Under the pieces are notes generated by a model. It had not been told where the DNA came from, did not search any database, and was given only the letters and a program-made list of their open reading frames with translations. The position numbers and the translations under genes were made by a program. Shown here piece after piece: positions 1-64,000 of a DNA stretch of 64,000 nucleotides. How positions within the stretch are numbered: the first letter of the stretch is position 1; each line of letters begins with the position of its first letter. The stretch covers positions 1,612,001-1,676,000 of the forward strand of contig NZ_CP071796.1 of the NCBI RefSeq assembly GCF_017498525.1, read 5' to 3'. Origin of the DNA: Ottowia testudinis. GTDB taxonomy: Bacteria; Pseudomonadota; Gammaproteobacteria; Burkholderiales; Burkholderiaceae_C.

Positions 1-79
1 GGTGACGCACGACGACGCCCTGGCGGCGCGCTGCGGGCGCGCGCTGCGGCTGGTGCAAGGGCGCCTGGCGGACGCCTGA
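1..79 (+). CDS. C-terminal end of an ABC transporter ATP-binding protein (cut by window edge)
   Basis: The window opens inside this gene. Reading from base 2 gives 25 residues before a TGA at 77-79. The tail begins VTHDDALAARCGRALRLVQG and ends RLADA. The VTHD segment is the H-loop (switch histidine) of ABC ATPases, and the LAxxCxRxLxLxxGRL ending is typical of LolD/YbbA/MacB-type subunits that work with FtsX-like permeases in lipoprotein release or export. The Walker motifs lie outside the window, so the exact transporter cannot be named. A repeat-bearing gap follows, so it is probably the last gene of its operon. Confidence 0.6.
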   Translation, partial: VTHDDALAARCGRALRLVQGRLADA

Positions 80-131
80 CGGCGGCGGCACGCCGGTGCT
101 CCGGCGCAGGTGGGTAGCCCAGAGTGCTCCT

Positions 132-180
132 GAAAAAATAGCTGCTTGCGCTTGCCCTATAAGCGCTGGTGGCCGTTTTG
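132..180 (+). repeat. Family A dispersed palindromic element, copy 1
   Basis: AT-rich lead (gaaaaaata), then AGCTGCTTGC, then the core GCGCTTGCCCTATAAGCGC (arms GCGCTT/AAGCGC, 7-base loop), then a GGTGGCC tail. It lies between the ABC ATPase remnant and the esterase. This is the first of about twenty copies in the window. Confidence 0.8.
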
Positions 181-334
181 GCTTGTCGATATGCGACCGT
201 GGGGACGGTTGCCCCGCGCACGGCCGTGTGGCGCGCGCGACATGGGATGGTCACGCGAAAGTCACGTCGACGTCACGCCGGCGTCACCCCAGGTTCCTAT
301 GGTTTCGCATCTTTTTCCATTGGGCCTCTTCTCC

Positions 335-1696
335 ATGTCATTGCATCGAATCCCCTTGTCGATCGCCCTGTGCGCCGCCCTGCCTGTGGGCGCGCAGCAG
401 GCTTTTCCGGCCACCCTCACGGGCCATGCGGCCTTGCCGGCGCGCACCTTCGCCCCCGCGCCCAAGAACGCACCCGACAGCCTGCGCACCTCGGGCAAAT
501 ACACCGCGCCCCATGGCCGCCGCGTCGATCAGCTGGAGTCGATTGCCGGCACCTCGTACCTGTCGGCCAAGGACGCACCGCGCCCCACCGGCATCAGCCT
601 GCCGTTCGCCGGCCAGCCGGTGCAGGGCTTTTCGGGCATCAAGTCGGTGGGCCAGGGCCGCTACTGGGTGCTGACCGACAACGGCTTTGGCGCCAAGGCC
701 AACTCGGCCGACGCCATGCTGATGTTCCACGAGGTCGAGCCCGACTGGAAGACGGGCCAGGTCAAGCGCCACCAGACCGTCTTCTTGCACGACCCCGACC
801 GCAAGGTGCCGTTTCTGATCGTCAACGAAGGCACGCGCGAGCGCTACCTGACGGGCGCCGACTTCGACCCCGAGTCGATCCAGTTCATCGGCCACGATGT
901 GTGGATCGGCGACGAGCTGGGGCCGTACCTGGTGAAAGCCGACCGCCAGGGCAAGGTGCTGGCCGTGTTCGAGACCCAGGTCGATGGCAAGCCCGCGCGT
1001 TCGCCCGACCACTACGCCGTCACCACGCCCGCCACGCCGGGCGCGTTTGCCACCAACATCCGGCGCTCGCGCGGGTATGAGGGCATGGCGGCGTCGAAGG
1101 ACGGGCGCTTTCTGTACCCGCTGCTCGAAGGCCCGATGTGGGTCGAGGCCACCAAACAGTGGGAGATGAAGGACGGCCGCGAGTACCTGCGCATGCTCGA
1201 ATTCGACGTGCAAAAAGGCGAGTGGACCGGCCGCTCGTGGAAGTACCTGCTGGAGGCCAACGGCAACAACATCGGCGACTTCAACATGATCGACGCCGAC
1301 ACGGGCTTGATCATCGAGCGCGACAACGGCGAGGGCCTGGCGGCCACCGCCTGCAACGGCCCGGCGCGCGCCCATTGCCAGAACGTGCCGGCCAGGTTCA
1401 AGCGCGTCTACAAGGTGAGCCTGAAAGACGCCGACGCCGACGGCTTCGTGCGCAAGATCGGCTACGTCGACCTGCTGGACATCAACGACCCCAAGGCCGT
1501 GGCCAGGGTCGGCGGCGACAAGGGCAAATTCACCTTTCCATTCGTGACCATCGAGAACGTGGACGTGGTGGACGCCGAGCACATCATCGTCGCCAACGAC
1601 AACAACCTGCCGTATTCCGCCGGCCGCCAGCTGGGCAAGAACGACGACAACGAATTCATCCTGCTGCATGTGCCGGAGCTTTTGAAAGCCAAGTGA
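335..1696 (+). CDS. Esterase-like activity of phytase family protein, secreted
   Basis: A 453-residue protein with an N-terminal signal peptide (MSLHRIPLSIALCAALPVGA, cleavage expected near residue 20). The rest matches the phytase esterase-like family (PF13449) in pattern: a beta-propeller-like domain with the blocks FSGIKSVGQGRYWVLTDNG and GADFDPESIQFIGHDVWIGDE, and a C-terminal VTIENVDVVDAEHIIVANDN. Members are exported and often sit near phosphatases; the true substrate is unknown for most. Start: ATG at 335 gives a compact signal peptide; an in-frame ATG at 299 would add 12 residues. Neither has a strong Shine-Dalgarno. Upstream lies a repeat, downstream a REP-like inverted repeat. Family assignment is fairly sure, activity is not. 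Confidence 0.75.
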   Translation: MSLHRIPLSIALCAALPVGAQQAFPATLTGHAALPARTFAPAPKNAPDSLRTSGKYTAPHGRRVDQLESIAGTSYLSAKDAPRPTGISLPFAGQPVQGFSGIKSVGQGRYWVLTDNGFGAKANSADAMLMFHEVEPDWKTGQVKRHQTVFLHDPDRKVPFLIVNEGTRERYLTGADFDPESIQFIGHDVWIGDELGPYLVKADRQGKVLAVFETQVDGKPARSPDHYAVTTPATPGAFATNIRRSRGYEGMAASKDGRFLYPLLEGPMWVEATKQWEMKDGREYLRMLEFDVQKGEWTGRSWKYLLEANGNNIGDFNMIDADTGLIIERDNGEGLAATACNGPARAHCQNVPARFKRVYKVSLKDADADGFVRKIGYVDLLDINDPKAVARVGGDKGKFTFPFVTIENVDVVDAEHIIVANDNNLPYSAGRQLGKNDDNEFILLHVPELLKAK

Positions 1697-1712
1697 CCGG
1701 CTTGTTCGGCCC

Positions 1713-1805
1713 GTAGGTTGCGGGTGAGCGCAGCGAACCCCAACAGACGGCGGTGGTGAGGCAACGCCCCCGTGTTGGGTTTCGCTGCGCTCAACGCCAA
1801 CCTAC
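1713..1805. repeat. REP-like inverted repeat (family B), copy 1
   Basis: Imperfect arms: GTAGGTTGcgGGTGAGCGCA on the left and, reading inward from the right end at 1805, GTAGGTTGGCGTTGAGCGCA. The centre contains cccaac...gttggg. It sits between the esterase stop and the phosphatase start. The same arms recur, perfectly paired, at 2633-2722 on the other side of the phosphatase gene. Confidence 0.85.
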
Positions 1806-1836
1806 GCCACTTCTCTTTTTTAAACCGACCCGACCC

Positions 1837-2562
1837 ATGAATCCCCAATTTCGCCCCTTCGCCCTCGCCGTCACTCTAGCGCTGGCCACGCTGACCGGTT
1901 GCGCCAGCACCGGCGGCGTGCCGGCGGCCGCGCCCGCCGCGCAAAGCGCCCCGGTGCTCGATCTGTACCTGGTGCGCCACGGTCAGACGCAGTGGAACCT
2001 GGACAAGCGCCTGCAAGGCAGCACCGACAACGCGCTCAACGCCACGGGCCGCCAGCAGGCGGCCGAACTGGCGACCAAGCTGGCGGGCGTGAAGTTCGAC
2101 CACATCTACACCAGCGGCCTGACCCGCGCCAAGGAGACCGCCGCCGCCTTCGCCGGTCAGACGCCGACCACGCCGCTGCCGGCGCTCAACGAGCGCTCGT
2201 TCGGCAAGTTCGAGGGCATCTTCGAAGACCAGCGCGACGCCGCGCGTTATGCCGAATTCCAGAAGCGCGGCAGCGTGCTGACCGACGCGCTCGACGGCGG
2301 CGAATCGCTGCAAAGCCAGGCCGACCGCGTAGCGTCCGCGGTCAAGCAGATCGTGGCGCTCCACCCCAGCGGCAACGTGGCCATCGTGGCGCACGGCGGC
2401 GTCAACCCGCTGGTGCTGGCGGCGCTGCTCGACCTGCCGGTGGCCGAAGCGGTGCAGCGCATCAAGCAGGGCAACGACGAGGTGTATCTGGTGCGCCTGC
2501 GCCCAGGCGCCGCGCCTTCGGTGTGGAAGCAGGTGACCAAGGGGACGCTGGAGCAGCTCTAA
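1837..2562 (+). CDS. Histidine phosphatase family lipoprotein (phosphoglycerate mutase-like)
   Basis: A 241-residue protein of the histidine phosphatase (PGAM-like) superfamily. It opens with a lipoprotein signal peptide ending LATLTGC (lipidated Cys22), so it should sit in the envelope. The phosphoacceptor motif is LYLVRHGQTQWN (His48). A YTSGLTRAKETA block carries the second phosphate-binding Arg, LNERSFGKFEG the catalytic Glu, and IVAHGGV (about residue 187) the second His. Substrates vary widely in this family (sugar phosphates, phosphoproteins, nucleotides), so none is assigned. ATG at 1837 gives the best signal peptide. The gene stands alone between two copies of the same REP-like inverted repeat. 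Confidence 0.85.
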   Translation: MNPQFRPFALAVTLALATLTGCASTGGVPAAAPAAQSAPVLDLYLVRHGQTQWNLDKRLQGSTDNALNATGRQQAAELATKLAGVKFDHIYTSGLTRAKETAAAFAGQTPTTPLPALNERSFGKFEGIFEDQRDAARYAEFQKRGSVLTDALDGGESLQSQADRVASAVKQIVALHPSGNVAIVAHGGVNPLVLAALLDLPVAEAVQRIKQGNDEVYLVRLRPGAAPSVWKQVTKGTLEQL

Positions 2563-2632
2563 TGCGCGGGTTTGCGTGGGCGCGAGTCATGCTCGGCCTA
2601 TCGAGCGATGCGCGGTGGCGCGAGATCATCGG

Positions 2633-2722
2633 GTAGGTTGGCGGTGAGCGCAGCGAACCCCAACAACGCCGCACCCGGAAGTGACCGTTTGTTGGGGTTC
2701 GCTGCGCTCACCGCCAACCTAC
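2633..2722. repeat. REP-like inverted repeat (family B), copy 2
   Basis: A perfect inverted repeat with arms of about 34 bases. The left arm begins GTAGGTTGGCGGTGAGCGCA and continues to ccccaacaa; the right arm is its exact reverse complement. The arms are separated by about 22 bases. This could form a very long hairpin and would double as a transcription barrier between the phosphatase (+) and the YiaA/B gene (-), which converge here. Confidence 0.9.
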
Positions 2723-2758
2723 CAAGACGACGCAGGCGCCCGATGCGCCCAAGGCCGC

Positions 2759-3214
2759 TTATGCCGACGGCGGCGGCGCGTCGGGCCGCTCGCGGCGGCG
2801 CAGCATGGGGGTGATGCCGCCGGTGGCCGCCAGGTCGCGCACGTTCTTTTGCACGGCCACGGCGCCGAATAGGGCCAGCAGAAAGGCCATGGCGTAGAAG
2901 CCTTTTTCGCTGTCGGCCAACTTGGCGTTCCACAGGCCCACGGTCAGCAGAAACAGCACCAGAGCTACCGAGAACCAGCACAGGTTGTAATAAAGGCCGC
3001 TGACCGGAATGCCTTCGGTGCGGTCGCGCACCGATTTCTGCAGCGATATGGCGGAAAACAGGCCGTAGGCGAGCAGGGTGAGGTAGTAGCCTTTTTCGTT
3101 GAGCTGCATCTGGGCGTTCCACAGCCCCAGCAGGTACACCACGCTGCCTATGCAAAGCGCTGCCCAGGATGCAGCCACAAACGCACTCGATGGACGACCG
3201 ATGGGTGGTGACAT
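2759..3214 (-). CDS. YiaA/YiaB family inner membrane protein
   Basis: A 151-residue protein with four predicted membrane helices arranged as two copies of the YiaAB two-helix unit (PF05360). The first copy runs [20 protein letters not shown] to about residue 75, the second [20 protein letters not shown] to about residue 135. The repeated xGLWNAxxxxxEKGxY motif occurs in both halves, a clear internal duplication. E. coli YiaA/B have no firmly known biochemical role. ATG at 3214 is preceded by a textbook AGGAGG with 6-base spacing; longer in-frame extensions lack this. The gene converges on the histidine phosphatase across a REP-like repeat. Confidence 0.85.
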
Positions 3215-3310
3215 GAAAAACCTCCTCGTGTAGTAAGCCGGCGATGATACGTGCGCGGCCACGCCCCCAGATCGGCCGCTGCCGCCAGACCCTCGATCGG
3301 TGGTGATCAA

Positions 3311-3362
3311 TTCTTTTTTATAGCTGTCTGCGCTTTTCAGACAAGCGCTGCAGGGCTTTTAG
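3311..3362 (+). repeat. Family A element, copy 2
   Basis: ttctttttta lead, TAGCTGTCTG, core GCGCTTTTCAGACAAGCGC, then GCAGGGCTTTTAGAGTC. It lies between the convergent-side end of the VWA gene and the YiaA/B gene start, about 100 bases upstream of the latter. Confidence 0.8.
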
Positions 3363-3412
3363 AGTCAAAACCGCGATGGTTGGTCGACGCCAGCCAGGGG
3401 TGCTGCGCCGCG

Positions 3413-4507
3413 TCACAGAACCCGGTTGAACCACCACAGCGACAGCCCGCCCGCCAGCAGCGCCAGCAGCGCACCGGTCAGCGCGAACAGGGCGGAGATT
3501 TCGGTCTCCTTCTTCTCCAGCGTCAGGCGGCTGCTGAGGTTTTCATAGACCTTCTTCAGGTCTTGCGCGGTGCCGGCGTAGTAGTAGCTGGCGGCGGTCT
3601 GCTGGGCGATGGCCTTGAGGGTGTCTTCGTCCAGCCGCACGCGCATCGACCAGCCCTCGAAGCCGATGGTTTCGCCATCCACCGTGCCCACGCCCACGGT
3701 GTAGACCTTGACCCCGCGGTCGGCGGCCAGCTTGGCGGCTTCGAGCGGATCCACGCCGGTGGTGCGCTGGCCGTCGGTCAGCATGATGATGGCGGCCGAG
3801 TTGTACGAGCCCGGCGGCACGGGGATGAATTCGTTCTGCTTGGGCGGCGGCTGATCCAACGGGCGGCCCATGCCGCCGCGCATGCGGTCGAAGCTGAGTT
3901 GCTGCAGCTCGATCCCGGCGTTGGGGAAAATCGTCGCCAGCGAGATCACGATGGCGTTGCCGGTGGCGGTGGCGCGCTGCAGCTGAAAGCGGTCGATGGC
4001 GGTGGCGAGGTCGTCGCGGTTCAACGTGGGCAGCTGCGCCACCTGGGCCGAGCCGGCAAAGGCGACGATGCCGACCTTGATGTCGCGCGGCAAGTCTTTC
4101 AAGAACGTCTTGGCCGCGTTCTGTGCCGCCACCAGGCGGTTGGGCTCGACGTCGGTGGCGCGCATGCTGCCCGACACGTCCATCGCCAGGATGATGGTCT
4201 GCTGGTTGGAGGGCAGCGCCACCAGCGCCACCGGCCGCGCGCTGGCCAGCAGCAACAGCAGCAGCGCGCCCAGCAGCAGCAGCGGCGGCAGGTGGCGCCG
4301 CCAGCCGGGGCCGCGCCCCTGCGCCTCGCGCACGATGCTCAAGCTGGCGTAGCGCACGGCCAGCTGGCGCTTGCGCCGCATCAGCCACGCATACAGCAGC
4401 ACCAGCAGCGGCAGCATCAGCAGCAGCCACAGGAATTGCGGCCACAGAAAATGGGGCTGCGGTACGCCGGCAGGCCATTTCAGAAAGGCAGGCCAAGTGA
4501 GGTTCAT
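3413..4507 (-). CDS. VWA domain-containing membrane protein (BatA-like)
   Basis: A 364-residue inner membrane protein with two N-terminal helices (about 20-42 and 74-92), a von Willebrand A domain facing the periplasm, and a C-terminal helix (about 335-358). The MIDAS metal site is intact: DVSGS starts at residue 110, and further on come TATGNAI and MLTDGQRTTG. Such proteins act with a MoxR AAA+ ATPase and a DUF58 protein in envelope stress or complex assembly, and those two genes lie directly upstream on the same strand. ATG at 4507 is chosen because the next helix begins soon after it; the Shine-Dalgarno is weak. Unlike many related operons, no DUF4381 gene or second VWA gene is present. 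Confidence 0.85.
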   Translation of the reverse strand: MNLTWPAFLKWPAGVPQPHFLWPQFLWLLLMLPLLVLLYAWLMRRKRQLAVRYASLSIVREAQGRGPGWRRHLPPLLLLGALLLLLLASARPVALVALPSNQQTIILAMDVSGSMRATDVEPNRLVAAQNAAKTFLKDLPRDIKVGIVAFAGSAQVAQLPTLNRDDLATAIDRFQLQRATATGNAIVISLATIFPNAGIELQQLSFDRMRGGMGRPLDQPPPKQNEFIPVPPGSYNSAAIIMLTDGQRTTGVDPLEAAKLAADRGVKVYTVGVGTVDGETIGFEGWSMRVRLDEDTLKAIAQQTAASYYYAGTAQDLKKVYENLSSRLTLEKKETEISALFALTGALLALLAGGLSLWWFNRVL

Positions 4508-4615
4508 GGCAATTTCGTTCAGGACTGACGCACACCTGCATGAAGCTGAACGCCACACCTCTTGCGAACAAGCTGACAAGCGCCTTTTTGCGTCAGTCGT
4601 TTCATTGTCGCGCGA

Positions 4616-5614
4616 TCAGGCGGTTTTGCGCAGGTGCGCGGGCATGCCGCCGCCAGCGGCCAGGCGGGCGCGCTGGCGGCGCAGGTCGGCAAAGCGCACG
4701 ATGGCCTGGGCCAGATCGTCGTCTGTTGACAGCTCCAGCGCATCGACACCAGCGCGCGCCAGAGCTTCGCGCAGCGCGGTCTCGCGCTGCGCGGCGAGGG
4801 CGGCAAAGCGCTGGCGAAAGCGAGCGTCGTGTGTGCCGACCAGCAGCTGTTCGCCCGTTTCGGCGTCGCGCAAGGTCAGCAGGCCCAGGTCGGGCAGCTC
4901 AAGCTCCAGCGGGTCGGTCAGGCGAACGGCGACCACGTCATGCCGCAGCGCGAGCTGGCCGAGCGGCTTCTCCCAGCCCGGTTCACTGATGAAATCCGAC
5001 ACCACGAAGAGGGTCGAGCGGCGGCGAATGGTATCGGCCGCCGCCAGCAGCAATTCAGAAAGTTTTGTGCCGCCAGCGCTTGATTGGCAAGCGCGAGCAG
5101 CTTCTTTTTTTGTAGCGACCGCTGGCTGCACCTGTTGCATGGCGTGCAGCAGGTGCAGCACATGCTGTCGGCTGGCGCGTGCGGGAATCATCTTCTCCAC
5201 CCCCGCGCCGTAGAGCAGGGCGCCCACGCGGTTGCCGCGCCGCGTGAGCAGGCGCGCCAGCACGGCGACGAATTCGGCCGACACCTGGCGCTTGGGCCGC
5301 GCGCCCGAGCCGAAATCGACCGAGGGGCTCAAGTCCAACAGAAACCAGGCCGTCATCTCGCGGTCTTCGGTGAACACGCGCACGTGCGGCGTTTGCATGC
5401 GCGCCGTTACGTTCCAGTCGATATGGCGCACGTCGTCGTGCAACTGGTATTCGCGCAGGTCGGCCAGATCGAGCCCGCTGCCGCGCATCAGCGTGCGCCA
5501 GTTGCCCTGCAGCAGGCCGTCGAGGCGGCGCAGCACCGTCCATTCGAGGCGGCGCAGCAGGTGCTCGGCGCTTTCGTGCGCCGCCACGCCGGCCGCGCGC
5601 GCTGGGTTGGGCAT
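4616..5614 (-). CDS. DUF58 domain-containing protein (MoxR partner)
   Basis: A 332-residue soluble DUF58 protein. The signature block HIDWNVTARMQTPHVRVFTE lies in the N-terminal third, preceded by RGSGLDLADLREYQLHDDVR; the rest is a degenerate VWA-like fold (FVVSDFISEPG). It is thought to work with MoxR and VWA proteins on envelope or metal-cofactor assembly. ATG at 5614 is taken as start; a GTG at 5659 overlapping the moxR stop as GTGA is an equally good, translationally coupled alternative adding 15 residues. Bases 5069-5118 are a family A repeat read in frame, giving the extra stretch VATKKEAARACQSSAG, which looks like a foreign linker in an otherwise conserved domain. Confidence 0.85.
   Translation of the reverse strand: MPNPARAAGVAAHESAEHLLRRLEWTVLRRLDGLLQGNWRTLMRGSGLDLADLREYQLHDDVRHIDWNVTARMQTPHVRVFTEDREMTAWFLLDLSPSVDFGSGARPKRQVSAEFVAVLARLLTRRGNRVGALLYGAGVEKMIPARASRQHVLHLLHAMQQVQPAVATKKEAARACQSSAGGTKLSELLLAAADTIRRRSTLFVVSDFISEPGWEKPLGQLALRHDVVAVRLTDPLELELPDLGLLTLRDAETGEQLLVGTHDARFRQRFAALAAQRETALREALARAGVDALELSTDDDLAQAIVRFADLRRQRARLAAGGGMPAHLRKTA
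5069..5118 (-). repeat. Family A element inside the DUF58 gene (copy 3)
   Basis: The plus strand shows core GCGCTTGATTGGCAAGCGC followed by GAGCAGCTTCTTTTTTTGTAG, the reverse orientation of copy 1. It is entirely coding and keeps the DUF58 frame open, adding about 16 residues. Confidence 0.75.
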
Positions 5615-5655
5615 CGCGTGGGGCAGCGGTGCCGTGGTGCGGCGCAGCCAGCGGA

Positions 5656-6675
<1,020 letters not shown>

Positions 6676-6702
6676 GCGCTGTGTACTCCGAAAAATAGAG
6701 TA

Positions 6703-7623
6703 TCAGAAGGGGGGCTGACCGGCAGCCGTGGCCGCGTTCTCGATCGGCACCGCAAAGCCGATGCCCAGAAAGGTGCGCGCCGGCGTGGGATTGAGGATGG
6801 CGGTGACGATGCCCACCACCTCGCCGTCCATCGTGACCAGCGGCCCGCCCGAATTGCCGGGGTTGGCGGCGGCGTCGAACTGGATCAGGTTGGTCATCGG
6901 TTGTCCGCCTTCGGGCGATTTGAAGCCGCGCTTGAGCCCCGACACCACGCCCGCCGACACCGACGGCCCGATGCCGAACGGAAAGCCGATGGCCACCACC
7001 TCGTCGCCTGGCACCAGGTCGGCCGTCGAACGCATGGTGGCCGCTTGCAGGTCGTCCGGAAGCTTCTGCGCCCGCAGCACGGCCAGGTCGTTTTCGGGCT
7101 GAATGTTGACGATCGCGGCGGGCGATTCCAGCCCATCGGCGAAGGTCACCGTGATGCTGTCCGCGCCCTGCACCACGTGCAGGTTGGTCAGGATGGTGCC
7201 GTTGTCGATGATCACCACGCCCGTGCCCACGCCGCGGCCCATCTCCACGTGGCCCTTACGGTCTTTCTTGCCAGCCACCAGGCCCTCGACCCGAACCAGC
7301 GACGGGCCCACGGCAGCGGCGGCGCGCGCGGCCTGCGACGGCAGGACCTTGTTGGTCAGCGTGTGCATCACGGCGGCGTGGATGTCGTCCTGCGTCAGTT
7401 TGCGCGGCGCGGACGGCCCCCAAGGGCCGACAGACCAGGCCAGCGCGGCACCCATTAGCACGATGGCGGCCCAGGTCAACGCAGGGTGTGCCAGCGCGCG
7501 GCGCAGGCGGGCGCGACGCGACTGGGCAGCGGCCTGCGGCGCCGCCGCCGGCGGGGCGTGGGCCTCGTCCGCCGGCACAGCGACCGGCGGGCGGGAGCGA
7601 CTGTAAAGCGCGGTTCGACGCAT
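6703..7623 (-). CDS. Membrane-anchored trypsin-like serine protease (HtrA/DegS-like, no PDZ)
   Basis: A 306-residue S1C-type protease. A basic N-terminus is followed by one membrane anchor (about 48-66) and then the protease domain in the periplasm. The catalytic triad is visible: His149 in LTNLHVV, Asp179 in PENDLAVL and Ser258 in NPGNSGGPL. The protein ends about 45 residues after the serine, so it lacks the PDZ domain of DegP/DegS, which implies different control of activity. ATG at 7623 follows GAGGTG. It lies 27 bases upstream of moxR on the same strand and may be cotranscribed with that operon; it is divergent from tatD. Confidence 0.88.
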   Translation of the reverse strand: MRRTALYSRSRPPVAVPADEAHAPPAAAPQAAAQSRRARLRRALAHPALTWAAIVLMGAALAWSVGPWGPSAPRKLTQDDIHAAVMHTLTNKVLPSQAARAAAAVGPSLVRVEGLVAGKKDRKGHVEMGRGVGTGVVIIDNGTILTNLHVVQGADSITVTFADGLESPAAIVNIQPENDLAVLRAQKLPDDLQAATMRSTADLVPGDEVVAIGFPFGIGPSVSAGVVSGLKRGFKSPEGGQPMTNLIQFDAAANPGNSGGPLVTMDGEVVGIVTAILNPTPARTFLGIGFAVPIENAATAAGQPPF

Positions 7624-7716
7624 GGGCACCTCGGGCAGCTTCAGGCGACACGGACAGCCGCACGGTAGCATGCTTCACGCTCGGCGCGCCATCGCCTGCC
7701 CGCATTACCGTCCACC

Positions 7717-8583
7717 ATGACATCTCTCTGGATCGACACCCATTGCCACCTGGACGCAGGCGAATTCGCCGCCGATGCGGACGCCGTGCGCGAGCGCGCC
7801 GCGCAGGCCGGCGTGGGCCTGTGCGTGATTCCCGCTGTCGAGGTGAGCGCGTTCGACGGTGCGCGCACGCTGGCGCACCGCTGGGGCGATGCCTACGCGC
7901 TGGGCATTCACCCGCTGTATGTCGCGGGCGCCACCGACGACGCGCTGGCCGAGCTGGACCGCGCCCTGCACGCCCACGCGGACGACCCGCATCTGGTCGC
8001 GGTGGGCGAGATCGGCCTCGACTACTTCGTGCCCGAGCTGGCGGCACCCGGCGCGCTGCGCGAGCGGCAAGAGCACTTCTACCGCGAGCAGCTCAAGCTG
8101 GCGCGCCGCCATGGCCTGCCTGTCATCTTGCATGTGCGCCGCTCAGTCGATCAGGTGCTCAAAGGCCTGCGCGACATCGGCGTGCCGGGCGGCATCGCCC
8201 ACGCCTTCAACGGCAGCCGGCAGCAGGCTGATGTGCTGCTGGGCATGGGCTTCAAGCTGGGTTTTGGCGGCGTCGTCACCTACGAACGCGCCACGCGCCT
8301 GCGCGCACTGGCGGGCGAATTGACCGATGAAGCCATCGTGATGGAAACCGACGCGCCGGACATCCCGCCGCACTGGCTGTACGTCACAGCCGAGCAGCGC
8401 GCGAGCGGCGCGCCCCAAGGCCGCAACGAACCGGCCGAGCTGCCGCGCATCGCCCAGGTGATTGCCGATTTGCGCCACACCACTCCGCTCGATCTGGCGC
8501 GCCAAACGTCGTCTAACTCCATGGCCGCGCTGCCGCGAATCGGCGTGCTGGTTGCCAAGAAAAACGCCCCGTCAGCGGACTGA
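7717..8583 (+). CDS. tatD: TatD family metal-dependent hydrolase
   Basis: A 288-residue amidohydrolase-fold enzyme. The metal-binding HxH is in IDTHCHLD (His9, His11). VGEIGLDY carries the bridging Glu, HVRRSV and AHAFNGS the further His residues, and METDAPDIPP the catalytic Asp. TatD proteins are metal-dependent DNases (3'-5' exonuclease on oxidised DNA) with suggested RNA roles. The start is the ATG closest to the conserved WIDTHCHLD. The last 11 codons lie within a terminator hairpin belonging to the opposite-strand tRNA gene, so the C-terminal VLVAKKNAPSAD is partly shaped by that structure. Confidence 0.9.
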   Translation: MTSLWIDTHCHLDAGEFAADADAVRERAAQAGVGLCVIPAVEVSAFDGARTLAHRWGDAYALGIHPLYVAGATDDALAELDRALHAHADDPHLVAVGEIGLDYFVPELAAPGALRERQEHFYREQLKLARRHGLPVILHVRRSVDQVLKGLRDIGVPGGIAHAFNGSRQQADVLLGMGFKLGFGGVVTYERATRLRALAGELTDEAIVMETDAPDIPPHWLYVTAEQRASGAPQGRNEPAELPRIAQVIADLRHTTPLDLARQTSSNSMAALPRIGVLVAKKNAPSAD

Positions 8584-8590
8584 CGGGGCG
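8555..8590 (-). terminator. Rho-independent terminator of the tRNA-Ala gene, overlapping the tatD 3' end
   Basis: Stem CGCCCCGTCA (8565-8574) pairs with TGACGGGGCG (8581-8590) around a 6-base loop. On the minus strand the hairpin is followed by TTTTTCTT. It starts 10 bases past the tRNA CCA end. The tatD stop TGA (8581-8583) is part of the stem. Confidence 0.85.
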
Positions 8591-8600
8591 TCGGGATTCG

Positions 8601-8676
<76 letters not shown>

Positions 8677-8700
8677 ACGAAGGATCGCCATTTTAGCGCC

Positions 8701-8808
8701 GGTTCAATCGGCTTGCCCGCGTAAACGCGATGCTGTGCCAGCACCTGGCCGCCGGGCGCGACAGGCACGCGGGGTTCAATCGGCTTGCCCGCGTAAACGC
8801 GATGCTGT
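8701..8808. repeat. Two direct copies of a 36-bp unit upstream of tRNA-Ala
   Basis: The unit beginning GGTTCAATCGGCTTGCCCGC and ending GCGATGCTGT occurs identically at 8701-8736 and 8773-8808, exactly 72 bases apart. Each holds the short palindrome CGCG-TAAA-CGCG. On the minus strand both would encode QHRVYAGKPIEP in the same frame, but no gene-like context exists. Confidence 0.8.
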
Positions 8809-8923
8809 AGCGCGACACGTCGCTTATCACCGCCCGCGATGGGCGTGACGCGGTCAACGATGGGAGCAGACAGGGGTTCGCCGCGCCCCGCCGCCAAGGT
8901 CAGGGGCCGGGGTTGGCGTTTGC

Positions 8924-8929
8924 GACAAT
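8924..8929 (+). promoter_or_regulatory. Putative -10 box of a leaderless transcript
   Basis: GACAAT ends 10 bases before the hydrolase ATG at 8940, and no Shine-Dalgarno lies between them. No convincing -35. Confidence 0.35.
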
Positions 8930-8939
8930 AACGCTTCCC

Positions 8940-9821
8940 ATGGCCCGTCCCAACGATTCCTCACGCCGCGATCTGCCCGACACCCAGTGGCTGGAGCGCA
9001 TGTACAACAACCGCATGCGGGTGCCCGGTCATGGTGACTACTTCGCGCGCTGGGGGGCCGAATCGGCGCTGGTGCGGCGCACGCTGGCGTGCGAGCTGGA
9101 CGTGCCCTACGGCGATGCGCCGCGCGAGCGGCTCGACGTCTTCATGGCGCCGCGCAAGGGCGCGCCGCTGGTGGTGTTCATCCATGGCGGCTACTGGAAG
9201 GCGCTGGACAAGTCGTTTCACAGCTTTGTCGCCGGCGCCGCGCACGCGCTGGGCGCTGCCACGGTGGTGCCCAATTACACGCTGTGCCCGCAGGCGCGCA
9301 TCGGTGACATCACGCTGCAGATGGTGCACGCCGTGGCCTGGGCCTGGCGCCATGCGCGCGCGCTGAACGCCGATCCGCGCCGCATCAGCGTGGTCGGGCA
9401 TTCCGCCGGCGGGCAACTGGCCGCGATGATGCTGGCCTGCGCGTGGCACGTGTTCGACCCGGCGCTGCCGCGCGATGTGGTCAAGCGCGCGCTGGGCCTG
9501 TCGGGCCTGTACGACCTGCAGCCGCTGATGCACGTGCCCAGCCTGCAGGAGGCGCTGCGCCTCGACCCCGCGCAGGTGGCCGCGTGCAGCCCGGCGCGCC
9601 TGCCGGCGCCGCCGCGCGGCCAGCTGTTTGCGCTGGTGGGGGGCGACGAGAGCGGCGAATACCTGCGCCTTAACCGGCTGATTCAACAAGCCTGGGGCCG
9701 CGAGCGCGTGCCGCTGGCGCAGGCGCTTCCGGGGATGGACCACTTCAGCGTGGTGGATGCGCTGGTGGACCCGAAACAGCGCGCGCATCGGGTGTGGCGG
9801 CAGGTGATTGGGTGGATTTAG
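8940..9821 (+). CDS. Alpha/beta hydrolase (esterase, arylformamidase-like)
   Basis: A 293-residue alpha/beta hydrolase. The oxyanion motif HGGYW (His82) and the nucleophile elbow GHSAGG (Ser155) put it in the HGG(W/Y)-type carboxylesterase group near kynurenine formamidases and small-ester hydrolases. The catalytic His is likely in GMDHFSVVDAL near residue 276. The start is ATG 8940 (MARPNDSS); an upstream in-frame ATG is less likely. It is a single gene between the tRNA and a family A repeat. The substrate cannot be assigned: no kyn operon genes are adjacent. Confidence 0.82.
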   Translation: MARPNDSSRRDLPDTQWLERMYNNRMRVPGHGDYFARWGAESALVRRTLACELDVPYGDAPRERLDVFMAPRKGAPLVVFIHGGYWKALDKSFHSFVAGAAHALGAATVVPNYTLCPQARIGDITLQMVHAVAWAWRHARALNADPRRISVVGHSAGGQLAAMMLACAWHVFDPALPRDVVKRALGLSGLYDLQPLMHVPSLQEALRLDPAQVAACSPARLPAPPRGQLFALVGGDESGEYLRLNRLIQQAWGRERVPLAQALPGMDHFSVVDALVDPKQRAHRVWRQVIGWI

Positions 9822-9825
9822 CTAT

Positions 9826-9876
9826 ATAAATAATAGCGCCTCGCGCTTGATAGGTAAGCGCGAGAGGCTGATTTTG
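9826..9876 (+). repeat. Family A element, copy 4
   Basis: Starts right after the hydrolase stop: ataaataatagcgcct, core GCGCTTGATAGGTAAGCGC, then GAGAGGCTGATTTT. The left AGCTGC is changed to AGCGCC, and the right flank has a matching GAGAGGCT, so the hairpin extends outward as CCTCGCGCTT/AAGCGCGAGAGG. The rest of the gap to 10030 shows nothing recognisable. Confidence 0.8.
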
Positions 9877-10030
9877 TTTGAGGTTGACGGAGGCGATGTG
9901 CTCATTCGATCGCCAAAAAAACCACTCCGTCAGCAGCGCCCAGTACGCCGCGTTTGCCCGGCAGCGGTACGGTCCGCGGCGGCTCGCCGGCGCCGCCAAG
10001 GCCGGCCCGCGTGCCGCCGTCAACGGCCGT

Positions 10031-11155
10031 TTACTTCTGCCCTCCAGGCAGTGCGCTGTCCACACCCGCCACATAGAAATTCATTTCCTTCAGAAACTTG
10101 TCGTCGCCCTGGGCGCCACTTTTCAGCACCTCGCGGCCGGTGTTGTCTTTCAGCGGGCCTTGCCAGATAAGCAGTCGCTCCGTCTGCAAAGCCTTCTTGG
10201 TTTCGATGAGTTTCTGCTTGGTGGCGTCGGGCACGTCGCTGGCCAGCGACACCAAGTCCACCGTGTTCTCTTTAATGCCCCACCAGGTGGCTGAGTTGCC
10301 GCCCCAACTGCCCTTGAGTGCGTCGTTCACCGCCTTCAGGTAATACGGGCCCCAGCGGATGATGGCCGAGCCCAGATGCGCCTTGGGCGCGAAGCCCGAC
10401 ATGTCGCTGTCCCATCCGATGGCGCGCTTGCCCTTCAGCTGGGCGGTGCGCAGCACGGATGGTGAATCGGTGTTTTGAAACAGCACATCGGCGCCTTCGC
10501 TGATCAGCGTCTCGGCTGCCGCGCCTTCCTTGGCCGGGCTGTGCCATGAATTGACCCAGATCACGCGCGTGCGGATGTCGGGGTTGACGCTTTGCGCGCC
10601 CAGCGTGAAGGCGTTGATGTTGCGGAACACCTCCGGAATCTGCATCGACCCCACCACGCCCAGCACCTTGGATTGCGTCATCGATCCCGCCAGGATGCCT
10701 GCCATGTACGCGCCTTCGTAGGTGCGCACGTCGTACACGCGCAGGTTGTCGCTGGTCTTGTAGCCGGTGGCGTGCTCAAAGCGCACATCCTTGTGCTTGG
10801 CGGCCAGCTTGGCCATGTGCGGCCCGTAGCCGTAACTGGTGCCAAATACCAGCTTGGCGCCCATGTCGATGGCGGTCTGAAAGGCGGATTCGGCCTCGGG
10901 CCCTTCGCCCACCTTGGAGATCACCTGTGTCGTGATCTTGCCCGCCAGCTCGCGCTCAACGGCCTTGCGTCCATCATCGTGGGCCTGGTTCCATCCACCG
11001 TCGTTGGGCGGGCCGATGTAGACAAAGGCCACACGCAGCGGCACGGTTGCAGCGTTACCGCCAGACTTGTTGGCCCCGCCTTGCGCGCTTGCCGCCGCCG
11101 CCGTAAGCGCCAGCAAGACGCCCGCGGCCAGCCGGATTCCTCGAATCATTCTCAT
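10031..11155 (-). CDS. BMP family ABC transporter substrate-binding protein (purine nucleoside-binding type)
   Basis: A 374-residue secreted protein with a signal peptide (MRMIRGIRLAAGVLLALTAA, cut after ASA). It belongs to the BMP/Med/PnrA family of periplasmic binding proteins: VAFVYIGPPNDGGWNQAHDD at the mature start, VFGTSYGYG, RTYEGAYMAGILAG and IGWDSDMSGF are its conserved blocks. Characterised members bind purine nucleosides or related compounds for an ABC importer. No permease or ATPase genes are adjacent. The neighbouring guaC upstream on the same strand supports a purine link, by inference. ATG at 11155 follows GGGAG with proper spacing. A minus-strand TATATT (11193-11198) is a plausible -10. 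Confidence 0.88.
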   Translation of the reverse strand: MRMIRGIRLAAGVLLALTAAAASAQGGANKSGGNAATVPLRVAFVYIGPPNDGGWNQAHDDGRKAVERELAGKITTQVISKVGEGPEAESAFQTAIDMGAKLVFGTSYGYGPHMAKLAAKHKDVRFEHATGYKTSDNLRVYDVRTYEGAYMAGILAGSMTQSKVLGVVGSMQIPEVFRNINAFTLGAQSVNPDIRTRVIWVNSWHSPAKEGAAAETLISEGADVLFQNTDSPSVLRTAQLKGKRAIGWDSDMSGFAPKAHLGSAIIRWGPYYLKAVNDALKGSWGGNSATWWGIKENTVDLVSLASDVPDATKQKLIETKKALQTERLLIWQGPLKDNTGREVLKSGAQGDDKFLKEMNFYVAGVDSALPGGQK

Positions 11156-11273
11156 ACGTTGCTCCCTGTGGTTGGTCCGATCGACCGCACTCAATATAGG
11201 GTTAAAAACGTATCCAAATGAATCAAAATTTAAGTAGAAGTCATGACGACAGAGGCAAAAAATCGGTAATTTT

Positions 11274-12251
11274 TCACATCAGCAAATGCTCGCCCGCGTT
11301 GTCCCCACCCAGGATCACGTAATTTACCTTGCGGATGTCCAGCAGCTTCTTGCCGCCGGCGTAGCTGATCGAGCTTTGCACGTCCTGCTCCATCTCCACC
11401 AGCGTGTCGGCCAGTTTGCCCTTGATGGGCTCCAGGATGCGCTTGCCTTCGACGTGGCGGTATTCGCCCTTGTTGAAGTCGCTGGCCGAGCCGTAGTACT
11501 CCTTGAACAGCTCGCCATCCACCTCCACCGTGCGGCCGGGCGATTCCTCGTGCCCAGCGAACAGCGAACCGACCATCACCATCGTGGCGCCAAAGCGGAT
11601 CGACTTGGCGATGTCGCCGTGGTGGCGGATGCCGCCGTCGGCCACGATGGGTTTGGTGGCCACGCGGGCGCACCACTTCAGCGCGCTCAGTTGCCAGCCG
11701 CCGGTGCCAAAGCCCGTCTTCAGCCGCGTGATGCACACCTTGCCAGGGCCGACGCCCACCTTGGTGGCGTCGGCGCCCCAGTTTTCCAGGTCGATCACCG
11801 CCTCGGGCGTGGCCACGTTGCCGGCAATCACGAACGATTCGGGCAGTTTGGCCTTGATGTGGCGGATCATGTCGCGCACGCTGTCGGCGTGGCCGTGGGC
11901 GATGTCTATGGTGATGTATTCGGGCGCCAGTTTTTCGGCAGCCAGCTGGTCGATGGTGGCGACATCGGCCGGCTTGATGCCGACCGAGATCGAGGCGAAC
12001 AGGCCCTTGGCCTTCATGTCGCGCACGAAAGCCACGTTGTCCAGGTCGAACCGGTGCATTACGTAGAAGTGGCCGTTGGCCGCGAGCCATTCGCAGACTT
12101 TTTCGTCCACCACCGTCTTCATGTTCGACGGCACCACCGGCAGCTTGAAGCGCCGGCCGCCGAATTCCACGCTGGCATCGCACTCGCTGCGGCTTTGCAC
12201 GCGGCACTTGCGCGGCAGAAGCAGGATGTGGTCGTAGTCGAAGATTTCCAT
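11274..12251 (-). CDS. guaC: GMP reductase
   Basis: A 325-residue enzyme of the IMPDH/GMPR family that converts GMP to IMP with NADPH, returning guanine nucleotides to the inosine branch. The active-site loop [12 protein letters not shown] holds the catalytic Cys, and [15 protein letters not shown] and [16 protein letters not shown] form the phosphate-binding region. There is no CBS insert, and the length fits GMPR rather than IMPDH. ATG at 12251 ([15 protein letters not shown]) is the conserved start; 42 possible upstream residues are ignored because that region holds a terminator. Its leader contains an intrinsic terminator, suggesting attenuation. The BMP-type binding protein follows 118 bases downstream. 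Confidence 0.95.
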
Positions 12252-12320
12252 GGTTTCCAAGCTCCATTCAGGTTTGAACAAATGGGCGCTTGGCCTGGCC
12301 GCGGCATTTTGTGGCGGGCA

Positions 12321-12353
12321 CAAAAAACCGGGCCAAGAAATCTTGGGCCCGGT
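12321..12353 (-). terminator. Terminator hairpin within the guaC 5' leader (possible attenuator)
   Basis: Read on the minus strand: ACCGGGCCCAAGA, short loop, TCTTGGCCCGGT, then TTTTTTG. The stem has about 11 pairs with one bulged base. The U-run is on the minus strand only, so the structure ends minus-strand transcripts, about 70 bases before the guaC ATG. No minus-strand gene ends upstream of it, because uvrD is divergent, so a leader attenuator is the simplest reading. Confidence 0.7.
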
Positions 12354-12400
12354 GATTGATTCTACGGCCTTGGTCAAACCCCCGCCGTCAGCGCGCTTCC

Positions 12401-12406
12401 TACAAT
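12401..12406 (+). promoter_or_regulatory. Putative -10 box of leaderless uvrD transcript
   Basis: TACAAT lies 7 bases before the uvrD ATG at 12414. The space between has no Shine-Dalgarno, so transcription would begin at or next to the ATG. Confidence 0.45.
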
Positions 12407-12413
12407 CGACGCC

Positions 12414-14810
12414 ATGTTTTCAAACTCCGATGCGCGCGCGGCGGCTGACCTGCCCCTGCTGGCCGGCCTGAACCCCGAACAACGCGCCGCCGTCACCCTG
12501 CCTCCCGAACACGCGCTGATCCTGGCCGGTGCCGGCTCGGGCAAGACGCGCGTGCTCACCACCCGCATCGCCTGGCTGTTGCAAACGGGGCAGGTGTCGC
12601 CCGGTGGCGTGCTGGCCGTCACCTTCACCAACAAGGCGGCGAAGGAGATGCTCACGCGCCTGACGGCCATGCTGCCGCTGAACGCGCGCGGCATGTGGAT
12701 CGGGACCTTTCACGGGCTGTGCAACCGCTTTCTGCGCGCGCACTACAAGCTGGCCCACCTGCCGCAGGCGTTTCAGATTCTGGATACGCAAGATCAGCTG
12801 TCGGCCATCAAGCGGCTGTGCAAGCAGTTTCAGGTGGATGAGGAGCGCTTTCCGCCCAAGCAATTGCAGTGGTTCATCAGCGGCTGCAAGGAAGACGGCC
12901 TGCGCCCGCCCGACGTGGAAGTGCGCGATGCCGAAAGCCGCAAGAAGGTCGAGATTTACCAGCTGTACGAAGACCAGTGCCAGCGCGAAGGCGTGGTCGA
13001 TTTTGGCGAGCTGATGCTGCGCAGCTACGAGCTGCTGCGCGATAACGACGCCGTGCGCGAGCACTACCGCCGGCGCTTTCGCCACATCCTGATCGACGAG
13101 TTTCAGGACACCAACAAGCTGCAGTATGCGTGGATCAAGATGATTGCCGGCTTGCCCGGCGAAGGCAGCCACAGCGCCATCCTGGCCGTGGGCGACGACG
13201 ACCAGAGCATCTACGCCTTTCGCGGTGCGCGCGTGGGCAACATGGCCGACTTCGTGCGCGAGTTCAGCGTGCAGCACCAGATCAAGCTGGAGCAGAACTA
13301 CCGCAGCCACAGCAACATCCTCGATTCGGCCAACGCGCTGATCAGCCACAACCAGCGGCGCTTGGGCAAAAACCTGCGCACCGACGCCGGCGCTGGCGAA
13401 CCGGTGCGGGTGGTCGAGGCGCCGAGCGACTTTGCCGAGGCCGAATGGGTGGTCGACGAACTGCGCCAACTGGTCAAGGGCGAGGGCTACGAGCGCAAGG
13501 AAATCGCCGTGCTGTACCGCAGCAACGCGCAAAGCCGGGTGATCGAAACGCAGCTGTTCAACGCCGGCGTGCCGTACCGCGTGTATGGCGGCTTGCGCTT
13601 TTTCGAGCGCGCCGAGATCAAGCACGCGCTGGCCTACCTGCGCCTGCTGGAGAACCCGCGCGACGACACCAGCTTCTTGCGCGTGGTCAACTTTCCGCCG
13701 CGCGGCATCGGCGCGCGCACGCTGGAGCAATTGCAGGATGCGGCGCGCGCGGCGGGCACCTCGCTGGTGGATGCGGTGGGCAGCCTGCCGGGCCGCGCCG
13801 GCGCCAACCTGGGCGCCTTTGTGGCCAAGGTTGACGTGCTGCGCGAGCAGACCGCCGGCTGCACGCTGCGCGAGATCATCGAGCAGATGCTCGAATCCAG
13901 CGGCCTGATCGAGCACTACCGCGCCGACCGCGAAGGCGCCGACCGCATCGAGAACCTGGAAGAACTGGCCAGCGCGGCCGAGAGCTTCGTCACGCAGGAG
14001 GGCTTTGGCCGTGACGCCGTGGCGCTGCCAGTGGACGAGACCGCTGAACTGACCCAAAGCCCGGCCAGCCAGGGGCTGGACCCCGACGCGCCGCTGCTGA
14101 ACGAACCGCTGCCCGCGCCGCCGCTGCCGGTGGATGCCGACACCGGCGAAACCCTGAGCCCGCTGGCCGCCTTCTTGACCCACGCCGCGCTGGAAGCGGG
14201 CGACAACCAGGCGCAGGCCGGGCAAGACGCGGTGCAGCTGATGAGCGTGCATGCCAGCAAGGGGCTGGAGTTCGACGCGGTGTTCATCACCGGGCTGGAA
14301 GAGGGCCTGTTCCCGCACGAAAACAGCCTGAGCGACCACGACGGCCTGGAGGAAGAGCGCCGCCTGATGTATGTGGCCATCACCCGCGCGCGCCGGCGCC
14401 TGTACCTGAGCCACGCGCAAACGCGCATGCTGCACGGGCAGACGCGCTACCACATCAAGAGCCGCTTTCTGGAAGAGCTGCCGGAGGATGCGCTGAAGTG
14501 GATCACGCCCCGGCGCAGCGGCTTTGCCGACATGCCTGCTTCTTTTTCAATAGCTGGTGGCGCAAGGCCCGCCTGGGGAAACAGCGGTATTCATTCAAAT
14601 TTCAGCGCCCCGGCAGCGCTGCCCGCGCGCAAGACCGAACCGTCGCACGGCATCGCGGCGGGCCAGCAGGTGTTTCACAACAAGTTCGGCGAAGGCAAGG
14701 TGCTGAGCGTGCAAGGCGAGGGCGACGACGCCCGCGCGCAGGTCAGCTTTGGGCGCCACGGCGTCAAGTGGCTGGCGCTGGCGGTGGCCAAGTTGACGGT
14801 GGTGGAGTAG
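12414..14810 (+). CDS. uvrD: DNA helicase II, UvrD/PcrA-type superfamily 1 helicase
   Basis: A 798-residue SF1A helicase that unwinds DNA 3'-5' in nucleotide excision and mismatch repair. Motifs appear in order: Q-motif LNPEQRAAV, Walker A AGAGSGKT (residues 39-46), Ia [61 protein letters not shown] and [21 protein letters not shown]-terminal Tudor-like segment ([20 protein letters not shown]) binds RNA polymerase in homologues. Residues about 708-733, [20 protein letters not shown] and nearby, are encoded by a degraded family A repeat in the linker before that segment. Confidence 0.95.
14535..14612 (+). repeat. Degenerate family A element inside uvrD (copy 5)
   Basis: tctttttcaaTAGCTGGTGG followed by GCGC and an AT-rich tail (attcattcaaattt). 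The core arms have decayed, but the AT-rich TAGCTG lead in a GC-rich gene is distinctive. It is read in frame in the poorly conserved C-terminal linker. Confidence 0.45.
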
Positions 14811-14815
14811 GAGCA

Positions 14816-15214
14816 GTGCGCGGCTTCGATGATTGGCAACGCCAGCGATCCGTTTCCATGGGGCGTCATCGCAGAGGAACGCTGGCCGTGCTGGTGCTGA
14901 ATTTTTTCATGGGTGCATTCAACATTGTCTTGATGCTGGGGGCCGGCCTTGGGGGCTCCTGGGTCGGCGTCGGAATTTCGCTTTTTCTGGGCGGTGCGTT
15001 GGGCTTTGCACTGTCTTATACGGGTGCCAAGACACATAACTCCTGGTTTTGGCTTTACGGATTGCTTTATGTTGCGCTGCCGCTGGCGTTTGGGCTCTCT
15101 GTGGACAGAACGGAGCAGAGAGCTGCAACTCAAATCGCGTGGGTGGGCGCAATGGCGTTGGTTTACCTGATCAGTTTGGCGGGAGGTTTGGCGGGCAAGA
15201 AGAGGTTTTCATAG
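14816..15214 (+). CDS. Small integral membrane protein, unknown function
   Basis: About 132 residues with four likely membrane helices: LAVLVLNFFMGAFNIVLMLG, WVGVGISLFLGGALGFALSY, WFWLYGLLYVALPLAFGLSV and IAWVGAMALVYLISLAGGLA. I recognise no family. GTG at 14816 lies 5 bases after the uvrD stop with GGAG upstream and suggests coupling; ATG at 14858 would give 118 residues. The DNA is less GC-rich than its neighbours (runs such as ctgtcttatacgggtgcc), which may mark recent acquisition. A family A repeat and a bidirectional terminator follow. Confidence 0.55.
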   Translation: MRGFDDWQRQRSVSMGRHRRGTLAVLVLNFFMGAFNIVLMLGAGLGGSWVGVGISLFLGGALGFALSYTGAKTHNSWFWLYGLLYVALPLAFGLSVDRTEQRAATQIAWVGAMALVYLISLAGGLAGKKRFS

Positions 15215-15300
15215 ATGCCTGTTTGGGCCTTGAAGCCATTCCAAGAAGGGTTGGTATTTGCTCGGTGACCAGGCGCTACAAAGGCTTCATTCGCTACATT

Positions 15301-15352
15301 TGGTATAGCTGCTCGCGCTTGCTGCATAAGCGCCAGAGCCACTTTTCATTCA
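15301..15352 (+). repeat. Family A element, copy 6
   Basis: tggtaTAGCTGCTC, core GCGCTTGCTGCATAAGCGC, CAGAGCCACTTTTCATTC. It ends just before the bidirectional terminator at 15361. Confidence 0.85.
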
Positions 15353-15353
15353 T

Positions 15354-15386
15354 AAAAAAACGCCCGCCAAGATGGCGGGCGTTTTG
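15354..15386. terminator. Bidirectional terminator between the small membrane protein and the nucleotidase
   Basis: Stem CGCCCGCC (15361-15368) and GGCGGGCG (15374-15381) with loop AAGAT. A run of seven A on the left gives U7 for minus-strand transcripts, and TTTT follows on the plus side. It serves the nucleotidase gene ending at 15411 and possibly the plus-strand gene ending at 15214. Confidence 0.9.
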
Positions 15387-15410
15387 CCTGGATCAAACGC
15401 GTGTCGCAGG

Positions 15411-17300
15411 TCAGGGCAGCTTCACGCCTTCCTTGGTGATCACCGCCTGGTGCGAATAGTCGCCCGCCGCCGGGCGGTCTACCGTGCCCTTGGCGCGGAT
15501 GTAGTTCACAAAGGTCTGCGTGTACAGCAGGTAGTTGTTGACGTAGTTGCCGCTGTCATAGATCGGCTTGAAGCTGGCGTAGCCGTCCTGGCCCTTGGCG
15601 ATGAAGTCGTTGGTGGCCACGATGTAGGTGCGCGCCGGGTCGATGGCCGACCAGTTGCCGGTCTTGCGGTCTTTCACCTCGATCTTGGAAAAGCGCTGGC
15701 CCTTGGGCTTGCTCAAATCCAGGTTCCACCGCAGGCCCGCGGCGTAGGGGTGGCCACCGCCGTTGGGCTGGCCGGCGTCGAGGTAGGCGCTGACGGCGTC
15801 TTCCAGCACGGCGGCCACTTGCGCGCCGGTCACGGGCAGCTCGACCAGCACGTTGCTGAAGGGCAGCACGGTGAAGGCGTCGCCCATCGTGATGGTGCCG
15901 GCCTTGACCGGTACACGCACGCCGCCGGCGTTCTGGATCGCCAGGTCGGCGCGCAGGCTGGCTTCGAGGAAGGACTGCACCACTACCTGCGCGGCGTCGC
16001 TGCCGCGCGCCAGCTTGTTGGCGTCTTCGCAACCCGCCACACCGGCGCTGCGGTTGGTGCTTTCGCCCGGCGTGCGCACCAGGCACAGCGCTTGCGCGGC
16101 GTTGCCGATGGGCTGCTTCTTCAACTCATCGACCTGGCCCGAATAGCCCTTGAGCACCGAGGCCGCGCCGGCGTCGGCGGCCAGCATCTTCAGGCCTTTG
16201 TTGGCGGCCACGGCGGCGGTGATCTGCTGCTGGGTGGCAGCGTCCACCGTCACCCAGGCGCCGGCCGCGTCCTTGCGCTTGAAGCTGTCGCCGATGAGCA
16301 GCGCCGCCTGGCCGGCGCAGGCGGTGACTTCGCCCTGGTCGTTGAAGCTGACGCGCATCTCGCCGATGGCCTTGCTGTATTCCCACGCCTGGCCGATGCA
16401 GACCGGCTTGCCGTCCTTGTTGGTGGCCTGCGTGGGGTAAGCGCCCGAGCTGGCGTAGCCGCTGCCCAGCGCGCTGAAGTCGCCCAGCAGCGTGTGCGAA
16501 TCGCCACCGATGATGACGTCGACATCGGTCAGCTGCGCGGCCAGCTTCTTGTCGGCGTCGTAGCCCTGGTGCGTCAGCAGCACGATGTGCTTGACGCCCT
16601 GGCCCTTGAGCTGGTCGATGGTGCGCTGCGCGGCCACGGCTTCGTCGTCGAAGGCGGTGGTGCGCAGCGGGCTGGACGAGTTCTGCGTCTTGGCCTTGAC
16701 GGTGATGCCGACGATGCCCACGGGCACGCCCTGGATCGTCTTGACGGTGTAGGGCTTGAGGTAATCGTCGGCCGCCTTGGGCGCCAGCGGCGTGCCCACC
16801 TGCGGGCGGACGTTGGCGGCGACCACCGGCGTCTTGCAGGCGCCGGCGTACAGCGCGTCGATGAACGACTTGAGCTGGCCGTCGCCATCGTCGAACTCGT
16901 GGTTGCCCACGGCCATGGCGTCGAAGCAGACGGTGTTCATCAGGTCGGCGTCGGCCTTGCCCTTGAACAGGGTGTAGTACAGCGTGCCGGTGTTGGCGTC
17001 GCCGGCGTGCAGCTTCAGCACGTCGGTGCGGCCGGCGTAGGCCTTGAAGGCGCTGGTGACGCGGGCAAAGCCGCCCAGTTCGACCTGCGTGTCGACGCCG
17101 CCGATCTTCATCACCTGGTCTTTCAGCGCATCCAGGTTGGAATGGTGGTCGTTGATGTGGGCGATGGTCAGTGCGAGCGGCGGGGTGGCGGGTGCGCCAT
17201 CGTCATCACTGCCGCCGCAGGCGGCCAGCGCGGCGGCCAGAACGAGTGGGGAGAGCATCGCGGCGCGGGACAGGCAGGCGAAATATCGGAAGGGCGTCAT
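15411..17300 (-). CDS. Bifunctional metallophosphatase/5'-nucleotidase lipoprotein (UshA/NutA-like)
   Basis: A 629-residue envelope nucleotidase. A lipoprotein signal ends LAAALAAC. The metallophosphatase domain follows: IAHINDHHSNLD, KLHAGDANTGTLY, MAVGNHEFDDG, VLLTHQGYDADKKL and IIGGDSHTLLG supply the two-metal site. The 5'-nucleotidase C-terminal domain includes IQNAGGVRVPVKAG, FSNVLVELPVTGAQ and ATNDFIAKGQDGY. It should hydrolyse nucleotides outside the cytoplasm for phosphate and nucleoside scavenging. ATG at 17300 gives the best lipoprotein signal; ATG 17309 and TTG 17315 are in frame. A 22-bp palindrome sits immediately upstream. It is separated by about 70 bases from the thrB-side genes on the same strand. 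Confidence 0.9.
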   Translation of the reverse strand: MTPFRYFACLSRAAMLSPLVLAAALAACGGSDDDGAPATPPLALTIAHINDHHSNLDALKDQVMKIGGVDTQVELGGFARVTSAFKAYAGRTDVLKLHAGDANTGTLYYTLFKGKADADLMNTVCFDAMAVGNHEFDDGDGQLKSFIDALYAGACKTPVVAANVRPQVGTPLAPKAADDYLKPYTVKTIQGVPVGIVGITVKAKTQNSSSPLRTTAFDDEAVAAQRTIDQLKGQGVKHIVLLTHQGYDADKKLAAQLTDVDVIIGGDSHTLLGDFSALGSGYASSGAYPTQATNKDGKPVCIGQAWEYSKAIGEMRVSFNDQGEVTACAGQAALLIGDSFKRKDAAGAWVTVDAATQQQITAAVAANKGLKMLAADAGAASVLKGYSGQVDELKKQPIGNAAQALCLVRTPGESTNRSAGVAGCEDANKLARGSDAAQVVVQSFLEASLRADLAIQNAGGVRVPVKAGTITMGDAFTVLPFSNVLVELPVTGAQVAAVLEDAVSAYLDAGQPNGGGHPYAAGLRWNLDLSKPKGQRFSKIEVKDRKTGNWSAIDPARTYIVATNDFIAKGQDGYASFKPIYDSGNYVNNYLLYTQTFVNYIRAKGTVDRPAAGDYSHQAVITKEGVKLP

Positions 17301-17310
17301 GGTCAGCATG

Positions 17311-17332
17311 GGCAAGGGTCAAGACCCTTGCC
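17311..17332. promoter_or_regulatory. 22-bp palindrome directly upstream of the nucleotidase start
   Basis: Perfect 10-base arms around a 2-base centre: GGCAAGGGTC-AA-GACCCTTGCC. It ends 10 bases before the ATG at 17300, where it could be a protein-binding operator or an mRNA hairpin occluding translation. No family of regulator is recognised. Confidence 0.5.
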
Positions 17333-17333
17333 A

Positions 17334-17368
17334 TGTTGACGCTGAACCATGTCAATTCAGCGACAACA
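17334..17368. other. Imperfect 13-bp inverted repeat with 9-base loop, downstream of the BPSS1780-type gene
   Basis: TGTTGACGCTGAA and TTCAGCGACAACA pair at 12 of 13 positions. It directly follows the gene ending at 17374 on the minus strand. There is no U-run, so it is not a classic terminator; it may protect the 3' end or pause polymerase. Confidence 0.5.
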
Positions 17369-17373
17369 CGGCG

Positions 17374-18201
17374 TCAATTCGATGACGGCGGGCTGTCTTG
17401 CGGCACCTCTGCCGCGTCGCTCGAGAAGCTGTCGCGAAAGGTGGCCCACAGCGACGCGGCCACCATGGTCGCAATGGCCAGGCTGACCGGGAACATGCCG
17501 CTGAGGGCCACCCCCAGGTTGCCCACCATGCCGGCCACCAGCAGCAGCGCCATCCAGGCCAGCATGGTCAGGGCCACCCAGCCCATGGCATAGATGAAGT
17601 AGGCGCCGGTGTTGCGCAGCACGGCCACGGCGCTGAAGAACAGGCTTTTGTCCACCGGCACGCCATGCCAATGCACCAGCGCCGGCGCGTGCCAGAACAG
17701 GATGGACACCGGCAGGTACAGCACGGCGGCCAGCGCCATTTGCGCCATCGATGCGCGCGCCGCCTGCTGCAGCGCCGGGTCGGCCAGCAGTTCGGGCGTC
17801 ATGCGGCCGCCGTGTTTGGCGACCAGCGCCGCCAGTTGGCCGTCGTCCATGAGCGAGGCCGCGGTCACGATCAGCACCACCGCCAACGCGTACAGCACGC
17901 CCAGCATCAGCATCGCCCGCGTGCGCTCGGGCGATTGCCGAAAGGCCGTCGCAAGAATCACGGGCATCGGAAAGCGCTTGTTGCTCGCCTCGCGCGCGGC
18001 GGCCATCAGGCCCACCGTGCCTGCCGGTACCAGCACCAGCGCCAGCACGTCGCCCACCAGCGGCAGCATCGACACCACCGTGGTGGCGGCCAGAAACATG
18101 AAGAACAGGCCGGCAAAGGCCAGCGGCTGGCCGAAAAACAGGCGCACGCCTTCGCGCACCCATTGCGAGCCGGTGCGGGCCGGGACGATGTTCAGCTTCA
18201 T
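17374..18201 (-). CDS. BPSS1780 family membrane protein
   Basis: A 275-residue inner membrane protein of a family known mainly from Burkholderiales. The N-terminus [20 protein letters not shown] is characteristic, followed by about six helices (for example [20 protein letters not shown] and [17 protein letters not shown]). The function is unknown. Its ATG overlaps the thrB stop as ATGA, so it is translationally coupled to homoserine kinase. Two strong palindromes follow its stop. Confidence 0.85.
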
Positions 18202-19184
18202 GCCAGCAGCGGCGCGGCCACGCGCTGGCGCAGCACGCGCTCGAAGTGCGTCGGGTCGTGCGCCTTCAGCATGCTGGCTTCGCGCGGCAGATGAAAGTCC
18301 CACAGGCGCGAGACCCAGAAGCGCAGCGCGCCCGCGCGCAGCATGGCGGGCAGCAGGCGCCGCTCGGCGTCGGTCAGCGGGCGCACGGCCTGGTAGGCGT
18401 TCAGCAGGGCCTGCGTGCGTGCCGCGTCGGTGGTGCCGGTGGGCAGGTCGATGGCCCAGTCGTTCAGCGTCACGGCCAGATCGAACAACCACGTATCGAC
18501 GCCCGCGAAATAGAAGTCGAAAAAGCCCGAGAGCACCGGCTGCTCGGCCGTGCCCTCGAACATCACGTTATCGCGGAACAGATCGGCGTGCACGGCCCCG
18601 CGCGGCAGGGCGGCGTAGGCGGACGATGCGGCAATGTGGTTCTGGTAGGCCAGCTCGGCGCGGATCAGCGCCGCCTGCGATTCATCGAGGTGCGGCAGGA
18701 TGACGGGCACCGTCTCGTTCCACCACGCCAGGCCGCGCAGGTTGGGCTGGCGGCGCTCGTAGCCGCGCGCGGCCAGGTGGGCGCGCGCCAGCATGTCGCC
18801 CACGGCGGCGCAGTGCGTGGGGCCGGGCGCCAGTTCGCTCTTGCCGCGCAGGCGGTTGACCACGGCGGCGGGCTTGCCGCACACGGTGTGCAGGATCTCG
18901 TCCTCGCCGGCCTTGATGCGCACACCCGCAGCCTTGGCCTGCGGCTCGGGCACCGGCACGCCGTGCTGCGCCAGATGCTTCATCAGGTGCAGATAGAACG
19001 GCAGTTGCGCGTGCGTCAGGCGCTCGAACAGCGTCAGCACCCATTCGCCCTGCGTGCTGGTGGCGAAGTAGTTGGTGTTCTCGATGCCGCCCTCGATGCC
19101 GCGCAGCGACGTCAGCTCGCCCAGGCCCAGTGCTTGCAGCAGGGCGCCGGCCTCGTCCTCGGAGACTTCGGTGTAAACAGCCAT
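18198..19184 (-). CDS. thrB: Homoserine kinase (aminoglycoside-phosphotransferase-like ThrB)
   Basis: A 328-residue homoserine kinase of the protein-kinase-like fold used by beta- and alpha-proteobacteria, phosphorylating homoserine for threonine synthesis. The diagnostic segments are [12 protein letters not shown] (nucleotide loop), the catalytic loop [13 protein letters not shown] and the metal-binding [10 protein letters not shown]. The start ATG 19184 gives [16 protein letters not shown], the usual family N-terminus. It overlaps the downstream BPSS1780-type gene by 4 bases. The upstream DUF2782-like gene lies 31 bases away on the same strand. Confident. Confidence 0.93.
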
Positions 19185-19215
19185 GGGGCGCTGGTCTGGC
19201 GTGCGCGAGGTGCTC

Positions 19216-19560
19216 TTAAAAGGGTAGCTTCCAGACCCTGCGGCCCGCGGCGCCGGGGCCGGCTTCACGGCTGTTGGCCCCGCTGCCGGTGGCATCGGCG
19301 GGCAGTACGTCATAGGCAGGCACGGCGGCCTTGGGCTGCACCTTGATGCTTTTCGTCTCGCCGCCGCTGCGCACTTCGTCCACGCGGCTGCCAGCATCTT
19401 CGGTGTGGATGTGCTCGACACGTTGTGTCTTGCGGTCCAGCACAGGCTCATCGCGCAGGGTGCCTGGTGCGGTCGCGGGCGGCGTTTGAGCCAAAGCCAG
19501 GGCGCCGGAGGTCAGACAGACCGCCGCCAGCGATGACTTGATAACAGAGGGTGAACGCAT
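19216..19560 (-). CDS. DUF2782-like exported protein, unknown function
   Basis: A 114-residue protein with a signal peptide ([20 protein letters not shown], cleaved after ALA). The mature part, [20 protein letters not shown] followed by [14 protein letters not shown], resembles the small DUF2782 proteins usually found next to thrB and polA in beta-proteobacteria. There are no catalytic motifs. Here it is separated from polA by the 5.4-kb siderophore operon. Its start faces the siderophore operon promoter, so the two share the intergenic region 19561-19708. Confidence 0.6.
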
Positions 19561-19653
19561 GGACGAATTCTAGGCGCGATCGCGATGACCTTGACTGGGT
19601 GTCCGTGTCGTGCATGCGCCACCTCGACTTCGCTGTCGAGTTGCAAAAATACA

Positions 19654-19682
19654 AATAAGAATGATTCGTATTTATATACAAT
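19654..19682 (+). promoter_or_regulatory. Fur box and promoter of the siderophore operon
   Basis: The 19-bp box AATAAGAATGATTCGTATT (19654-19672) is a near-perfect inverted repeat (8 of 9 pairs around a central G) of the Fur type. It is followed by TACAAT (19677-19682) as -10, so bound Fur would cover the -35 region. The NIS synthetase ATG is at 19709. This predicts iron repression of the operon. Confidence 0.8.
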
Positions 19683-19708
19683 ACACCTTTTGTTTTAAGA
19701 GAAGGCGC

Positions 19709-21565
19709 ATGCAGGTTGCACACTTTGCTCCACACGGCTGTGATGTTTCGGATGAATTTGCTGTGCAGGCACGAGCGTCCTCGCATCAGCGCAGCATGCA
19801 GCGAACCGTGCAAGCGCTGTTTCGCGAGAAATTGCTGAGCCATGACCAACTGGTCGTTGAAGGCACCAGCGCATGGCTGCCCCTGTGGCGGTGCCAAAAA
19901 CTTCTGCGTCTGGAGGGCTTGCACATCGGGGCCGCGGGCAACTGCCAGTTGCACGGCCCGGTGGTGTGCTACCTCAACGGCCGCCAGTGTTGCAAGCTCA
20001 ATTCATCCGCGGAGTTGCTGGCCCATGTTCTGCACCAGCAGGACGGCCTGGACAGCGACGATTTACAGCGGTTGTTGCTAGAGGTGGCCAACAGCGCTGA
20101 AAACGATGCGCTGTGCCTTTCTTATCGACACGGTTGGGCAAAACGCTTGCGCGCGCAACATGGCGCAGACGCGCAGAACAACTTCGTGGCGGCGCTGCAC
20201 CGGTCGACGCTGGAGAACCCGGTCTTGTTGCTGGAGCAATGGGGCGCGTTGGGGCACCCGTGGCATCCCAACTACAAGACCAAGCTGGGATTGCGCGCGG
20301 ACCAGGTCATGGCGCTATCGCCCGAGTTTGAAGCCTGCATACAGGTGCCCTGTGCCGCAATCCACGCCGATGCGGCCCATGTGACCAGTTGCGATGCTCA
20401 GGTTGATTACCGGCATTGGTTTGCTGCGGCTTACCCGGCCACTTGGCAAGAGTGGGCGCGGGCGCTCGAGGCGCGCGGCGAGCGCGTGGCGTGCTGGCTG
20501 CCGTTGCCCTTGCATCCGTATCAAGCCGAGCAGGTGGTGGCAGAGCGATTCGCAGATGAGCTGCGCGCCCGAAAGCTCTTGTTGCTGAACGGCGTGGTCA
20601 TTGATGCGCGGCCCTCGATGTCGTTTCGTACGGTGGTGCCGCAGGGGGCGGCCAACTTGCCGCACATGAAGCTCCCGGTGTCCCTGCGCCTGACGAGCGT
20701 GGAGCGCACCGTGTCGCCCAAATCGGTGGTGATGGGCCCGCGCCTGACCACGCTGCTGCGCCAAATCATGGCGCGCGAAAACGGCTTCGACGGCCGCTTG
20801 GCGATCCTCGGAGAAGAAGTTGGCCTGCATTACCTCGATCCGCAAGGCAACGACGACAGGGCGCGACATCTGTCTGTGCTGTATCGAACCAATCCGATGG
20901 TCTACAGGACGGCAGAACGACTTCCGGTCCCTGTGGGGGCCTTGTTTGCCGAGTCGCCACTGCACGGCCGGCCGCTGGTGACCGATCTGGTGGCCAGCGC
21001 CCATGGAGATCACGCATCCGGCGCGGAAGCATTTTTCAGTGCCTATCTCGCCGCGGTGTTGCCGGCGGTGCTGGGGCCGTATCTGCTGTACGGCATCGCG
21101 TTCGAGGCGCACCAGCAAAACAGCTTGGTGATACTGGATGGACGACTGCGGCCGGTGCAACTGCTGGTACGTGATTTTGGGGATCTGCGCATCCATGCGC
21201 CCACGCTGCGGCAGAGCGGCCACGCACTTCAGGCGTACAGCGCCACGCATACGCTGTTCGAATCCGATGCCGAGGCGCGAGACAAGTTGATTCACGCCTT
21301 CATGCTTTGCCACCTGACGGAGTTGGCATTGCTGCTGGCGCGTACCTATGCACGGCCGGAAGGCGCGTTCATGCAACTCATGCGCCAGCAGGTGCAGGCA
21401 GTGTTCACGCATCTGCGCTCGCGCACCGATCCGGTGCGCTGGCACCGCGAGCACGAAGCCTTGCTCGAGAGCGATTGGCCGGCCAAGTCGTTCATACGCA
21501 TGCGTCTTTGCAACGCGTCGGACGACATCGTGCTGCGCATGCCCAATCCATTGAAATTCACTTGA
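19709..21565 (+). CDS. NRPS-independent siderophore (NIS) synthetase, IucA/IucC family
   Basis: A 618-residue ATP-dependent ligase that condenses citrate or a similar carboxylate with an amine or alcohol to build a siderophore. Family motifs: GHPWHPNYKTKLGL (residues 182-195) binds ATP/carboxylate; LPLHPYQAEQV, KLPVSLRLTSVERT and FEAHQQNSLV...LLVRDFGDLRI complete the active site; the IucC-like C-terminal FhuF-type half follows. ATG 19709 has GAAGG upstream; the longer reading frame would cross the Fur box. It is the only biosynthetic enzyme here and is followed immediately by an exporter and a receptor, resembling rhizoferrin-type loci (Francisella FslA, Legionella LbtA). The product is inferred, not shown. 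Confidence 0.9.
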   Translation: MQVAHFAPHGCDVSDEFAVQARASSHQRSMQRTVQALFREKLLSHDQLVVEGTSAWLPLWRCQKLLRLEGLHIGAAGNCQLHGPVVCYLNGRQCCKLNSSAELLAHVLHQQDGLDSDDLQRLLLEVANSAENDALCLSYRHGWAKRLRAQHGADAQNNFVAALHRSTLENPVLLLEQWGALGHPWHPNYKTKLGLRADQVMALSPEFEACIQVPCAAIHADAAHVTSCDAQVDYRHWFAAAYPATWQEWARALEARGERVACWLPLPLHPYQAEQVVAERFADELRARKLLLLNGVVIDARPSMSFRTVVPQGAANLPHMKLPVSLRLTSVERTVSPKSVVMGPRLTTLLRQIMARENGFDGRLAILGEEVGLHYLDPQGNDDRARHLSVLYRTNPMVYRTAERLPVPVGALFAESPLHGRPLVTDLVASAHGDHASGAEAFFSAYLAAVLPAVLGPYLLYGIAFEAHQQNSLVILDGRLRPVQLLVRDFGDLRIHAPTLRQSGHALQAYSATHTLFESDAEARDKLIHAFMLCHLTELALLLARTYARPEGAFMQLMRQQVQAVFTHLRSRTDPVRWHREHEALLESDWPAKSFIRMRLCNASDDIVLRMPNPLKFT

Positions 21566-22791
21566 TGGCTGCGGAGTCATTACCGTCGTCCCGACGGACA
21601 CTGGAATGGCTGTTGGCGATCCAGTGCCTGTCGATGGGTGCCATGGAAATGAGCGGGCCGTTCTGGCCCCTGCATTTGCGCACGCTCGAGCAGATGTCGG
21701 ACTTCAGGTTCGCGTGGGTCAGCATGGCGGTTTACGCGGGGCCGATGGTGATGGCCCTGTGCAGCACGCCGTGGTGGGGTCGCATGGGCGATCGCATCGG
21801 CCACAAGCCCATGGTGGTGCGGGCGCTACTGGCCTTGGCGGCCACGCAGATCATTGCGGCCTTCGCGCCGTCGGTGATCGTGGTGCTGATCGCGCGTCTG
21901 GCGCAAGGTGCGCTTGGTGGTTTCATCGCGGCCGCCCAGGCCTATGGCGCTGGCTTGGTCGACCGCCCAGGGCGCGGCAGCCTGATGGCGCGCTTGCAAG
22001 TGGCCACCGCGCTGGGCTCGGCATTCGGGCCGGGCTTGGGCGGCCTGCTCTTCGATGGGTGGGGCTTTCAGGTTGTCAACCTGGTGGCAGCGGTGGTTTG
22101 CGTGGGCTGCGCGGTGGCGGCCATCGCGGTGCTCCCGCGGGACAAACCGGCGCTTGCTGCCGAGCCACGGCCTTCGGGCGCCACCACCGGACCCGCCGGC
22201 GCACTGGTTTGGGGTGCACTGCGGGGTCTGTTGATCGGCATCGTGCTGGTGCAAACCGGCAAGTTGATGCCGCAGGCTTTCTTTGCCGTCTTCGCGCAAC
22301 AGGTGTTGCAGGCCGACGCTGCCTACACCGGCCTGTGCTATGGCGCCACCGCCTTGGGCTTGTGCGTGGCCGCGCCGATGTGGGGACGGTGGTTTGAAGC
22401 CATGGATCAAGCCGCGGTCATGCGACGGGTGGAGTGGATTGCGTTGGCCTGCGCGGCCACCGTGGCCATGCAGGCGTGGTTCGTCGACCTGCGTATTTTT
22501 TTGCTGGCGCGCTTGCTTTGGGGCGTTTGCCTGGGTGCGCTGCTGCCCGTGTTTTACGCGCTGCTGTCGCTCCAGGCCAGCGCGCGCCAGCAGGGCGCGG
22601 TGTTGGGCTGGGGCAATAGCGCGGCCAAGGCGGGCGCCTTGTTGGGCACGGCCAGCGGCGCCTTGACCATGGCCTGGCTCCCCTTGAAACATGTGTTCTG
22701 GCCGGCCTGTGCCATCTATGCCGTTGCCGCGCTGGGCCTGCGGATGCTGCGGTTGAAAACGCCGCGGCAACTCACGGGCGCTGCGCCATGA
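21565..22791 (+). CDS. MFS transporter, probable siderophore exporter
   Basis: A 408-residue major facilitator with 12 predicted helices. The loop 2-3 signature GRMGDRIGHKPMVVRALL is conserved, and a LARLLWGVCLGALLPVFYAL helix lies in the second half. The start ATG shares one base with the synthetase TGA (TGATG), so it is translationally coupled. Position between a NIS synthetase and a TonB receptor indicates siderophore export across the inner membrane, as for FslB/LbtB-type exporters. An 80-bp MITE-like element follows. Confidence 0.85.
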   Translation: MAAESLPSSRRTLEWLLAIQCLSMGAMEMSGPFWPLHLRTLEQMSDFRFAWVSMAVYAGPMVMALCSTPWWGRMGDRIGHKPMVVRALLALAATQIIAAFAPSVIVVLIARLAQGALGGFIAAAQAYGAGLVDRPGRGSLMARLQVATALGSAFGPGLGGLLFDGWGFQVVNLVAAVVCVGCAVAAIAVLPRDKPALAAEPRPSGATTGPAGALVWGALRGLLIGIVLVQTGKLMPQAFFAVFAQQVLQADAAYTGLCYGATALGLCVAAPMWGRWFEAMDQAAVMRRVEWIALACAATVAMQAWFVDLRIFLLARLLWGVCLGALLPVFYALLSLQASARQQGAVLGWGNSAAKAGALLGTASGALTMAWLPLKHVFWPACAIYAVAALGLRMLRLKTPRQLTGAAP

Positions 22792-22811
22792 CCTGCGCAT
22801 AAACCAGATAC

Positions 22812-22890
22812 GGCTTACGCAAAAAGGCGCCTGACAGGGCGGGGGAGCCAAGGCGAAGCGCTCGGCTTCATCCTGAATTTGCGTAAGTCC
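22812..22890. mobile_element. MITE-like remnant with CTTACGCAAA terminal inverted repeats
   Basis: The left end GGCTTACGCAAA (22812-22823) and right end TTTGCGTAAGTCC (22878-22890) are inverted copies (10 exact bases) enclosing about 54 bases that contain AGCCGAGCGCTTCGCC on the minus strand. It carries no coding capacity and no obvious target duplication. It lies inside the siderophore operon between exporter and receptor genes. Confidence 0.5.
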
Positions 22891-22924
22891 TGCCAGTTTT
22901 TTCAACGAGGAAGGAAGCAAGCAA

Positions 22925-25039
22925 GTGTCGACCACCCCATCATCCCGTACCTTGGCGTGCTTGTTCGTCGCGTGCGCCAGCCATGCGCAGGCGCAAGACC
23001 CTGACGTGACCAGCCTGCCCGAGGTCAAAGTGCAGGCCACGGCGCAGCCCAATGTGGGCTACCAGACCAAGGAGTCATCGGTGGCGACGAAGGGCAATGT
23101 GGCCGTGCGCGATGTGCCGCAAACCGTGAACGCGGTGCCGGCCGAATTGATGCGCGACCAGAACGCCATGTCGGTGCAGGACGCGCTGCAAAACGTGCCC
23201 GGCTTGAGCTTCAGCGTGGGCGATGCCCAGCGCGATCAGGTGTTCATCCGTGGCTTCACGGCCATCAACGATCAGTTCGTGGACGGCGTCCGGGATGACG
23301 CCTTGTATTACCGTGACTTGTCCAACATCGAGCGGGTGGAGGTGTTGAAAGGGCCGGCATCCGTGTTGTATGGGCGGGGATCGGCCGGCGGCATGGTCAA
23401 CCGCGTGACCAAGAAGCCCGGCGCGCACCCCGTGCAGGAAATCGGCGTCACCCTGGGCGCACGCGGCCAAAAAAGGGCCGAATTCGACACCGGCTTTGCC
23501 AACGCGGACGGCACTCTGATGCTGCGCATGACCGGTGCGCTGGAAGATTCCACCAGCTTTCGCGACCAGTTTTTCTTGAAGCGCCAGGCGTGGGCACCGT
23601 CACTGACGTACAAGCCCAATGCCTTGACCAGCTTCACGGCGCAACTGGATTATCTGGACGACAAGCGCCTGGCCGACCAGGGGGTGCCCAGCTACCGCGG
23701 CCGGCCGGTGAACGTGCCCATCCACACGTATTTCGGCGCCGCCAACGGGCGCGACCGCGCCTTCGTGCAATCGAAGGTGCTGGGCTCGACGCTGACGCTG
23801 GACCATCGATTCAACGATGCGCTGTCTTTTCGCTCGGTGCTGCGCGGCTACGACTTCGAGCTGGACCGCAACTACACCACCATTGCCAAGGTGACGGATG
23901 GCGCGAAGCCGAGCGTGACCATCGCCCAGACGCGCCGTCTGCGCAATGAAAGAGGATTTTTCTGGCAGAACGAGCTGTCGCACCACCTGCGCTGGGGCGG
24001 TGTGGAGCACCAACTGCTGTACGGGCTGGAGCTGGGGCGGCAGAACAAGTCCGAATGGCTGACCTCGCGCGGCAACGCGGCAACCTACGCGCTGTTTGCC
24101 CCGGTGCTCGCCGATCTGCCGCCCATGCCCGCCAACGCCAAACCCAGCGTCCACAATGCCACCCGCGTCAACGTGGCCGCCGCCTATGTGCAGGATTTGA
24201 TGACCTTGTCGCCGAACTGGAAAGTGCTGGCCGGCCTGCGCTACGAGCGCCTGGCGCAGTTCCGCGACGACCTTACTGCCGCCAACAAGGATTTGCATCG
24301 GGTGGACACACCGCTGTCTCCGCGCGTTGGGCTGATTTACCAGACCAACGACCGCCTCTCCCTCTACGCTGCCTACAGCCGCTCGTTTCAGCCCCTATCC
24401 GACTCCTACGTGTTCTACGGCAACAGCGACCAGCTGAAGCCGACGCTGACGCGGAACAGGGAGATCGGCATCAAGTACGAGATCAGCCCGCGTGCCAGCC
24501 TAAGCGCAGCCATCTTCGACATGTCGCAAAACAACATTCAGGTTGGCGATCCCGAGCGCCCGGGCTTCGCGCTCAACGTGGGCCAGCAACGCACCCGCGG
24601 GCTGGAGCTTTCCGTCAGCGGGGAATTGGCGCGCGGCTGGGACGTCATGGCCGGGTATGCCTACATGCGCGGGGTGATCGCGCGTTCCACCGAAAAAACC
24701 TCGGCGAACACACCATTCAAAGGCAATGTCTCGGCCCTCACACCACGCCACACCTTCAACCTCTGGCTCAAGCACCGGCTGGGCAACGGCTACTGGGTGG
24801 CCGGTGGCGGTCGCGCCGAATCGGCGCGCTTTGCCTCGGCAGACAACCTCACCCGGCTGGCGGGTTACGGGGTGATGAACCTGGCCGCAGGCTACGAAGG
24901 CCGTCACTTCGACGTGACGGTGTCGCTGAAGAACGTGCTCGATCGCCGCTACACCGTCTCGGCGCACGGTGGCGCCAACGACTACAACATGCCAGGTGAG
25001 CCGCGCAGCCTGATCGTGGCGGCGCGTTACCGGTTCTGA
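22925..25039 (+). CDS. TonB-dependent siderophore receptor
   Basis: A 704-residue outer-membrane receptor. After a signal peptide (ending SHAQAQ) the plug domain begins with a TonB-box-like LPEVKVQAT and contains QTVNAVPAELMRDQNAMSVQ, ALQNVPGLSF, FIRGF, NIERVEVLKGPASVLYG and RGSAGGMVNRVTKKP. The 22-strand barrel ends in RSLIVAARYRF with the terminal Phe. It imports the ferric form of the siderophore made by the upstream synthetase, by inference from the operon. The start is GTG at 22925, preceded by GAGGAAGGAA; no better ATG exists before the signal peptide. The MITE-like element upstream may affect its expression relative to the first two genes. Confidence 0.92.
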   Translation: MSTTPSSRTLACLFVACASHAQAQDPDVTSLPEVKVQATAQPNVGYQTKESSVATKGNVAVRDVPQTVNAVPAELMRDQNAMSVQDALQNVPGLSFSVGDAQRDQVFIRGFTAINDQFVDGVRDDALYYRDLSNIERVEVLKGPASVLYGRGSAGGMVNRVTKKPGAHPVQEIGVTLGARGQKRAEFDTGFANADGTLMLRMTGALEDSTSFRDQFFLKRQAWAPSLTYKPNALTSFTAQLDYLDDKRLADQGVPSYRGRPVNVPIHTYFGAANGRDRAFVQSKVLGSTLTLDHRFNDALSFRSVLRGYDFELDRNYTTIAKVTDGAKPSVTIAQTRRLRNERGFFWQNELSHHLRWGGVEHQLLYGLELGRQNKSEWLTSRGNAATYALFAPVLADLPPMPANAKPSVHNATRVNVAAAYVQDLMTLSPNWKVLAGLRYERLAQFRDDLTAANKDLHRVDTPLSPRVGLIYQTNDRLSLYAAYSRSFQPLSDSYVFYGNSDQLKPTLTRNREIGIKYEISPRASLSAAIFDMSQNNIQVGDPERPGFALNVGQQRTRGLELSVSGELARGWDVMAGYAYMRGVIARSTEKTSANTPFKGNVSALTPRHTFNLWLKHRLGNGYWVAGGGRAESARFASADNLTRLAGYGVMNLAAGYEGRHFDVTVSLKNVLDRRYTVSAHGGANDYNMPGEPRSLIVAARYRF

Positions 25040-25123
25040 ACCTCGGGAGTTTCGCCACGAGGTCAGTGGGTCGGACTTGAGAAGGTGCGGGCGCGGTCAA
25101 GGGTGCACATGCACAATGCCGGC

Positions 25124-27949
25124 ATGACCGCCTCCGCCGACCCATCCGCTGATTCACCCGACGCCGACGTGCGTCCCACCCTGCTGCTGGTCGACGGCTC
25201 CAGCTACCTGTACCGCGCCTTCCACGCCATGCCGGATTTGCGCGCCGACCCGGGCGACCCGGCCAGCCAGCCGACGGGCGCCATCCGCGGCATGATCAAC
25301 ATGCTGGGCGCGCTGCGCAAGGACTACCCCGACGCGCAGTACGCGGCCTGCATCTTCGACGCACCGGGCAGGACGTTCCGCGACGACCTTTACCCCGACT
25401 ACAAGGCGCACCGCGCGCCCATGCCCGACGACTTGCGCAGCCAGATCGAGCCTATCCACGAAGTGGTGCGCCTGCTGGGCTGGACCGTGCTGACGGTGCC
25501 CAGCGTGGAGGCCGACGACGTGATCGGCACGCTGGCGCGGGCGGGCGAGGCGCAGGGCATGGACGTGATCGTTTCCAGCGGCGACAAGGACTTGGCGCAA
25601 CTGGTCACTCCGCGCATCACCATCATCGACACCATGACCGGCAAGCGCCGCGACGAGGCCGGCGTGCAGGCCGAATTCGGCGTGGCTGCCAGCCAGATGC
25701 TCGACTACCAGGTGTTGCTGGGCGACGCCATCGACAACGTGCCGGGCGTCGACAAGGTCGGCCCCAAGACGGCCGCCAAATGGCTGAACGAACACGGCTC
25801 GCTGGACGCCATCGTGGCGAATGCCGATCAGATCAAGGGAGCGGCGGGCGAGAGCCTGCGCCGCGCGCTCGACTGGCTGCCCAAGGGCCGCGAGCTGCTG
25901 AAAATCCGCACCGACTGCGATCTGGCGGAACACGTCGTCGGCCTGCCTGCTCTTGATTCTGTAGCTGTTGGCACTCAGGATACAACGACTCTCGCCGCTT
26001 TCTATGAAAAATACGGCTTCAAGACGCTGGCAAAGGCACTGGTGTCGGGTGGTGGCTCGAAGGCCGCGCGCGGCAGGAGCGCTGCGGCCGCTGACGGCCC
26101 GGCGGTCGATTTGTTCACCGATCCGCCGCCGCTGTCGGGCGACGTGAAGCTCGACTACGAAATCATCCTGACCTGGGAAGCTTTCGACACCTGGCTGGCG
26201 CAGGTCAACGCCGCCGAGCTGACCGGCCTGGACACCGAAACCACCTCGCTCGACGAAATGCGTGCGCGCATCGTTGGCCTGTCGTTGTCCACCGCGCCGG
26301 GGCGCGCGGCCTATATCCCGCTGGCGCATGCGGGGCCCGACGCGCCGGCGCAGCTGCCCATCGATGAGGTGCTGGCACGCCTCAAGCCCTGGTTGGAAGA
26401 CGGCAGCAAAAGCAAGCTCGGCCAGCACGTCAAGTACGACCAGCACGTGTTTGCCAACCACGGCATCCGCGTGGCCGGCTATGCGCACGACACCATGCTG
26501 CAAAGCTATGTGCTTGAAGTGCATCGCCCGCACGGCCTGGCCAGCCTGGCCGAGCGCCACCTGGGCCGCACGGGCCTCACCTACGAAGACCTGTGCGGCA
26601 AGGGCGCGCACCAGATTCCGTTTGCGCAGGTGCCGGTCGAGCGCGCCGCGCAGTACGCGTGCGAAGACGCCGAGCAAACCCTGCACGTGCACCAGGCGCT
26701 GTGGCCGCGCCTTGAGGCCGACGGGCGGCTGCGCGGCATCTACGAACTGGAGATGGCGACCAGCGACGTGCTGTTCCAGATCGAGCGCCACGGCGTGCTG
26801 ATCGACTCGGCCGAGCTGGCCGCGCAAAGCCACGCGCTGGGCCAGCGCATCCTGCAACTGGAGCAAGAGGCGCATGAGCTGGCGGGCCAGCCCTTCAACC
26901 TCGGGTCACCCAAGCAGATCGGCGAAATCTTCTTCGACAAACTCGGCCTGCCGGTGGTCAAGAAAACCGCCACTGGCAAACCGAGCACCGACGAAGAAGT
27001 GTTGGAAAAACTCGCTGAGGATTACCCGCTGCCCGCGCGCATCCTGGAGCACCGCGGCCTGTCGAAGCTGAAGGGCACCTACACCGACAAGCTGCCGCTG
27101 ATGGTGAACCCCGACACCGGCCGCGTCCACACGCACTACGCGCAGGCCGTGGCGGTGACCGGGCGCCTGTCCAGCAACGACCCCAACCTGCAGAACATCC
27201 CCATCCGCACGCCGGAAGGCCGGCGCATCCGCGAAGCCTTCATCGCCGCGCCGGGGCATGTCATCGTGAGCGCCGACTACAGCCAGATCGAGCTGCGCAT
27301 CATGGCGCACCTGTCGGACGACGAAGCGCTGATGACGGCCTTCACCGAAGGGCTGGACGTGCACCGCGCGACCGCGGCCGAAGTGTTCGGCCTGGCGCCG
27401 GATCAGGTCAGCAGCGAGCAGCGCCGCTACGCCAAGGTCATCAACTTCGGTCTGATCTACGGCATGAGCAGCTTCGGCCTGGCCAAGGCCCTGGGCATCG
27501 ACAACACAGCAGCGCGCAATTACATCGAGCGCTATTTCGACCGCTACCCCGGCGTCAAGCGCTACATGGACGAGACCAAGCTGTTGGCCAAGGCCAAGGG
27601 CTACGTCGAAACCGTGTTCGGCCGCCGCCTGTACCTGCCCGAAATCAACTCTCCCAACGGCCCGCGGCGCGCCGGCGCCGAACGCGCTGCCATCAACGCG
27701 CCCATGCAGGGCACGGCGGCCGATTTGATCAAGAAGTCGATGCTGGCCGTGCAGCATTCGCTACAAAAAGAGCAGCGCGCCACGCGCATGGTCATGCAGG
27801 TGCACGACGAGCTGGTGCTGGAAGTGCCCGAGGGCGAAGTCGATTGGGTGAAGGCGGAAGTGCCCCGACTGATGGCGGGCGTCGCGGAGTTGAAAGTGCC
27901 GCTGTTGGCTGAAGTGGGTGTGGGGCCGAACTGGGAGCAGGCGCATTGA
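25124..27949 (+). CDS. polA: DNA polymerase I
   Basis: A 941-residue polymerase for Okazaki fragment processing and repair synthesis. The 5'-3' exonuclease domain (LLLVDGSSYLYRAFHA, PSVEADDVIGTL, VSSGDKDLAQLV) is followed by the 3'-5' exonuclease (GLDTETTSLDEM, with later catalytic Asp) and polymerase domains (motif A SADYSQIELRIMAHL, motif B RRYAKVINFGLIYGMSS, motif C MQVHDELVLEV). ATG 25124 is preferred; ATG 25109 and GTG 25085 are in frame. The segment LDSVAVGTQDTTTLAAF is coded by an AT-rich patch that may be an old family A repeat. The next gene overlaps its stop. Confidence 0.96.
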   Translation: MTASADPSADSPDADVRPTLLLVDGSSYLYRAFHAMPDLRADPGDPASQPTGAIRGMINMLGALRKDYPDAQYAACIFDAPGRTFRDDLYPDYKAHRAPMPDDLRSQIEPIHEVVRLLGWTVLTVPSVEADDVIGTLARAGEAQGMDVIVSSGDKDLAQLVTPRITIIDTMTGKRRDEAGVQAEFGVAASQMLDYQVLLGDAIDNVPGVDKVGPKTAAKWLNEHGSLDAIVANADQIKGAAGESLRRALDWLPKGRELLKIRTDCDLAEHVVGLPALDSVAVGTQDTTTLAAFYEKYGFKTLAKALVSGGGSKAARGRSAAAADGPAVDLFTDPPPLSGDVKLDYEIILTWEAFDTWLAQVNAAELTGLDTETTSLDEMRARIVGLSLSTAPGRAAYIPLAHAGPDAPAQLPIDEVLARLKPWLEDGSKSKLGQHVKYDQHVFANHGIRVAGYAHDTMLQSYVLEVHRPHGLASLAERHLGRTGLTYEDLCGKGAHQIPFAQVPVERAAQYACEDAEQTLHVHQALWPRLEADGRLRGIYELEMATSDVLFQIERHGVLIDSAELAAQSHALGQRILQLEQEAHELAGQPFNLGSPKQIGEIFFDKLGLPVVKKTATGKPSTDEEVLEKLAEDYPLPARILEHRGLSKLKGTYTDKLPLMVNPDTGRVHTHYAQAVAVTGRLSSNDPNLQNIPIRTPEGRRIREAFIAAPGHVIVSADYSQIELRIMAHLSDDEALMTAFTEGLDVHRATAAEVFGLAPDQVSSEQRRYAKVINFGLIYGMSSFGLAKALGIDNTAARNYIERYFDRYPGVKRYMDETKLLAKAKGYVETVFGRRLYLPEINSPNGPRRAGAERAAINAPMQGTAADLIKKSMLAVQHSLQKEQRATRMVMQVHDELVLEVPEGEVDWVKAEVPRLMAGVAELKVPLLAEVGVGPNWEQAH
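25950..26010 (+). repeat. Possible decayed family A element inside polA (copy 7)
   Basis: gctcttgattctgtAGCTGT and a following AT-rich stretch stand out from the GC-rich gene, but the GCGCTT/AAGCGC core is gone. Kept as a weak candidate because the position is an interdomain linker. Confidence 0.25.
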
Positions 27950-28938
27950 TGGCGGCGGGCAGTGGCGAGGGTGTTGCCGTGTCATCGCCGACGCGGCAAG
28001 AACTCATGCCTTTCGTATCTGCGCTCGTGCGCACACGGCGCCTGGCGTTGCTGGTCATGGCGCTGCATTTGCTTTGGTGGACGCTGTGGCTGGCGGGCGC
28101 GCCCCTCGGCGTCAAAGCTTCGATGGCGCTTTGGGTCGTCTGGGGATTGGCGGGCTGGCTGGGTTGGCTGATGCTGGGAAGCAAGTCGGATGCCGCGAGG
28201 ACGTCGGCTAAACGGCTTCTGCTAACGGTGGCCGTGTGGGTGCCGGGCGTGTCCTTGGTGGCTGCAGCGTTGTTCCGTGTCATTACGCGTCCGGAAGAGC
28301 GGCTGCTGGATCATCTCGATTTGGAGCCGACATTCTGGGGAGTGAGAACCAAGCTGGAGCCCTCCCCAGTGCGCCGCCAAGCCGACATGCAGACGTTGAA
28401 CGCCATGGCGCAGCGGCTGCATGCTGCCGCGCGCGAACACGCCGCAGCCATCAGCCCACTGCGTCCGTGGGCCACCACGTGGATCGATGGCGATCCGGTG
28501 CAGAGCCGCGACGCGCACTCGTTCCTGGTCGAAACTGTCGAAGCACTGCCTTGCGCCCAGCACCTGCAGGGCGAACTGCACTTGGGCTACCGCGTGTTTG
28601 CCGGCTATGCCGATCCGGATGATGAGGGCAAGACCGAGATCGTGGTGATGCGTGGCACCACTGCGATGGACCCGATCCGCTTTGCGCGTACCGACCCGGT
28701 CAATCAGGGCTTGTCCAACGACGATCTGGTGCGCCTCATGCTGCCGCTGCAAAAGCAGTACGGCTTCACCGTGGTGGCGGCCAACCTCGACAGCGTGGTG
28801 CTGAGATTCTTGAAGTTGCCTGATCCATTGGAACCGCTGGTAGCGGCGTTGCAAGTCATTTGTCCCGATGCCATGCACGACTGGCCCTTGGTGCGCCAGT
28901 TGAAGGACGAAGGTACGGTGCGTCTTTGGTGGGATTGA
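27949..28938 (+). CDS. Membrane-anchored protein of unknown function, coupled to polA
   Basis: A 329-residue protein I do not recognise. The N-terminal part has three likely helices (LALLVMALHLLWWTLWLAGA, SMALWVVWGLAGWLGWLML, LLLTVAVWVPGVSLVAAALF). A cytoplasmic or periplasmic domain of about 220 residues follows, with the segments EERLLDHLDLEPTFWGVRTK, ATTWIDGDPVQSRDAHSFLV, ELHLGYRVFAGYADPDDEGK, VVMRGTTAMDPIRFARTDPV and a Trp-rich end VRLWWD. The ATG shares one base with the polA TGA, so translation is probably coupled. Base composition is slightly less GC-rich than polA. No catalytic motif is evident; an immunity or envelope role is only speculation. Confidence 0.7.
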   Translation: MAAGSGEGVAVSSPTRQELMPFVSALVRTRRLALLVMALHLLWWTLWLAGAPLGVKASMALWVVWGLAGWLGWLMLGSKSDAARTSAKRLLLTVAVWVPGVSLVAAALFRVITRPEERLLDHLDLEPTFWGVRTKLEPSPVRRQADMQTLNAMAQRLHAAAREHAAAISPLRPWATTWIDGDPVQSRDAHSFLVETVEALPCAQHLQGELHLGYRVFAGYADPDDEGKTEIVVMRGTTAMDPIRFARTDPVNQGLSNDDLVRLMLPLQKQYGFTVVAANLDSVVLRFLKLPDPLEPLVAALQVICPDAMHDWPLVRQLKDEGTVRLWWD

Positions 28939-29120
28939 GGGCGTCTCTGCGGGACATGATCGCATCGCACGCTGCGCCACTCGTGGGGCCAAGCTTGTGT
29001 CGGCGCGACATCCCGCCGGGTTTCGACCGGCTGCAAGGCTGGCTGCTGCCCTGGCTCACGCCCGCGCATGCAGCTGGCGAATGGGTATCCGCTGGCGGGC
29101 CTGGCTTCCCACAGCAGGCG

Positions 29121-29249
29121 CGCAGCCTGTCGCTCTACGACGCCCTCATCGTAGCCGCCGCGCTCGACAGCGCCTGCACCACGCTGTACAGCGAAGACTT
29201 GAACGACGGCGAAACGGTGCGCGGGCTGCGCATCATCAACCCGTTTTAG
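29121..29249 (+). pseudogene. Orphan C-terminal fragment of a PIN-domain (VapC) toxin
   Basis: The last 42 codons before the stop at 29247-29249 read SLYDALIVAAALDSACTTLY followed by SEDLNDGETVRGLRIINPF. This is the conserved C-terminal quarter of VapC toxins, carrying the last PIN acidic residues. No N-terminal PIN motif (xDTNxL) or antitoxin gene is found upstream in 28939-29120, so this is a remnant. It is unrelated to the intact pair at 49.7-50.4 kb. Confidence 0.75.
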
Positions 29250-29719
29250 CCCCATGCCGGCTTGTTCACCATCAACCAGTACACCGCCAGCATGGCGATG
29301 AAGGCCGGGTAGCCCAGCCACTCCCACGCGCGCTGCATGCGGGCGTAGGCGGCGGGCAGCGGCGCGCCGTGCGTGGCGGCCGACTGTGCCAAGCGTGCCA
29401 TGCGCATTTGCACCACCACCACCGGCAGCCAGCAGGCGCCGGCCAGCGCGTACAGCGCGATCGACAGCGCCAGCCACGGCGTGGTGAGCGGCCAGCCGGC
29501 CAAGTGCGCCATCCACACGCCGGTGAGCGGCTGCACGATGACGGCGGGCGTGGTGAACCAGGTGTCGGCGCGCACCACCAGCCGGCCGACCACGGCCTGC
29601 GCCGCCACGCTGCCGCTGCGGTTGGCAAAGAACATATAGAACGCCGAGCCAAAGCCGGTGCCCACCATCAGCACGCTGCTCAGGATGTGAATCCACTTCA
29701 GGACGAGGTAGGTGTTCAT
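29246..29719 (-). CDS. DUF2269 family integral membrane protein
   Basis: A 157-residue protein with four predicted helices and the DUF2269 pattern: LVLKWIHILSSVLMVGTGFG at the start, RADTWFTTPAVIVQPLTGVW, and a C-terminal AFIAMLAVYWLMVNKP. The function of the family is unknown; a conserved His in the first helix (WIHILS) recalls haem-binding or redox membrane proteins, but that is conjecture. Its ATG overlaps the stop of the DoxX-like gene as ATGA. It is the last gene of the six-gene minus-strand cluster, and its stop overlaps the end of the vapC remnant on the other strand. Confidence 0.8.
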   Translation of the reverse strand: MNTYLVLKWIHILSSVLMVGTGFGSAFYMFFANRSGSVAAQAVVGRLVVRADTWFTTPAVIVQPLTGVWMAHLAGWPLTTPWLALSIALYALAGACWLPVVVVQMRMARLAQSAATHGAPLPAAYARMQRAWEWLGYPAFIAMLAVYWLMVNKPAWG

Positions 29720-30111
29720 TTTTCGGCCCCCCACAACAGCCACAGCGCGGCCAGGATCGGCAGGTTTTTGCTGAGTGGGCCGAGCGGATGCAGCCACAGC
29801 GCGGGCAGCAGCGCGCTGGCGATGGCCGTCATCACCAGCACGGCCGCGCCCGCGGTCGCCAGCACCGCACGGCGCGGGCAGCGCCACAGGGCCAGGCCCA
29901 GCACAGCGTCCAGCGTGGCCCCGCCCAGGATCAGGGCTTGCGCCAGCGCCGGCGATGCCACGCCGCCGGCTTGCAGCAACTGCGCGCTTTGGCCGTGGCG
30001 TTCGACGACGCTCACCACCGCCGTCCACAGCCAGACGGCCACCAGGCTGTGGCGCAGCAGGCGCAGATCGGCGGTGGGTGCCGTTGTGGCTCTGAAGCGA
30101 TGTGGTTTCAT
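29716..30111 (-). CDS. DoxX-like family membrane protein
   Basis: A 131-residue protein with four helices (LVAVWLWTAVVSVVERHGQS, ALILGGATLDAVLGLALW, VLATAGAAVLVMTAIASALL, KNLPILAALWLLWGA), matching DoxX-like/DUF4149-size proteins found with NAD(P)-binding epimerase-like partners. In several bacteria a DoxX-like domain is fused to or follows such a partner, as here. ATG 30111 lies within the AT-rich edge of a family A repeat, so the repeat separates it from the upstream gene and may influence its expression. It overlaps DUF2269 by 4 bases. Confidence 0.7.
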   Translation of the reverse strand: MKPHRFRATTAPTADLRLLRHSLVAVWLWTAVVSVVERHGQSAQLLQAGGVASPALAQALILGGATLDAVLGLALWRCPRRAVLATAGAAVLVMTAIASALLPALWLHPLGPLSKNLPILAALWLLWGAEK

Positions 30112-30168
30112 TTGCTACACAATCAATAGCTGCTTGCGCTTGTTGCACAGGGTCTAGAGCACGATTTC
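30111..30168 (+). repeat. Family A element, copy 8
   Basis: tttgctacacaatcaatAGCTGCTT, then GCGCTTGTTGCACAGGG; the right arm AAGCGC is lost. It provides the stop codon (CTA at 30154-30156, read on the minus strand) and last codons of the NAD(P)-binding protein gene and abuts the start of the DoxX-like gene. Confidence 0.75.
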
Positions 30169-31044
30169 ATGCTGATTCAGTGCTGGCGTCACGTGCAGCA
30201 ATTCGTCCGGCGGCGTGGGCGCGCGGCCCAGCAGCGCTTGCAGCGCGGTGGAATCGGTCACGTTGTCTTGCGCCAGCAGCGCCAGTGTTTCGCTGCACCA
30301 TGGCACCACCGGCACCCTGTCGCCCAGCCGCACGCTGAGTGTGGTCAGCACGCCGGGCAGCGGCGCCACCCAAGCGCGCCGGTGGCCCAATTGCTGGCGC
30401 AGGCTGGCGATGAAGGCGGCCAGCGTCAGCGCCTGTGCGCCGCCCAGCTCGATCAGGCCGGTGGGCGCTCGACGCGACACCAGGCGGGCCACCGCTTCGG
30501 CCAACTCGCCCACGGCCAGCGGCTGCACCTGGGCGCGTTGCACCGGGCGCGGCAGCAGCAGGGCGGGGCAGCGCGCCAGCCGCATGAACAGTTCGCTGCT
30601 GTCGCCGCCCCGGCCAAACACGATGCTGGGGCGCAGCACCACGCCGTCAAGCTGGCCGGCCTGCGTCAACGCCAGCAGGTGCGCGTCGGCGGCCTGCTTG
30701 CTGCGCGCATACAGCGTGGGGTTGCCGTCAATGCCCAGTGCCGAGACGTGCACCACGCGCCGCACGCCCGCTTGCGCGCAGGCGTCGAACAGGGCGCGCG
30801 GCGCGGCGTCGTGCACGGCGGCCATGGGCTGGCGGCGGGTGTTGCGCAGCACACCGACGGCGTTGATCACCGCGTCCTGGCCGGCCAGGTGCGGCAGCCA
30901 GTCGCGCACATGCAACGCGCGGCTGAAATCCAGCGCGGGTGCGCCGCGCCGGCTGGGGGCGTGCACCTGGTGGCCAGCGGCCCGCAGCGCAGCGTGGATG
31001 TGGCGCCCGATGAAGCCGGTGGCGCCGCACAGCAGGATGTTCAT
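30154..31044 (-). CDS. NAD(P)-binding atypical SDR/epimerase-like protein
   Basis: A 296-residue Rossmann-fold protein. The N-terminal nucleotide-binding motif is LLCGATGFIGRHIHAAL; an active-site-like YARSKQAAD (YxxxK) follows HVSALGIDGNPTL, typical of atypical short-chain dehydrogenases of the NDUFA9/complex I assembly type. The C-terminal 100 residues (ELGGAQALTLAAFIASLRQQ onward) resemble the substrate-binding part. ATG 31044 has AAAGGAG upstream. It lies 31 bases after the DCC gene and precedes the DoxX-like gene in the same cluster. The C-terminal residues HEIVL come from a family A repeat and may replace the original end. Confidence 0.82.
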   Translation of the reverse strand: MNILLCGATGFIGRHIHAALRAAGHQVHAPSRRGAPALDFSRALHVRDWLPHLAGQDAVINAVGVLRNTRRQPMAAVHDAAPRALFDACAQAGVRRVVHVSALGIDGNPTLYARSKQAADAHLLALTQAGQLDGVVLRPSIVFGRGGDSSELFMRLARCPALLLPRPVQRAQVQPLAVGELAEAVARLVSRRAPTGLIELGGAQALTLAAFIASLRQQLGHRRAWVAPLPGVLTTLSVRLGDRVPVVPWCSETLALLAQDNVTDSTALQALLGRAPTPPDELLHVTPALNQHEIVL

Positions 31045-31075
31045 GGCAAGTCTCCTTTGGCGTGAGTGGGCGCAC

Positions 31076-31534
31076 TCAGCGGCGCTCGACGGAGCAGCCG
31101 CTGGCCGCATCGCACCGGCACGACGCGGCTTGCGTGGCGGCGCGGCGCAGCGCCCGGCCGAAGATTAGTTGCACCAGCGGGCGTGGCAGGCGCTGGCGAT
31201 GGCGGGCGATCACGGGGTACAGCGCGTTGAGCAGCGGCCGCAGCACGGGCGCCCGCAATGCCGTCGACACAGTCGTGAGGCCCACCGCCTCGTAAGCCAG
31301 CTCGAATGCAGGCACGCCCCGCAGCAGGCGCCCATCGGCGGTGCGGGCGTGCATCAGCGTCATCAGCTCGGCCACCGTGGCGCCCGCCAGCGCGGCATCG
31401 AAGCCCGGCGCCGACGCATCGACAAAGCGCAGGCGGCCCGCCGCATCGCGCAAGCGCAGGTTCTCCATCTCGGCGGCGCACAGCGGGCAGGAGGCGTCGA
31501 AGTACAGCGTCAGGGGATAGTGGCTCGGGTTCAT
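31076..31534 (-). CDS. DCC family thiol-disulfide oxidoreductase (DUF393)
   Basis: A 152-residue protein opening with LTLYFDASCPLCAAEMENLR, the DxxCxxC hallmark of the DCC family (CPLC redox pair), followed by FVDASAPGF and GVPAFELAYEAVGLTTV. Members are predicted thioredoxin-like oxidoreductases, often near membrane or photoprotection genes. A C-terminal CRCDAASGCSVERR adds three more cysteines, unusual and possibly metal-binding. ATG at 31534. A 20-bp operator, nearly identical to one in front of the regulator gene, lies 22-41 bases upstream. The NAD(P)-binding gene follows after 31 bases. Confidence 0.85.
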   Translation of the reverse strand: MNPSHYPLTLYFDASCPLCAAEMENLRLRDAAGRLRFVDASAPGFDAALAGATVAELMTLMHARTADGRLLRGVPAFELAYEAVGLTTVSTALRAPVLRPLLNALYPVIARHRQRLPRPLVQLIFGRALRRAATQAASCRCDAASGCSVERR

Positions 31535-31555
31535 TGTGCGCCTTTCATAAAAGAT

Positions 31556-31575
31556 ATTTCTGTAAAAAAAGAAAT
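31556..31575. promoter_or_regulatory. Operator upstream of the DCC gene (site 2 of the GbsR-type regulator)
   Basis: ATTTCTGTAAAAAAAGAAAT: arms ATTTCT/AGAAAT with an 8-base centre. It is 18 of 20 identical, in the same orientation, to the site overlapping the regulator promoter at 32594-32613. It lies in an AT-rich gap between the SRPBCC and DCC genes, where an internal promoter is likely. Confidence 0.7.
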
Positions 31576-31581
31576 TAATGC

Positions 31582-32034
31582 TCAAAAAAAGGGTTGACTG
31601 TTTTCGGCCAAGGCTTTGAGCGCGGCTAGGCGACGACGCGATTGGCGCGTGATCACGGCCTGCACCCACGGGCCCAACCAGCGCGCGACCAGGGGATGAA
31701 GCCGCACGCTGTAGATGAATTTGGCCCGGCAGCGCTGTGCCCCCAAAGGCACAAAGCGCCAGGTGCCGGCCGCCCTGTGCAGCCACCACGGGCCTCGAAC
31801 CATTCGAAAAGCGGCCACGGATGGGCGCTGCCAACTGACGTACGCCACGTCCAGGCGAAAGCCGTAGACCGTGGGGCAGCGAACGATGGCGCCAGGCATG
31901 GCTTGCGGCGCAGTTTGCACGAGGCAAGCGGTGGGTGTGAGCGTGTCCCAGCGGCGGCGCAGGGCATAGTCTTGTGAGAGGTCGAACACCGCTTCGGCGC
32001 TGCGGTCGATCAGGATGTGGGCTTGGCTGCGCAT
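31582..32034 (-). CDS. SRPBCC family protein (polyketide cyclase/START-like fold)
   Basis: A 150-residue protein with the SRPBCC (Bet v1-like) pattern: an opening strand with HILIDRSAEAVFDLSQDYAL, followed by WDTLTPTACLV, a central beta-sheet (GFRLDVAYVSWQRPSVAAFR) and a long amphipathic C-terminal helix (ARWLGPWVQAVITRQSRRRL). Such proteins bind hydrophobic ligands. ATG 32034 follows AAGGCG. It starts 15 bases after the regulator gene stop and is surely cotranscribed with it; the second operator lies directly beyond its 3' end. Confidence 0.8.
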   Translation of the reverse strand: MRSQAHILIDRSAEAVFDLSQDYALRRRWDTLTPTACLVQTAPQAMPGAIVRCPTVYGFRLDVAYVSWQRPSVAAFRMVRGPWWLHRAAGTWRFVPLGAQRCRAKFIYSVRLHPLVARWLGPWVQAVITRQSRRRLAALKALAENSQPFF

Positions 32035-32049
32035 GGTTTTTTCGCCTTG

Positions 32050-32568
32050 TCAGCGCACCAGCCGCTGCACCGATGCGCCCAGTTTCAGCACCTTCTCCAG
32101 CGTGTTGGGCGACAGGCGCAGCATCTCGTCGGCCCAGGCGCCCAGCGACTCCATGAAACGCAGCGTTTCGCGCACGCGGTCTTGCGTGTCGGCGGCTTCG
32201 CGCTCGAAATCGGGGCCTGCCACCAGCTCGCGCAGCAGGCGCGTGGTGGGATCGAACTCGCGCTCCTTGCGCTCGCGCACGATGGTGCGAAACAGCTCCC
32301 ACACGTCGCTCGACGTCTCGAAGTAATCGCGCCGGTCGCCCAGCACATGGGTCACCCGCACCAAGCCCCAGTTCTGCAACTCTTTCAGACTGTTGCTGAC
32401 GTTGGAGCGGGCCACACTCAAGGTGTCGGCGATGTCCTCGGCATTCAGCGGGCGGCCGTGAAAGTAGAGCAGGGCGTGAATCTGCGACACGGTGCGGTTG
32501 ACGCCCCAGGCTGAACCCATCTCGCCCCAGTGGACGATGAAGCGGCGGGCGGTATCGGTGAGTTGCAT
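32050..32568 (-). CDS. GbsR/MarR family transcriptional regulator
   Basis: A 172-residue winged-helix regulator. The helix-turn-helix region is VSQIHALLYFHGRPLNAEDI followed by ADTLSVARSNVSNSLKELQNWG, and the wing is LVRVTHVLGDRRDYFE, all typical of GbsR-like MarR-superfamily proteins; a helical dimerisation part follows. ATG 32568 is chosen because a consensus promoter places a -10 box 6 bases before it, implying a leaderless mRNA; ATGs at 32586, 32595 and 32604 are in frame but would begin inside the promoter. An operator centred on the -35 box predicts autoregulation. It heads the six-gene cluster and is the obvious controller of both sites. Confidence 0.87.
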   Translation of the reverse strand: MQLTDTARRFIVHWGEMGSAWGVNRTVSQIHALLYFHGRPLNAEDIADTLSVARSNVSNSLKELQNWGLVRVTHVLGDRRDYFETSSDVWELFRTIVRERKEREFDPTTRLLRELVAGPDFEREAADTQDRVRETLRFMESLGAWADEMLRLSPNTLEKVLKLGASVQRLVR

Positions 32569-32574
32569 GGCGCG

Positions 32575-32604
32575 ATTATTCGTCATACCTGACATTTCTG
32601 TCAA
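32575..32604 (-). promoter_or_regulatory. Promoter of the GbsR-type regulator gene
   Basis: On the minus strand: TTGACA (32604-32599), 18 bases, AATAAT (32580-32575), then 6 bases to the ATG at 32568. This is the best sigma70 promoter in the window. Confidence 0.75.
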
Positions 32605-32613
32605 TAAAGAAAT
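32594..32613. promoter_or_regulatory. Operator overlapping the -35 box of the regulator gene (site 1)
   Basis: ATTTCTGTCAATAAAGAAAT: arms ATTTCT/AGAAAT, 8-base centre. The -35 hexamer TTGACA of the minus-strand promoter lies within it, so binding should block RNA polymerase. Two mismatches to the site at 31556-31575, both in the centre. Confidence 0.75.
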
Positions 32614-32677
32614 ATTGCGGCATGAAAAAGCCGATGGGCTTGCGCGGCATCGGCTTGGGGCAGGCGGTGCGGCGCGT

Positions 32678-33700
32678 TCAGCTGGCTGCGTTGGCGTGCT
32701 CTCGGTGGTACTGCGTCACCCGCTCCACCTCGTTCTTGCTGCCCAGAATCACGCTGACGCGCTCGTGCAGTTGGGTCGGTTGCACTTCGAGAATGCGCTG
32801 GTGGCCGTTGGTGGCGGCGCCGCCGGCTTGCTCGATGAGCCAGCCCATGGGGTTGGCCTCGTACATCAGGCGCAGCTTGCCGGGCTTGTTCGGCTCGCGC
32901 TTGTCCCAGGGGTACATGAAGATGCCGCCGCGCGTCATGATGCGGTGCACGTCGGCCACCATGCTGGCCACCCAGCGCATGTTGAAGTCCTTGGCCCTAG
33001 GGCCGTCCTTGCCTTGCAGGCATTCGTCGATGTAGCGCTTGACCGGCGCGTCCCAGTGGCGCATGTTGCTCATGTTGATGGCGAATTCGCGCGTGTCGGG
33101 CGGGATCTGCACGTCGTCCTGCGTCAGCACGAAGCTGCCCATTTCGCGGTCGAGCGTGAACATGGCCACGCCATCGCCCACCGTCAACACCAGAATGGTT
33201 TGCGGGCCATACACGCAATAGCCGGCCGCGACCTGGCATTTGCCCGCTTGCAGAAAGTCGCTTTCTTCCACGCCACGGTCGCCCTCGGGCATTTTCAGCA
33301 CGCTGAAGATGGTGCCGATGCTGACGTTGACGTCGATGTTGCTGGAGCCGTCCAGCGGGTCGAACAGCAGTAGGTATTCGCCCTTGGGGTAGCGGTTAGG
33401 CACCAGGTAGATGCTGTCCATCTCCTCGCTGGCCATGGCCGCCAGGTGGCCGCCCCATTCGTTGGCCTCGATCAGCACCTCGTTGGCGATGATGTCGAGC
33501 TTTTTCTGCACCTCGCCCTGCACGTTTTCGCTGCCAGCGGTGCCCAGCACGCCGCCCAGGGCGCCCTTGTTGACGGCGTGGCTGACGCTTTTGCAGGCGC
33601 GCGCGACGACTTCCAGCAGCAGGCGCAATTGCGACGGGATGTGGCCGTCGATGCGTTGCTTTTCGACCAGATAGCGGGTGAGGGAGATGCGCTTGCTCAT
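32678..33700 (-). CDS. fbp: Class I fructose-1,6-bisphosphatase
   Basis: A 340-residue enzyme removing the 1-phosphate of fructose 1,6-bisphosphate in gluconeogenesis. The metal and substrate sites are seen in [32 protein letters not shown] and [20 protein letters not shown]. The start [19 protein letters not shown] is the usual one for beta-proteobacteria. Its ATG overlaps the stop of pepN by 4 bases (ATGA), so it is cotranscribed after aminopeptidase N. Confidence 0.96.
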
Positions 33701-36468
33701 GCGTCGGCCTTTGCGTCGGTGTCAGGGGTGGGGGCGGTGCGCGCGTCGGCCTCGGCAACGCTGGTGGCGGCCGGGCCTTGTTCGGTCAGCGCGCGCGTGA
33801 CGACCTCGCGCACGTCGTTGCTCAGGCCGGCGTGCGCCGCCACGCGCTCGATGGCGGCGCGCGCGGCGGCGCGGTACGGCTCGGCCAGGCGTGCCCAGGC
33901 GTCCATGGCGCGCGCCAGGCGGGCGGCGACCTGCGGGTTGAAGGCGTCCAGCGCCAGCACCTGGTCGGCCCAGAACACGTAGCCTGCGGCGTCGCGCCGG
34001 TGAAAGCCCGCCGGGTTGCCGTGGCAGAAGGCCGACAGCACGCTGCGCGCGCGGTTGGGGTTGCGCAGGCTGAAGTCGGGGTGCTTCATCAGCTGGCGCA
34101 CCGCGGGCAAGATGTGGCCGCCACGGTCGGGCGCGTGGGATTGCAAGGCAAACCACTTGTCCAGGGCCAGCGGTTCGTCCTTGAACAGGGTGTAGAAGCG
34201 CTCCAGCGCGCGGCCGGCCAGTTCATGCCCGCTGTAGACCAGCGCGTGCAGCGCGTTCAGGCGGTCGGTCATGTTGCCGGCGTCCTTCACGCGCTGATAC
34301 GCCTTGCCGGGCCACACGGCGTCGCCGTCCTGTTGCGCGGCCAGGCACAGCATGTGCAGCGCCAGGCCGGCCAGCGACCGCTTGCCGGACGACACCGGAT
34401 CGGGCGTGTAGGCGCCGGTGTCATGGCATTGCTCGTAGGCCCATGCCCAGTCCGCGCGCAGCTCGGTCGCCAGTTGCCGCGCCATGGCCTCGCACACCGC
34501 GTGGATGCGCTGGGGATCGACCGTGTCCAGCTGGTCGGCGATGTAGTCCTCGTCGGGCAGGGTCAGCACCAGCGCCTTGAAGGCGGCGTCGAGCTGCGGG
34601 TGGCGCAGCACGGCGCGCAGGGCCTGCAGATGGGCATCGTTCAGCGGCTGCGCCAGCGCCGTGTCTGCGCCAGACTCTATCTTTTCGATAGCAGTCTGCA
34701 AGGCCAACTGCTGCCCGGCTTCCCAGCGGTTGAAGGGGTCGCTGTCGTGCGCCAGCAGGTGCATCAGCTGCGCGGGCGCCAGGTCGATGTCCAGCTCGAC
34801 TGGCGCCGAGAAACCGCGCAGCAGCGAGGGCACGGGCTCGGCATCGACGTGGATGAAGGTCAGCGTGGTTTCGCCTTCGGTCAGCACCACCGTGTGGCTG
34901 CCTTGCACCGCCTGCTGCCAGTGATCGAGTTGCAGCGGCACATCGCGCCCGTCGGCGCCGACCAGGCCCATCTGCACCGGGATGACGAACGGCTCCTTGC
35001 GCGGCTGGCCGGGCGTGGCGGGGCAGCTTTGTGACACCGTGAGCGTGTAGGTGCGCGCGGCGGCGTCGTAACGGCCTTGGGCCTTGACCACCGGCGTGCC
35101 AGCCTGGCTGTACCAGCGCTTGAACTGGGGCAGCAGGCGCGCCAGGTCGCTGCCTTCGTTGGCATCCGCCATGGCCTGCGCGAAGTCGTCGCAGGTCACG
35201 GCCTGGCCGTCGTGGCGCTGGAAGTACAGGTCAATGCCTTTGCGGAAGCCCTCGCGGCCGATCAGCGTCTGGTACATGCGCACCACCTCCGCACCTTTTT
35301 CATAGATGGTGGTGGTGTAGAAGTTGCTGATTTCCAGGTATTCGTCGGGCCGCACGGGGTGGGCCATGGGGCCGGCGTCTTCGGGAAACTGCGCGCTGCG
35401 CAGGTCGATGACGTTCTCGATGCGCTTGACGGCGCGCGCGCTGGGCGTGCCGGCCAGGTCCATGCTGAATTCCTGGTCGCGGAACACCGTCAGCCCCTCT
35501 TTCAGGCTGAGCTGGAACCAGTCGCGGCAGGTGACGCGGTTGCCCGTCCAGTTGTGGAAGTACTCGTGGCCGATCACGCTTTCGACCGCGTCGTAATCGC
35601 CATCCGTCGCCGTGCTGGGCTTGGCCAGCACGTACTTGGTGTTGAAGATGTTCAGGCCCTTGTTCTCCATGGCGCCGGCGTTGAAGTCGCTGGTGGCCAC
35701 GATCATGAAGCGCTCCAGATCCAGCGGCAGGCCAAAGCGCGCCTCGTCCCACAGCACGGAGTGGATCAGCGAGTTCATCGCGTGCTCGGTCTTGTCGAGG
35801 TCGCCGGGGCGCACATAGACCTGCAGCAGGTGCTCTGACCCAGAGCGCGTGGCGATGCGCTGCTCGCGCGCCACCAGCTTGCCGGCTACCAGGGCGAACA
35901 GGTAGCTGGGCTTGTTGTGCGGGTCGTGCCAGGTGGCGAAGTGGCGGCCATCGGGCAGTTCGCCCTCATCCGTCAAATTGCCGTTGGACAGCAGCACCGG
36001 ATAGCGCGCCTTGTCGGCCCGCAGCGTGACGGTGTAGGTGGCCATCACGTCGGGGCGGTCGAGGAAGTAGGTGATGCGGCGAAAGCCCTCGGCCTCGCAC
36101 TGGGTGAAGAAGTCGCCGCCGCTCATGAACAGACCCATGAGCTTGCTGTTCTTTTCGGGGTAGCAGGTGGTGAAGATTTCCAGCTCGAACGGCGCGTTGC
36201 CTTCGGGCAGGTTCTCCAGCACCAGGGTTTCGCCGTCCATGCGAAAGCTGCACCCCTGGCCGGCCAGCATCACGCGCGACAGGTTCAGCTCGTCGCCATC
36301 CAGGCGCAGCGGCTGCGCCGGCACGTCGGGGTTGCGGCGCAGGCGCATGCGGTTCAGCACGCGCGTCTTGGCGGGGTCGAGGTCGAAGGTGAGTTCGACC
36401 GAATCGATCCAGAACGCGGGTGGGGCGTAGTCCAGTCGCCGGGTGACGGCGGATTGTCCTGCTCGCAT
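33697..36468 (-). CDS. pepN: Aminopeptidase N (M1 family, PepN)
   Basis: A 923-residue cytoplasmic zinc aminopeptidase that clears peptides produced by ATP-dependent proteases. The exopeptidase motif GAMEN is in [20 protein letters not shown], the zinc site in [14 protein letters not shown] with the distal Glu in [14 protein letters not shown]-terminal DUF3458-type ARM repeats complete the usual PepN layout (length about 880-920). ATG 36468 is preceded by GAGGTAA. Residues near [16 protein letters not shown] sit on an AT-rich patch that may be an eroded repeat. fbp follows with ATGA overlap. Confidence 0.96.
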
Positions 36469-36482
36469 GGGGTTACCTCGTT

Positions 36483-36548
36483 ACTTCAAAATTGATAGCT
36501 GGCCGCGCTGGATTGACGACGACAAGCAGGTGAAAAGGCTTGAAAATC
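36483..36548 (+). repeat. Family A element, degenerate copy (10)
   Basis: acttcaaaattgaTAGCTGG, then CCGCGCTGGATTGACGACGA and CAAGCAGG, ending tgaaaatcaaa. The arms are partly decayed. It fills the gap between prfB and pepN. Confidence 0.55.
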
Positions 36549-37651
36549 AAACGCCTTGCTTCAAACTGGCCTCGATGAACGCGTCCAGGTCGCCATCCAG
36601 CACTTTCTGCGTGGCGCTGATCTCGACGTTGGTGCGCAGGTCCTTGATGCGGCTGTTGTCCAGCACGTAGCTGCGGATCTGGTGGCCCCAGCCGACGTCG
36701 GTCTTGCTGTCTTCCAGCTTTTGCTGCTCGTCCATGCGCTTGCGCATCTCGTGGTCGTACAGGCGGCTGCGCAGGCGCTGCCAGGCCATGTCGCGGTTGC
36801 TGTGCTGGCTGCGGCTGTCCTGGCATTGCACCACGATGCCGGTGGGCACGTGGGTCAGCCGCACGGCCGAATCGGTCTTGTTGATGTGCTGGCCGCCCGC
36901 GCCCGAGGCGCGGTAGGTGTCCACGCGCACGTCGGCGGGGTTGATGTCGATCTCGATCGAGTCGTCGATCTCGGGGTAGACGAACACGCTGGCAAAACTG
37001 GTGTGGCGCCCGCCCGATGAGTCGAACGGGCTTTTGCGCACCAGGCGGTGCACGCCGGTTTCGGTGCGCAGCAGGCCATAGGCGTATTCGCCCTCGATCT
37101 TGACGGTGGCGCCCTTGATGCCGGCGGTGTCGCCGGGGGTTTCGTCCTCGATCGTGGTCTTGAAGTCCTTGCGCTCGGCATAGCGCAGGTACTGGCGCAG
37201 CAGCATGCTGGCCCAGTCCTGCGCCTCGGTGCCGCCGGCGCCGGCCTGGATGTCGAGAAAGCAGTTGTTGGGGTCGGCCGGCTGGTTGAACATGCGGCGG
37301 AACTCGAGGTCTTCGACGGTCTTGGCCAGTTTGTCGGCATCGTCGGCAATGGCTTGCAGGCCAGCCTCGTCGTCCTCGTCGCGGCTCATCTCGAACAGTT
37401 CGAGGTTGTCGGCCAGGCTGCGCGTCAGCTCATCGAGCGTGACGACCACGCCGTCAAGCGCCTTTTTTTCCTTGCCCAGTTCCTGGGCACGCTTGGGGTC
37501 GTTCCAGACGGCCGGGTCTTCCAGCGCCGCGTTCACCGTGCGCAGGCGTTCGGCCTTGGCATCGTAGTCAAAGATACCCCCGTAGCTCGGCGGTGCGAGC
37601 ACTCAGGTCTTCGATCTGGTGGCCGATCTGGTTGATGTGTTCTGCGTCCAT
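36547..37651 (-). CDS. prfB: Peptide chain release factor 2, with programmed +1 frameshift
   Basis: RF2 releases peptides at UGA and UAA. The gene is split in two frames: ATG 37651 opens 27 codons ending ...RGYL, then an in-frame TGA at 37570-37568. The slippery site reads GGGGGTATCTTTGAC, the classic internal Shine-Dalgarno plus CTT-TGA; a +1 shift resumes with GAC TAC (37569 downward) for 340 more residues, 367 in all. The stop-recognition motif SPF ([12 protein letters not shown]) and the catalytic GGQ ([18 protein letters not shown]) are intact. In-frame TGA therefore lets RF2 level set its own synthesis. Usual length. Confidence 0.97.
37564..37582 (-). promoter_or_regulatory. Programmed +1 frameshift site of prfB
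   Basis: Minus strand: GGGGGTATCTTTGACTAC. The G-run pairs with the anti-Shine-Dalgarno of 16S rRNA a few bases before the CTT-TGA shift codons; the C after TGA weakens termination. Confidence 0.95.
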
Positions 37652-37837
37652 GGCTTGAGTCTTTATTGTGTGCAAGTAAACCGGAGATTTTCTCATGTCA
37701 CCACAGGGCGTGCCCCCGGTCAACCGCTGGCCTGCCAGGGGCACGGCATCGCGCATCGAACAATCTGCACACTGCGCCGACCAAACCTTCATGAATCTGC
37801 CGTAGATTGGTTTTGTTACAACTTTGGATTTAATTCG

Positions 37838-39031
37838 ATGACCAAGGTGCTGGTTCAACGTCAGTCGGTGGGGCGCGTGTCCAGGGGCTTGGCCGCGCTG
37901 GCTGTGCTCGGTTCGGCCTTGTCCGCATGCGGCAACGCCGGGGTGCCCGATGAAGCGGTCAACCCCAAGGGCTTCACGACCCTGAAAGTGTTTGGCGACG
38001 ACATGTCTGACATGGGTGCGTACGACGGCCGGCCCGGGTACGGCCGCAGCTTCACCATCATGGGCAACAACACCATGCCCGTGTGGCTGGAGGGTCTTGC
38101 GCAAATCGGACTGCGCGTGCCCGTACCGTGCAGCCACTACCGGCAAACCGACGCCGGCTTCCAGACCACGCCCACGTGCAGCGACTTTGCGGTGGGCGGC
38201 GCGCGCATCGCGCAAACGCCCGGCCACGCCCCGCCCGCCGTGGCTGCCCAGCTGGCGCACGCTGCGACGGCGCAGCCGCCACAGGCCAAGGATTTGTATC
38301 TGCTGCACGCCGGCACCAACGACCTGCTTGATTTGGTCTCGGCCTACCTGCAGCGCCAGGCCGCGCCCGAGGCGTGGCGAACGCTGTTGCAAACCCAGCT
38401 CGGCGCGGCTGAGGCCACGGCCGCCGGTGCCAGCGCCGCGGCGGCCGACGCTGCCTTGCTGAAATGCACCCAGCAGCTCGGCACGCAGCTGTACGACCAC
38501 ATGCAGCGGCAGGCGCTGGACAAAGGCGCGCGCTACGTGGCGCTGATCACCGTGCCCGATATTTCGCTGCTGCCGCGCGTGCAGCGCTGGATCGCCCACA
38601 CGGCGGCGGGCAATGCGGCGCAGCAGCAGGCGCTGACCACGCTGTTTCGCAATGGCACCGGTGCCTTCAACCAGGCCCTGACGGCCCGCGCGGCGGGCGA
38701 TGCGCGCATCACCGTGGTGGATTGGAGCGGCTTTTTGACCGCCGCCATCGGCAACCCCAAATACGCCATCTCGCACGCGACCACGCCCGCCTGTCCGCCC
38801 GTGGGCGCTGATGCCATGGGCAGCTCGCGCTACGATTTGAAGAGCTGCACGTTCGACGCGCTGTCTGCCCGCGCGGCCTGGCCGGCCGGTGCTACGTCAT
38901 CGCTGTGGTGGATCAAATACCTGTTTGCCGACGACGTGCACTACACCACGCACGGCCACTACCTGCTGCGCGAAGCCACCGAGATCGCGCTGGGCCGCGC
39001 CGGCTGGAGCCTGCACATGCCGCAGCGCTGA
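37838..39031 (+). CDS. SGNH/GDSL hydrolase-like lipoprotein with altered nucleophile motif
   Basis: A 397-residue envelope protein with lipobox ALSAC (Cys near residue 28). It has the SGNH layout: block I LKVFGDDMSDMGAY, block III LLHAGTNDLLDLVSAYL and block V FADDVHYTTHGHYLLREA with DxxH. In block I the GDS serine is Asp (GDDMSD), so the usual nucleophile is missing; Ser two residues on is the only nearby candidate. This may be a non-catalytic or differently acting member. ATG 37838 follows an AT-rich promoter-like TTGGTT-N17-TTAATT. It stands alone between prfB and a convergent hydrolase. Confidence 0.8.
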   Translation: MTKVLVQRQSVGRVSRGLAALAVLGSALSACGNAGVPDEAVNPKGFTTLKVFGDDMSDMGAYDGRPGYGRSFTIMGNNTMPVWLEGLAQIGLRVPVPCSHYRQTDAGFQTTPTCSDFAVGGARIAQTPGHAPPAVAAQLAHAATAQPPQAKDLYLLHAGTNDLLDLVSAYLQRQAAPEAWRTLLQTQLGAAEATAAGASAAAADAALLKCTQQLGTQLYDHMQRQALDKGARYVALITVPDISLLPRVQRWIAHTAAGNAAQQQALTTLFRNGTGAFNQALTARAAGDARITVVDWSGFLTAAIGNPKYAISHATTPACPPVGADAMGSSRYDLKSCTFDALSARAAWPAGATSSLWWIKYLFADDVHYTTHGHYLLREATEIALGRAGWSLHMPQR

Positions 39032-39066
39032 AGAAGCGGCCACTGGCCGGAGCTTGAACCCCGGCT

Positions 39067-39999
39067 TCAGTCTTCGCGCAGAAACGCCTCCACCAGCGCC
39101 GCCAGCGCCCGCGGCTGGTCGTGGTGCAGCATGTGGCCCGCGTCTTCGATCACCTCGCGCCGCAGGTCGGGCACCGCCTTCAGCCGCTCGTGGAACTCGG
39201 CCAGCGTGAACTTGCCCTGCCACCAGGTGCTCAGGCTGTCGTCGCTGGCTTCCACCACCAGCACGGGCGCGGTGATGGCGGCGTACAGCGCCAGTATTTC
39301 GTCTACCCGAAACAGCTGTGCGTTGACGATGCGGTGCGCCGCGTCGCCGCGCACTTCCCAGCGCGTGCTGCCGTCCGCCTGCACGCGCGGCTCGGCCCAC
39401 TGGGTGGCCAGCCAGTCGGCCTTGTCCTGCGGCAGGCGGCGGTTGGTCTTCATCAGGCGGGCGGCCACGCCAGCGGCGCTGTCGTAGGTTTTCAGCGCGC
39501 TCTCGCCGCGGTGCAGCGCTTTGATCTCGTCGATCCAGCGGGCGTAGCGCGCGGGGGCCTGCGTGGGCTGGGTTGCGGGCATGCCAAAGCCTTCCAGATT
39601 GACCAGCCGCCGGATGCGCCCCGGCCGCGCGCCGGCGTACAGCATGGCCACGTTGCCACCCATGCTGTGGCCGACCAGATCGACTGGGCGATCGCCCGCG
39701 TAATGGTCGAGCAGGTAGTCCAGATCGCCTAGGTAGTCGGGAAACAGGTAGTGGTCGCACGCCGGCCCGGTCGATTGGCCAAAGCCGCGCCAGTCGGGCG
39801 CGATGATGAGCCGGTTTTGAACAAACTCCGGCGACAGCGCATCGACCATGAACTGGTAGCTGGCCCCCACGTCCATCCAGCCGTGCACCAGCACCAGCGG
39901 CGGCAGTGGCGATGCGGCGTCGCCCCAGGCGAGGACGTGATAGCGGTGCAAACGGATGGGCAGGAACTCGCTGCGCGAAGGGCGTTGGATGGAATACAT
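39067..39999 (-). CDS. Alpha/beta hydrolase
   Basis: A 310-residue alpha/beta hydrolase. The oxyanion motif LVLVHGWMDVG, the nucleophile elbow LVGHSMGGNVAML (Ser near residue 111), the acid VVEASDDSLS and the catalytic His in IEDAGHMLHHDQP near the C-terminus complete the triad. The closest types are general esterases/lipases of the MhpC group; the substrate is unknown. No signal peptide. It converges with the GDSL-like gene, with 35 bases between stops. A family A repeat lies upstream. Confidence 0.87.
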   Translation of the reverse strand: MYSIQRPSRSEFLPIRLHRYHVLAWGDAASPLPPLVLVHGWMDVGASYQFMVDALSPEFVQNRLIIAPDWRGFGQSTGPACDHYLFPDYLGDLDYLLDHYAGDRPVDLVGHSMGGNVAMLYAGARPGRIRRLVNLEGFGMPATQPTQAPARYARWIDEIKALHRGESALKTYDSAAGVAARLMKTNRRLPQDKADWLATQWAEPRVQADGSTRWEVRGDAAHRIVNAQLFRVDEILALYAAITAPVLVVEASDDSLSTWWQGKFTLAEFHERLKAVPDLRREVIEDAGHMLHHDQPRALAALVEAFLRED

Positions 40000-40073
40000 C
40001 GTGCCGATTATTCAGGACAGACGCGGCGCCCGTGCGTCCAGCCGGTGACAGCGCATGCGGGTGTCATCGATGC

Positions 40074-40126
40074 TTCTAAATTGATAGCTGCCCGCGCTTG
40101 ACAGACGGGCGGAAAAGGCCGATTTG
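40074..40126 (+). repeat. Family A element, copy 11
   Basis: ttctaaattgaTAGCTGCCC, GCGCTTGACAGACGGGCGG (right arm drifted to GGGCGG), AAAAGGCCGATTTGACCC. It occupies the middle of the 243-bp gap between divergent hydrolase and aldo/keto reductase genes, which otherwise shows nothing. Confidence 0.75.
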
Positions 40127-40242
40127 ACCCATATTTGACAGCGGCGGTAAAAAAAGGCCGCCAAGCTTGCAAACGCGCACGCAACGGCCTCGCGCCACGG
40201 CGCCTACACTCGTGGTCATCCTGTATTCGACTTCAATTTGCC

Positions 40243-41307
40243 ATGACGATGAACCCCGTTTCCCTGGGCACCAGCGACCTGCGCGTCACCCCGATTTGCC
40301 TGGGCACCATGACCTTTGGCGAGCAGGTGAACGAAGCCGATTCGCACGCCATCCTCGACCGCGCCGTCGAGCGCGGCGTCAACTTCATCGACACGGCCGA
40401 GATGTACCCCGTGCCGCCCAGCGCGCCCACCTACAGCCGCACCGAGACCTTCATCGGCCACTGGCTTAGCAGCCGCCCCGGCATGCGGCAGAAAATCGCG
40501 CTGGCCACCAAGGTCGCCGGCCCCTCGCGCGGCATGCCCTGGGTGCGCGCAGGGCAGGGTATGACACCGGCCGACATCGAGGCCAGCTGCCACGCCAGCC
40601 TCAAGCGCCTGCAAACCGACGTGATCGACCTGTACCAGATCCACTGGCCCGAGCGCCACGTGCCGGCCTTCGGCAACCTGTACTACGACCCGGCGCAGGA
40701 AAAGTCGGAGACGCCGATCCGCGATCAACTTGAAGCGCTGGCGAAGCTGGTGCAAGCCGGCAAGGTGCGCGCCATCGGCCTGTCGAACGAAACGCCCTAC
40801 GGCGTGCACGAATTCGTTCGCCTGGCGGAAGAGCACGGCCTGCCGCGCATCGCCAGCACGCAAAACCCGTACTGCCTGATCAGCCGCACCTACGACAACG
40901 GCCTGGATGAAACCTGCCATCGCCTGAATGTCGGGTTGCTCGCCTATTCGCCGCTGGGTTTTGGCCTGCTGACGGGCAAGTACGACGGCACCGGCATCCA
41001 CTCGGCCGATGCTCCGCGCGGCCGCATGAGCTTGTACGAGCGCATGAAGAACCAGCGCTGGGGCCGTGAAGCATCCATTGCCGCCGCCAAGCGCTACAAC
41101 CAGTTGGCGCGCGAACACGGCCTGACGCCCACGCAGCTGGCGCTGGCCTTCTGCTACCGCAGCTGGCGCGTGGCCAGCACCATCATCGGTGTGACCACGC
41201 TGGCGCAGCTGGACGAAGACCTGGACGCGTGGAGCGTGCAACTCTCTCCCGAACTGCTGGCCGCGTGCGACGCCATCCGGCTGGAAATGCGCGATCCGGC
41301 GAACTGA
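40243..41307 (+). CDS. Aldo/keto reductase (Tas-like)
   Basis: A 354-residue NADPH-dependent oxidoreductase of the TIM-barrel aldo/keto reductase superfamily. FIDTAEMYPVPP holds the catalytic Asp and Tyr, ALATKVAGPSRGMPW the Lys, and DLYQIHWPERHVPAFGNLYY the His with the long loop typical of Tas/YajO-type proteins. Cofactor residues are in the C-terminal ASTIIGVTTLAQLDEDLDAW. ATG 40243 (or 40249). It leads a likely plus-strand unit with ybaK, 10 bases after its stop. Confidence 0.92.
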   Translation: MTMNPVSLGTSDLRVTPICLGTMTFGEQVNEADSHAILDRAVERGVNFIDTAEMYPVPPSAPTYSRTETFIGHWLSSRPGMRQKIALATKVAGPSRGMPWVRAGQGMTPADIEASCHASLKRLQTDVIDLYQIHWPERHVPAFGNLYYDPAQEKSETPIRDQLEALAKLVQAGKVRAIGLSNETPYGVHEFVRLAEEHGLPRIASTQNPYCLISRTYDNGLDETCHRLNVGLLAYSPLGFGLLTGKYDGTGIHSADAPRGRMSLYERMKNQRWGREASIAAAKRYNQLAREHGLTPTQLALAFCYRSWRVASTIIGVTTLAQLDEDLDAWSVQLSPELLAACDAIRLEMRDPAN

Positions 41308-41317
41308 AGCCGCCACC

Positions 41318-41809
41318 ATGGGCAAGAAGTCGCACGTCAGCGAAACACCCGCCACCGCGCTGCTGCGCCAGCACGGCGTAGCCTTTACCGAGCATCCCTA
41401 CGAATACGTCGAACACGGCGGCGCCACGCACAGCGCCGACGTGCTGGGCTTTGACCCGTTCGCCGTGGTCAAGACGCTGGTCATGCAGGACGACAAGGCG
41501 CGCCCGCTCATCGTGCTGATGCATGGCAACCGCAAGGTCAGCACCAAGAATCTGGCGCGCCAGATCGGCGCCAAGTCGGTCGAGCCCTGCACGCCCGAGG
41601 TGGCCAACCGCCACAGCGGCTATTTGGTCGGCGGCACGTCGCCCTTCGGCACGCGGCGCGCCATGCCGGTGTATATCGAACAGACCATCCTCGATCTGCC
41701 CCGCATCGCCATCAACGGCGGGCGGCGCGGCTACCTCGTCGGCATCGATCCGCAGGTGTGCGTGCAGCTGCTCGCGGCCAAGCCGGTGCAATGCGCCATC
41801 GATCTGTGA
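41318..41809 (+). CDS. ybaK: Cys-tRNA(Pro)/Cys-tRNA(Cys) deacylase YbaK/EbsC
   Basis: A 163-residue editing enzyme that hydrolyses mischarged Cys-tRNA(Pro). Family features: SETPATALLRQHGVAFTEHPYEY, ADVLGFDPFAVVKTLVMQDD, KVSTKNLARQIGAKSVEPCT with the conserved Lys, and GYLVGGTSPFGTRRAMPVYI (the GxxSPfG loop). Usual length. Follows the aldo/keto reductase gene on the same strand. Confidence 0.93.
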   Translation: MGKKSHVSETPATALLRQHGVAFTEHPYEYVEHGGATHSADVLGFDPFAVVKTLVMQDDKARPLIVLMHGNRKVSTKNLARQIGAKSVEPCTPEVANRHSGYLVGGTSPFGTRRAMPVYIEQTILDLPRIAINGGRRGYLVGIDPQVCVQLLAAKPVQCAIDL

Positions 41810-41822
41810 TCCGTTCGCTGGC

Positions 41823-41875
41823 AAAATAGGGCGTCAGCGCTTGATGGGCAAGCGCGGGCAGCTACCAATTCAAGA
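41823..41875 (-). repeat. Family A element, copy 12 (reverse orientation)
   Basis: gcaaaatagggcgtca, core GCGCTTGATGGGCAAGCGC, GGGCAGCTACCAATTC. It lies between ybaK and plsY, ending 12 bases before the plsY GTG, so it forms part of the plsY leader. Confidence 0.8.
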
Positions 41876-41886
41876 GTAAACCCATC

Positions 41887-42513
41887 GTGAATATTGCGTC
41901 TGTTTTGGCAACGCTGGCTGCTTACCTGATCGGCTCACTCAGCTTCGCCGTCATCGTCAGCCGCGCCATGGGGCTGTCCGACCCGCGCACCTACGGCAGC
42001 GGCAACCCCGGCGCCACCAACGTGCTGCGTTCGGGCAGCAAGGCAGCGGCCATCGTCACGCTGCTCCTCGATGCGGCCAAGGGCTGGCTGCCGGTGATGC
42101 TGGTCAAGTGGTTCGGCCCCGGCTGGGGCTTGGGCGAAGGCGCTCAAGCGCTGGTCGGCCTGGCGGCGTTTCTGGGCCATCTGTATCCGGTGTTTTTCGC
42201 CTTCAAGGGCGGCAAGGGCGTGGCCACGGCGGTGGGCGTGCTGCTGGCCTTCGAGCCGCTGCTGGCGCTGGCTGCGCTGATCACCTTCGCCATCATCGTG
42301 TTCTTCTTTCGCTACGTGTCGCTGGCCTCGATGGTGGCGGCGGTGTTCGCGCCCGCGTATTACCTGATCGGCGACGGTGTGGCGTGGACGGCGTCGGGCG
42401 CCAAGACACTGGCCCTGGCCGCCATGGGGCTGCTGCTGATCTGGCGCCACCGCGAGAACATCCGCCGCCTGCTGGCGGGCACCGAATCCAAACTGGGGCA
42501 GAAGAAAAAATGA
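41887..42513 (+). CDS. plsY: Glycerol-3-phosphate acyltransferase PlsY
   Basis: A 208-residue integral membrane enzyme transferring acyl groups from acyl-phosphate to glycerol 3-phosphate, the first step of phospholipid synthesis. The three PlsY motifs are present: [39 protein letters not shown] and the C-terminal [17 protein letters not shown]. The start is GTG 41887 ([17 protein letters not shown]), with AGAG-type spacing in the repeat-derived leader. Overlaps the RidA gene as ATGA. Confidence 0.95.
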
Positions 42514-42863
42514 GCACCATCACACGGCGCGGCGTGGCCGCGCGCTATTCGGAGGCATCGGTTTTCAACGGCGTCGTCTACCTGGCCGGCATGGTGCCGG
42601 AAGGACCCGCGACCGACATCCGGGGCCAGACACACGACGTGCTGGCGCAGATCGACGCCCACTTGGCCGCGCTCGGCAGCGACAAGACGCGCCTGTTGCG
42701 CGTGCAAATCTACCTGGCCGACATCGCTGACATCGGCGCCATGAACGAGGTGTGGGACGCCTGGGTCGCCCCCGGCCACGCGCCGCCGCGCGCCACGGTG
42801 CAGGCACCGCTGGCCGATCCGGCGTGGAAGATCGAGGTGGTGGCGACGGCTGCGCAGCGTTGA
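42510..42863 (+). CDS. RidA/YjgF/YER057c family protein
   Basis: A 117-residue small trimeric protein of the RidA superfamily. Characterised members hydrolyse reactive enamine/imine intermediates; the catalytic Arg fits [20 protein letters not shown] (R in the conserved KxxVYL-like strand). The end [20 protein letters not shown] matches the PARxxVxxxLxxPxxxVEI block but lacks some RidA-specific residues, so an RidA-like paralogue is likelier than RidA proper. Coupled to plsY by a 4-base overlap. Confidence 0.85.
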
Positions 42864-42870
42864 GTTTTGC

Positions 42871-42926
42871 TGGAAAATAAATAGCTGCTCGCGCTTGTCC
42901 AGCAAGCGCCATCACCCCAAAAACTC
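42871..42926 (+). repeat. Family A element, copy 13
   Basis: ctggaaaataaaTAGCTGCTC, core GCGCTTGTCCAGCAAGCGC, CATCACCCCAAAAACTCAAG. A near-consensus copy that starts 8 bases after the RidA-like gene stop. Confidence 0.9.
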
Positions 42927-42939
42927 AAGAAGGCCGCGG

Positions 42940-43036
42940 AGCAGGCCACACGGGAACGCCGTGGCCGGGGTCCCCCCCCCGGCCACCAGCGTTGTCCCCC
43001 TCGGGGGGAAGGCGCGTGAGCGCCTCAGGGGGGATC
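42940..43036. repeat. Family C dispersed repeat, copy 1, with a run of nine C
   Basis: GTGGCCGGGGT followed by nine C (42972-42980) and GGCC, then GTTGTCCCCCTCGGGGGGAA, then GGCGCGTGAGCGCC and TCAGGGGGG. Three consecutive GC palindromes. The same order occurs at 43718-43791 and, inverted, at 56731-56810. Confidence 0.8.
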
Positions 43037-43673
43037 ACCGCTTGATCAGCATCATCTGATCGCCATCGCGCCGCATGTTGAAGCGGTTCAGAAAGCTGTT
43101 GCCCAGCAGAATCGCTGGCATGGGTGCGGGGGTGACGACAGCGTCCACGTCGTACGCCACCACATCGCCCACCCGCAGGCTGCCGAGCTTGAACAGCCAG
43201 CCGGGTGCGGTGCCATTGGCCGTGCTCATTTGCACCGGGCGGCCAGCCTTGTAGTTCAGGCCCAGCCGGTCTGCCTCGCCCTGGCCGATGGCGACCACCG
43301 AGGCGCCGGTGTCGACCATCAACTGCACCGGCCGGTTGTTGATGCTGCCTTGCGCCAAAAAGTGGCCGCGCCCGTCGGCCGTCAACGCGATGCGGTCGCC
43401 GCCGCTGGGCGCCGCGCCGCCCACGCTGGCCGGCGCTTCGCCCACGCGCAGGGTGACGCGCTGGCCATCGATCACCACCACCGCCTGGTCACCGCTGGTG
43501 GAAATGACCTTGACGCCCTGATGCGTTTCGCCCGGCGCCACCGCGCGCGGCGCGCCGCCGCCCACCATCAGCAGCGCCTTGCTGCCCAGCATGCCTTGCA
43601 GCGAAACGGTCTGGGCCGACGCGCTCAAGCCCACAGCCAGCGCAGCAAGGATCAGCGGTGAACGAGGGCGCAT
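43035..43673 (-). CDS. Retropepsin-like aspartic protease (TIGR02281 type), exported
   Basis: A 212-residue protein with a signal peptide (MRPRSPLILAALAVGLSASA). A proline/glycine-rich N-terminal half contains GGGAPRAVAPGETHQGVKVI. The clan AA protease domain follows: the single active-site motif VQLMVDTGASVVAIGQGEAD and the second retropepsin block AILLGNSFLNRFNMRRDGDQ. It would act as a dimer in the periplasm; targets unknown. Its stop lies within the edge of the upstream-facing family C repeat. Confidence 0.85.
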   Translation of the reverse strand: MRPRSPLILAALAVGLSASAQTVSLQGMLGSKALLMVGGGAPRAVAPGETHQGVKVISTSGDQAVVVIDGQRVTLRVGEAPASVGGAAPSGGDRIALTADGRGHFLAQGSINNRPVQLMVDTGASVVAIGQGEADRLGLNYKAGRPVQMSTANGTAPGWLFKLGSLRVGDVVAYDVDAVVTPAPMPAILLGNSFLNRFNMRRDGDQMMLIKR

Positions 43674-43717
43674 GATGAATCCGTGACTTGGAAGAGGGCG
43701 CTTTAGCAGGGGATGTG

Positions 43718-43791
43718 CGTGGCCGGGGTCTCCCCGGCCGCTGCACATGTCCCCTTGAGGGGAAGGCGCGCAGCGCCACAGGGGTGGGCCA
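43718..43791. repeat. Family C dispersed repeat, copy 2
   Basis: GTGGCCGGGGTCTCCCCGGCC, GTCCCCTTGAGGGGAAG, GGCGCGCAGCGCC, ACAGGGGTGGG. The same three-hairpin order as at 42940; here the first loop is TCT rather than a C-run. It lies between the YajQ and protease genes. Confidence 0.8.
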
Positions 43792-43792
43792 A

Positions 43793-44278
43793 TTAATCCC
43801 TGAAGTTGTCGAAAGACAGCGGCAAATCCGCCATGTCCTTGCGCAGCAGCGCCATCGCGGCCTGCAGGTCGTCGCGCTTGGCGCCGGTCACGCGCACGGC
43901 GTCGCCCTGGATGGCAGCCTGCACCTTCAGCTTGCTCTCCTTGATGAGCTTCTGGATCTTCTTGCCGTCTTCGCTGGCGATGCCGCTTTTCACCTTGATG
44001 ACCTGCTTGACCTTGTCGCCACCGACCTTCTCGACCTTGCCCTTGTCGAGAAAGCGCACGTCGACGTTGCGCTTGGTCAGCTTGTTGCGCAGGATGTCTT
44101 CCACCTGCTGCAGCTGAAATTCAGCGTCGCCCAGCAGGGTGATGTCCTTGTCTTTCAGCTCGATGGCGGCGCTGGTGCCCTTGAAGTCGAAGCGCGTGCC
44201 GATCTCCTTGGCGGCGTTTTCCACCGCGTTCTTCACTTCCACCATGTCGGGGTCGCAAACCGTGTCGAATGAGGGCAT
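43793..44278 (-). CDS. yajQ: YajQ family cyclic di-GMP/nucleotide-binding protein
   Basis: A 161-residue protein with two ferredoxin-like halves. [20 protein letters not shown] and [11 protein letters not shown] are the signature N-terminus; [20 protein letters not shown] and [11 protein letters not shown] close the protein. Homologues bind c-di-GMP or RNA-related ligands and act as regulators; E. coli YajQ was first described as a nucleotide-binding protein. ATG 44278 is preceded by GGAAGGTGAG. It is divergent from murB with 44 bases between starts. Confidence 0.94.
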
Positions 44279-44310
44279 CTCACCTTCCTCCAAAGCAAAA
44301 AACCGAATGC

Positions 44311-44316
44311 GACAAT
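44311..44316 (+). promoter_or_regulatory. Putative -10 box of leaderless murB transcript
   Basis: GACAAT, 6 bases before the murB ATG at 44323; the intervening TGTCCC has no Shine-Dalgarno. No strong -35 is seen. Confidence 0.45.
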
Positions 44317-44322
44317 TGTCCC

Positions 44323-45375
44323 ATGTTCATTCAGCGCAACGTGTCCTTGCAGCCTCTCAACAGCTTTGGCATCGCCGCGCGCGCGTCCACGCTGGTGCGC
44401 GTGCGCAGCGAGGCCGACGTGCGCGCCGTGCTGCGCGATGCCGAACTGGCCGCCAGCCCAAAGCTCGTGCTGGGCGGCGGCAGCAACATCGTGCTGACCG
44501 GTGACGTGAAGGCTACCGTGCTCAAAGTCGAGCTGCCGGGCCGCCGCGTGCTGCAAGAATCAGAGCATCACACCCTCGTCGAAGCCGGCGCGGGCGAGAA
44601 CTGGCACGACTTCGTGACCTGGACGCTCGACCAGGGCCTGCCCGGGCTGGAAAACCTGGCGCTGATCCCCGGCACCGTCGGCGCGGCGCCGGTGCAGAAC
44701 ATCGGCGCCTATGGGCTGGAGCTGCAAGACCGCTTTCACGAACTGGATGCCATCGACCTGGTGACGGGCGAAGTCTTCACGCTGAACGCCGCGCAGTGCG
44801 GCTTTGGCTATCGCGACTCGGTGTTCAAGCACGTGGCTGCGCAGCCGGGCGGCTTCGGCCTGGCCGGGCGCGCGCTGATCCTGCGCGTGCGTTTTGTGCT
44901 CCCAAAAGTGTGGCAGCCGGTGCTCGGCTATCTCGACATTGAACGCCGCATGCAGGATGACGGCGTGGCGCACCCCACGCCGCGCCAGCTCTACGACTGG
45001 ATCGTCGCCATCCGCCGAGCCAAGCTGCCCGACCCGGCCGTCATCGGCAACGCCGGCAGCTTCTTCAAGAACCCCACCGTCACGCCCGAGCAGTGCGCCG
45101 ACATCATTGGCCGCGACCCGAAAGTGGTGCATTACCCCATGCCCGACGGCAGCGTGAAACTGGCCGCCGGCTGGCTGATCGACGCCTGCGGCTGGAAGGG
45201 CAAGAGCGTGGGCAACGCGGCGGTGTACGAGCGGCAGGCCCTGGTGCTCGTCAACCGCGGCGGCACAGCCAACCCGGCCACGGGCGGCGAGGTGATGACG
45301 CTGGCCAAGGCCATCCAGACCAGCGTGTACGAGCGCTTCGGCATCCGGCTGGAGCCCGAGCCGCTGGTGGTGTGA
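44323..45375 (+). CDS. murB: UDP-N-acetylenolpyruvoylglucosamine reductase MurB (type I)
   Basis: A 350-residue FAD enzyme reducing UDP-GlcNAc-enolpyruvate to UDP-MurNAc in peptidoglycan synthesis. FAD-binding: [14 protein letters not shown] and [19 protein letters not shown]. The catalytic Ser is in [11 protein letters not shown], and the active-site region ends at [20 protein letters not shown]. The type I insert (residues about 220-260) is present. Start ATG 44323 ([16 protein letters not shown]). The next gene begins inside its stop (GTGA). Confidence 0.96.
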
Positions 45376-45839
45376 CCGCCATCGAGTTGTTTCATCTGCG
45401 CCGCGCGCGCGACAAGCCGCGCGCCGTTGCCCTGTTGACGGAGCAAGCCGGGTTGACGGCGCAAGCGGCGCTGGCGGTGGTGCATCAGGCCGTGGGCGGC
45501 GGCAAACCACAGGTGAGTGTGGCGGGCGATGAGGCCGCCGCGCGGCGGCTGATCGTGGCGCTGGCCGACACCGGCTTTGTCGCCCGGCGTGCGGCCGTCG
45601 ATCACTTCGACGCCGCCCGGCACGCTGGGCTGGCCCTGGACGCGGTGCTGCCCCGCTGCGCGCCCGGCGCGGCAAACGCGGCGGGTGCCGCGCTGCTGGC
45701 GGGCGACTGGGCCGAGGCGCTGGCGCTGACCCTGCAGCACCTGCAGGTGCACCGCCCAGCGGCTGACGCGGATCGGCTGCGGTTGGAGCGCGCCGCCATC
45801 GACACCGGGCTGGTGCGCGGTGTGCCGGGGCGGGTATGA
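45372..45839 (+). CDS. Hypothetical protein with an L7/L12 C-terminal-domain-like stretch
   Basis: About 155 residues. I do not recognise a named family. The stretch RAVALLTEQAGLTAQAALAV, then VHQAVGGGKPQVSVAGDEAA and ARRLIVALADTGFVARR, resembles the alpha/beta rhythm of ribosomal protein L7/L12 C-terminal domains (VK.V.E.TGL.LKEAK...A..l..AGA), an inference only. The C-terminal half is helical with LLAGDWAEALALTLQHLQVH. GTG 45372 overlaps the murB TGA as GTGA, implying translational coupling; very high GC. No other start fits. Confidence 0.5.
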   Translation: MTAIELFHLRRARDKPRAVALLTEQAGLTAQAALAVVHQAVGGGKPQVSVAGDEAAARRLIVALADTGFVARRAAVDHFDAARHAGLALDAVLPRCAPGAANAAGAALLAGDWAEALALTLQHLQVHRPAADADRLRLERAAIDTGLVRGVPGRV

Positions 45840-45894
45840 GCAGGGCGCGCCACTTTGCGGTGGCATCGGAAGATCAAGGACAAGGCCACCAGAC

Positions 45895-46092
45895 ATGCGT
45901 TTATCGACCGTGATGGCCGTGCTTTTCATGGGCGCGGTGCTGTACGTCGTCATGGCCATCATCCGGTACGTGGTGATCGGCCGCATGGAAGGCATGCAGG
46001 ACGAAGCGCTCGAGCACCGCCGCAAGGCTGTGCGCGGGGCGGTGTTCGGCGCGGCCGCGCTGGTGATCGCCATTTTGGCCAACTGGTGGTAG
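45895..46092 (+). CDS. Small membrane protein, unknown
   Basis: 65 residues with two helices: VMAVLFMGAVLYVVMAIIRY and AVRGAVFGAAALVIAILANW, joined by a charged loop MEGMQDEALEHRRK. No family known to me. ATG 45895 is preceded by a weak AAGGCC. It follows the murB-linked gene by 55 bases and could share its transcript. Confidence 0.6.
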   Translation: MRLSTVMAVLFMGAVLYVVMAIIRYVVIGRMEGMQDEALEHRRKAVRGAVFGAAALVIAILANWW

Positions 46093-46095
46093 AGG

Positions 46096-46150
46096 CAAAA
46101 AACGGTGCTGGCGCTGGCTGATCAAGCGCGGGCAGCTATTAAAAAGAAAG
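46096..46150 (-). repeat. Family A element, copy 14 (reverse orientation)
   Basis: caaaaaacggtgctg, core GCGCTGGCTGATCAAGCGC, GGGCAGCTATTAAAAAGAAA. It begins 4 bases after the small membrane protein stop. Confidence 0.8.
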
Positions 46151-46207
46151 CGAAATCGCCGATTCCCCAGCCGATTGGGCAGATTTCAGCCGATGCCGTT
46201 GAAAAAG

Positions 46208-46372
46208 GCCGCTTCGGGCCCCGTTTGAGGGAAGCGGCACCCATCACGCCTTTTAAAATTCCACGTTTCAGACATGGGTATTGACTTTGCTGCTTCAGCC
46301 CGATCTGCGTGAATCCAAGGCACGGCTCGTTTGATTCGCGCCGTTTTCATGTCCGTGGCACCACCGGGTGCC
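46208..46372 (+). other. Leader region of the 46389 gene with two hairpins
   Basis: GCCGCTTC (from about 46209) and GAAGCGGC can pair across a 15-base loop. A second hairpin GGCACC-ACCG-GGTGCC (46357-46372) lies 6 bases before the Shine-Dalgarno GAGGAG. TTGACT near 46282 is a possible -35. The rest of the 296-base gap 46093-46388 shows nothing else. Confidence 0.35.
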
Positions 46373-46388
46373 TTGTTCGAGGAGTCAC

Positions 46389-47051
46389 ATGCCATTCATC
46401 AAGACTTCCGTCGGCCGCAACGAGCTGATCGACGAGGCCACGCGGCTCACCGCGCGCGAGCGCCAGATCGTGCTGCTGTGCACCGGCACGCGCCCGACCG
46501 AGCGGCTGGTGGATATCTTCGGCCCCGAGGTGCTGGACGATCTGAAAGAGCTGGAGCAGCGCGGCCTGGTGCGGCTGCTTGAGCTGGTTCCGGCCGGGGC
46601 TGACGCACCCAGCTTGGACGCAACGCCGGTTGCCGCCCCCGGGGCCGTGGTGCCGCCCGCGGCCGCACCCATGGCGCCTGAGCTGTCCGGTGAGTCATGG
46701 GGCGCCCACGCCTGGTTGATGGCCGCGCGGGGTGCCGCGCTGGCGGTGCTGGAGCAGGTCGGCCCGTCGGATGACGAAGTGCGTTACCTGATCGAGAGCT
46801 ATCAAGACGCCGAGTCAGAAAACGATGTGCTGATGCTGGTGGCGCAAACCACGCGCGTGACCTTGTGCCTGGCGGGCAAGAAAGCCGCCGCCAAGGTTTC
46901 AATGGGCCTGGGCTACCTGCTGCCCGACACGGCCATCCCCAGCCTGCTGGACTGCATGCTGGAAAGCTCCGACCCCGAACTGGTGGGGTGGCTTTACGAA
47001 CGATTGCTTGCAGGCAGCGACAACACCCTGGCTGACGCCCGCGCCGTCTGA
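46389..47051 (+). CDS. Hypothetical protein, predicted N-terminal winged-helix-like region
   Basis: A 220-residue cytoplasmic protein. The N-terminal 70 residues (ATRLTARERQIVLLCTGTRP, ERLVDIFGPEVLDDLKELEQ, RGLVRLLELV) look like a small winged helix. An Ala/Pro linker follows, then a helical C-terminal domain (LIESYQDAESENDVLMLVAQ, SMGLGYLLPDTAIPSLLDCM). I know similar proteins only as Burkholderiales hypotheticals. ATG 46389 has GAGGAG at good spacing. Monocistronic, with a hairpin just before the Shine-Dalgarno. Confidence 0.7.
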   Translation: MPFIKTSVGRNELIDEATRLTARERQIVLLCTGTRPTERLVDIFGPEVLDDLKELEQRGLVRLLELVPAGADAPSLDATPVAAPGAVVPPAAAPMAPELSGESWGAHAWLMAARGAALAVLEQVGPSDDEVRYLIESYQDAESENDVLMLVAQTTRVTLCLAGKKAAAKVSMGLGYLLPDTAIPSLLDCMLESSDPELVGWLYERLLAGSDNTLADARAV

Positions 47052-47156
47052 CGCGGGCGGTTCAGCAGCGCCATCAGGCTGCCTGAGCCGCCCCATGCCC
47101 GGCAGCGCCGTGGCCGATGCATCGCGTGCTGGCGACCAACGTCCGGCAAGGCCGGT

Positions 47157-47660
47157 TCAAAGCGTCAGCTCCCAGTGCTCGCCCACCAGATCGGCACCAA
47201 AGCTGTGGTGGGGCTCTCTTGCTATCAATTCGAAACCACGCCGCGCATAGATGGCGCGGGCCGCCAGCAGATTGGCGTTGGTCCACAGCACCAGCTTGGC
47301 ATAGCCCTTGGCGCGTGCGAAGGCGATGCATTCGTCCGTCAGCCGGCCGCCCAGCCCAAGCCCGCGCGCGGCGGGCGTCAGGATCAGCAGGCGCAGTTGC
47401 GCTTGCGAATCACTCTTGCGCACCACGAACACGGCGCCCACGCGCTCGCCATCCAGCTCGGCGATCCAGCCGCGCTCGCACGCTGGATCGTGCGTGCGGA
47501 TCATTTGCGCCGCGATCTCGGCCACCAGCGCCTCAAACTCACTGTTCCAGCCGAATTCTTCCCAATACAGCGCGCCGTGCTGCTGCACCACCCAACCCAT
47601 GTCGCCGGGGCGCGGATCGCGCAACACCAGCGTGCGCACCGGTTCGTTCGCGCGCGCCAT
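47157..47660 (-). CDS. GNAT family N-acetyltransferase
   Basis: A 167-residue acyltransferase with the GNAT fold. The acetyl-CoA pyrophosphate loop is LLILTPAARGLGLGGRLTDE (motif A, R/Q-x-x-G-x-G/A form). The preceding strand is GAVFVVRKSDSQAQLRL and motif B is LLAARAIYARRGFELIAREP. The N-terminus resembles the MarR-associated GNAT subgroup (GDMGWVVQQHGALYWEEFGW). The substrate is unknown. It follows ppnP by 7 bases and is probably cotranscribed. Confidence 0.88.
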   Translation of the reverse strand: MARANEPVRTLVLRDPRPGDMGWVVQQHGALYWEEFGWNSEFEALVAEIAAQMIRTHDPACERGWIAELDGERVGAVFVVRKSDSQAQLRLLILTPAARGLGLGGRLTDECIAFARAKGYAKLVLWTNANLLAARAIYARRGFELIAREPHHSFGADLVGEHWELTL

Positions 47661-47667
47661 GGCGTGG

Positions 47668-47985
47668 TCAGCCGAAATGGCAGATGTAGTGGTACGGCTC
47701 GGTCACGCGAATCTCGAATGACGAGTGGGCAGGGATGCTGAACTTGTCGCCCGGGCCAGACTTTTTCCATTCGTCGCTGCCAGCCAGCTTGTATTCGCAA
47801 CTGCCGCCCACGCATTCCATGATCTCGGCGGCGCCGGTGTTGAAGGTCAGGGTGGCGGGCAGCACCACGCCCACGCTTTTCTTGGTGCCGTCGGCCAGCG
47901 TGAAGCCGTGCGAGACGCATTTACCGTCGAAATACACGTTGGCTTGGGTGGTCAGGGTGACGTTCGGGATAACTGTGCTGGTCAT
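47668..47985 (-). CDS. ppnP: Pyrimidine/purine nucleoside phosphorylase PpnP
   Basis: A 105-residue cupin-fold enzyme (DUF1255) that phosphorolyses several nucleosides to free base and ribose 1-phosphate. ANVYFDGKCVSHGFTLADGT, KKSVGVVLPATLTFNTGAAE and the C-terminal FEIRVTEPYHYICHFG match the family across its full length. ATG 47985. It is divergent from trmJ and followed closely by the GNAT gene. Confidence 0.93.
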   Translation of the reverse strand: MTSTVIPNVTLTTQANVYFDGKCVSHGFTLADGTKKSVGVVLPATLTFNTGAAEIMECVGGSCEYKLAGSDEWKKSGPGDKFSIPAHSSFEIRVTEPYHYICHFG

Positions 47986-48036
47986 GAAAAGGCCGAAAGC
48001 TCAGGTTGCGACAGCCGGCGATGTTAGCCGCGCGGC

Positions 48037-48042
48037 GACAAT
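48037..48042 (+). promoter_or_regulatory. Putative -10 box of leaderless trmJ transcript
   Basis: GACAAT, 7 bases before the trmJ ATG at 48050, no Shine-Dalgarno between. Confidence 0.45.
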
Positions 48043-48049
48043 CCGCGCC

Positions 48050-48910
48050 ATGCAGCCTGATGCCTTGGTGCCGCGCACCCGCTTCGTTTTGATCGACACC
48101 AGCCACGCCGGCAACGTGGGCGCGGTGGCGCGGGCCATGAAGGTGATGGGGTTTGACGACCTGGTGCTGGTCAACCCGCGCTGGCCCGACGTGCTGACGC
48201 GCCCTGAGGCCATCGAGCGCGCCAGCGGCGCTGGCGATGTGCTGGCCAGGGCACGCACCGTGCCCACGCTTCATGAGGCGCTGCACGGCATGACCCACCT
48301 GTGCGCCACCGCCATGACGCCGCGCGACTTCGGGCCGCCCACACGCACGCCGCGTGCGCATTTCGATTTGCTACTGAATCAAGAGCTGGCTGCGCTGGAT
48401 GGACAAGCGCCAGAGTCCGATTTGGTTCAAAACGCCGAACAAGGCGTGGCCTTCCTGTTCGGCAGCGAGCGCTATGGCATGAAGAACGAAGACGTGTACC
48501 GTTGCCACGTCGCCCTCAGCATTCCCACGCACCCGGACTACGGCTCGCTCAACATCGCCGCCGCCGTGCAACTCATCGCCTACGACTGGCGACTGGCGCT
48601 GGCCGCGCGCTTTGGCGGCTTCGACATCGCGCCGTCCGTGCGCGAGCCGGTGCAAGCCGACGCGCCACAGGTCGCCGGCATGCTGGCGCACTGGCAGCAG
48701 GCGCTGGTTGACATTGACTTTCTCGACCCCGCCGCGCCGAAGAAGCTGATGCCGCGCTTGGCGCAACTGTTTAACCGCGCACAGCCGACGGTCGAAGAAA
48801 TCCACATTCTGCGCGGCATCGCCAAGGCCATGCAGCAAAGCGCGGCGCGCGCCAACGCACATGCGCCTGCCGGCGCGCCGAACCCAGCGCCGCCGCAGGG
48901 CGCGCGCTAG
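48050..48910 (+). CDS. trmJ: tRNA (cytidine/uridine-2'-O-)-methyltransferase TrmJ
   Basis: A 286-residue SPOUT methyltransferase methylating ribose 32 in the tRNA anticodon loop. Knotted-fold motifs: [20 protein letters not shown] (motif 1), [16 protein letters not shown] (motif 2) and [20 protein letters not shown] (motif 3). The C-terminal extension with a long helix is usual for TrmJ. Residues [16 protein letters not shown], between motifs 1 and 2, are encoded by a family A element in frame. cysE follows 13 bases later, so the two genes likely form an operon. Confidence 0.93.
48366..48432 (+). repeat. Family A element inside trmJ (copy 15)
   Basis: ttgctactgaatcaagAGCTG, core GCGCTGGATGGACAAGCGC, CAGAGTCCGATTTGGTTCAA. 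Only one base of the core stem differs from the intergenic consensus, and it is translated as [19 protein letters not shown]. Confidence 0.75.
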
Positions 48911-48923
48911 ACTTCGCGCCATC

Positions 48924-49694
48924 ATGTGGCACCGCATCCGCTCTTACACCCAGGCCATCCTCGAGCGCGACCCCGCCGCGCGCTCGGTGTGGGACGTGGT
49001 ATTTTCCTACCCAGGCTTTCATGCGCTGGTGCTGCACCGCATCGCGCACGCGCTGTGGCTGCGCGGCTGGCATTGGCTGGCGCGCTGGATTTCGCACTGG
49101 GGGCGCTTTCTGACCGGCATCGAGATCCACCCCGGCGCCACCATTGGCGAGCGCGTGTTCATCGACCACGGCATGGGCGTGGTGATCGGCGAGACGGCCG
49201 AGATCGGCGACGACTGCACCATCTACCAGGGCGTCACGCTGGGCGGCACCTCGCTTGGCAAAGGCACCAAGCGCCACCCCACGCTGGGCAAGGGCGTGGT
49301 GGTGGGCGCCAGCAGCCAGGTGCTGGGCGGCTTCACGGTCGGTGACGGGGCAAAAATCGGCTCGTCGGCGGTGGTGACCAAGCCAGTGCCGCCGGGCGCC
49401 ACCGCCGTGGGCAACCCGGCGCGCATCATCCTGGCCGACGACGTGGCCAAGCGCGAAGAGGCGGCGGCCAAATTGGGCTTTTCAGCTTACGGCGTCACGC
49501 AAAGCGACGACCCGGTCAGCCAGGCCCTGCGCGGCCTGATCGACGGCACGGCCACGCACGATCACCAGATCACCCTGCTGTGGCAGGCGGTGGAAAAGCT
49601 GGCCTGCAAGCTCGACCCCAACTGCGTGCCCAAGGACGCGGCGAAGGGAGAAACCTTCGAGGCGGACAAGTGGAACGAAGTGGTGGGTAAATAG
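48924..49694 (+). CDS. cysE: Serine O-acetyltransferase
   Basis: A 256-residue acetyltransferase making O-acetylserine for cysteine synthesis. The left-handed beta-helix hexapeptide repeats run from [20 protein letters not shown] through [20 protein letters not shown] to [20 protein letters not shown], with the His-Asp catalytic pair in [12 protein letters not shown]. It belongs to the shorter class with an extended C-terminus, as in other beta-proteobacteria. ATG 48924; a TAGACT (48907-48912) sits 11 bases upstream. Downstream of trmJ. Confidence 0.94.
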
Positions 49695-49710
49695 GGCGCC
49701 GCCCTTGCCG

Positions 49711-50133
49711 CTACGCCGAGAGGCGCTGCACCCGATCGGGCGGCAGCAGTTTGGCGAAGTCGCGGTCGAAGGTGACCAGCACCAGATCACGCGCCAGCAC
49801 CTGCGCGGCGATCCAAGCGTCCGGTAAGTCATTGGCCCGCAATTGGTGGCGCTGGCACAGCGCCTTGAGTTGCGGCCATTCGTCGGGCAGCCGCGCGTGC
49901 GCGGCGCAGGCTTGCCTGACCACGTCGATGAACGCCAGCGCCGTGTCGATGGGGGTCGGCACGACAAACACCTTGGGGTGCGTGACCAGCCGCAGAAAAC
50001 TGGCGGCCACGGTGGGCAGCAAGGTGAGCGCATTCCGCCCGGCCAGCGCCGATTCGAGCCATGTGCGCGCCGCCGCGTGGTGCGGGTGGTCGGCCCGCGA
50101 GGCGGCCACCAGCACGTTGACGTCGGGTGTCAT
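49711..50133 (-). CDS. vapC: VapC-family toxin, PIN-domain ribonuclease
   Basis: A 140-residue PIN-domain protein of a type II toxin-antitoxin pair. The acidic triad is visible: Asp4 (MTPDVNVLVAASRADHPHH), the central Asp/Glu region around ANDLPDAWIAAQVLARDLVL and the last Asp in TFDRDFAKLLP. Such toxins cut tRNA or rRNA. It overlaps the antitoxin gene by 4 bases (ATGA). Complete, unlike the remnant at 29.1 kb. Confidence 0.88.
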   Translation of the reverse strand: MTPDVNVLVAASRADHPHHAAARTWLESALAGRNALTLLPTVAASFLRLVTHPKVFVVPTPIDTALAFIDVVRQACAAHARLPDEWPQLKALCQRHQLRANDLPDAWIAAQVLARDLVLVTFDRDFAKLLPPDRVQRLSA

Positions 50134-50390
50134 ACCGCGTCGTCTTCGGCGGCGGCCAGCAGGGATTGGTTGCTCAAGGGGTTGACCCCCGGCGCCAGGC
50201 CGTGGCGGCCATCGAACACCGGCAGTGTGACCCCGCCCGCCAACGCTTGGGCGCTATCGCCGTTGTCGCCCCGGGCGTAGCGCGCCAGAAAGTCGCGCAC
50301 CTTGGCGCTAACCGAGGTGCCTTCCTCGATGGCGCGCAGGCGTGCCTTGCGCACGGTGTCTTCATCAAGCGAGATGGTCAGATTGGTCAT
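50130..50390 (-). CDS. vapB: VapB-type antitoxin (ribbon-helix-helix)
   Basis: 86 residues. The N-terminal ribbon-helix-helix is MTNLTISLDEDTVRKARLRA, then IEEGTSVSAKVRDFLARYA, which binds DNA. The C-terminal tail (PVFDGRHGLAPGVNPLSNQS) should wrap and inhibit the PIN toxin. It is the first gene of the pair, directly behind a 33-bp inverted-repeat operator, as expected for autoregulation of toxin-antitoxin operons. Confidence 0.85.
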   Translation of the reverse strand: MTNLTISLDEDTVRKARLRAIEEGTSVSAKVRDFLARYARGDNGDSAQALAGGVTLPVFDGRHGLAPGVNPLSNQSLLAAAEDDAV

Positions 50391-50397
50391 GGTGGAT

Positions 50398-50430
50398 TCA
50401 CGAAATTACGTGGAGCACGTATTTTCGTGA
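50398..50430. promoter_or_regulatory. VapB operator: 33-bp inverted repeat
   Basis: TCACGAAATTACGTG-GAG-CACGTATTTTCGTGA, arms matching at 14 of 15 positions, ending 8 bases before the vapB ATG (50390). Likely site of VapBC autoregulation. Confidence 0.85.
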
Positions 50431-50445
50431 AACCGGCGAGCACGG

Positions 50446-51039
50446 TCAAGGCTTGACGGGCCGCACCGCGCTTTTCGGCCTGAACGCCTTACATGCGGCG
50501 TCGTCCGTTTCAAGATACGGCCCGCCGATCAGGTCGATGCAGTAAGGCACGGCGGCAAAGATGCCGTGTACTTTCTGCGCGCCGCTGGCGTCTTTTAGCC
50601 CCTCCAGTGTCTCGGCAATGGCTTTCGGCTGCCCAGGCAGGTTGATGATGAGGCTTTGGCCGCGGATCACCGCCACCTGGCGGCTCAGGATGGCGGTGGG
50701 CACGAAGGCCAGGCTGATCTGGCGCATCTGCTCGCCAAAGCCGGGCATTTCCTTGTCGGCCACGGCCAGCGTGGCTTCGGGCGTGACGTCGCGCACGGCG
50801 GGGCCGGTGCCGCCGGTGGTCAGCACCAGCGCGCAGCCGGCATCGGCCAGCTCGATCAGCGTGCGGCTGATGGTGGCTTGCTCGTCGGGGATCAGGCGCG
50901 GCTCGAAGGTGATCGGGTTTTTCAGCGCGCGCGTCAGCCAGTCTTGCAGCGCGGGCAGGCCCTTGTCTTCGTAGGCGCCTTGCGAGGCGCGGTCGCTGAT
51001 GGAGACGATGCCGATGGTGACGGGCGCGGGTGAGTTCAT
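50446..51039 (-). CDS. mog: Molybdopterin adenylyltransferase MogA
   Basis: A 197-residue enzyme activating molybdopterin with ATP before molybdenum insertion. Family blocks: VTIGIVSISDRASQGAYEDK, ALVLTTGGTGPAVRDVTPEA and SLIINLPGQPKAIAETLEGL. The start ATG 51039 (MNSPAPVTIG) is preferred over a codon 15 bases upstream. A family A repeat lies directly upstream and may carry part of its promoter. Separated from vapBC by 55 bases. Confidence 0.93.
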   Translation of the reverse strand: MNSPAPVTIGIVSISDRASQGAYEDKGLPALQDWLTRALKNPITFEPRLIPDEQATISRTLIELADAGCALVLTTGGTGPAVRDVTPEATLAVADKEMPGFGEQMRQISLAFVPTAILSRQVAVIRGQSLIINLPGQPKAIAETLEGLKDASGAQKVHGIFAAVPYCIDLIGGPYLETDDAACKAFRPKSAVRPVKP

Positions 51040-51044
51040 GGCGA

Positions 51045-51102
51045 TTACTATCAAAAAAATAGCTGCTCGCGCTTGTTGGATAAGCGCTGGCGGCCTAAAA
51101 CA
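51045..51102 (+). repeat. Family A element, copy 16
   Basis: actatcaaaaaaaTAGCTGCTC, core GCGCTTGTTGGATAAGCGC, TGGCGGCCTAAAACACTTAG. Near-consensus, in the gap between mog and darP starts/stops. Confidence 0.9.
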
Positions 51103-51116
51103 CTTAGGGCCGGTGG

Positions 51117-51809
51117 TCAGCCGGCGCGGCTGTCGTCGGTGTAGCCGGCGTCTTCGGCGTCGATGGGCTGCACCTCGGGCGGGTGCGCCTCGGCCTGCGC
51201 CAGCGCGCTGTTCACCAGCTGGAACAGCTCGCGATACGCCCGGCCCTGGCGCGGCGCCTGGCCGGTGGATTCGGCCACGCGGGCGTCGGCGGGCGAGGGC
51301 GCGTCTTTGCGTGCCTGGCGCACCAGGGCGCGCAACTGCTGTACATCGGTAGCGGGAAACTGCGTGACCCAGGCGCTTGCCGCCGCGTCTTCGGCAATCA
51401 GGCGGTCGCGCCAGCTTTCGGCCGCGTGCAGGCGCAGCGTGTCGGCGGCCGAGCCCTTGCGTTGCACCTCGAAGGCAGCGCGGATGGCGTCGATCCGATC
51501 ACTTTCCAGCTGGCGCATGAGCTTGCCCACCAGCTGGCCTTGGCGGCGTTTGCCTTCGAAGTTGGTGATGCGCTTCAACTCGTCCAGCGCGTCGACCAGC
51601 TTGGACGGCAGATCGAGCGGCTCGAACAGGTCGCCACGCAGCGTGAGCAACTGTTCGCCGAGCGCCTGCAACTCGGCGCTTTGCGCCTTCAACTCGGTCT
51701 TGCTGGGGCCTTCGCCCCGCATTTCGCGCTTGAGTTCCAGGTCCAGTTCGCTGCCTTCGGCGACGAAGTGGCCGCGCACGAAATAGCCTTTCTTGGGTTT
51801 GCGGGACAT
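51117..51809 (-). CDS. darP: Ribosome biogenesis factor DarP (YjgA)
   Basis: A 230-residue helical protein that assists late 50S subunit maturation. SRKPKKGYFVRGHFVAEGSE, KTELKAQSAELQALGEQLLT and RRQGQLVGKLMRQLESDRID match the DUF615/YjgA family. Its divergent partner pmbA is the usual neighbour in proteobacteria. ATG 51809; an upstream in-frame stretch is not conserved and contains a family A repeat. The C-terminal extension is Pro/Glu rich. Confidence 0.93.
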   Translation of the reverse strand: MSRKPKKGYFVRGHFVAEGSELDLELKREMRGEGPSKTELKAQSAELQALGEQLLTLRGDLFEPLDLPSKLVDALDELKRITNFEGKRRQGQLVGKLMRQLESDRIDAIRAAFEVQRKGSAADTLRLHAAESWRDRLIAEDAAASAWVTQFPATDVQQLRALVRQARKDAPSPADARVAESTGQAPRQGRAYRELFQLVNSALAQAEAHPPEVQPIDAEDAGYTDDSRAG

Positions 51810-51848
51810 GGTGTGATTCTGTGTGGGTTGCTGCGCTGCAGGATGCTT

Positions 51849-51902
51849 CTCTTTTTGTAGCTGCTCGCGCTTTTCAGGCATGCGCTGCGGCCCGATTTTA
51901 TC
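51849..51902 (+). repeat. Family A element, copy 17
   Basis: ctctttttgTAGCTGCTC, core GCGCTTTTCAGGCATGCGC (right arm one change), TGCGGCCCGATTTTATCC. It lies in the shared upstream region of darP and pmbA. Confidence 0.85.
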
Positions 51903-51964
51903 CTTCGATCACAGCGCGAAAGCTGCTCTGCGTTGCGGGCACGGCAATGGCGCGCGCGGCCGCC

Positions 51965-51970
51965 TAGAAT
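51965..51970 (+). promoter_or_regulatory. Putative -10 box of pmbA
   Basis: TAGAAT, 10 bases before the ATG at 51981; no clear Shine-Dalgarno. Confidence 0.35.
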
Positions 51971-51980
51971 ACCCTTCACC

Positions 51981-53354
51981 ATGCAAGACACCTCCAAAGC
52001 CCTGCCGGGCTTTTCTTATTCCCGCGCGTTTTTCGAAGAGCTGGTGGACACCGCCATGGCGCACGCCAAGAAGCTCGGTGCCAGCGATGTCGGCGCCGAG
52101 GCGTCCGAAGGCTCGGGCCTGAGCGTCAGCGTGCGCAAGGGCGAGCTGGAGACGGTGGAGCGCAATCGCGACAAGTCGCTGGGCGTGACGGTGTATCTGG
52201 GCCAGCGGCGCGGCAACGCCAGCACGTCGGATTTTTCGCGCGCGGCCATCGAGCAGACGGTGCAGGCGGCCTACGACATCGCCCGCTTCACCGCCGAAGA
52301 CCCGGTGGCCGGTCTGCCGGACGAGGCCGATATCGCCCGCCCGGCCGAACAGCGCGACCTGGATCTGTTCCACCCCTGGCCCATCACCAGCGCGCAGGCG
52401 GCCGAGATGGCGCTGGCGTGCGAGGCGGCGGCGTTTGGCGTCGATAAGCGCATCACCAACAGCGAAGGCGCGGGCGTGTCGGCGCAGCAAAGCCATTTTT
52501 TCAGCGCGCATTCGCATGGCTTTCGTGGCGGCTATGCCAGCTCGCGCCACAGCCTTTCGGTGGCGCCGATTGCCGGCAAGGGCAGCGGCATGCAGCGCGA
52601 CCATTGGTACAGCTCGGAGCGCAATGCGTGCGATCTGGCGGCGCCCGAGGCGGTGGGCCGCTACGCCGCCGAGCGCGCCTTGAGCCGTTTGAAAAGCCGC
52701 AAAGTCGCCACCCGCGAGTGCCCGGTGTTGTTCGAGTCGCCGCTGGCCGCTGGCCTGCTGGGCGGCTTTGTGCAGGCGGTGAGCGGCGGGGCGCTGTACC
52801 GCAAGACATCCTTTCTGGCCGATTCGCTGGGCAAGAACGTGTTTCCCGAACACATCGACGTGGTGGAAGACCCGTTCGTCGCTGGCGGCAAGGGATCGTC
52901 GCCGTTTGATGAGGAAGGCGTGCGGGTGAAGGCGCGCAAGGTGGTCGATGGGGGCCAAGTCGAGGGCTATTTCCTCAGCACCTATTCGGCGCGCAAGCTG
53001 GGCATGAAAACCACCGGCAACGCGGGCGGCTCGCACAACCTCACGCTGTCGTCGCGCCTGACGCGCGCCGGTGACGATCTGGACGAGATGCTGCGCAAGC
53101 TGGGCACTGGCCTGTTCGTGATCGAGCTGATGGGGCAGGGCGTCAACTACGTGACGGGCGACTATTCGCGCGGCGCCAGCGGTTTCTGGGTCGAGAACGG
53201 GCGCATCGCCTTTCCCGTGCAAGAGATCACCATCGCCGGCAACCTGCGCCAGATGCTGGCCGGTATCCAGGCCGTGGGCGCGGACGCGTACACCCATGGC
53301 GCCAAGACGGTGGGCTCGGTGCTGGTGGACCGGATGACGCTGGCGGGCAACTGA
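51981..53354 (+). CDS. pmbA: Metalloprotease PmbA/TldE
   Basis: A 457-residue subunit of the TldD/TldE complex, which degrades or matures small peptides (microcin B17, CcdA). It carries DVGAEASEGSGLSVSVRKGE, KSLGVTVYLGQRRGNASTSD, FESPLAAGLLGGFVQAVSGG and TGNAGGSHNLTLSS. As in other TldE/PmbA subunits, no HExxxH zinc site is visible; catalysis lies in TldD, absent from this window. ATG 51981. Divergent from darP. Confidence 0.94.
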   Translation: MQDTSKALPGFSYSRAFFEELVDTAMAHAKKLGASDVGAEASEGSGLSVSVRKGELETVERNRDKSLGVTVYLGQRRGNASTSDFSRAAIEQTVQAAYDIARFTAEDPVAGLPDEADIARPAEQRDLDLFHPWPITSAQAAEMALACEAAAFGVDKRITNSEGAGVSAQQSHFFSAHSHGFRGGYASSRHSLSVAPIAGKGSGMQRDHWYSSERNACDLAAPEAVGRYAAERALSRLKSRKVATRECPVLFESPLAAGLLGGFVQAVSGGALYRKTSFLADSLGKNVFPEHIDVVEDPFVAGGKGSSPFDEEGVRVKARKVVDGGQVEGYFLSTYSARKLGMKTTGNAGGSHNLTLSSRLTRAGDDLDEMLRKLGTGLFVIELMGQGVNYVTGDYSRGASGFWVENGRIAFPVQEITIAGNLRQMLAGIQAVGADAYTHGAKTVGSVLVDRMTLAGN

Positions 53355-53401
53355 GGCGGCGCTGATGGCGGGCGCGCGCGGCGCCGGGTGATCCGCTCAG
53401 C

Positions 53402-53457
53402 ATGAAAAAGGCTGCTCGCGCTTGCCTATCAAGCGCGAGCAGCTATGAATTTGATAC
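53402..53457. repeat. Family A element, copy 18 (fully symmetric)
   Basis: GCTGCTCGCGCTTG-CCTAT-CAAGCGCGAGCAGC (53411-53443): 14-base perfect arms, so both the core and the outer AGCTGCTCGC are mirrored. Flanked by atgaaaaag and tatgaatttgata. This is the most regular copy and shows the likely intact hairpin. It lies between the convergent pmbA and YqeY-type gene. Confidence 0.9.
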
Positions 53458-53475
53458 TTCGCGCCGCGCGGCGGG

Positions 53476-53922
53476 TCACCCCGCCAGCGCCGCCTTCACC
53501 GCCGCGCTGACCGCGCCCATTTCGGCTTTGCCCGCCAGGCGCGTCTTGACGGCTGCCATCACCTTGCCCATGTCGCCGGGCCCGCTGGCGCCCAGCTCGG
53601 CCACGATGGCCTGGACCTCGGCGGCGACTTCATCGGCCGACAGGCGCGCGGGCAGATACGCCTGCAGCACCTTCATCTCGGCCGCCTCGATGTCGACCAG
53701 ATCCTGCCGTGCGGCTTTGGTGAAAGCCTCGATGCTGTCCTTGCGCTGCTTGATGAGCTTGTCGACGATGGCGATCACCGCCGCATCGTCCAGCGTCACG
53801 CGCTCGTCCACCTCTTTTTGCTTCATCGCCGCCTGCAGCAGGCGGATGGTGCCCAGGCGCTCGGTGTCCTTGGCGCGCATGGCGGTCTTCATGTCTTCGG
53901 TGATCTGGTCTTTGAGGCTCAT
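53476..53922 (-). CDS. GatB/YqeY domain-containing protein
   Basis: A 148-residue helical protein of the YqeY family, related to the tail domain of GatB that contacts tRNA. MSLKDQITEDMKTAMRAKDT, RIRLLQAAMKQKEVDERVTL-like segments and GASGPGDMGKVMAAVKTRLA are conserved. Role uncertain; often near dnaG/rpsU in bacteria, and rpsU is indeed within 3 kb. Followed by lysA on the upstream side, 29 bases away, same strand. Confidence 0.9.
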   Translation of the reverse strand: MSLKDQITEDMKTAMRAKDTERLGTIRLLQAAMKQKEVDERVTLDDAAVIAIVDKLIKQRKDSIEAFTKAARQDLVDIEAAEMKVLQAYLPARLSADEVAAEVQAIVAELGASGPGDMGKVMAAVKTRLAGKAEMGAVSAAVKAALAG

Positions 53923-53951
53923 GGTGGTGTCTTGTCAAAACAGAGATTGTC

Positions 53952-55217
53952 TTACACGGCCTCCAGCGCCAGCAGGTCGGCCACCGTCTGGCGGCGGCGG
54001 ATCAGGCGCGCGGTGCCGCCGTCCACCAGCACCTCGGCCGCCAGCGGCCGCGTGTTGTAGTTGCTCGACATGCTGGCGCCGTAGGCACCTGCATCGTGGA
54101 TCACCAGCAGATCGCCCACGCGCGCCTCGGGCAGCGCGCGCGTCAGCACCACGCCGCCTTCGGCCTGGGTAAACACGTCGCCCGATTCGCACAAAGGCCC
54201 GGCCACCACCGTTTCGCGCTGCGGGCGCTCAGGCGTGGGCGGCGTGCCAGCGCTGGCGATCAGGTGCATGCCGTGGTGCGCGCCGTACATGGCCGGGCGC
54301 ATCAAATCCGAGAAACCCGCATCCACCAGCGTGAAGTGGTTGCTGCCCGCTGGCTTGGTGGCGCGCACCTCGGCCAGCAGCACGCCGCTTTCGGCCACCA
54401 GGTAGCGGCCAGGTTCGATCTCCAGCGTCACCGGGCGGCCGAGCAGGGCGGCCACTTCGCGGCGCGCGGCGTCCCACAGGCTGAAGTAGTGCGCCGTGTC
54501 GATGCGCGGCTGGCCCGGCTGGTAGGGGATGGACAGCCCGCCCCCGGCCGAGATGGCGTGCAGATCGGGCAGCCGCGCCGCGCCCGCCTGCGCCACCAGT
54601 TGCACCATGGCCTGGCAGACCTGCTGCAAGTGGCCGTAGTCCACGCCCGAGCCAATGTGCATGTGCAGGCCCACCAGACGCAGGCCGTGCTGGCGCACCG
54701 CATCCAGCGCCTCGCCCAGCGCGCTGTGCCAGATGCCGTGCTTGCTGTGCTCGCCGCCGGTGTTGGTCTTGTTGCTGTGGCCGTGGCCAAAGCCGGGGTT
54801 GATGCGCAGCCACACCGCGTGGCCGGGTGACGCGGCGCCCAGCTGGTGCAGCATGTCGATGGAGCCAGCGTTGACCGGCACGCGGTGCCGCACCACGGTG
54901 GCCAGCGTGTCGGCATCCATCAGGTCGGCCGTGAAGACCAGGCCGCTGGCTGTGGAGCCGGGCAGCGGATCGGCGGTGTAGCCCGCCGCCAGCGCGCGCT
55001 CGATTTCGCCGCGCGAGACGGCATCGACCGCCACGCCGTGCGCGCGCATCAGGCGCAGGATGCTCAGGTTGGAATTGGCCTTTTGCGCATAGCGCACCGT
55101 GTCGAAGGCGCGCAATTCGGCGATGCGCTGGCGGATGGTGGCGGCGTCGTACACCCACAGCGGCGTGCCGTGCTGGCGGGCGAGAGAGGCGAGCAGGTGG
55201 TCGGGAAAAGGGTTCAT
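53952..55217 (-). CDS. lysA: Diaminopimelate decarboxylase
   Basis: A 421-residue PLP enzyme of the alanine racemase-like fold, making lysine from meso-diaminopimelate. RYAQKANSNLSILRLMRAHG holds the PLP lysine, GLHMHIGSGVDYGHLQQVCQ and ISAGGGLSIPYQPG the phosphate sites, and PLCESGDVFT the catalytic Cys at the dimer interface. ATG 55217 (MNPFPDHLLASLARQHGTPL); ATG 55226 adds MRA. It is divergent from a LysR-type gene, as in E. coli lysA-lysR, so lysine/DAP-responsive activation is likely. Confidence 0.95.
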   Translation of the reverse strand: MNPFPDHLLASLARQHGTPLWVYDAATIRQRIAELRAFDTVRYAQKANSNLSILRLMRAHGVAVDAVSRGEIERALAAGYTADPLPGSTASGLVFTADLMDADTLATVVRHRVPVNAGSIDMLHQLGAASPGHAVWLRINPGFGHGHSNKTNTGGEHSKHGIWHSALGEALDAVRQHGLRLVGLHMHIGSGVDYGHLQQVCQAMVQLVAQAGAARLPDLHAISAGGGLSIPYQPGQPRIDTAHYFSLWDAARREVAALLGRPVTLEIEPGRYLVAESGVLLAEVRATKPAGSNHFTLVDAGFSDLMRPAMYGAHHGMHLIASAGTPPTPERPQRETVVAGPLCESGDVFTQAEGGVVLTRALPEARVGDLLVIHDAGAYGASMSSNYNTRPLAAEVLVDGGTARLIRRRQTVADLLALEAV

Positions 55218-55287
55218 GGCGCGCATGATCGCGCGGATGAACCATGCTGAAAAATAGATAATCTTCAGTCTGAAATTCGTTTTTGAT
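55218..55287. promoter_or_regulatory. Shared lysA/lysR control region
   Basis: 70 AT-rich bases between divergent starts. TTCAGTCTGAA (55265-55275) is a short inverted repeat of the LysR-type T-N-A form, with surrounding ATAATC and GAAATTC. Probable regulator site. Confidence 0.5.
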
Positions 55288-56223
55288 ATGGATAACGCCG
55301 AATCCGATCTGCTGGAGCAACTCTCGCACCGCCACATCGAGGTGTTCCGTGCCGTTATGCAGGCCGGGCAGGTCACGCGCGCGGCCGAGGTGCTGCACAC
55401 CTCGCAGCCCACCGTCAGCCGCGAGCTGGCGCGGCTCGAACACATCCTGGGCTACGCGCTGTTCGACCGCGTGCAGGGCCGCCTGCGCCCCACCGTGCGA
55501 GCGCGGGCGCTGTACGACGAGGTTGAGCGCGCCTGGCAAGGCTTGGCGCGCGTGCGGGCCAGCGCGCGCGAACTGCGCCAGTTCGCCACCGGGCGCCTGC
55601 ACCTGGCTTGCCTGCCGGCGCTGGCGCACGCGCTGGTGCCGCCCGCGCTGCGGCGCTTTGCCGCGCGCCACCCGCTGGCCAGCGTCACCGTGGTGCCCAT
55701 CGAGTCGCCCGCGCTGGAGGCGCTGCTGTCCGAGCAGCAAGCCGACCTGGGCCTGACCGAGGCGCGCAGCGCGCCCGTGGCCTGCGAACTGACCACGCTG
55801 CTGGAGGCCGACGAGGTGGTGGTGCTGCCCGCCGCGCACCCGCTGGCCGCGCGCGAGGTGCTGGCGCTGGCCGATCTCGACGGCCAGCCTTTCATCAACC
55901 TGGCGCTGGCCGATCCGTACCGGGCGCAGATCGACGCCCTGTTCGCCAACGCTGGCGTGGCGCGCGACATGCGGCTGGAAAGCGCCAGCGCCGTGTCGAT
56001 CTGCGCCCTGGTGGCCGAGGGGCTGGGCGTGTCCATCATCAACCCGCTCACCGCGCGCGCGATGGCAGCGGGCGACGCGCGGCTGGTGGTGCGGCCGCTG
56101 GCCGCGTCGGTGCGCTTTCAGGTGGCGCTGGTGCGGCCCTTGTGGCGGGCCAAGCATCCGCTACTGGCTGACTTGCAGGCGGCGCTGGCGGCGGCGGCGG
56201 GTGGAAGTGACGACGCGGTTTGA
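55288..56223 (+). CDS. lysR: LysR family transcriptional regulator, probable activator of lysA
   Basis: A 311-residue LysR-type regulator. The N-terminal winged HTH includes HRHIEVFRAVMQAGQVTRAA and VLHTSQPTVSRELARLEHIL. The co-inducer domain runs from about residue 95 with GRLHLACLPALAHALVPPAL and EGLGVSIINPLTARAMAAGD. Divergent orientation next to lysA and similarity in layout to E. coli LysR support control of lysA by diaminopimelate and lysine; the effector is inferred. Followed by a repeat and a bidirectional terminator. Confidence 0.88.
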   Translation: MDNAESDLLEQLSHRHIEVFRAVMQAGQVTRAAEVLHTSQPTVSRELARLEHILGYALFDRVQGRLRPTVRARALYDEVERAWQGLARVRASARELRQFATGRLHLACLPALAHALVPPALRRFAARHPLASVTVVPIESPALEALLSEQQADLGLTEARSAPVACELTTLLEADEVVVLPAAHPLAAREVLALADLDGQPFINLALADPYRAQIDALFANAGVARDMRLESASAVSICALVAEGLGVSIINPLTARAMAAGDARLVVRPLAASVRFQVALVRPLWRAKHPLLADLQAALAAAAGGSDDAV

Positions 56224-56226
56224 GTG

Positions 56227-56284
56227 TCTTTTAAGCCTCTTGCGCTTGCTGCAAAAGCGCAGGCAGCTCTTAATTTTATAGTGA
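56227..56284 (+). repeat. Family A element, copy 19
   Basis: tcttttAAGCCTCTT, core GCGCTTGCTGCAAAAGCGC, AGGCAGCTCTTAATTTTATA. It follows the lysR stop directly. Confidence 0.8.
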
Positions 56285-56306
56285 TGACAGGCTTGCCGCG
56301 CCCATG

Positions 56307-56341
56307 AAAAAACCCGCTGCGGCGTCCCGAGCGGGTTTTTA
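56307..56341. terminator. Bidirectional terminator between lysR and rpsU
   Basis: Stem AAAACCCGCT (56309-56318) and AGCGGGTTTT (56330-56339) with an 11-base loop, T-rich on both exits. It ends the rpsU transcript (minus) and the lysR transcript (plus). Confidence 0.9.
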
Positions 56342-56385
56342 TTCAATCCTTCAAGCGCATGGCTTGAACGAGACTTGACGCCGAA

Positions 56386-56598
56386 TCAGTACATCTTCTT
56401 CGGCAGTTGCTGGCTGCGCACGCGCTTGTAGTGGCGCTTGACGGCGGCGGCCTTCTTGCGCTTGCGCTCGGCGGTCGGCTTTTCGTAGAACTCGCGGGCG
56501 CGCAGCTCGGTCAGCAGGCCCAGCTTTTCGATGGTGCGCTTGAAGCGGCGCAGCGCCACGTCAAACGGCTCGTTCTCTTTTACACGGATGGTCGTCAT
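56386..56598 (-). CDS. rpsU: Small ribosomal subunit protein bS21
   Basis: A 70-residue, very basic protein of the 30S subunit needed for efficient initiation. [40 protein letters not shown] and the Lys/Arg-rich tail ([20 protein letters not shown]) are the full family pattern. ATG 56598. A terminator follows its stop; the 322-base region upstream holds a family C repeat and an AT-rich stretch likely containing the promoter. Confidence 0.97.
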
Positions 56599-56920
56599 TC
56601 AATTTCAAGTATTTACGCGGCCAGCGGGTGTGAAGAAGATCAGGCTTCACGCCATGCGCCGCACGGTTGCCCCGCACTTAACTAGTATGTGGCCGGCGGG
56701 GCTATTGCCAGCAAAACAAAACATTATATACCCCCTGAGCCGCCTGCGGCGTTTTCCCGCCAAGGGGGACAACGCTGGCGGCCGGGGAGACCCCGGCCGC
56801 GGCGTTCGCGCATGGCCTGCTGCGCGGCCTTTTGATTGGGGCGGCCTGCTGCGCGGCCGCTGGTTGGGGATGCGCCTGGCGCCTGTTTGGCTGTTGCCGT
56901 GAGGCGGCTCCTGGTGGCGC
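56599..56920. other. Gene-free region between rpsU and the flavoprotein
   Basis: Bases 56599-56730 are comparatively AT-rich (aaaacaaaacattatatacc) and probably hold the rpsU promoter. 56731-56810 is a family C repeat. After it come two copies of CTGCTGCGCGGCC within GC-rich sequence up to the flavoprotein stop. No coding signal. Confidence 0.5.
56731..56810. repeat. Family C dispersed repeat, copy 3 (inverted orientation)
   Basis: CCCCCTGAGC, CGCCTGCGGCG, TTTTCCCGCCAAGGGGGACA, GGCCGGGGAGACCCCGGCC. The same hairpins as at 43718-43791 in reverse order, showing that the element inserts in either orientation. Confidence 0.8.
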
Positions 56921-58192
56921 TCACGCCGCACGCCGCGCCGCCAGTGCCTCCGCACAGGCGGCGGCGCTGGCCCAGGCCCACTGGAAGTTGTAGCCGCCCA
57001 GCCAGCCGGTCACATCCACCACCTCGCCGATGAAATACAGGCCCGGCTGCGCCTTGGCCTCCATGGTCTGCGAAGACAGCTCGCGCGTGTCGACACCGCC
57101 CACGGTGACTTCGGCCTTCTTGTAGCCCTCGGTGCCGGTGGGGGTGAGCTGCCAGCACGACAGGCGCTCTGCCAGCTGCGTCAGCGCCTTGTCGCTGGCT
57201 TCGGCGATGGGGCGCTGCCAGGCGGGGTCTTGCCGTGCCCACGCATCCGCCAGGCGCTGCGGCAGCCACGCTGCCAGAACGCCGGCGATCAGCTTGCGCG
57301 TGCCGCGCGCCTTGGCGGCCGCCAGTTCGGCCAGCAAGTCGACGCCCTGCGTCAAGTCGATCTCGATCGGCGTGCCCGGCTGCCAATAGCTTGAAATCTG
57401 CAACACCGCCGGCCCCGAGAGACCACGGTGCGTGAACAGCAGGTCTTCATGAAACGTGATGCGCTGCTTCTTGGCCCCGGTGCTGATGGCCACCGGCAGC
57501 GCCAGTCCCGCCAGTTGCGCATATGGCGCCCAGGCCGCGCCGTCGAAGGTCAGCGGCACCAGGCCCGGGCGCAACCCGGTCACCGTGAGGCCGAACTGCC
57601 GCGCCAGCCGCTGGCCCAGGTCGGTGGCGCCGATCTTGGGGATCGAGAGGCCGCCGGTGGCGACGACCAGCGCGGGCGCTGATACAGTGCCCTGATCACT
57701 ATCAATAGAGTAGCTGCTTGCGCTTGTCTGTTGAGCGCTAGAGCCTGATTCGGCTTGAAATCGCACACCACGCACGCGGCACGGTTGCCAGCGCTCCACG
57801 CGCCCGCCGTGCGCCGCGGCGGCCTCGCATTCGGCCAGCAGCAGGCCAATCAAGTCCTCGGCCGAGCGGTCGCAAAACAGTTGGCCCTTGTGCTTTTCAT
57901 GAAAGCCCACCCCCCGCCGCTGCAGCAGGCCGATGAAATCCCGCGGCGCAAAGCGCGCCAGCGCCGAGCGGCAGAAGTGCGGGTTGGCGCTCAAGAAATG
58001 CCGCTGCGGCGCGGCCGGATCGAGATCACGGTTGGTGAAATTGGCGCGCCCACCGCCCGAGATGCGAATTTTCTCCGCCACCTCGTCCGCATGGTCGATC
58101 AGCAGCACGCGCAAGCCCCGCTGCCCGGCGCGCGCGGCGCAGAACAAGCCGGCGGCGCCGGCGCCCAGGATGATGGCGTCGAAGGTGGACAT
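56921..58192 (-). CDS. NAD(P)/FAD-dependent oxidoreductase (HI0933/BaiN family)
   Basis: A 423-residue flavoprotein. The N-terminal dinucleotide motif is AIILGAGAAGLFCAARAGQR; RISGGGRANFTNRD and PALVVATGGLSIPKIGATDL are family signatures; the C-terminal VTVGGVDTRELSSQTMEAKA, then GLYFIGEVVDVTGWLGGYNF, binds the rest of FAD. Members include BaiN (bile acid metabolism) and E. coli YhiN; the reaction here is unknown. Residues QAESGSSAQQTSASSYSIDS are encoded by a family A element and form an extra loop just before the second FAD strand. ATG 58192. Confidence 0.9.
   Translation of the reverse strand: MSTFDAIILGAGAAGLFCAARAGQRGLRVLLIDHADEVAEKIRISGGGRANFTNRDLDPAAPQRHFLSANPHFCRSALARFAPRDFIGLLQRRGVGFHEKHKGQLFCDRSAEDLIGLLLAECEAAAAHGGRVERWQPCRVRGVRFQAESGSSAQQTSASSYSIDSDQGTVSAPALVVATGGLSIPKIGATDLGQRLARQFGLTVTGLRPGLVPLTFDGAAWAPYAQLAGLALPVAISTGAKKQRITFHEDLLFTHRGLSGPAVLQISSYWQPGTPIEIDLTQGVDLLAELAAAKARGTRKLIAGVLAAWLPQRLADAWARQDPAWQRPIAEASDKALTQLAERLSCWQLTPTGTEGYKKAEVTVGGVDTRELSSQTMEAKAQPGLYFIGEVVDVTGWLGGYNFQWAWASAAACAEALAARRAA
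57690..57764 (+). repeat. Family A element inside the flavoprotein gene (copy 20)
   Basis: ctgatcactatcaatagagTAGCTGCTT, core GCGCTTGTCTGTTGAGCGC, TAGAGCCTGATTCGGC. Well preserved, including the AT-rich lead, yet open in the gene frame on the minus strand. Confidence 0.85.
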
Positions 58193-58289
58193 GGCGCGCC
58201 AGTGTAGGCGGCGTGGGCAGCGCGGATGGCGTCAACCCGGGATGACTAAACTGGCGCCGTCCGTGCCAATCCCGTCCGATAAAGGATCC

Positions 58290-59228
58290 ATGCCTCTCGC
58301 CGTGCCGCAAGCGGTCGATTCGCCGCTCACCCGGGCCGCCATTTTTCTGGTCGTCACCCTCAAGCCTGGCGCCCGCCATGCCGTGCTGGGTATGTGCGCC
58401 GATCTGTCGGCGCTGCTGCGCGGCGTCGGCTTTCGCGATTTGACCGGCGGCCTGAGCTGCGTCATGGGTTTTGGCGCCAGCGCGTGGGACGAGTTGTTTG
58501 GCGCGCCACGTCCGGCCGGGTTGCACCCGTTTCGCGAGATCAAGGGCCAGCACCATGCGCCAGCCACGCCGGGCGATCTGCTGTTTCACATCCGCGCCGC
58601 GCGGCTTGATCTGTGCTTTGAGCTGGCCGCCCACCTCGTCTCGCGCCTGGATGGCGTGGCGACGGTGGTGGACGAGGTGCATGGCTTCAAGTTCTTTGAC
58701 GAGCGCGACCTGCTGGGCTTTGTCGACGGCACCGAAAACCCGGCCGCGCAAGCCGCCGTGCAGGCCACGCTGATTGGTGGTGAGGACCCAGACTTCGCGG
58801 GTGGCAGCTACGTCATCATCCAAAAATACCTGCACGACCTGAAGGCCTGGAACGCGCTGCCCGTGGAGCGGCAGGAAACCATCATCGGACGCAAGAAACT
58901 GTCGGACATTGAACTGCGCCCGTTCGAGAAAGCCAGCTACGCGCACAACGTGCTGACCAACATCGAAGAGGGCGGTCAACAACTGCGGATCCTGCGCGAC
59001 AACATGCCCTTTGGCGAAGTGGGCAAGGGCGAGTTCGGCACCTATTTCATCGGCTACGCGCGCTCGCCCGAACGCATCGAGAAGATGCTGACCAACATGT
59101 TCATCGGCAACCCGCCGGGCAACTACGACCGCCTCCTCGATTTCAGCACGGCGGTGACGGGCGGGCTGTTTTTCGTGCCCACGGCGTCGTTTCTGGACGA
59201 TGTTCAGGTGCCGGACGGCAAGGCGTGA
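58290..59228 (+). CDS. DyP-type haem peroxidase
   Basis: A 312-residue dye-decolourising peroxidase. The distal GxxDG motif is DLLGFVDGTENPAAQAA; the proximal haem ligand His is in KASYAHNVLTNIEEGGQQLR with the distal Arg in LRILRDNMPFGEVGKGEFGT; the end VTGGLFFVPTASFLDDV is typical. There is no signal peptide, so it is cytoplasmic or encapsulated. ATG 58290 has AAAGGAT upstream; ATG 58242 would add 16 residues. Overlaps the DUF488 gene as GTGA. No encapsulin gene is in the window. Confidence 0.92.
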   Translation: MPLAVPQAVDSPLTRAAIFLVVTLKPGARHAVLGMCADLSALLRGVGFRDLTGGLSCVMGFGASAWDELFGAPRPAGLHPFREIKGQHHAPATPGDLLFHIRAARLDLCFELAAHLVSRLDGVATVVDEVHGFKFFDERDLLGFVDGTENPAAQAAVQATLIGGEDPDFAGGSYVIIQKYLHDLKAWNALPVERQETIIGRKKLSDIELRPFEKASYAHNVLTNIEEGGQQLRILRDNMPFGEVGKGEFGTYFIGYARSPERIEKMLTNMFIGNPPGNYDRLLDFSTAVTGGLFFVPTASFLDDVQVPDGKA

Positions 59229-59572
59229 GCGTCTTTCTCAAGCGCGCGTACGACCCGCCGGCGGTGGCCGACGGCAGGCGCATCCTGGTGGACCGGCTGT
59301 GGCCGCGCGGGCTGTCCAAGGCCAAGGCCAAGCTTGACCTGTGGCTGAAAGATGTGGCGCCTTCCACCGGACTGCGCGAGTGGTTTGGCCACGATCCGGC
59401 CAAGTGGGTCGAATTTCAAAAGCGCTACCGCGTCGAACTCAAGCGCAACCCGGCCTTTGAAGAGCTCAAGGCGCTGACGCGCCAGGGCAACGTCACGCTC
59501 ATCTATGCCGCGCGGGATCAGGCACACAACGAGGCGGTGGTGTTGCAGCGGATGCTGAGGCCCAGCGATTGA
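59225..59572 (+). CDS. DUF488 domain-containing protein
   Basis: A 115-residue DUF488/YeaO-type protein. LKRAYDPPAVADGRRILVDR, LWPRGLSKAKAKLDLWLKDV and VTLIYAARDQAHNEAVVLQR are the conserved blocks. A role in haem or phosphatase-like chemistry has been suggested for the family but is not settled. GTG 59225 lies inside the peroxidase stop, so it is coupled to the DyP peroxidase. Confidence 0.9.
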   Translation: MSVFLKRAYDPPAVADGRRILVDRLWPRGLSKAKAKLDLWLKDVAPSTGLREWFGHDPAKWVEFQKRYRVELKRNPAFEELKALTRQGNVTLIYAARDQAHNEAVVLQRMLRPSD

Positions 59573-59633
59573 TTGCCGGCGTGAGCGTCGTGCGCGGCCG
59601 GCCGGTGCACGATCAGGCGCGCGCCGTGCCGCT

Positions 59634-60410
59634 TCAGGCCGATTGATCCGCGAGCATTGGCGCGCGCAACGCCTCGCGCACCCCCGTCACCACATCCCCC
59701 ACCACCATGATCGCCGGGCTGCCAAGACCGCAGTGCTGCAAATCAGATAGCATCTCGCGCAAGCTGGTCAAGCACTGGCGCTGGTTTTTGAGCGTGGCCC
59801 GCTCGATGACGGCGACCGGTGTGCCGTCCGCCAGCGCGGCCAGCAAGCCGGCTTGAATGAGTGCGGCGCTGCTGATGCCCATGTAGATCACCAGTGTCAG
59901 GCGCAGATCGCGCGCCGATTCGCCCAGACGCACCCAGTCGAGGCCGGGGCCGTCCTTTTGAGGGTGGCCGGTGACAAAGACCACGCCTTGCGCGTGCTCG
60001 CGGTGCGTGAGCGGCGCGCCCAGGCTGGTGATGGCGGCCAGACCCGCGGTGATGCCGTTGATGACCACCGGCTCGATGCCGGCGCGGCGCAGGCTTTCGA
60101 CCTCTTCGCCGCCGCGGCCAAAGATGAACGGGTCGCCGCCCTTGAGGCGCACCACGTTCTCGCCCGCTTGAGCGGCGCCGAGCATCAATTGTTCGATGGT
60201 GGCCTGCGGTGTGCTTTTGCAGCCGCCCCGCTTGCCGACGTAGGTGATGCGCGCATCTGGCCGCGCGTGCGCCAGTACGCCTTCGCCCACCAGATCGTCC
60301 ACCAGGATGACGCTGGCGGCCGCGATGGCATTGACCGCTTTGAGCGTGAGCAATTCCGGGTCGCCGGGGCCGGCGCCCACGAGAGTGACTTGGCCAGGTG
60401 CGGTGTTCAT
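59634..60410 (-). CDS. cobA: Uroporphyrinogen-III C-methyltransferase (SUMT)
   Basis: A 258-residue methyltransferase adding two methyl groups to uroporphyrinogen III, giving precorrin-2 for sirohaem or cobalamin. VTLVGAGPGDPELLTLKAVN, VRLKGGDPFIFGRGGEE, YVGKRGG and GLAAITSLGAPLTHREHAQG are the SUMT motifs. It lacks the CysG dehydrogenase/chelatase part, so a separate enzyme must finish sirohaem. ATG 60410 overlaps the ybiB stop as ATGA. Confidence 0.94.
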   Translation of the reverse strand: MNTAPGQVTLVGAGPGDPELLTLKAVNAIAAASVILVDDLVGEGVLAHARPDARITYVGKRGGCKSTPQATIEQLMLGAAQAGENVVRLKGGDPFIFGRGGEEVESLRRAGIEPVVINGITAGLAAITSLGAPLTHREHAQGVVFVTGHPQKDGPGLDWVRLGESARDLRLTLVIYMGISSAALIQAGLLAALADGTPVAVIERATLKNQRQCLTSLREMLSDLQHCGLGSPAIMVVGDVVTGVREALRAPMLADQSA

Positions 60411-61363
60411 GGTGTTGATGCGGCCAAGGACTGCAGGCAGGACGGGTCGCCCGCCGCTTCGATGGCCTTGCAGGCGCGCACGATGTGATCGGCCTGGATG
60501 CCGATCGGCTCGGGCAGGGGGAGCAGCCCTTCCATCACGGCGAGGATGTAGTGCGCGGTGCTGGCGACGTCGATTTGCGTTGGCAGCGTGGGCAGGCTGG
60601 CCAGCGGGCCCTCGCGCGCGGCCTGCACCGCGTGGGTGTCGCCGTGCAGAAAGATGTCCATGCGCGGCGTGCGGCGCGGGTCGGCCACGGGCTCGCCCTC
60701 CGTGCCGCGCAGCAGCATGGCGTGGGTGCCCATCAGGCGGAAGGTGGCGGTCATGGATTCGGCGTATTCAGGGTGCGTGTAGCTGCCCACCACGAGTGCC
60801 GGGCCGTCGATGGGGTTCATCAGCTTGACCAAGCTGTGGGCCGAATTGCGCAGGCCGATGGCGCGGCGCACGTCCAGCAGCCGTTTCAGACCGGGGTGCA
60901 GGCTGTCGGTGGCGACAAAATGGACTTGGCCGGTTGCTATGGATCTAGTAGCTGGTTGCGCTTTAAATCCAGCGCTGGCGAGCACTTCTTGCGATGAAAC
61001 GCGGCGGTCTTCGGTGCTGTGGCCATGGATCAGCACGGGCAGGCCCTTGCGCGCCAGCAGCAGCGCCAAGAGCGGCGTCAGCACCGGCAGCTTGCGCGCG
61101 CCGTTGTAGCTGGGCAGCACGACGACCGGGCGGCTGCTGGCCGGCAGCTTGGCCATGCGCGCGTCAATGGCATCCAGAAAGCCGGCCATTTCATCCGGCG
61201 TTTCACCCTTCACGCGCATGGCGATGCAGAACGCGCCCAGTTCCAGATCGGTGCACTCCCCGTCGAGCAGCTGGCCCATCAGGCCGGCGGCTTGCTCGCG
61301 CGTCAGGTCGCGCGCGCCAGCGCTGCCGCGGCCGATTTCCTTGAGATAAGGGCTGATTCCCAT
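60407..61363 (-). CDS. ybiB: DNA-binding protein YbiB (TrpD2-like)
   Basis: A 318-residue protein with the anthranilate phosphoribosyltransferase fold. DLTREQAAGLMGQLLDGECT and LELGAFCIAMRVKGETPDEM are the N-terminal helical domain; VVVLPSYNGARKLPVLTPLL replaces the PRPP-binding GTGGD motif, so TrpD activity is not expected. YbiB of E. coli binds nucleic acid through a basic groove. Residues FKAQPATRSIATG are encoded by a family A element in frame. Leads a two-gene unit with cobA. Confidence 0.88.
   Translation of the reverse strand: MGISPYLKEIGRGSAGARDLTREQAAGLMGQLLDGECTDLELGAFCIAMRVKGETPDEMAGFLDAIDARMAKLPASSRPVVVLPSYNGARKLPVLTPLLALLLARKGLPVLIHGHSTEDRRVSSQEVLASAGFKAQPATRSIATGQVHFVATDSLHPGLKRLLDVRRAIGLRNSAHSLVKLMNPIDGPALVVGSYTHPEYAESMTATFRLMGTHAMLLRGTEGEPVADPRRTPRMDIFLHGDTHAVQAAREGPLASLPTLPTQIDVASTAHYILAVMEGLLPLPEPIGIQADHIVRACKAIEAAGDPSCLQSLAASTP
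60934..60990 (+). repeat. Family A element inside ybiB (copy 21)
   Basis: gttgctatggatctagTAGCTGGTT, core GCGCTTTAAATCCAGCGC (arm one base shorter), TGGCGAGCACTTC. Read in frame on the minus strand. Confidence 0.65.
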
Positions 61364-61452
61364 GCGTTCATTTTGGGCGGGCCACGCCCACCGATCAATT
61401 GACCCGAGTCAAGAAACGATAAAGCAGTTGCCGTGCCAGCGCAGGGGCAGGG

Positions 61453-61788
61453 TCAAAGTGCCAAGCTTTTGATCAGGCGCTCGATTTGTGCCGCCTGCGG
61501 CAGCACCGGGCCGGCAAACCGCGCCGCGCCGTCACGCGCGCCGATGACCAGGGTGGGGAACGTGCCGATGTCCAGATCGCCCAATGCGTCGGCCTCGTCC
61601 TCGATGTCGATCCAGCGGAAGGCCAGGTGCGGATGCGTCTGAGCCACGCGCTGAAACAGGGGTTCGAATTCGCGGCAGGTGCCGCACCACGCAGCGCACA
61701 GGCAGATCACGGCCCCATCGGCCGTGACCCGCGACAGCGTGGCGGTCAGCAACGCATGGAGGTCGGGGTCGGTCAGGGCGTGGTTCAT
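61453..61788 (-). CDS. Thioredoxin-like fold protein
   Basis: A 111-residue thioredoxin-fold protein with the redox motif in VICLCAAWCGTCREFEPLFQ (WCGTC) and the cis-Pro in LDIGTFPTLVIGARDG. The acidic DIEDEADALGDLDI and short length match the small cytoplasmic thioredoxin-family proteins of Burkholderiales rather than TrxA (WCGPC). Partners are unknown. ATG 61788. It is divergent from the IF-1/RRM module, sharing the upstream region 61789-61900. Confidence 0.85.
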   Translation of the reverse strand: MNHALTDPDLHALLTATLSRVTADGAVICLCAAWCGTCREFEPLFQRVAQTHPHLAFRWIDIEDEADALGDLDIGTFPTLVIGARDGAARFAGPVLPQAAQIERLIKSLAL

Positions 61789-62177
61789 CGCGCGAAAAAG
61801 GCAGGGGCCGCGTTGGGCATTGTCCCATCCGCGGGACGGCCGATGCACGGCTCGCGGAGTTTGCCGGCGCTGGCGGCGCATTGCGGTTATACTGTCCCAT
61901 CGCCGTTCGTTGCTCCCCTTGAACGGCGCGGGCAGGCGTCATGCGCCGCCCCATGTCTCGCAGATCGGCCATGCCCCCACGCGGCTGCCCCCGAAACTGC
62001 ACATGCCCCTCTCTGCGGCGAGCCTCCCGGCCGGGTCGATAACGATTCAACGATCCGCCCACTTCCTCAGTTGATCTCCATGTCGAGCCGCGCCAACGAT
62101 GCGCGCTGTGCGGTGATCGCTGTTTTCACCCTGTGTTTTGGCCGGATGCCGCCGATGGCCCGGCAGTTTTTTGTTTG
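61789..62177 (+). promoter_or_regulatory. Promoter and long leader of the small-protein/IF-1/RRM module
   Basis: TATACT at 61888-61893 is a strong -10 (no clean -35). It leaves a leader of about 280 bases before the first ATG at 62178. The leader is rich in C and T (for example cgttgctccccttgaac) and has no open gene. Long leaders of this size are typical of cold-shock mRNAs (cspA), but no known box is recognised. Confidence 0.45.
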
Positions 62178-62402
62178 ATGTCCACTCTTTGCTTTTCCGT
62201 GGGACGCTATGTCGTCTCTCCTCTTACCCGTCGTCTTGACGACGGCGCTTACAGCGCCTCGGTCTCCATCCGCAGCGGGCGCGGCCAGGCCAGTTCTGAC
62301 CGCGTGCTGCGCCTGATCGGGCGCTTTACCACCGCCGACAGCGCCTTGAGCCACGCGGCGGCCCAGGGCCGCGCCTGGGTTCATGGCGCTTGCGGCGCTT
62401 GA
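62178..62402 (+). CDS. Small conserved Burkholderiales protein, unknown function
   Basis: 74 residues: [40 protein letters not shown] and [20 protein letters not shown]. The pattern of strands followed by a helix is one I associate with short hypothetical proteins near cold-shock or RRM genes in beta-proteobacteria. The start has no Shine-Dalgarno (ttttttgtttg precedes). 13 bases later comes the IF-1 gene. Confidence 0.65.
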
Positions 62403-62415
62403 AAGTTTTTTGCCC

Positions 62416-62679
62416 ATGTCCAAGGAAGATTTGATCGAGATGCGCGGACGCGTGGACGAAGTCCTGCCGGACGCGCGTTACCGCGTCACGCTTGACAATG
62501 GTCACCAGCTGGTCGCCTATTCGGCCGGCCGCATGCGCAAGCACCGCATCCGCATTCTCGCGGGCGACTTCGTGTCGCTTGAGCTTTCGCCCTATGACCT
62601 GGGCAAGGGCCGCATCACCTTCCGCCATCTCTCGGGCCAGGCGCCGCGCGGGCCGCGTCCCGGCGCGCGGCGGCATTGA
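62416..62679 (+). CDS. infA: Translation initiation factor IF-1
   Basis: An 87-residue S1/OB-fold factor. [40 protein letters not shown] and [20 protein letters not shown] followed by [10 protein letters not shown] are the complete IF-1 sequence. A Pro/Arg-rich extension ([15 protein letters not shown]) follows. It is not in a ribosomal protein operon; beta-proteobacteria often keep a second infA outside it, so this may be that paralogue (inference). Between a small unknown and an RRM gene. Confidence 0.93.
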
Positions 62680-62737
62680 TCACCCATTTTTTTGATTTGT
62701 ACGGATCGACGGTCGATCCACTTGAAAGGAGCCAGCG

Positions 62738-63091
62738 ATGGCCAAGAAACTTTACGTCGGCAATCTTGCCTATTCGGTGCGTGACGAGGACCTCCAACAG
62801 ATGTTTGCCGCGCACGGCAATGTCAGCTCCGCCTCTGTGGCGATGGAGCGCGACTCGGGCCGCTCGCGGGGCTTCGGCTTCGTCGAGATGTCCGACGATG
62901 CCGAGGCGCTCGCCGCCATCGAGGCGCTCAACGGCCAGTCGCAAGGCGGCCGCGCGCTGGTCGTGAACGAGGCGCGCCCGCGCGAAGAGCGCTCGGGCGG
63001 CGGCGGTTACGGCGGCGGTGGCGGCGGTTACGGTGGCGGAGGCCGCTCGGGCGGTGGCGGTGGCTACCGTGGCGGCGGCAATCGTTATTGA
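62738..63091 (+). CDS. Glycine-rich RRM RNA-binding protein
   Basis: A 117-residue protein with one RNA recognition motif: RNP2 KLYVGNLAYSV and RNP1 RSRGFGFVEM (aromatic residues present), then a Gly/Arg/Tyr-rich tail (GGGGYGGGGGGYGGGGRSGG). Such proteins act as RNA chaperones in cold stress in bacteria. ATG 62738 follows AAAGGAGCC with good spacing. Terminator at 63115. Confidence 0.95.
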   Translation: MAKKLYVGNLAYSVRDEDLQQMFAAHGNVSSASVAMERDSGRSRGFGFVEMSDDAEALAAIEALNGQSQGGRALVVNEARPREERSGGGGYGGGGGGYGGGGRSGGGGGYRGGGNRY

Positions 63092-63114
63092 AGCGCTGAC
63101 GCCTTCAACCCAAG

Positions 63115-63140
63115 CGGCGCTCATGTGGCGCCGTTTTTTT
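63115..63140 (+). terminator. Intrinsic terminator after the RRM gene
   Basis: CGGCGC, loop TCATGTG, GCGCCG, then seven T. It closes the small-protein/infA/RRM transcript. Confidence 0.92.
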
Positions 63141-63513
63141 GTGCCGTCAGGCCGGCGCCATACCGTGCCGCCGCTTGCCCGCGGCCGGCAAGGCGAGCCA
63201 TGCGCGCACAGCGCTGGCTTGTGCGCGAAGCGGTCACGGCACCGCCGGCACACACGGTTTCGCTGTCTGGGTGTATCGGGGCCTTCCATTCGGTGACCGT
63301 TTGAAAGAAATAGGGCTGCAGCGCTCTCCCAATAAGCGCGAGCAGCTATTAAATACATAGTATTCAAGGCCGCTGCACAGCCGCCGTTGTGCCACCGCCC
63401 GTGCCCGTCAGCGGCGGCGGGGCGCCGCACTTGCGCCTGGTCACACCCAAGCGGGGACGAAGCGTGCAAAATCATGCGCAGATGTTCTGGTCCCATCTTC
63501 TGGAGGAGAACCC
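63141..63513. other. Gene-free region before the CBS gene
   Basis: 63141-63300 is GC-rich with no convincing gene. 63303-63365 is a family A repeat. After it no coding signal appears until GGAGGAG (about 63500-63506), the Shine-Dalgarno of the CBS-domain gene. Confidence 0.5.
63303..63365 (-). repeat. Family A element, copy 22 (reverse orientation)
   Basis: gaaagaaatagggctgca, core GCGCTCTCCCAATAAGCGC, GAGCAGCTATTAAATACATA. In reverse orientation the TAGCTGCTC block is at the right. Confidence 0.85.
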
Positions 63514-63954
63514 ATGCCGACCGTTGCCGACATCCTGTTCAAGCATGAAGGACGCCGCCTGGCGTCGCTGCCGCCCACGGCCACCGTGCGCGATGCACTG
63601 CAGCTGATGGCCGACCTCAACGTCGGCTCGGTGCTGATCATGCAGGGCGAGGCGCTGCTGGGCATCTTCACCGAGCGCGACTACGCCCGCAAGCTGGCCC
63701 TCAAGGGCTTGGCCTCGGCCGACACGCCACTGGCCAATGTGATGACCTCCAAGCTCTACGTGGTTCATCCGCGCCAGACGGTGCAAGAGTGCATGGGCAT
63801 CATGAACCAGGCCAAGATCCGCCACCTGCCGGTGGTGAGCGACGGCGCGGTGCAGGGGCTGGTGTCGATCGGCGATCTGGTCAACGCCACCATGGCGCAG
63901 CAAGAGTTCCTCATCTCGCAACTGGGCAGCTACATCTCCGGTGATTTGGCCTGA
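63514..63954 (+). CDS. CBS domain-containing protein
   Basis: A 146-residue protein made of a pair of CBS domains: residues about 5-62 (LPPTATVRDALQLMADLNVG, then SVLIMQGEALLGIFTERDYA) and about 72-130 (VVHPRQTVQECMGIMNQAKI, RHLPVVSDGAVQGLVSIGDL). Stand-alone CBS pairs bind adenine nucleotides and regulate other proteins. Shine-Dalgarno GGAGGAG lies 8 bases before ATG 63514. Confidence 0.93.
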   Translation: MPTVADILFKHEGRRLASLPPTATVRDALQLMADLNVGSVLIMQGEALLGIFTERDYARKLALKGLASADTPLANVMTSKLYVVHPRQTVQECMGIMNQAKIRHLPVVSDGAVQGLVSIGDLVNATMAQQEFLISQLGSYISGDLA

Positions 63955-63993
63955 CGGCTGCGGCGGCGCAGGGTGGCGCGGATAATTCCGCGC

Positions 63994-64000
63994 ATGTCCC
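63994..64000 (+). CDS. Probable start of the next gene (cut by window edge)
   Basis: ATGTCCC at the window end is preceded at 7 bases by GATAAT (63981-63986), the same -10-to-ATG layout seen before uvrD, murB and trmJ. Only two codons are visible. Confidence 0.3.

Follow-up and report, generated by a model that had tools for sequence, protein, structure and literature searches.

The closest described relatives of the regulator studied here are CydE of Alishewanella and CioR of Chromobacterium, GbsR-type proteins that repress their own genes as well as the cytochrome bd operons. Their operator is a palindrome of the form TTTCNG-N6-CNGAAA, and the DNase footprint of Alishewanella CydE is TATTTCAGAAATTTCTGAAAGTTCA (PMC6096048). 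A second group comprises the choline/betaine regulators GbsR, OpcR and OpuAR of Bacillus, which have a MarR-type fold with Mj223 as common template (1ku9 is the published modelling template for GbsR) and operators consisting of A/T-rich inverted repeats with a short spacer. In B. subtilis, OpcR exerts its repression by covering a -35 element, and GbsR acts as a roadblock (PMC7396694).

The window analysed here, a 64-kb stretch of the Ottowia testudinis genome, encodes a regulator with likenesses to both groups. It is GbsR-type and 44-50% identical to CydE and CioR, its operator has the same length and spacing as theirs, and CydE/CioR-type members occur in the same bacterial family. On the other hand, the half-site is TTTCTG in the window clade instead of TTTCAG, i.e. 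one base per half differs, the recognition helix reads xARSNxS(N/T) instead of xSR(S/G)N(V/T)SM, and the target is a DCC/epimerase/DoxX/DUF2269 operon instead of cytochrome bd. With the Bacillus proteins it shares the MarR-type fold, Mj223 as template, the short-spaced A/T-rich inverted repeat and, in the case of OpcR, a site that covers a -35, whereas the target genes differ; the window cluster (SRPBCC, DCC, epimerase, DoxX_3, DUF2269) holds no genes for betaine synthesis or osmoprotectant transport. No description of the regulon was found in open-licence literature on GbsR palindromes, DUF2269, DCC1-like/MarR, DoxX or RegPrecise Comamonadaceae. It is a real and apparently undescribed regulon, its regulator probably being a GbsR-type autorepressor of a familiar kind with new details.

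A GbsR-type regulator and its gene cluster

All genes of the regulator unit and of the structural operon are located on the minus strand (Table 1). Most relatives have no SRPBCC gene between the regulator and the DCC gene; one is found there in the window clade and in relatives belonging to Vandammella/Allofranklinella, and in these loci the downstream palindrome (OP2, see below) and the T7G tract upstream of it stay with DCC. The presence of a thiol-disulfide oxidoreductase, an SDR protein and membrane proteins, together with a methyltransferase and a desaturase in relatives, hints at a role of the operon in membrane-lipid or redox maintenance.

Table 1. Positions of the features in the window and, in the last row, in loci of relatives.
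Feature	Position	Strand	Remarks
Probable intrinsic terminator of fructose-bisphosphatase-like gene	32623..32656	-	Hairpin followed by U5; -15.4 kcal/mol, z -2.05
OP1	32594..32613	-	Proposed operator over -35 of regulator promoter; right half and TTGACA near-invariant in 80 orthologous loci
Regulator promoter TTGACA-N18-AATAAT	32575..32604	-	-35 within OP1 and TAxACT-like -10 conserved in orthologues
GbsR-type MarR-fold regulator, 172 aa	32053..32568	-	Pfam, structure matches, AlphaFold2 model, tree
T7G tract	31583..31590	-	-15..-8 from OP2; overlaps SRPBCC stop codon
SRPBCC (Polyketide_cyc2)	31582..32034	-	Between regulator and OP2
OP2	31556..31575	-	Proposed operator between SRPBCC and DCC; upstream of structural operon in orthologous loci
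DCC1-like thiol-disulfide oxidoreductase	31076..31534	-	CPLC motif
NAD-dependent epimerase/SDR	30154..31044	-	
DoxX_3 membrane protein	29716..30111	-	
DUF2269 integral membrane protein	29246..29719	-	End of conserved cluster
Distant operator copies in relatives	L139 1994-2013; L140 2467-2486; L142 2438-2457; L143 2205-2224		Before desaturase, DUF2071, Kelch-repeat and SAM methyltransferase genes

The regulator matches Pfam MarR_2 with 42 bits (cut-off 27), and this match and the AlphaFold2 model (pLDDT 91) both place a MarR-like winged helix-turn-helix at its N-terminus. Weaker Pfam matches to CRP-, ArsR- and TrmB-like families were regarded as generic winged-helix similarity, and the model for the choline regulator CudC matched weakly and only in part (43.9 bits; cut-off 218). 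The solved structures nearest by sequence are Mj223 (1ku9) and Bcav_2135 (5jbr), with 23-24% identity to the regulator, and by fold these two are joined by 4nb5. For Mj223 the similarity extends over the overall fold, including the C-terminal helical region, and was seen both with the sequence (phmmer E 5e-14) and with the model (Foldseek E 9e-9; Z 13.5, rmsd 3.8 over 149 residues).

In the phylogenetic tree the window regulator and its orthologues (clade A) are separated from a sister clade (clade B) with support 100/100. In almost every clade B locus read, the regulator gene is followed by that for cytochrome bd subunit I (not seen behind L108), and this gene neighbourhood is the basis on which clade B is equated with CydE/CioR; the window regulator falls outside it. 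Since the window genome holds a clade A protein only, and no CydE/CioR-type paralogue, no cross-talk with clade B is expected here.

At the far end of the cluster, a short open reading frame (28860-29249, plus strand) runs convergently with DUF2269. Its last ~50 residues resemble the C-terminal part of a PIN-domain (VapC-type) toxin (SLYDALIVAAALDSACTTLYSEDLNDG...), and it is possibly a toxin remnant; as listed, it has no Pfam match.

Two conserved palindromes

The original prediction held that two 20-mers in the cluster agree at 18 of 20 bases, and both the positions and the agreement of the two copies (ATTTCTGTCAATAAAGAAAT for OP1 and ATTTCTGTAAAAAAAGAAAT for OP2) proved exact. Their centres are 1038 bp apart. 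The proposed division into arms of six bases flanking a centre of eight needed correction: comparison of 80 orthologous loci from named genomes, supplemented with loci from further relatives, revealed the full operator as the palindrome ATTTCTGT-N4-ACAGAAAT, i.e. with a symmetry of 8-4-8. Read on the minus strand, OP1 is ATTTCTTTATTGACAGAAAT and OP2 is ATTTCTTTTTTTACAGAAAT, and each combines one intact half, ACAGAAAT, with one half carrying a single change, ATTTCTTT; in OP1 it is the right half that is intact. This one-base wear affects the left half of both copies, and the 'same orientation' ascribed to them reflects that the right half is the better kept in both.

Nearly all orthologous loci have this palindrome, or a close variant of it, about 24 nt before the regulator ATG. 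When OP1 was compared over 80 distinct contexts, TTGACA and the right-half positions were 97-100% invariant, and the variation in the left half was confined mainly to one position, occupied by G, C or T.

No third copy exists in the window, as had been claimed, the next best match (at 19813) having three mismatches. Many unrelated occurrences genome-wide, which had been named beforehand as speaking against the prediction, were looked for by pattern search of the whole genome (4.32 Mb, one contig), and no further site within two mismatches of the corrected consensus was found. Seven sites have three mismatches. A first-order Markov model built on window statistics predicts 0.12 sites at up to two mismatches and 2 at up to three per 4.32 Mb.

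The regulator promoter and its upstream boundary

The claim that OP1 covers the TTGACA of the regulator promoter is supported by a promoter scan of the region 31400-32750, in which TTGACA-N18-AATAAT was the top match (11/12), and in the orthologues OP1 always overlies this TTGACA. The -10 hexamer AATAAT ends 6 nt before the regulator ATG in the window, and the TAxACT-like -10 of the orthologues ends about 7 nt before it, and because of this short distance the regulator mRNA is probably leaderless in the window and across the clade. A divergent plus-strand promoter at 32589-32616 was taken as a chance match, with no plus-strand gene apparent behind it.

Upstream, a hairpin followed by U5, missed by the consensus terminator scan, probably ends the transcript of the fructose-bisphosphatase-like gene, so that the regulator unit is likely insulated from it.

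OP2 and the structural operon

OP2 lies just before the DCC gene, as originally described, with 21 bases between its end and the ATG (A at 31534). Of 81 loci, the window included, 74 have an OP2 with up to three mismatches ahead of the next gene; six of the remaining seven have a degenerate OP2, and the seventh (L010) ends before that point. The scan at this threshold gave the impression that OP2 had been lost in SRPBCC-bearing relatives, which was rejected upon finding degenerate copies with the arms ATTTCA..TGAAAT. The gene behind OP2 is in most cases DCC (in loci lacking DCC, the epimerase), and the operon is usually DCC-epimerase-DoxX-DUF2269.

The end of the T7G tract lies 8 nt before OP2, a spacing that is fixed in relatives even where the preceding gene changes. 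The tract may serve the structural operon as a -35 (TTGnnn) or may be what is left of a terminator; a hairpin stands in front of it in only part of the relatives. The promoter scan found no sigma-70 consensus promoter around OP2 in the window; unlike OP1, OP2 overlies no recognisable -35, and a downstream -10 of the type seen at OP1 is missing. The supposed -10 of OP2 (AGAAAT or TGAAAT) is weak. Position 15 of OP2 carries T in 58% of contexts, which yields TGAAAT, although a perfect palindrome would need A.

Co-occurrence of palindrome and regulator

A clade A regulator is encoded in 60 of 301 sampled genomes of the family, about a fifth. At up to one mismatch, the palindrome occurs in 58 of these 60 genomes and in 4 of the 241 genomes without the regulator (Fisher p 1.4e-54, a value that overstates independence because the genomes are related, yet many genera are spanned). 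The exceptions are G208 and G291, which have the regulator and no site at this threshold, and four genomes with the reverse pattern. Within the genus, 8 of 9 genomes with the regulator and none of 20 without it have such sites. Conservation in place across many Burkholderiales genera, together with absence from nearly all genomes that lack the repressor, suggests a compact self-regulating circuit.

Additional sites were found in some relatives. One genome (G181) has a third perfect site before a SAM methyltransferase gene, and in the Variovorax operon the gene that follows DCC directly encodes a methyltransferase belonging to the same Pfam families. In another (G194) no DCC operon adjoins the regulator gene, yet OP1 is kept and there are three further sites at a distance: before a fatty-acid desaturase gene, before a gene for a DUF2071 protein, and about 90 bp upstream of a gene for a Kelch-repeat lipoprotein-like protein. 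The sites therefore follow the regulator rather than the operon. The regulon had been proposed to be self-contained, which agrees with the two sites of the present genome but not with relatives having extra sites; it comprises two sites here and is larger in some relatives.

Discussion

Sequence alone shows where the sites lie, that they are conserved and co-occur with the regulator, and which fold the regulator is predicted to have. From this we infer a circuit in which the GbsR-type MarR-fold repressor would bind directly, and as a dimer, to ATTTCTGT-N4-ACAGAAAT. At OP1 it would cover the -35 of its own promoter and thereby repress its own gene, and at OP2 it would repress the operon DCC-epimerase-DoxX-DUF2269. 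There it would either occlude the -10 end of a second promoter, the -35 of which lies in the T7G tract, or stop read-through transcription that starts at the regulator promoter. Some signal would presumably release OP1 and OP2 together. We assign a probability of roughly 0.87 to autorepression at OP1 combined with repression of the DCC operon at OP2 and joint release. The modes proposed for the two sites have precedent in OpcR, which represses from a site over a -35, and in GbsR, which acts as a roadblock (PMC7396694).

That the pair merely reflects chance or low-complexity A/T matches might be suspected from the A/T-rich centres of both operators. This was ruled out for practical purposes by the Markov estimate (0.004 sites at up to one mismatch expected per genome, against two found 1038 bp apart), by the genome search, and by the retention of the sites in the 80 orthologous loci. 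As direct binding by the regulator is a reading of the sequence, the palindromes could in principle belong to another, unlinked factor next to which the regulator stands incidentally. We consider this very improbable: the sites follow the regulator over the 301 genomes, the regulator of G194 keeps OP1 and further sites without the operon, and the footprint of the sister regulator has the same architecture. In clade B (L107-L116), TTTCAG-N6-CTGAAA-like palindromes occur upstream of the regulator gene, and their agreement with the CydE footprint, at one base per half from the clade A operator, supports direct binding by the clade A regulator. Some MarR proteins activate, and activation of one or both units would be compatible with the sequence. 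It is nevertheless improbable, if somewhat less so than an unlinked factor, since a dimer bound at OP1 would sit directly on the -35 hexamer and keep the polymerase away, and since GbsR, OpcR, OpuAR, CydE and CioR are repressors in the literature on characterised GbsR-type proteins.

A more serious question concerns OP2, which may be a roadblock site in one long transcript from the regulator promoter, with no promoter of its own. B. subtilis GbsR works in this manner at gbsAB and opuB (PMC7396694), no consensus promoter was detected near OP2 in the window, and the genes are co-directional with short spacing. However, the end of OP2 is only 7 nt from the ATG in some relatives (L040, L060 and L068), the T7G tract keeps its distance to OP2 despite the SRPBCC insertion and looks like a promoter element, and the hairpin and T tract between regulator and OP2 in some relatives would stop read-through. 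A roadblock seems less likely but is a serious alternative; the favoured reading is a promoter whose -35 (TTGnnn) lies in the T7G tract and whose weak -10 falls within the right half of OP2.

In a wider perspective, there is a slightly better than even chance that clade A constitutes a third functional GbsR branch, widespread in Burkholderiales and controlling membrane-lipid/redox genes, which diverged from CydE/CioR by one base per operator half with matching changes in the recognition helix (in most members ARSNVS(N/T)S in clade A vs SRSNVSMG in clade B). Its targets would be DCC oxidoreductase, SDR, DoxX and DUF2269 genes and elsewhere genes for SAM methyltransferase, fatty-acid desaturase, DUF2071 and DUF4166. 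An uncharacterised regulator clade is given a precise operator and a target set, and genes of unknown function (DCC, DUF2269, DoxX_3, DUF2071 and DUF4166) are tied together. The comparison with CydE/CioR also offers a natural case of specificity change in MarR-type repressors, and a clean one, since one operator base per half and a few residues of the recognition helix set clade A apart from a paralogue whose relative has been footprinted. OP1 of clade A has TTTCTG half-sites and not the TTTCAG-N6-CTGAAA arrangement, while OP2 of some relatives contains one mixed half (ACTGAAAT).

Outside the palindrome, a C three bases after the right half is conserved and common to OP1 and OP2. In the orthologues a wTC(n)(G/A)A flank is conserved at +1 to +6 downstream of both sites, and it could represent a third half-site.
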